Shown: positions 1-20,916 of the stretch, piece by piece
Position numbering within the stretch: position 1 is the first letter of the stretch
Layout of the letters: each line of letters begins with the position of its first letter
Virus record (IMG/VR): IMGVR_UViG_3300023172_001913
Coordinates: 1 to 20,916 of that record
Length of the DNA: 20,916 bases
Source of the DNA: a virus
Direction: 5' to 3' (one strand)
Notes under the pieces: generated by a model
Database searches by the model: none
What the model was told of the DNA's origin: nothing
The model's input: only the letters and a program-made list of their open reading frames with translations
Position numbers and translations under genes: made by a program

Positions 1-1
1 G

Positions 2-235
2 GTTGATGCACGTATTCGCGAAAGACTAGCGACATTAACGTATTGTGATGAGGACGGGTTCTGGATTGATAGTGATCTAGATAAGTTGAGTCCTCAATAT
101 TATATAAATCATTCACACGACCCGAATGTTGCCTATAATAAGGACACGGGTAAACTCTACGCTATTAAGGACATTCCTGCTGACGTAGAACTAACGGATT
201 ATTATTTCCCAGGAGAAAGAGATTGGCGTATTTAA
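2..235 (+). CDS. SET-domain-like protein, C-terminal part (5' end outside window)
   Basis: The open frame enters from the left edge and ends at TAA 233-235, giving 77 visible residues. Two adjacent signatures of the SET protein-lysine methyltransferase fold are readable. One is NHSHDPNV (codons from 107), which matches the family's NHSCxPN motif with His in place of Cys. The other is ELTDYY (188-205), which matches the ELxxDY motif that closes the active site in SET enzymes. Between them, KLYAIKDIPADVE fits the usual strand and turn before ELxxDY. SET enzymes transfer a methyl group from S-adenosylmethionine to lysine side chains. The target here is unknown and could be a host or a virion protein. 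The N-terminal SAM-binding part and the start are not in view, so activity cannot be judged. The end of the gene overlaps the next start by 13 nt, which suggests coupled translation. I am fairly sure of the fold and unsure of catalysis. Confidence 0.75.
   Translation, partial: VDARIRERLATLTYCDEDGFWIDSDLDKLSPQYYINHSHDPNVAYNKDTGKLYAIKDIPADVELTDYYFPGERDWRI
211..215 (+). promoter_or_regulatory. Ribosome binding site that selects a TTG start
   Basis: AGGAG lies inside the end of the SET-like gene, 7 nt before the TTG at 223. The next in-frame ATG (265) has no purine-rich sequence upstream. The site therefore favours the TTG start and a 13-nt overlap between the two genes. Confidence 0.6.
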
Positions 236-858
236 ATCACAGTCTCCCCGACTGGTCTTGTTACATGCGTAATGAGTTCTTGTTTAATCACAAGAAAGGT
301 CATGGAGAAGTAACGAAATGCGATGTACACAGTGTTGCGAGTATTGAGAAACGAGTGCCTTTGTTTGAGGCATTCTTAGAGAATGGTGTAAACTGGACTA
401 GAAGACCTCTACATGCCTTCTGCTGGCGTCCTGACGCAGAGATAGAACCTCTAGAGGACATTATGTACTGGGACTGCTTCTCGCCCTATGTGGACGTTCA
501 GAGGCGTCATCGTCTTGCTAATCTGGATGCACAATTAATTCGTCCAGATGGCAAGAAAGTCTTGGGAACGTATATGTTTACTCTGGATTGGTCGTGGGAG
601 AACAAGGGTGTCCCAGACTTAAACTTTTCTGAGACACCTGAGCATAAATGTGCTCACTTGTTTAAGGTAGAGACTGGCAACTACTATGCATATCCAAACA
701 ATCGTATCATTTGGTATGATAATGCATGGGTATTCAATAGAATTGAAAAGAACCCTGGTTATGAAATTGATCTGACTGTTTATTCAGTTGAGAACAAACG
801 TAAACTTGAAACATCGGATCATTACATGTACGAGATTAAAAACCTAGATACTAAGTAA
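223..858 (+). CDS. Conserved-looking phage protein of unknown function, 211 aa
   Basis: I do not recognise this protein. It is rich in aromatic residues, especially Trp and Tyr (for example WSWEN, IIWYDNAWVF, HAFCWRPDAE), has no signal peptide or membrane segment, and looks like a compact soluble domain. I chose the TTG start because AGGAG sits 7 nt upstream; the alternative ATG at 265 would remove 14 residues and has no visible ribosome binding site. The gene overlaps the 3' end of the SET-like gene by 13 nt in another frame, so the two are probably translated together and may share a role. It lies 11 nt before the next small gene and upstream of the baseplate block. It does not resemble what I recall of T4 gp53 or gp5, which sit near gene 6 in T4. 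It could be a minor structural or assembly protein or an accessory protein, and the sequence does not decide this. Confidence 0.8.
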   Translation: MAYLNHSLPDWSCYMRNEFLFNHKKGHGEVTKCDVHSVASIEKRVPLFEAFLENGVNWTRRPLHAFCWRPDAEIEPLEDIMYWDCFSPYVDVQRRHRLANLDAQLIRPDGKKVLGTYMFTLDWSWENKGVPDLNFSETPEHKCAHLFKVETGNYYAYPNNRIIWYDNAWVFNRIEKNPGYEIDLTVYSVENKRKLETSDHYMYEIKNLDTK

Positions 859-859
859 C

Positions 860-865
860 GGAGGA
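860..865 (+). promoter_or_regulatory. Strong Shine-Dalgarno of the 74-aa gene
   Basis: GGAGGA is close to the ideal anti-16S complement and lies 4 nt before the ATG at 870. It stands out because the large structural genes downstream start without a clear Shine-Dalgarno. Confidence 0.7.
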
Positions 866-869
866 AACG

Positions 870-1094
870 ATGGGCAACTCACCAGTAGATAAAGGTCAAA
901 ATTTTATTGATGAGGGTATGACTCTCATCACTGAGACTGATAGCGATAGACTGCTAGACGCCGCTGCAAGGCAACGTAGAGCAAAAAGGAAGGAGGAACT
1001 ATATCCACTTCCCGAGAACCGTCTTGAGCGTCCTTGCGGGGGTGCAGGTGGTTTTGATGATTTTGTAGAACGCTGGACCGAAGACACTAAATAA
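870..1094 (+). CDS. Small charged protein of unknown function, 74 aa
   Basis: A short frame starts at ATG 870 after a strong GGAGGA site and stops at TAA 1092-1094. The product has an acidic N-terminal half, then a basic helical stretch (AARQRRAKRKEEL, about residues 31-43), then a glycine turn (CGGAGG) and a short acidic, aromatic tail (FDDFVERWTED). The charge pattern would suit a small adaptor that binds nucleic acid or protein, but no family is recognised. It sits 11 nt after the 211-aa gene and 22 nt before gene 25, all on the same strand, so it is probably co-transcribed with them. The good ribosome binding site and tight spacing argue that it is a real gene. An antisense frame of similar size over the same DNA has no such support. 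Confidence 0.75.
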   Translation: MGNSPVDKGQNFIDEGMTLITETDSDRLLDAAARQRRAKRKEELYPLPENRLERPCGGAGGFDDFVERWTEDTK

Positions 1095-1116
1095 CTAGTG
1101 ACTTCGTGTACTCTAG

Positions 1117-1512
1117 ATGGCAACGTCAGATATCTCATTTAGAGATGTAAACATTTCTTTTAAGAAGCATCCAGTAACGGACGATGTTGTCGTTGCCAAG
1201 GATGCTGCTGCCATCAAACAAGCGATTGGTAATTTATTATTAACAAACCGAGGCGAGCGTATGTTCAAACCAGACTATGGTTCGGACTTGCGCCGCTTTT
1301 TGTTTGAACCAATGTCGCCAATTACTGCTGGTCAGATTACACAAAGTGTTAGATATACTATTAGTACATTTGAACCAAGGGTCCAACTGCTAACAACTGA
1401 AACAAATCCAAATTATGATGACAATGGATTTGATGTTGAGATTACGTACAAGATTCTAGGTTCCGATATTCCACCCGTTGCTGTAGAGTTCTTCCTGTCT
1501 AGGACGAGATAA
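1117..1512 (+). CDS. 25: Baseplate wedge protein gp25
   Basis: This 131-residue protein matches the gp25/GPW family, whose members are about this size (T4 gp25 is about 132 aa). Family landmarks include the central helix and turn NLLLTNRGERMFKPDYGSDL (residues 39-58), followed by RRFLFEP. The EPR motif (86-88) is conserved in gp25-like proteins, including type VI secretion TssE. In T4, gp25 joins gp6 and gp7 in the core bundle of the wedge and contacts the first sheath ring, so it helps to start sheath assembly. The ATG at 1117 is directly preceded by an in-frame TAG (1114-1116), so the start cannot lie further upstream. No clear Shine-Dalgarno is visible. The stop overlaps the gene 6 start as TAATG, a typical translational coupling arrangement. 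In T4, gene 25 is not next to gene 6; here the partners are adjacent. Confidence 0.95.
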   Translation: MATSDISFRDVNISFKKHPVTDDVVVAKDAAAIKQAIGNLLLTNRGERMFKPDYGSDLRRFLFEPMSPITAGQITQSVRYTISTFEPRVQLLTTETNPNYDDNGFDVEITYKILGSDIPPVAVEFFLSRTR

Positions 1513-3317
1513 TGCCATATACCCAGTTAAACAATCTAGATTTCCTCCAAATCAAGAATGCTCTCAAAGATTACATGAGAGCTCAGTCGGATTTTACTGA
1601 CTATGATTTTGAGTCATCTGCTCTAAGTCAGTTGCTGGACGTACTGGCGTATAACACATATTACACCGCATTCAACACTAATATGGTGGTGAATGAGTTG
1701 TTTTTGGATTCTGCAACGTTGCGTGACAATGTTGTTTCTCTTGCTAAACAACTTGGATATACACCAAAGTCAATTACCGCTCCAAAGGCAAATATTTCGT
1801 TCAACGTAACTTTTACTGGAAATTCCGCACCCACATCTGTTACTATCAAGAAAGGAACGGGTTTTATCACAAATTATGATAATTCGCTATACAATTATAT
1901 TTTGAGGGAAGATAAGACGTTCCCCGTCGTAAATGGAGTTGCTTCAATAACAAATATTGATATTTACGAAGGGTCTATTGTTGAATCAAATACCGTTGTT
2001 AATTCCTCTTTAAAGAATCAGAAGTATACCATTGCAAACCCCTCAGCTGATCTAAGCACGTTGAAGGTTAAAATTTTTGATTCAACCACTTCAACTACTT
2101 ATCAAGAGTATAAGAGATCTGACAGTATTTTAGATATTGGTGCGGAAGACAAAGTATTTTTCGTCAGTGAAATTGAAGACGAAAGGTATGAATTGTTTTT
2201 TGGTGATGGTGTACTGGGAAGAAAGCTTTCAAATGGTGAAGTAGTCCAAATTAGTTATATCCAAACCAGTGGAGCGGAAACCAATGGAGCAAAGTCTTTT
2301 ACTTTTAGTGCTAGACTTCAAGATGAGAATAATGCAAATATAGGAATTCCTTTTGGAGTAAGTTCTATTGTTGTTAACAGTGTTGCTACTGGTGGTGCCA
2401 ATATTGAAAGTATTGAAAAAATCAAATTCAATGCCCCTAAGTTCTATAGTTCTCAGAACAGAGCAGTAACAGCAAATGACTATGCGGCAATTGTAAGAAA
2501 CATATATCCATCAGTTGGCGACATCATTGTGTTTGGTGGTGAGGATCAAGAACCTCCTGCATATGGTAAGGTATTCATTGCTATTAAACCGACTGAAGCA
2601 GCATCCTTGTCATCATACACAAAGAATGAATTATCAACAGAACTTAGAAAGTATACAGTTGCGTCTGTAAAACCAGAGTTTATTGATCCATCAATTTTGT
2701 ATATTGAACTCAATAGTAAGATCTACTTTGATGGCACGAAGACAAACATGATACCAACACAGGTTTCAGATAACGCAGCAAAGTCCGTTCAAGAGTATTT
2801 GAAGACATCTCAGACTGAGAAGTTCAACGGTAAGTTTAGATATAGCAAATTTATTGGAGTTATTGATAATAGTGATCGGTCTGTAAATTCAAATGATACG
2901 GATATCACTCTCAGAAAAGATTTTTATGCACAGATTAATGCATCGTCATATTACGAAATTTGTTACCAAAATGCATTCTTAGAAGACTGCGATGATCCTG
3001 TAGTTTCTTCTACTGGTATGACTGTGTTTGAGTATCCCACTTACACCTCATATCTAGAGGATAGGGATGGCAAAATCGTCCTATATAGACTAGATTCTTT
3101 AACTGGAGAAAAAATTCTCCTTAATGATTCTGTCGGTGATATTGATTATGCAAAAGGCGAAATCAAACTATATGATTTCACTATCTTAAAGGGTTCGTTC
3201 TCGGACAATCGCGTTGAACTGAGAGTAAAACCTGCTAACAAAGATATTGAAGTCAAGCGTGAGGTATACTTAGATGTTGATATCTCAAAGAGTACATTTG
3301 TAGCATACAAAGAGTAG
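1512..3317 (+). CDS. 6: Baseplate wedge protein gp6
   Basis: This 601-residue protein belongs to the gp6 / baseplate J-like family (T4 gp6 is about 660 aa). Gp6 dimers form the continuous ring that ties the wedges together around the central hub. The N-terminal region (about 28-85) has the typical DFESSALSQLLDVLAYNTYY stretch followed by NELFLDSATLRDNVVSLAKQLGY. The middle carries YELFFGDGVLGRKLSNGEVV (from about 226), a recurring signature of baseplate J proteins. From 308 the sequence APKFYSSQNRAVTANDYAAI begins the conserved second half. The start codon shares its A with the gp25 stop (TAATG), and AGGA at 1501-1504 could serve as a ribosome binding site. The gene ends in three consecutive TAG codons, and the next gene starts directly after them in the same frame. 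Confidence 0.95.
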   Translation: MPYTQLNNLDFLQIKNALKDYMRAQSDFTDYDFESSALSQLLDVLAYNTYYTAFNTNMVVNELFLDSATLRDNVVSLAKQLGYTPKSITAPKANISFNVTFTGNSAPTSVTIKKGTGFITNYDNSLYNYILREDKTFPVVNGVASITNIDIYEGSIVESNTVVNSSLKNQKYTIANPSADLSTLKVKIFDSTTSTTYQEYKRSDSILDIGAEDKVFFVSEIEDERYELFFGDGVLGRKLSNGEVVQISYIQTSGAETNGAKSFTFSARLQDENNANIGIPFGVSSIVVNSVATGGANIESIEKIKFNAPKFYSSQNRAVTANDYAAIVRNIYPSVGDIIVFGGEDQEPPAYGKVFIAIKPTEAASLSSYTKNELSTELRKYTVASVKPEFIDPSILYIELNSKIYFDGTKTNMIPTQVSDNAAKSVQEYLKTSQTEKFNGKFRYSKFIGVIDNSDRSVNSNDTDITLRKDFYAQINASSYYEICYQNAFLEDCDDPVVSSTGMTVFEYPTYTSYLEDRDGKIVLYRLDSLTGEKILLNDSVGDIDYAKGEIKLYDFTILKGSFSDNRVELRVKPANKDIEVKREVYLDVDISKSTFVAYKE

Positions 3318-3323
3318 TAGTAG
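3315..3323 (+). other. Three consecutive in-frame TAG stop codons
   Basis: The end of gene 6 reads GAG TAG TAG TAG ATG. The ATG at 3324 begins the giant gene in the same reading frame as gene 6 (604 codons from the gene 6 ATG). All the other complete reading frames that I call end in TAA or TGA, so these are the only terminal TAG codons. The arrangement could be a fail-safe stop between two in-frame genes or a remnant of a triplet expansion. Confidence 0.9.
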
Positions 3324-6300
3324 ATGTTGAAAACTGCTAAAAAAATCTCATTTCTAGTTGAGTCTCAGTTACCCGACTTCATCAATGAAGAGTACGAACT
3401 TTTTACAAAGTTTGTCAAAAAATATTATGAGCAACTAGAATTACAAGGACAACCACTTGATATTATCACGAACCTTGAGACGTATCGTGATATTGATTTT
3501 TATGAGAAAAATATTCTCAAGCAGTCTACTACATTGATTGGTAGTCTCAGTGCGTCTGCTACTACAATTACAGTTGATGATGCATCCTCCTTCCCAAAGA
3601 ACGGAGGATATATTAAAATTGATGATGAGATCTGTTTCTATACTGAAAGAACGGATACTCAATTTTTAGAAGTAAGTCGTGGTGTGAGTGGTAATACAAA
3701 ACTTGGCGACTTATATACAGAAAGCACATTTGTTACCACACAAGCAGCAACTCATGTAAATGGATCTACTGTACAGAATATCAGTAATCTATTTTTATAT
3801 GCATTAGTAAAAAGTTTTGAGAAGCAGTATCTTGCTGATTTCCCAGAAGCATATTTAAAAGAGGGAGTTGACAAGAGAACTCTAATTAAGAATATTTCAT
3901 CATTCTATCAGGCTAAGGGAACTGATAGGTCTATTCAGTTCCTATTCAAATGTTTGATTAAGGATGATCCAGAACCAGAAATTGCATATCCTAGAGATTC
4001 AACACTAAAAGGTTCTGAATCTACGTGGATTCAGGTTTATGCATTAAAAGCAAAGGTCGTTTCTGGTAATCCAGAAGATCTTGTCGGTAAGTCTATTACA
4101 CAAAATACGGCAGAGGGGTTTGCATCTGCTGTTGTTGATAATGTAAAGTTTGCTGGTACATATGATGGCGAAGATCTATATGACATCATTTTGGCAGAAC
4201 AAACTGTCAATGGGACATTCTCCATCGCAGCAAGAACCAAACTAACAAAAGAAGTAACTGCATCAACTACTATTGGTGATAGAATTGATGTCTTTTCAAC
4301 TCTTGGTTGGTCAAAGCAAGGAGAGTTTAAACTTGACGACGAAACTATCAAGTTTGAAGAGAAGAATGTAAATCAATTTGTAATTAAAAGTAGAACAGGT
4401 ACTGGTGTTCATCCTGTTGGCACTGCTGTTACATATGGTGCGAATGTTTCTGGTAATAGCGTAAGTCTGTTGGTATTTGGTATTCTTTATAATGTTAACA
4501 ATATTTCAGACTATCCACACTCTTCTACTGGCGATTTAGTAGATATTTCGGAAGCAGGATTTCTCACTGACGATGTAAAGATCTTTGATGCTCAGAATAA
4601 TCTGAGATGGATTACGACTGGTTCAACACCAGGATCTTCAAATCATGGATCGGTAACCAGTCAAATTTCAAATCTAAACTCAAACGTATCTGCAATTTTT
4701 GAAGATGGCGAAGGATACTATATCGCATCTTCTGGATTCCCATCACATGACATTATTAAGGCAGGACTAACTATCCCAACAGATCTTCAGGATCAAAAAC
4801 TTCTGAAGATTATTAGAAAGAATCCAATCTCTACAACTGAAGTATATGAGACAAAGTATAGAGATATTGGTATTGCAACTAATGGAATTCCATTTCTAGG
4901 ATACAAAGATGAAGAGGTGGTATTAAACGGACCTCTGCAAACTATTACAGTATCTAATAGAGGAACTGGTTATCGCAAAGAACCATTTGTTCTCGTTGAT
5001 GGAGTAGCAAATTTAGCAAGAACTAAACTTGCAGGTCAGGTTGTTGAGTCTGTGGTTATTGACACCCCTGGCAACTACACCACAACTCCTACTATTGAGA
5101 TCATTTCAGGAAGAAATGCTGAAGCAACTGCTGTTGTTACAAATGGTGAAATTACCAGTATTACCGTTGACAATCCAGGTGAATTTTATTCATCGCCACC
5201 AGAAGTATTGATTTCTGACCGAGCAGGAAAAGGAAGATTTGCTGATTACACTGCAACTATTGATTCTTCTGGAGCAATCACAGGATTTGTCAAAAATAAT
5301 GGAGGAAACCTCTATACTCAAGAAAATGTCTCCGTTCAGATCATTGCAGTAGGATCTGGTGCGACTGCAACTGCAAAAATTAGAGAGTGGAGAAAAGATC
5401 GTTATTACAAAAACTTATCTAATCTTGATTCCGAGAACGGATACTTCCTGCAGAATTTTGTAAGTTCTCGTGGCAAGGGATATGCTTATTACGCATCACC
5501 ATCTACATTAAGAGCGAATGATAATGGATCCTCTCACTCTCCTATTCTTGGATTTGCTTATGATGGCAATCCCATTTATGGTCCTTATGGTTTTGAGAAT
5601 GCTGTAAATTCTCAGAGTGCTGTTGTAAGAATGACCAGCAGCTACTACAGAAATACTTCTCGTTCAACTGGTCCAGTTGTCGCGACATATCCAATTGGAA
5701 CATTTATTGACGACTACACTTATGTTGACGGATCTGGAACACTAGATCAGAACAACGGAAGATTCTGCGTAACTCCAGAATTTCCAAATGGAACATATGC
5801 ATACTTCATGACTGTAGATGCATCCAATGTTCCTGTTTTTCCATATATTTTAGGTCTCAACTATTATTCATTACCCGTTGATTCAAACTATAATTCGGAA
5901 ATTTCTCAAAATGATATTCCTCTGAGAGCAAAGAGATTGAGGACTTCTGATATTGATAGCAACGGAGACCTTGCTCTTGCGCGAATCAATGATGTAAAGA
6001 GAGGAAGTGTATCTTCTGCGTCAATTACTAGAAGTACCTCCAGTTTTTCAGTTGGATCCAAACTCGTTATTGATAATAGACAAACTGAAGGATCTGGGTG
6101 TGCTGGAGAAGTAGAATCAGTCAAGGGACGCCAAGTAACTGCAATTGAGTCTCAAGACAATAAGTGTCTGTATATTGAACTTGTACGGGATGCATACCTA
6201 TTTGATGGCGATACCATTATTCAGTCTGGAACGGGAGCAACAGGTGAAATTGTCGGCAATGTATTCACATCAAACAAACTAGCACTAAGAAGCATCACAG

Positions 6301-9300
6301 GATCTTTTAGTTCTGGAGATGTGTTCTCATCTACGACTCTCGTTCTATCACTAATTCTTGATAAAAACTCTTCATACACTAAGGGTGCTACCTTATCTCT
6401 GTCTGATGGTGTAAATGCTCCTGTGGCAACTGGAGAGATCCTAGAGACCACCACAGATCAGAATACGGTCAAAGTAAAAGTTCTCACAGGAACTTTTGTG
6501 GCAGATGACACATTGTTCTTGACAAGTTCTGATTTAATCAATACAACTGGTTCGGTAGTCGTATCTTTAACCCCACTGAGCAAAGATCTTCCGATTTTCA
6601 AAATTACTGATAATGTAGCACTACTATCAACTTCAGACTCACATGGTGTTGCAGTAGGAGAAAAAATTAATGTTGACATCAATCCCGATGATTCAACCAC
6701 TACAACAACATATTATGTAAGAAGCAGAATTTATCAAGAAGTAGTCTTCAAAAACCCAGGCGTAGACAGGGTTCTCAGCGACACTGGCGTTGGTAGAGTT
6801 GCAATTCTAAATGGTGGTGAAGATTATACGCCAAACACTTATACTGGTATTGCACTTTCTGGTGGAACTGGAACTGGCGCTGAAGCAACCATTGTGGTTT
6901 CCTCAACAGGTTCTGTTTCCAGTATTACTATCACTAATAAAGGATCTGGATACTCTAAGTTTGATTTGCTTACTGTTGGAGATTCTGCATTAAGCAAAAC
7001 TGATTCCACAACACCAAAACTTCAGGTAAGTGTTGATCATGCTGGTTTCTCTATTCAGAACGCAGTATTGAATGTTGATAGTGCGATTGGTATTACGGTC
7101 AACGATTTCCTACAAGTAAATAATGAGATCGTAAAAGTTATTAATAGAACCAACAATGCTCTAACTGTAGAAAGAGCGCAGAAAGGAACTGTTGCTGTAG
7201 ATCATTTTAATGGTGCCGTCGTTTCTATTTACGATCCTGGATATAATTTAACTGCTGGTTATCACATTGGAACAACTAGCAAAGATCCATATGTATTCTC
7301 ATATGATCCAACTACTCAGAAAGCAGTCTTTGTATACGACTACGCAGAGTCTTTGTCGTCTATTGCAAAATTAGGTTTGGGTTCGGTTTTCTTTGATCAA
7401 AGTGCGGATCAGAGATTAGTTGAAATTGAAAGCGTTACAGAACCAGATTTATACTTTGAGTTCTCTTCTGATAACGTAACTTTTGAAAGAAATAAAGTTA
7501 TAGACATCAAAAAGTATTACAAGTATAATTTTGATGTTTCTCACTCTTCCATGAGTACCGTTAACTTTGATTTCTCTCCAAGCATCAATTTGAATGTTCT
7601 GGCGCTAGAGAAAACTGATTCAGCAAACATTGTTGATTTGAAGATTGGATTTGGAGCAAGAATTTCAACCAATCAATATACTCAAAAGAAAGATGTTCCA
7701 TTTACAAAGTATTTTTACTTTGATAGAAATGGTAAGGTAAACTCAGAGAGGTCTTATGTAAATGTAATTAATGATCCTCTGCAAGGAGATAAGACTGCAT
7801 TGTACGTGACTGACAACAGAGTCATGTACGAAACTGGAATTGCGGCACCTCATGACGGCAGTGGAACGATCACCTACATTTCAAAATCTATTTTCTCAAT
7901 CGGTGAAATTAATTCTGTTAAAGTTACTAATATTGGACGAGATTACATCAAAATTCCTCTAGTAACTGGCATTGTCCCATCTTCTTCTTACTTGGCACAA
8001 GCAGAGGCGTCTGTAGAGTCTGGAAGACTAGTTGGGGTATCTGTTACTAAGTCAGGATCAAATTACTCAAAACCAATTGCTGTAGTTGAAGGAAATGCAA
8101 AACTATCAACTATTGTAGATGGCGGTAAAGTTACTGGTATCATCATTGATGATCAAGGTTCTGGATATACTACTGCTCCTACCATTACTGTAATTGAGTC
8201 TGATCTTGATTGTTACATCAATACCCAGGAGATTGGTGTTCCTACCAGTGTTAAAGTAATTAATAATGGCGGATCTTTCCATAACGATAAAACTCTGTCT
8301 TCAACATTTAGATCAAATTACGTACTAACTCTATCCAATTTTGAACTAGATGCTTTTGCAATCGGAGAAACTATTGTCCAAAGATCTGGATCTACCGAGA
8401 TTGCGAGAGCAAGAGTTGCTTCTTGGAGAAAGGGATCCAATCTATTGATTGTAGATAGAATCCGTGGAATCTTTAGAACAGGTCAAGATATTATCGGTCT
8501 TGCTCGCAATAAAACTGCAAGACTTGAGTCATTAAACTATACAGAATTTAATGCTGATATCAAATCATATTATGACAACCAAGGATACTTCCAGTCAGAT
8601 CTAGGAAAGGTCAGTGATTCTAATCAAAGGATTACAGATTCTTACTACTACCAAGATTATTCATACTTGGTTAAGTCTAAGACTCCTATTGATACTTGGA
8701 GAGCACTGATCAAAAAAACCAGTCATCCAGCGGGATTCCAGGTATTTGGTGAAGTTCTAGTTGAGTCATCTTCTAATGTAAAGATGAGTCCACAGAGCAC
8801 AACCAAAACGACCAGCATTGTTCAGTTATGGGATCCTGATGTCAACACTGTCAAGGTAATTAGCACTAAGAAAAAAGTAACTCAAAGCATTGCACTCGTC
8901 AAGAGTATTGAGGTTGAAAGAGGTATTGGTTCAGTAGCTTTAGACTCATTCAATACAAGTGAGATTAGAGCAAAAGAGGTATTCTTAAATGCTTCATTTG
9001 ATGGTGGATTTACCGATAAAGGAAATCTAGAGGGAACTACAACATTTAATTTAGTTGATTCTGATGGAAACTCTGTAGTTCCATACAATGAGCAATCATT
9101 GACTATTACACTAGATGGTATTTTGCAAGAACCTCGCATTGCATATACGGTTTCAAATAACAGAATTACATTTGCAGAACCTCCTCTAGGACCATCGGTT
9201 AAAGATGGTCAGACAGCTCCAGGAGTCAAGTTCTATGGAAGATTATTTGAGTTTAAAACTGATACCCTAAACGGACAATACCTCAAGAAGATTAGAAATA

Positions 9301-12300
9301 TTTTCCAAAGAAGTGGAACATGGATTGATGCTGCGAATCAGCTCAATCAAAACCGAGCATTTATTCAGTCTGAGACTCTTGGTTATATCAAGTCCGAATT
9401 CCCATCATTTACTTGGGGTACACTAGAAAGTAAGTGTTATCGCGATATTGGTCTTGTTGTAGACGCATTAGAACATGATCTGAGATTCGGTGGAAATGAG
9501 AAGACTGTAAAGGCAGCAGAATCTTATTTTAGAGAAGGAACACTTGATTACATCTCTGGCGAGATTAATGCCACCATTGAAGCATTTAGTTATGCGGTTC
9601 GTTTGTGCAAACTTGCAATGAGGAACTGGGATTATGTAGATCGTCAAGTATCTTGGACTCCTGGAACCAATATTGTAGAAACTAGCGATACCAACAACAT
9701 CGCTATTGGTATGAAAGTCAGTGCTGGTAGAGCATTCCCAGAAGGAACTACAGTAACCGATATTCTTGATTCCAGAAGAATCACCGTAAGTAATAATTCA
9801 CTAACGACTAGCGGTCTCCCCTCGGGAAATGCTCAGATGACATTTATCTGGAGTGGATTAAATACTGGTACATTCTTTGATGCCTCTACTCTTATTGAGA
9901 AGAATAGAACTAATATTCAGCGCGAAGCAGCACATAGAATTTACGATCAATATCCAAACTTCACATACCCAAGAGTTCCAGAAGCAGCATACAGATTTAA
10001 AGATGCGAGAAGATTGATCTATGAGAACTTACAAGATATCGTTTCACAAACAATCACCGAACTTGAGTCAACCTTTGGTGCTGAGTACGCTACAGATAAA
10101 TGTGCTAGAGATCTTAAGATCATTGTCGCTGCTGTCGCTGAAGATACCGCACGTGGAGGAAACTCAACAACAATTGAAGCCACAAATCAATACTTTGACA
10201 ATCACGATGCACTAGACGGCGAGAGAACTGAATCTGTCTATGCATTTGAATACGCAAGAGAACTGTGTATTGAGGCGCTAAACAACCGTGGAACATATAC
10301 AGATGCAAACATCATTCTTGTTCCAGAGTGTACGAATGTAAATTCTGCAGTAACTACATTATTTGATATTCTAATTTCTTCCATCACAAACAATCAGAAA
10401 CCTACTATTACCAAAAACACTGGTATTAAGGAGTGGGTTGAAGCAGAAGACTTCTGTTTCAGAGATACTGGACTGTTTGTTGATGCTGTTGTTTATTGCC
10501 TACGTTACGGTGGCAATGAGAAAGTTATTGACTTCGCCAATGCTTACTTCTACAAGGGCGACATCAACCACGTTAAGGGTGAGTTGAGAGAAACAATCTA
10601 TGCTTATAATCAAGCAAGAGATTTGATGATTGCTGCAATGCTAAATCAAATTTCAGGAACAACTATTATTGCTCCTGCCACAGATCCTCTTGTTCGTATT
10701 GATACGACTTCTCCTTACTGTGCTGAAGTACAAAGTGCTATCACAACTTATGCACAGATTGTAGAAGATACTCTAGAAGGAGGTCCAGATAGAATTGAAG
10801 TTATTCCTCAGAATGAAAACTCCGCTGGAAATTGGACCACTCTCAAGACATATTCAAACATCAATATTCTTCCTGACGTACAACTAGTAAATGGCATTCT
10901 CAAAGAATGCGAAGAAGTTGCTTCAGCACTGGATTCTTTGTATGAAAATGTTCGTGCAACTCTAGTTACTGGAGTAGGAACTGCGACTGTTTCAAGAGCA
11001 GATTATATTGATGGCGAAAACACCGAATTTGAATTGTATTATGAAGATGGTACTGCTGTTAGCACCCAACCAAGAGAAGATCTCTTTATTGCATTGAGCG
11101 GTGTATTGCAGCATGAAACTGCATATACTATTGATAGAACATCTGTACCAAACAAGGTTGTCTTTGCTACTCCACCAATTTGGGGTCAGGAAGAAAACAC
11201 AAAGACTGTTCAGGAACCACTAGCAGTTGAGAAATTCTTCGCTCATAATGTAGGAAAGTATTATCGTTGTGAAATTGATAAGTCTGGTATTTTGACTGGT
11301 TCTGCTGGACCATTCATCATCTTAAATACCGAAGATAAAACGGTACAGAATGTTGACGACCCTCGTTTCGCATATGTTTTTATTGATGGTGTCCTTCAAA
11401 GAGAAACCGATGCATATACAATCAACGGTCCTGCGATTACATTCACCAGAAAAATCTTTAATGATAACAATATAGAAATCATACTGCTCTATGGTAGAGA
11501 TACTGAGCAGACCGTAACTCTATTTGATTTCCAACGCAATACTTATTATAACGAGATTGTATTGACTTGTGATGCAGGATCTGCAAATGAGTTCTTGGAT
11601 TGGAAGTCATGGTATAACAATTCATATGACAAGTTTAAAGTTGCTTATCAGAAAGTTGGTGGTGTCAAGAAGTTTATTGGAAACTTAAAATCATATACAT
11701 CAACATCACAGTCGCTGATTATTACCTTTGCAGGAAATAATCCAGATATTGACAGCAGCAACATTTTCTTTGCGGGTGATTCCGATTTTGCTGATGAGTA
11801 TGAATTGACTGGTACAACTAATACTCTGGTCGTTGTTAGAAACGAAGATAATGATTATAGAATGCAAAGAAATTCTGCTGATTGGTTATATGGATCCGAA
11901 AAGGCAGATGAAGCGTTCTATGAAAGACAGAGACTTCTGGCAAATCTAAACGCAGGTGATATTATCAGAATTGATGGTGAGAAGTCGTTTAGAACCATCA
12001 ACAAACTTCCAAGATATGTAAGTCCAAAAGACTATAATCCTGGTGAAGATGTATCAAACAGTTTCTTTGGATCTGTCACTACAACTAATTATGATGGAGA
12101 GACCGAAGGTGTAGGTCTTAGCGTAACATGCGAAATAACCAATGGAAGCGTAACTTCTATTACATGGAATAGGAAAGATCTACAACTTCTATATGATGAG
12201 GGTATTATTCAACCCACCACTGCATATGGATATAAGACTCCTCCTGTACTACACTTCATTCCCGTAGATCAGCAGGGTGGTGGTGCTAGAGCAGAAGTTG

Positions 12301-13241
12301 TTGTCTCTAGAGGACAGATTATTGATATCGTAATTACAAATCCTGGTTCTGGTTATGTGAAAGCACCAAAGGTTGTAACTGCAAGACAATACGATATTAT
12401 TAAACAGAAGGGAAGAAAAGTTGATACTTTCCACACTCTCGTTATTGGTTCTCAAATTCAACAGCAATCTCCTGTTGCTGCAACTGTAGCCTTTGAATTC
12501 CTCACTGGCATTGAGTCTCTCAGCACCTTTACTGCATCAGCGATTGATGGTGGATATGATGTCAATCTTATCATTCAGAGAGAACTTGATCTATCCCCAC
12601 TTCTTACCAGTGACTTGGAAGTTGTTCGTTTTGGTTCTACTTCAATTGGATCTATTCCAGCACCAGTTTCGCAACCAACTTCTTATGTTAGTAAGGTTAT
12701 TGAAATTGATAGATCTATTGAGTCTCAACCTGTTCTTACAACAGAGATTGCAACAACGTTCTTCCATGAGTTTGGATTCGCTACGAATTCTAACCTTGAA
12801 AACCTAACATTGTTTAATACATTTGAGCAATGGCAGAACTCAACCTTTATAGATACAGGTAATCTAGTATCGGATAATGGTATCGCTATTTCAAAAGTGA
12901 CTCTTGAAGAACTGGAAGCATATGAGATTACTGCAGATGGAGAATCAACTACAGCATTGAGTTTCAATCTTGCGTATCCAACGATTAATTATTACATGCA
13001 AATTCTTGACGTTGCTGATCTACCTGCCGAGGGTGGTCCTGGTTATGCCGCAACGGGAGCAGTTGTATATGTAAACGGTGATACATCTAGGTTCCCTGCT
13101 TCTGGAACCATTTTGCTAGGAAGAGAGCAAATTTCTTACACTAGCAAACTCAGTGATCGTTTCTTAGATTGCACAAGAGGTGTCAATGGAACACCTATTG
13201 AAGAGCATCTCACAGGAGAGTACCTAAGAAACGCCCTATAA
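3324..13241 (+). CDS. 7: Giant gp7-type baseplate wedge protein, 3305 aa, modular
   Basis: Position between genes 6 and 8 matches T4 gene 7. Two blocks resemble, from memory, the C-terminal part of T4 gp7. The first (about 1-300) contains VDKRTLIKNISSFY, KGTDRSIQFLFKCL and EDLVGKSI. The second (about 1743-1816) contains SYYYQDYSYLVKS and KKTSHPAGFQVFGE. T4 gp7 (about 1030 aa) initiates wedge assembly and binds gp6, gp8 and gp10. Inserted and added modules: beta motifs ending in RG..G[TN] (about 76-123, 313-373, 1247-1306, 3246-3305); glycine-tyrosine modules (about 542-710, 1156-1220, 1529-1662, 2987-3025); a YHYH domain (743-852); helical Cys repeats (2000-2535); DGxLQ motifs (1926-1958, 2587-2620, 2683-2712). 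An in-frame TAG directly before the ATG fixes the start. No strong Shine-Dalgarno is seen. The N-terminal half of T4 gp7 is not recognisable. The family assignment is an inference; the reading frame is certain. Confidence 0.82.
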   Translation: MLKTAKKISFLVESQLPDFINEEYELFTKFVKKYYEQLELQGQPLDIITNLETYRDIDFYEKNILKQSTTLIGSLSASATTITVDDASSFPKNGGYIKIDDEICFYTERTDTQFLEVSRGVSGNTKLGDLYTESTFVTTQAATHVNGSTVQNISNLFLYALVKSFEKQYLADFPEAYLKEGVDKRTLIKNISSFYQAKGTDRSIQFLFKCLIKDDPEPEIAYPRDSTLKGSESTWIQVYALKAKVVSGNPEDLVGKSITQNTAEGFASAVVDNVKFAGTYDGEDLYDIILAEQTVNGTFSIAARTKLTKEVTASTTIGDRIDVFSTLGWSKQGEFKLDDETIKFEEKNVNQFVIKSRTGTGVHPVGTAVTYGANVSGNSVSLLVFGILYNVNNISDYPHSSTGDLVDISEAGFLTDDVKIFDAQNNLRWITTGSTPGSSNHGSVTSQISNLNSNVSAIFEDGEGYYIASSGFPSHDIIKAGLTIPTDLQDQKLLKIIRKNPISTTEVYETKYRDIGIATNGIPFLGYKDEEVVLNGPLQTITVSNRGTGYRKEPFVLVDGVANLARTKLAGQVVESVVIDTPGNYTTTPTIEIISGRNAEATAVVTNGEITSITVDNPGEFYSSPPEVLISDRAGKGRFADYTATIDSSGAITGFVKNNGGNLYTQENVSVQIIAVGSGATATAKIREWRKDRYYKNLSNLDSENGYFLQNFVSSRGKGYAYYASPSTLRANDNGSSHSPILGFAYDGNPIYGPYGFENAVNSQSAVVRMTSSYYRNTSRSTGPVVATYPIGTFIDDYTYVDGSGTLDQNNGRFCVTPEFPNGTYAYFMTVDASNVPVFPYILGLNYYSLPVDSNYNSEISQNDIPLRAKRLRTSDIDSNGDLALARINDVKRGSVSSASITRSTSSFSVGSKLVIDNRQTEGSGCAGEVESVKGRQVTAIESQDNKCLYIELVRDAYLFDGDTIIQSGTGATGEIVGNVFTSNKLALRSITGSFSSGDVFSSTTLVLSLILDKNSSYTKGATLSLSDGVNAPVATGEILETTTDQNTVKVKVLTGTFVADDTLFLTSSDLINTTGSVVVSLTPLSKDLPIFKITDNVALLSTSDSHGVAVGEKINVDINPDDSTTTTTYYVRSRIYQEVVFKNPGVDRVLSDTGVGRVAILNGGEDYTPNTYTGIALSGGTGTGAEATIVVSSTGSVSSITITNKGSGYSKFDLLTVGDSALSKTDSTTPKLQVSVDHAGFSIQNAVLNVDSAIGITVNDFLQVNNEIVKVINRTNNALTVERAQKGTVAVDHFNGAVVSIYDPGYNLTAGYHIGTTSKDPYVFSYDPTTQKAVFVYDYAESLSSIAKLGLGSVFFDQSADQRLVEIESVTEPDLYFEFSSDNVTFERNKVIDIKKYYKYNFDVSHSSMSTVNFDFSPSINLNVLALEKTDSANIVDLKIGFGARISTNQYTQKKDVPFTKYFYFDRNGKVNSERSYVNVINDPLQGDKTALYVTDNRVMYETGIAAPHDGSGTITYISKSIFSIGEINSVKVTNIGRDYIKIPLVTGIVPSSSYLAQAEASVESGRLVGVSVTKSGSNYSKPIAVVEGNAKLSTIVDGGKVTGIIIDDQGSGYTTAPTITVIESDLDCYINTQEIGVPTSVKVINNGGSFHNDKTLSSTFRSNYVLTLSNFELDAFAIGETIVQRSGSTEIARARVASWRKGSNLLIVDRIRGIFRTGQDIIGLARNKTARLESLNYTEFNADIKSYYDNQGYFQSDLGKVSDSNQRITDSYYYQDYSYLVKSKTPIDTWRALIKKTSHPAGFQVFGEVLVESSSNVKMSPQSTTKTTSIVQLWDPDVNTVKVISTKKKVTQSIALVKSIEVERGIGSVALDSFNTSEIRAKEVFLNASFDGGFTDKGNLEGTTTFNLVDSDGNSVVPYNEQSLTITLDGILQEPRIAYTVSNNRITFAEPPLGPSVKDGQTAPGVKFYGRLFEFKTDTLNGQYLKKIRNIFQRSGTWIDAANQLNQNRAFIQSETLGYIKSEFPSFTWGTLESKCYRDIGLVVDALEHDLRFGGNEKTVKAAESYFREGTLDYISGEINATIEAFSYAVRLCKLAMRNWDYVDRQVSWTPGTNIVETSDTNNIAIGMKVSAGRAFPEGTTVTDILDSRRITVSNNSLTTSGLPSGNAQMTFIWSGLNTGTFFDASTLIEKNRTNIQREAAHRIYDQYPNFTYPRVPEAAYRFKDARRLIYENLQDIVSQTITELESTFGAEYATDKCARDLKIIVAAVAEDTARGGNSTTIEATNQYFDNHDALDGERTESVYAFEYARELCIEALNNRGTYTDANIILVPECTNVNSAVTTLFDILISSITNNQKPTITKNTGIKEWVEAEDFCFRDTGLFVDAVVYCLRYGGNEKVIDFANAYFYKGDINHVKGELRETIYAYNQARDLMIAAMLNQISGTTIIAPATDPLVRIDTTSPYCAEVQSAITTYAQIVEDTLEGGPDRIEVIPQNENSAGNWTTLKTYSNINILPDVQLVNGILKECEEVASALDSLYENVRATLVTGVGTATVSRADYIDGENTEFELYYEDGTAVSTQPREDLFIALSGVLQHETAYTIDRTSVPNKVVFATPPIWGQEENTKTVQEPLAVEKFFAHNVGKYYRCEIDKSGILTGSAGPFIILNTEDKTVQNVDDPRFAYVFIDGVLQRETDAYTINGPAITFTRKIFNDNNIEIILLYGRDTEQTVTLFDFQRNTYYNEIVLTCDAGSANEFLDWKSWYNNSYDKFKVAYQKVGGVKKFIGNLKSYTSTSQSLIITFAGNNPDIDSSNIFFAGDSDFADEYELTGTTNTLVVVRNEDNDYRMQRNSADWLYGSEKADEAFYERQRLLANLNAGDIIRIDGEKSFRTINKLPRYVSPKDYNPGEDVSNSFFGSVTTTNYDGETEGVGLSVTCEITNGSVTSITWNRKDLQLLYDEGIIQPTTAYGYKTPPVLHFIPVDQQGGGARAEVVVSRGQIIDIVITNPGSGYVKAPKVVTARQYDIIKQKGRKVDTFHTLVIGSQIQQQSPVAATVAFEFLTGIESLSTFTASAIDGGYDVNLIIQRELDLSPLLTSDLEVVRFGSTSIGSIPAPVSQPTSYVSKVIEIDRSIESQPVLTTEIATTFFHEFGFATNSNLENLTLFNTFEQWQNSTFIDTGNLVSDNGIAISKVTLEELEAYEITADGESTTALSFNLAYPTINYYMQILDVADLPAEGGPGYAATGAVVYVNGDTSRFPASGTILLGREQISYTSKLSDRFLDCTRGVNGTPIEEHLTGEYLRNAL
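4947..5215 (+). repeat. Tandem glycine-tyrosine beta modules in gp7-type protein
   Basis: At least three diverged protein-level copies follow each other: TVSNRGTGYRKEPFVLV, VVIDTPGNYTTTPTIEI and ITVDNPGEFYSSPPEVLI. The consensus is a beta strand, then N/D-x-G-x-[GF]-Y, a few residues, P, and a second strand. Further copies occur near 6790-6975, 7908-8310 and 12282-12395. The DNA is not repeated closely, so the copies are old. Confidence 0.75.
5550..5880 (+). other. YHYH-type domain inside the gp7-type protein
   Basis: Residues 743-852 contain GFAYDGNPIYGPYGFENA, then NGRFCVTPEFPNGTYAYF and VFPYILGLNYY. This order is typical of YHYH domain proteins, found in bacteria, eukaryotes and large phage virion proteins. 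The domain's function is not established. Here it sits among beta repeats as one inserted module. Confidence 0.7.
9321..10980 (+). repeat. Cys-containing helical repeats in gp7-type protein
   Basis: Protein-level repeats cover residues 2000 to about 2550. Unit A, WIDAANQLNQNRAFIQ (from 2000), recurs as FFDASTLIEKNRTNIQ (from 2184). Unit B starts at Cys 2038 (CYRDIGLVVDA), 2260 (CARDLKIIVAA) and 2378 (CFRDTGLFVDA), and each copy is followed by R-[FYG]-GGN or RGGN about 15 residues on. A second Cys follows 55-57 residues later in the first two copies (2095, 2315); Met 2435 takes its place in the third. A CxxVxSA tail follows at 2336, 2466 and 2529. The segments look mostly helical, unlike the surrounding beta modules. 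Confidence 0.8.
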
Positions 13242-13254
13242 ATAAATATAAATA
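13237..13254 (+). promoter_or_regulatory. Doubled T4-type late promoter upstream of gene 8
   Basis: TATAAATAAATATAAATA contains two perfect copies of TATAAATA, the -10 element of T4 late promoters, at 13237-13244 and 13247-13254, ten bases apart. T4 late promoters need only this element, which is read by the gp55 sigma factor with the sliding clamp. The first copy overlaps the stop codon of the giant gene. The second ends 36 nt before the gene 8 ATG, leaving room for a short leader. These are the only perfect copies that I found in the window on this strand. Confidence 0.8.
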
Positions 13255-13290
13255 ACTCGGATTCAGTCTTATTACACAGGCACTAGTGCT

Positions 13291-15048
13291 ATGGCAGCTA
13301 TTATTTCAGAAAAGTTTAGAATTTTTAACGCGAAGCAGTTTCTAGAATCCCTAAGCGAAGGTTCTAATGATGCTGATGCAGGTCGTACAAGAATGTACTT
13401 CTTCGTTGGCAGATCTTCTAGATGGGATGCTTACATTGAAATCTTCAACGTAAGTGGAACTTTCCAAGTAGGAGAAACTGTTAGTGGAGGTGGATGGAGT
13501 GGCGTCGTTGCTGCCGTTTATCCTAACAGTCTTCTACTGAACACCATTCTTCCAACGCCTACTACTACACCAGCGTTTGGAACTACACTTACTGGAGGCA
13601 CTTCTGGTGCAACCTCTAAGTCTGGTGTATACAGATATGCAACGGAAGATGCTCCCCCAGCACCACTAGACAACAGATCCGAAAAAAGAGCAATCTACGA
13701 AGAACTAATCGCTGCCAAGAGAATCACTTCACCATTTGCTCGTGCCGTTGTTCCCCGCTACAACTGGAACACTTCACTGAATCCAAAGTTTGACATGTAC
13801 CGTCCAAACTACTCTGCTACCCCAGGTGGCGGTGGTGCTATTGGAGTACAGACTGCACTAGGCGCTACTTCACTGTCTGCTTCTAAGTTCTATGTCATGA
13901 ACGACCAGTATGAGGTCTTTAAGTGCCTCTATAACGGTCAGAATCCAGCAAACCCAACTGGACAAAACGCTACTTACGAACCAAAGTCTCAACCAACTGC
14001 TGGTCAAGGTACATTTGCAAACGGAATCTTCACAGAACCAGCAGGAACTGCTGGATACATCTGGAAGCATATGTTCACTCTTTCTACAGGTGATGTTCTT
14101 GCTTTCCTCTCAACAGACTTCATGCCAATCGCTGCTGCGGGTGATGCTTCAAGAACCGCAGTAGAGGCTCTTGCTGTTGATGGTGCAGTCAATGTTGTTG
14201 TCACCAAAGATGCAGGAACTGGTCTTCCTCCTAGTGCAACTCTATATGCTGCAATCATGGGAGATGGAACTGGCGGTAAAGTAACATTTACGACAGATGG
14301 TAATGGATCTATCACATCTTCTGCTATTGAAGCAGCAGGATCTGGATATACCTATGGTAATGTTCTTCTAGAGACTAATAAGGTCTTCACAGACGCCGCT
14401 CTAACCGCTGCTGCGAGTGCTTTTGCTGGTACTGCTTCCCTAGAGGTCGTAATCGGTCCTGAGGGCGGTCATGGGTCCGATGCGGAGGACGAACTATTCG
14501 CTAAGAGAGTGATGACAAACATTCGTCTCACCTATGACGAAGGTTCAGGCGATTTCCCCGTTGATAACGACTTCCGTCGCATTGGTATTATTCAAGACCC
14601 ATTTGAGTTTGGCACTACCAATTTCGCTGCTGATAGCACCCTACGTGGAACATATGCACTGAAGATTAATGGTGCGTCTGCAGCATACATTCCCGACGAG
14701 GTAATTTCTCAGGATGTTGGTTCTGGAAATACTGCATACGGAACGGTTGTTTCCTGGGATGCTGCTAACGGAATTCTGAAGTATTATCAGTCACCAGACC
14801 TACATACTTCAGGAGGTAAAGTTTACGGATTTACTGGAGGCAATAACGTTGTAGGTGCTACCTCAACCGCTGCTGGTGCAATTGATTCTCTACAAACTGG
14901 AGATCTAGCAGATATTACCTTTGCTTCTGGTCAAGCGACCCCAGAAATTGAACCAAACTCTGGAGAAATCGTATACATAGAGAATAGAAGACAGATTACT
15001 AGAGCTGCTGACCAAATTGAGGACATCAAACTAGTAATTGAATTCTGA
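13291..15048 (+). CDS. 8: Baseplate wedge protein gp8, enlarged
   Basis: This 585-residue protein keeps the landmarks of T4 gp8 (about 334 aa), compared from memory. They are SEKFRIFNAKQFLESL (6-21), YFFVGRSSRWD (36-46), AVVPRYNWNT (from 152), a GYIWKHMF turn (255-262), RRIGIIQDPFEF, and the C-terminal SGEIVYIENRRQITRAADQI reaching residue 585. In T4, gp8 dimers bind gp7 and gp10 within the wedge. The extra length comes from insertions: a beta segment after residue 46 (GTFQVGETVSGGGWSGVV), one containing GSGYTYGNVLL (350-360), and one before the C-terminal block. The only start that fits is ATG 13291: the frame upstream is closed by TAA at 13249 and has no other start in between. There is no clear Shine-Dalgarno. 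The doubled late promoter just upstream suggests independent late expression. Sampled codons are more often C-ending than in the giant gene. Confidence 0.93.
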   Translation: MAAIISEKFRIFNAKQFLESLSEGSNDADAGRTRMYFFVGRSSRWDAYIEIFNVSGTFQVGETVSGGGWSGVVAAVYPNSLLLNTILPTPTTTPAFGTTLTGGTSGATSKSGVYRYATEDAPPAPLDNRSEKRAIYEELIAAKRITSPFARAVVPRYNWNTSLNPKFDMYRPNYSATPGGGGAIGVQTALGATSLSASKFYVMNDQYEVFKCLYNGQNPANPTGQNATYEPKSQPTAGQGTFANGIFTEPAGTAGYIWKHMFTLSTGDVLAFLSTDFMPIAAAGDASRTAVEALAVDGAVNVVVTKDAGTGLPPSATLYAAIMGDGTGGKVTFTTDGNGSITSSAIEAAGSGYTYGNVLLETNKVFTDAALTAAASAFAGTASLEVVIGPEGGHGSDAEDELFAKRVMTNIRLTYDEGSGDFPVDNDFRRIGIIQDPFEFGTTNFAADSTLRGTYALKINGASAAYIPDEVISQDVGSGNTAYGTVVSWDAANGILKYYQSPDLHTSGGKVYGFTGGNNVVGATSTAAGAIDSLQTGDLADITFASGQATPEIEPNSGEIVYIENRRQITRAADQIEDIKLVIEF

Positions 15049-15074
15049 TCAGTTAGAATTAGAGATCTTGCGAG

Positions 15075-18000
15075 ATGCCCCAAAAGACGAACCTGAACGT
15101 AGCACCATTCTACGACGACTTTGACCAGGACAAAAATTTCTACAAAGTTCTATTCCGTCCTGGGTATTCCATTCAGGCGAGGGAGCTAACGCAACTTCAA
15201 TCTATTCTACAGAATCAGATTGAACAGTTTGGCAAGTACGCTTTTAAACAAGGCGAACTTGTCATTCCTGGTGAAGTAGGTCTTAACACCAAACTTCATT
15301 TTGTAAAGTTGTCATCTGTCTCTGAGATTCCTGTCAATCAGGATGGTCAGGTTGTATATAAAAAGTATGACGTAACCCAACTTAAGTCTTTGAGACTTAG
15401 AGGTTTGACCTCTGGCGTTACTGCAACTGTTGTTGAAGCATCAACCGCTACAGAAACTGCGGCTGATGTTGTTTATGTAAATTACAGCAATAGCGGTGAC
15501 GCTGGCAATGAAGAAACTTTTAGACAAGGTGAGACTCTAGAAGTTATTGATGGCGTAAATACTCCCCTCTTGGTTGTGGGAACTGATGGTAGTGTTCTAC
15601 CTACTAGCATCTCAGTAACAGATCCTGATACTAAGGAAGTAACAAGTCTAGAAAGCCCAGCAATGGGATATGCCTCTGCTGTTAAGGTTGAGGAAGGAAT
15701 TTATTTTGTTAATGGTTATTTCGTAAAGAACAGTGCTCAACTGTTGGTAATTGATAAGTATTACGACAAACCATCAGCAAAAATTGGATTTAAGATTAAT
15801 GAGTCCATCTTGACTCCAGAAGAAGATGGTTCTCTCTACGACAATGCTATTGGATCGTCTAACTACACTGCTCCTGGAGCACATAGACTTCAAATCGTAT
15901 TGAACCTTGTTAAGTATTCTCTTGATGAGATTACCGACAAGAATTTCATTCAACTGCTATCTGTATCCCGTGGTTCGGTGCAGAAGCAAGTAGTACAAAC
16001 AGACTACAATCTTCTAGAGCAAACACTAGCACGTCGCACATACGATGAGTCTGGTGATTATGTTGTTGATAACTTCTCTCTTGATTTCAGAGAGTATTAT
16101 CAGAAAGATGGTAACCTAGGAATTTATCCTTTGGGTTCTGATGGAACTGTCAATGGTCTTTCAGCATCCGAAGCAAGTGATAAGTTGCTTGCAACAATTG
16201 GACCTGGAAAAGCATATGTAAAAGGTTTTGAAATTGTAAACAAAGAAACCAAATACATTCCTGTCAATAAAGCAAGAGAAACTCTTGACCGCGATGACAT
16301 TCGCCTCAAGACAAAAGGTCTACCAACATATAAGATTACAAATACATATGGATCAGTTCCCCTGAATGCAGAGGGAGCGGATCTTACTGCATATCCAAAC
16401 CTATTTCTATCATCTGTTTTCAATGATGGTTCACTGGGTCTCAACGACACCGAAGATGCTAACGATTCAAAGCAGACTCTAAGTCGCAGAGGTCAGTATT
16501 TTGATACCAACACTGGTATCAAAACAATCTACATTGACATCAATGCAGCGTATGCAAATACGTATTCAACCCTAACAGATGCTAACTTTGAGAGCACTCT
16601 GGGAACTCTGTGGTTTATCCAAACCAGAACTGATGCGGGTGAACCATCCGTAGCAGCATCTGTAAAGTCAATTGCATTCTCTAAAGTACAGAGACTGGAA
16701 GTAAACAGTTCTTCTAGCAAGACATACCTAGAACTAACCATCACAGGAAGAAAAGATTATCTGGATACTTATTTCCTTGAGTATGACAATGGATCTGGTT
16801 CTAGATATAGAGAAGTATTCCTCACAGAAAATGATGCTATTACTGATGGAGCAAATCCATTTGGTAATATTGTTGACTACAACGAAACAATTACTCCAGT
16901 AATCGGAACCACTAAACCAAGCAACTTCACTCTTCTTGAAAGAGGTAATGGTTTTAACCCCGATACCGATGTTGTCGTATCTAAAGGAAGACAGGCAAAT
17001 GGTGATCCTGTATACAATAGTACATTTGGATTATCCTACTTTGACCCTCAGTTCTTCACTAGAATCCAACTAGACGAACCAATTACAGTTCAAGGCAGTT
17101 TCACTGTCGGTAAGTACGTATACGGTCTTGAGAGTGGCGCTTATGGCGTAGTAGAAGGTCCTACTGACGGATACTACACCACAAGAAAAACTCTTATGGT
17201 CAAAACCCTCTTCGGAAACTTCCAGTCTGGAGAAGTAATCCGTGACGAGGATAACAATTCACTGAGAGTTGCTAGAGATAATACAATTTCTCACTTCATT
17301 GTTAATAACAGAGGTGCAAGTTATGTTGCTGGTTCTCTTCTAAGAATTGACGGTGTTGACTATGATTCTTCAAAGGTCACTCTAGACATTCAGAGTGGTT
17401 CTATTATCTCTGCAACCATTCAAAACAGACAACTATTTAATGTTGAGTATTCCAAACCACCTGTAGTTACAGTTGTACAAGGATCTTCAGGTGGTACTCC
17501 TACCGCTGCTGTTGTCACTCCAGTTCTTGTAAGAAATGCTGTAACGACATATACACCACAAAATGTCAAGTCGTTCTATGCACTGTATGGTTCAGGTGGA
17601 TCAAACACATTTACTTCCGATATTGAAGTAACGAAAGAAAAGTACACCGAAGTCGTTTCAGTTACTGACTTTACGTTTAGTGGAGAACAAGGCAGAAAGT
17701 ATATTGAGTGTAATGGTTTTGGTGGAGATGCTTCCAAGTTCCTACAGCAGGGCGATCTAATTCAATTCACCGACACCAGTGACGTTGTTGTCCGTGCTGT
17801 TGTTCAGCAGGCAACTCAACCAGAGGGTGTTCTTAAGTCAAGAATTTATCTTGATAGATCACTACCAGAGTCTGTAAGTAACAGTAGCGTTGTCAGAGTT
17901 CGTCCTAACATTAGCAACTTTAACCAAGGAACTCTCCTTTATAAGACAGGAACTTCTCAGGTAAGTTCTATTGTTGCAGATAGCGAAGACTCCAAGATCT

Positions 18001-20916
18001 CATATTTCCTCCGCAGAGAATTTGTTACTACTGGAAACGGTGGTAGCAACAATCTTATCACCTTTGCTGCTAATCTCCCATTTGGAACTCAAAGATTTGT
18101 TTCGTTTAGCGAAAGTAACTTCCTTATTACAATCCTAGACCCAGGTGATGCTCCCAATATCGTAAAGGGAGACATCATTTATGTAACTGAAAACCAAGTA
18201 AAAATTAAGGCATCCACCGATACTGCAAGTGGATTGACCTCTGGTAGTGTTACTCTGGAACTTCCACAAACATATTTTGGAACAATCCCAAGTGGCGGTG
18301 CATATCCAAAACTCAAACTAACTGCAACTCTTGAAGTTACAAAGGCAAAACCAAGACTCAAGACTGTTGTTCTAAACAAGCGTATTGTTGTTAATTCGGC
18401 AGGTGATCGTATTCTTCCTTTCCGTGGTAAAGATTACGACGCCGAGAGTCTAACCGTATCAAGCTACGCTGATGCATTCAGACTGAGATATGTTTATGAA
18501 GGTTCTTCTTCCGAACCACCTGTTGTAGACAGAAACGGCAATCTTGTCAGTGGTATTGATATCACAAACCGATTTACCTTTGACGATGGTCAGAGAGACA
18601 CTGTATACGATCTATCACGTATCGTTCTAAAACCAGGATTTGATGCTCCAACTGGTCAACTAGTCGTTGCATTTGATTATTTTGAGCATACCCAAGGGGA
18701 TTTCTGTACCGTTGATTCTTATCTACATGAAGCAGGAGTTGGTCCTGAGGACATCCCATCATTCAACTCCCCTGCACTAGGAAAAGTTTCATTGAAAGAT
18801 GTTCTTGACTTCAGACCAAAAGTAGACAGCACATCAATCATTTCAGGATTCCAGAATAACGCACTGCTTTCATCTTCTTCAACCAGATCATTTACTGGTT
18901 CTGGTGGTGTCATTAGCAGCACTCCTGCTCCAGATTCAAATCTTGAGTATACATTCTCATTTACTCAGACTCAGTATCTTGACAGGATTGATGGAATCTT
19001 CTTGAATAAGAAAGGACAGTTTGTTGTCAAAGAAGGTAATTCTTCTCTAAACCCAACAAAACCAGATCCTGTAAGTGATGCAATCCCACTATATTATGCA
19101 TACATCCCAGCATTTACTCAGAGCAGCAAGGACGTAAGAATTACTCCTGTTGACAACCGTCGTTACACAATGCGTGACATCGGTAAACTAGAGAAGCGCA
19201 TTGAGCGTCTAGAGTATTATACCCTCTTGAGTGTTCTTGAGCAGCAAGCATTGAACATGCAAGTCATTGATGCTTCTGGTGTCAATCGCTTTAAGAGCGG
19301 TTTCATTGTAGACAATTTTGAGACACACAAGATTGGTTCTCTGCAGTCTCTAGATTATAAGTGTGCTATTGACACTCAACAGTCTGTGATGAGACCTCAA
19401 TCAAAAGAAGATTCATTCTCGTTGGTTGAAGTTAATACCAGAGAAGATCAGAGATCTGTAGCAGGATATGTGAAGAAGGGAGATAGAATTACTCTTCCAT
19501 ATACCGAACTAGAACTACTTGGAAATAGTTTCGCAACTAAAAAGATTAATCCAAACCCATTTGTCGTTCTTCAATACGTTGGCGATTCTTTCGTAAGTCC
19601 AAGTGTAGACTCATGGTACGACACAAAGACAGAGCCTCTAATCAACGATAATAACACTAACCTATATTCAATCTTCTTGGCTAAGACTGAGTTGAGAGAT
19701 GCATTCTCAAGTCTTTACAACTCATACAAGATTAACTGGTTGGGAGCAAACAGATCATTCTTCAATCTAGGATCTTTTGCTACCGTCAATAGCGATGTTT
19801 CAACAGAATCAGTAACAACTGCTTCGGTCTCCAGTTCTTCAAACATCAGTCCAGAGAACAATGAGATTGGTAAGGGTATTAGCACTAAGGGTGTTGGATC
19901 CAATGTAATTTCTACATCGCTATCCTTCTTTGCGAGAAGCATTCCTGTACAGTACAAGATCAATCGCCTGAAGCCAAACACCAAGATCTATGTCTTCATG
20001 GAAGGCAGAAATATTGCTCGCTGGGTAAATCCCGACTTCAGATATACAGGTATCGCTGGAAACTCTCTGTCTGCATTCAACGGAGAGATCACTACCGATG
20101 AAAATGGTAATGCTAGTGGTATCATTCTAGTTCCAGCAGGAAAACCACCAAAAGAGAATGCTGTTTGGACTGGAAATGTAGACACCGTTGTCTATGACGA
20201 TGATGCCGATGAGATCAGATTTACCACTGGTGCAAAGACAATCAGATTTACCTCAAGTGCTACCGATGCTGCTAAGGAAACTGTAGATGCTTATGCGGAA
20301 GTTAAGTTCTATGCAACTGGTCTTCTTCCAGAAAATCCATCATCTATCGTTTCTACTTCACCATCATTCTTCAAAGCAAATGAAGGAACTCAGGTTACCG
20401 ATAGCAATACCGACAACCCAATCAAACCAAACCCACTAGCACAAACATTTAAAGTTGAGGGTTATGAAGGTGGTCTGTTCACCACGGGTGTTGACCTATT
20501 CTTCGCAACTAAGAGTGAGAATATTCCTCTGAGAGTATACCTAACTGATGTTCAGAATAGCAAACCAGGAAAGAACATTGTTCCTGGTACTCAAACTGTA
20601 CTAACTCCAAACACATATCTAAGAGTTGTTGCAAGCGATACTCTTAAGATTACTAAGGGAGAGAATGCAACTGGATCTATCTCTAATGCTTCTGGTCCTA
20701 TCTCCAGAGTATTTGATAAGAATAATATTGAAGTTACACCTTCTACAACTGGTGTCTTCAGTTTGACCAGTGATCAGGTATACACACTCGCACTGAGTAA
20801 TCATAACGGAACTTCATTCCGCCAGGATGAGATTCTGTCAATCCCATCGCTGACCGAAGATAACAACCTCACCAATACAACTAAGACTCTGAAGATTGCA
20901 AAAGATTCAGGTAGAG
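15075..20916 (+). CDS. DUF4815-type giant virion protein (3' end outside window)
   Basis: The frame stays open from ATG 15075 to the window end, giving at least 1,947 codons. It cannot start earlier, as TAG at 15060-15062 closes the frame and no other start lies between. The N-terminus, FYDDFDQDKNFYKVLFRPG followed by YSIQARELTQLQSILQNQIE, is typical of DUF4815 proteins of T4-like marine phages. So is GPGKAYVKGFEI (from 376). Further landmarks are glycine-tyrosine modules (618-635, 738-760), a charged predicted coiled coil KLEKRIERLEYYTLLSVLEQ (about 1370-1390), RLKPNTKIYVFMEGRNIARW (from about 1630) and PLAQTFKVEG (from 1787). The position after gene 8 corresponds to T4 genes 9/10, so a role in the outer baseplate or in fibre attachment is likely. 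I see no direct similarity to T4 gp9 or gp10, so this is inference from position and family. No clear Shine-Dalgarno precedes the start. Confidence 0.88.
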   Translation, partial: MPQKTNLNVAPFYDDFDQDKNFYKVLFRPGYSIQARELTQLQSILQNQIEQFGKYAFKQGELVIPGEVGLNTKLHFVKLSSVSEIPVNQDGQVVYKKYDVTQLKSLRLRGLTSGVTATVVEASTATETAADVVYVNYSNSGDAGNEETFRQGETLEVIDGVNTPLLVVGTDGSVLPTSISVTDPDTKEVTSLESPAMGYASAVKVEEGIYFVNGYFVKNSAQLLVIDKYYDKPSAKIGFKINESILTPEEDGSLYDNAIGSSNYTAPGAHRLQIVLNLVKYSLDEITDKNFIQLLSVSRGSVQKQVVQTDYNLLEQTLARRTYDESGDYVVDNFSLDFREYYQKDGNLGIYPLGSDGTVNGLSASEASDKLLATIGPGKAYVKGFEIVNKETKYIPVNKARETLDRDDIRLKTKGLPTYKITNTYGSVPLNAEGADLTAYPNLFLSSVFNDGSLGLNDTEDANDSKQTLSRRGQYFDTNTGIKTIYIDINAAYANTYSTLTDANFESTLGTLWFIQTRTDAGEPSVAASVKSIAFSKVQRLEVNSSSSKTYLELTITGRKDYLDTYFLEYDNGSGSRYREVFLTENDAITDGANPFGNIVDYNETITPVIGTTKPSNFTLLERGNGFNPDTDVVVSKGRQANGDPVYNSTFGLSYFDPQFFTRIQLDEPITVQGSFTVGKYVYGLESGAYGVVEGPTDGYYTTRKTLMVKTLFGNFQSGEVIRDEDNNSLRVARDNTISHFIVNNRGASYVAGSLLRIDGVDYDSSKVTLDIQSGSIISATIQNRQLFNVEYSKPPVVTVVQGSSGGTPTAAVVTPVLVRNAVTTYTPQNVKSFYALYGSGGSNTFTSDIEVTKEKYTEVVSVTDFTFSGEQGRKYIECNGFGGDASKFLQQGDLIQFTDTSDVVVRAVVQQATQPEGVLKSRIYLDRSLPESVSNSSVVRVRPNISNFNQGTLLYKTGTSQVSSIVADSEDSKISYFLRREFVTTGNGGSNNLITFAANLPFGTQRFVSFSESNFLITILDPGDAPNIVKGDIIYVTENQVKIKASTDTASGLTSGSVTLELPQTYFGTIPSGGAYPKLKLTATLEVTKAKPRLKTVVLNKRIVVNSAGDRILPFRGKDYDAESLTVSSYADAFRLRYVYEGSSSEPPVVDRNGNLVSGIDITNRFTFDDGQRDTVYDLSRIVLKPGFDAPTGQLVVAFDYFEHTQGDFCTVDSYLHEAGVGPEDIPSFNSPALGKVSLKDVLDFRPKVDSTSIISGFQNNALLSSSSTRSFTGSGGVISSTPAPDSNLEYTFSFTQTQYLDRIDGIFLNKKGQFVVKEGNSSLNPTKPDPVSDAIPLYYAYIPAFTQSSKDVRITPVDNRRYTMRDIGKLEKRIERLEYYTLLSVLEQQALNMQVIDASGVNRFKSGFIVDNFETHKIGSLQSLDYKCAIDTQQSVMRPQSKEDSFSLVEVNTREDQRSVAGYVKKGDRITLPYTELELLGNSFATKKINPNPFVVLQYVGDSFVSPSVDSWYDTKTEPLINDNNTNLYSIFLAKTELRDAFSSLYNSYKINWLGANRSFFNLGSFATVNSDVSTESVTTASVSSSSNISPENNEIGKGISTKGVGSNVISTSLSFFARSIPVQYKINRLKPNTKIYVFMEGRNIARWVNPDFRYTGIAGNSLSAFNGEITTDENGNASGIILVPAGKPPKENAVWTGNVDTVVYDDDADEIRFTTGAKTIRFTSSATDAAKETVDAYAEVKFYATGLLPENPSSIVSTSPSFFKANEGTQVTDSNTDNPIKPNPLAQTFKVEGYEGGLFTTGVDLFFATKSENIPLRVYLTDVQNSKPGKNIVPGTQTVLTPNTYLRVVASDTLKITKGENATGSISNASGPISRVFDKNNIEVTPSTTGVFSLTSDQVYTLALSNHNGTSFRQDEILSIPSLTEDNNLTNTTKTLKIAKDSGR

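Follow-up and report, generated by a model that had tools for sequence, protein, structure and literature searches.

Phage cpeT genes are usually interpreted as boosting the light harvesting of the host. For the cyanophage genes pcyA and pebS the role has been termed a mystery (PMC3037559), and adsorption of several marine cyanomyoviruses has been reported to be light-dependent (PMC2984593). In many phycobiliproteins, and in some bacterial bilin globins, the chromophore is held by a CxRD motif, whose cysteine forms a thioether to the bilin while the other two residues hydrogen-bond it (PMC10151467). Giant gp7 proteins are already annotated in cyanophages, that of P-HM2 having 4,454 aa, and the protein at the gp7 position of S-CREM2 was detected in virions by mass spectrometry with 91 peptides (PMC10665884). 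Here we describe a 20.9 kb IMG/VR contig (IMGVR_UViG_3300023172_001913, 20,916 nucleotides, analysed whole and called the window below), whose closest relatives are marine cyanomyoviruses. What is new is that the helical cysteine repeats in its gp7-type protein are phycobiliprotein-like domains; in the open-licence papers that we searched we found no report of such domains in virion or phage structural proteins.

Gene order and the split core of the gp7-type protein

The window carries a 211-aa ORF, gp25, gp6, a 3305-aa ORF, gp8 and a DUF4815 ORF truncated by the contig end. The wedge genes, and the modules of the 3305-aa protein that lie outside the repeats, are as follows.

1117..1512, + strand: gp25-like baseplate wedge subunit (PF04965, E 9.8e-17; phrog_261)
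1512..3317, + strand: gp6 baseplate wedge subunit (phrog_219, E 9e-207; PF21379)
3324..13241, + strand: giant gp7-type baseplate wedge protein, 3305 aa (open frame; synteny gp25-gp6-X-gp8; phrog_2885 'baseplate wedge subunit' at residues 7-413)
3843..4109, + strand: gp7 core block 1, residues 174-262, with KGTDRSIQFLFK at 198 (hhalign to T4-like gp7)
5469..5825, + strand: YHYH domain, residues 716-834 (PF14240, E 6.4e-32, 111.5 bits against a cut-off of 25)
8547..8771, + strand: gp7 core block 2, residues about 1742-1816, with HPAGF at 1801 (PF23786 in relatives; hhalign)
9036..9203, + strand: DGxLQ beta module 1, residues about 1905-1960 (matches phage K1 depolymerase 9k4a, E 1.3e-4)
11286..11483, + strand: DGxLQ beta module 2, residues about 2655-2720 (motif located; weak PF13799 match, below cut-off)
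13291..15048, + strand: gp8 baseplate wedge subunit, expanded (phrog_438, E 5.7e-167; PF09215 at residues 552-585 only)

At 3.2 times the 1032 residues of T4 gp7, the protein has the roughly threefold length given in an earlier note on this DNA. In T4 gp7 the motifs KGxxxSxxFLFK and HPxGF are separated by 146 residues (738 and 884), whereas in the window protein they are 1603 apart (198 and 1801), an excess of 1457; C-terminal of HPAGF there are 1504 residues compared with 148 in T4. Gene order, profile matches and this spacing bear out the view of the earlier note that a gp7 core has been split by about 1,450 residues and extended at its C-terminus. The ORF is then best read as a cyanophage gp7: some 1,450 inserted residues divide its T4-like core, and about 1,500 more form a C-terminal region behind it.

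The two blocks do not match gp7 equally well. Block 1 aligns to T4-like gp7 with an hhalign P of 2.8e-5 (probability 74%), as had been anticipated, while the alignment of block 2 is weaker (P = 0.0047, probability 7.5%); PF23786, 'Phage baseplate wedge subunit', matches block 2 in 41/41 relatives (best E 2.4e-6). The Pfam gp7 domains PF21428, PF21427 and PF21456 match T4 gp7 and gave no match in the window protein, nor was any match obtained against the PDB with the whole ORF in phmmer or with profiles of the N-terminal block. The AF2 model of that block was poor (pLDDT 59.5) and was left out of the fold search. Although the Pfam gp7 domains were not found, gp7 is the best name for the ORF because both blocks and the synteny point to it. 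The YHYH module that had been noticed between the blocks is real.

Lengths of ORFs at the gp7 position vary widely, from 1032 aa in T4 through 3305 in the window, 3446 in S-WAM2 and 4454 in P-HM2 to 6076 in Syn9. Since giant gp7 is common in marine cyanophages, as in the last three, the window case is unexceptional, and its size and split are by themselves ordinary for this group. The suggestion of a large extra mass on each wedge is reasonable in the light of the S-CREM2 virion peptides, though the giant size does not set this phage apart; a decoration or a surface for host contact, as the earlier note proposed, would be one possible use of it.

Several smaller observations concern the same genes. 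A beta module ending R-G/A-x-x-G-T/N occurs three times in gp7 (residues about 75-125, 1240-1290 and 3240-3290), the first copy interrupting the N-terminal core block. The gp8 protein is also enlarged, with 585 aa compared with 334 in T4; PF09215 is restricted to its last 34 residues, and an internal stretch resembles the phrog_460 'head closure' modules. The ORF at 223-858 matches phrog_3704, labelled 'ferredoxin', without a Pfam or NCBIfam match, and the label may be wrong.

Phycobiliprotein-like domains and their distribution

Residues 1996-2461 of the gp7-type protein comprise three tandem phycobiliprotein-like domains.

9309..9668, + strand: domain R1, residues 1996-2115, CYRD at 2038 (Pfam match and repeat profile)
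9942..10331, + strand: domain R2, residues 2207-2336, CARD at 2260 (repeat profile, AF2 model, Foldseek)
10338..10706, + strand: domain R3, residues 2339-2461, CFRD at 2378 (repeat profile, AF2 model, Foldseek)

The earlier note had recognised helical cysteine repeats here but missed their identity; of the DGxLQ motifs that it placed after them, the one at residue 2688 does follow, while that at 1931 precedes them.

The Pfam Phycobilisome match (PF00502) is marginal and sits at residues 1981-2043: the whole protein scores 23.6 bits against a cut-off of 22.2 (E 5e-5), with no single stretch above the cut-off alone. A profile was built from 17 phage repeats, from the window and four isolates. 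Against all PDB chains, each of its 57 matches at E<=10 was a phycobiliprotein (best E 2.9e-4), and in these alignments the phage cysteine falls on the bilin cysteine. Comparison of the phage domains with cyanobacterial phycobiliproteins by hhalign gave P = 6e-10, and reversed, shuffled and unrelated controls gave P>=0.09. The match persisted with the Cys, Arg and Asp columns masked (P = 1.6e-5) and with the domains that do not have CxRD taken alone (P = 8.4e-7). When eight whole cyanobacterial genomes were searched, every ORF picked out by the phage profile was 163-185 aa long, as phycobiliproteins are, and one of these lies in the cpcA locus. The local sequence match, of about 64 columns, falls mostly on helices B and E and starts at CpcA residue 32, so that the N-terminal X-Y hairpin lies outside the aligned part.

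A template-free AF2 model of R2-R3 was made from phage sequences alone (pLDDT 84), though learned phycobiliprotein patterns could have guided it. All 50 Foldseek matches listed for this model were phycobiliproteins or derived from them, with a probability of 1.00, among them 8u0f, which is named only 'bacterial fluorescent protein'; the best reached a TM of up to 0.77 by target length at 2.8 A, with modest E-values of 0.009-0.1. The domains are thus predicted to have the globin-like phycobiliprotein fold. With four separate lines of sequence and model evidence in agreement, the C-terminal domains of the gp7-type protein are almost certainly homologous to phycobiliproteins, that is, to bilin-binding globins.

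A tblastn search with S-PM2 repeats matched 312 phage records; of these, 311 carry the name Synechococcus, Cyanophage or Prochlorococcus, and the remaining one is an unassigned marine virus. For comparison, 2405 records contain a gp6 relative, Escherichia phages making up about 626 of them. Fifteen of 18 cyanomyoviruses have 3-15 domain matches each, in ORFs at the gp7 position or in tail fibres, and no match was found in T4, P-SSM2, S-SM2 or S-SSM7. At E<=0.001, the viral proteins matched by Foldseek are tail or structural proteins of phages; where a host is named it is Synechococcus, and some entries are unnamed or uncultured. As far as sequence searches detect it, the domain is restricted to cyanophages plus the one marine virus.

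The putative bilin-attachment site and linkage to cpeT

CxRD is kept in 3/3 window domains and, without exception, in the domains of related contigs (123/123), including all 60 that were not the retrieving match. Among 72 domains from diverse isolates, retrieved by a profile with the Cys, Arg and Asp columns masked, Cys is present in 63/72, Asp in 67/72 and Arg in 37/72, Cys and Asp being among the most conserved columns. We had considered that all repeats keep CxRD, and this was dropped once distant isolates were sampled. In several phages CEDD or CKTD replaces CxRD, and the bilin cysteine is absent from all three detected domains of P-SSM4, a phage of Prochlorococcus NATL2A. The sequences therefore indicate that some phages carry a degenerate bilin pocket, and that persistence of the fold does not need bilin binding.

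Two further cysteines of the window protein are of interest.

10329..10331, + strand: second cysteine of R2 (2336), ahead of its last helix, in the motif C-T-N-V (paired with CpcB Cys153 in the forced full-length alignment only)
10719-10721, + strand: equivalent second cysteine after R3, Cys2466 (motif search)

By the strict pattern C-(A/T)-(N/D)-V, such a cysteine precedes the last helix in 36/75 cases, 76-108 residues downstream. Cyanobacterial T-type lyases serve Cys-beta153 and not the CxRD cysteine (PMC10452541). The candidate second cysteine may correspond to this site in phycocyanin beta, but it is weakly aligned, in the forced full-length alignment only, and is a lead and not a result.

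In S-PM2, Syn1 and S-WAM2, a giant fibre gene encoding 4-7 phycobiliprotein-like domains is found 0.7-1.5 kb downstream of cpeT. Relatives of the window repeat this arrangement, a 2OG oxygenase gene standing between the two, and one of them adds a PebS/PebA-like reductase and a second cpeT; any cpeT of the window's own phage would lie outside the 20.9 kb fragment. A scan for phage CpeT, with a query derived from this block itself, returned 80 loci: a domain-bearing ORF follows on the same strand in 41/41 loci with at least 6 kb downstream, and lies upstream in 0/50 with 6 kb on that side. The PebS/PebA-like reductase gene is directly upstream of cpeT in six loci. Four other cyanophages (Syn9, S-SM1, P-HM2 and P-SSM4) have their cpeT away from any domain gene, with no domain ORF downstream. 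Given these four phages and the origin of the query, the linkage is one conserved arrangement in one lineage and not a law. The proximity of cpeT to genes for virion-protein domains in that lineage suggests that the bilin acceptor may be the virus particle.

Across 16 cyanophages, 12 have both cpeT and the domain, one the domain only and three neither (P = 0.007), a test that ignores phylogeny and carries little weight, and in which P-SSM7 was counted as cpeT-positive from a table in PMC3037559, our own search there being below threshold. The three sampled cyanophages without the domain all lack cpeT. Tracking of the domain by bilin reductases was rejected: P-SSM2 and S-SSM7 have a reductase without the domain, and the reverse is true of most Synechococcus phages. 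S-type lyases (PF09367) were found in none of 18 cyanophages.

In S-PM2 and two other genomes, the first 8-17 bp of cpeT are shared with the gene of a 90-98 aa protein (phrog_4134, T4-GC 730), at 2688-2960 (S-PM2), 5204-5500 and 16601-16897 of the cpeT segments analysed; this protein is a candidate lyase partner. In the S-PM2 record (NC_006820, 161000-183000), 16 tRNAs are placed within the tail-fibre gene, an open frame of 3779 aa; ARAGORN predicts no tRNA in that gene and nine at 163,382-165,302, and the tRNA coordinates of NC_006820 look wrong.

Possible roles and comparison with known systems

Bilin binding is slightly favoured because CxRD is invariant in the window lineage and a lyase gene is linked to the domains. 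The domains would fold during infection in the bilin-rich cyanobacterial cytoplasm, where lyases, either phage enzymes of the CpeT type or those of the host, could join a bilin by a thioether to the CxRD cysteine and perhaps also to the second one ahead of the last helix. The resulting chromoprotein would become part of the baseplate wedge, or in relatives of the tail fibres, at the end of the virion that faces the host. It might serve there as a spacer or adhesin stabilised by its ligand, or as an element that responds to light or bilin during adsorption. Phycobiliprotein homology together with bilin binding is, on balance, the account we would choose; that the virion domains bind bilins could, taken by itself, go either way. 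The fuller proposal, that cyanomyovirus virions are pigmented biliproteins, with gp7 and fibre domains carrying covalent bilins added by phage CpeT and sometimes made by PebS-type enzymes, is put forward tentatively, just on the doubtful side. Any link to light-dependent adsorption is speculative.

The main rival holds that these are phycobiliprotein descendants serving purely as helical spacers or oligomerisation modules, which bind no bilin and whose cysteines are structural or relics. It would explain why the fold persists in several lineages that have lost the Arg and sometimes the Cys, and it suits domains set in tandem among fibre-typical beta modules in virions for which the literature searched reports no chromophore. 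It is a serious possibility, if one we lean against: it does not account readily for the unbroken CxRD of the window relatives, the conservation of Cys and Asp elsewhere, or the association with bilin lyase and, in six loci, bilin reductase genes. On another reading the fold is a protein-protein interface, with which receptor-binding modules imitate or touch part of the host surface or of the phycobilisome; this fits the confinement to cyanophages and one marine virus, the position in tail fibres and baseplate and the variable copy number (3-15 matches per genome). Phycobilisomes, however, are intracellular and beyond the reach of a baseplate, and the most conserved residues include the bilin pocket, with no obvious variable receptor surface, so we regard this as improbable. 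That the helical bundles converged, and that CxRD is there by chance, might be read from the low pairwise identity (about 20%) and the modest Foldseek E-values, but is largely refuted and very hard to credit: the match survives both masking of the motif and exclusion of the CxRD domains, shuffled and reversed controls fail, and the PDB matches and the Foldseek matches listed are exclusively phycobiliproteins.

If bilin binding by the virion domains is true, the unexplained phage cpeT and reductase auxiliary genes gain a structural target, the phycobiliprotein fold is used outside antennae in virus structure, and a pigmented baseplate or fibre becomes a testable cause of light-dependent adsorption.

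Like T4 gp7, the window protein is encoded between gp6 and gp8 and has the KGxxxSxxFLFK and HPxGF blocks; it differs in its length and divided core, in giving no match to the Pfam gp7 domains, and in carrying YHYH, beta and phycobiliprotein-like modules. P-HM2, S-WAM2 and Syn9 (its gp101 fibre) have the same locus, modular giant architecture and phycobiliprotein-like domains, which differ in number and motif, Syn9 having CEDD, CKTD and CKDD; their records do not mention phycobiliprotein homology. Phage CpeT, a T-type bilin lyase whose gene adjoins the domain-bearing fibre gene in one lineage, is a putative modifying enzyme and not an acceptor, and host CpcT acts at Cys-beta153. The bilin biosynthesis-associated globins (BBAGs) are bilin globins outside the antenna; some of them have CxRD, and their genes accompany those of bilin reductases. 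They are stand-alone bacterial proteins and not modules of phage structural proteins, and the likeness is drawn from their description (PMC10151467). With the phycobiliproteins themselves (CpcA/CpcB and phycoerythrin beta; PF00502), the phage domains share the fold, the sequence of helices B-E and the CxRD bilin-attachment motif, and differ in starting at about CpcA residue 32 and in standing in tandem inside virion proteins.
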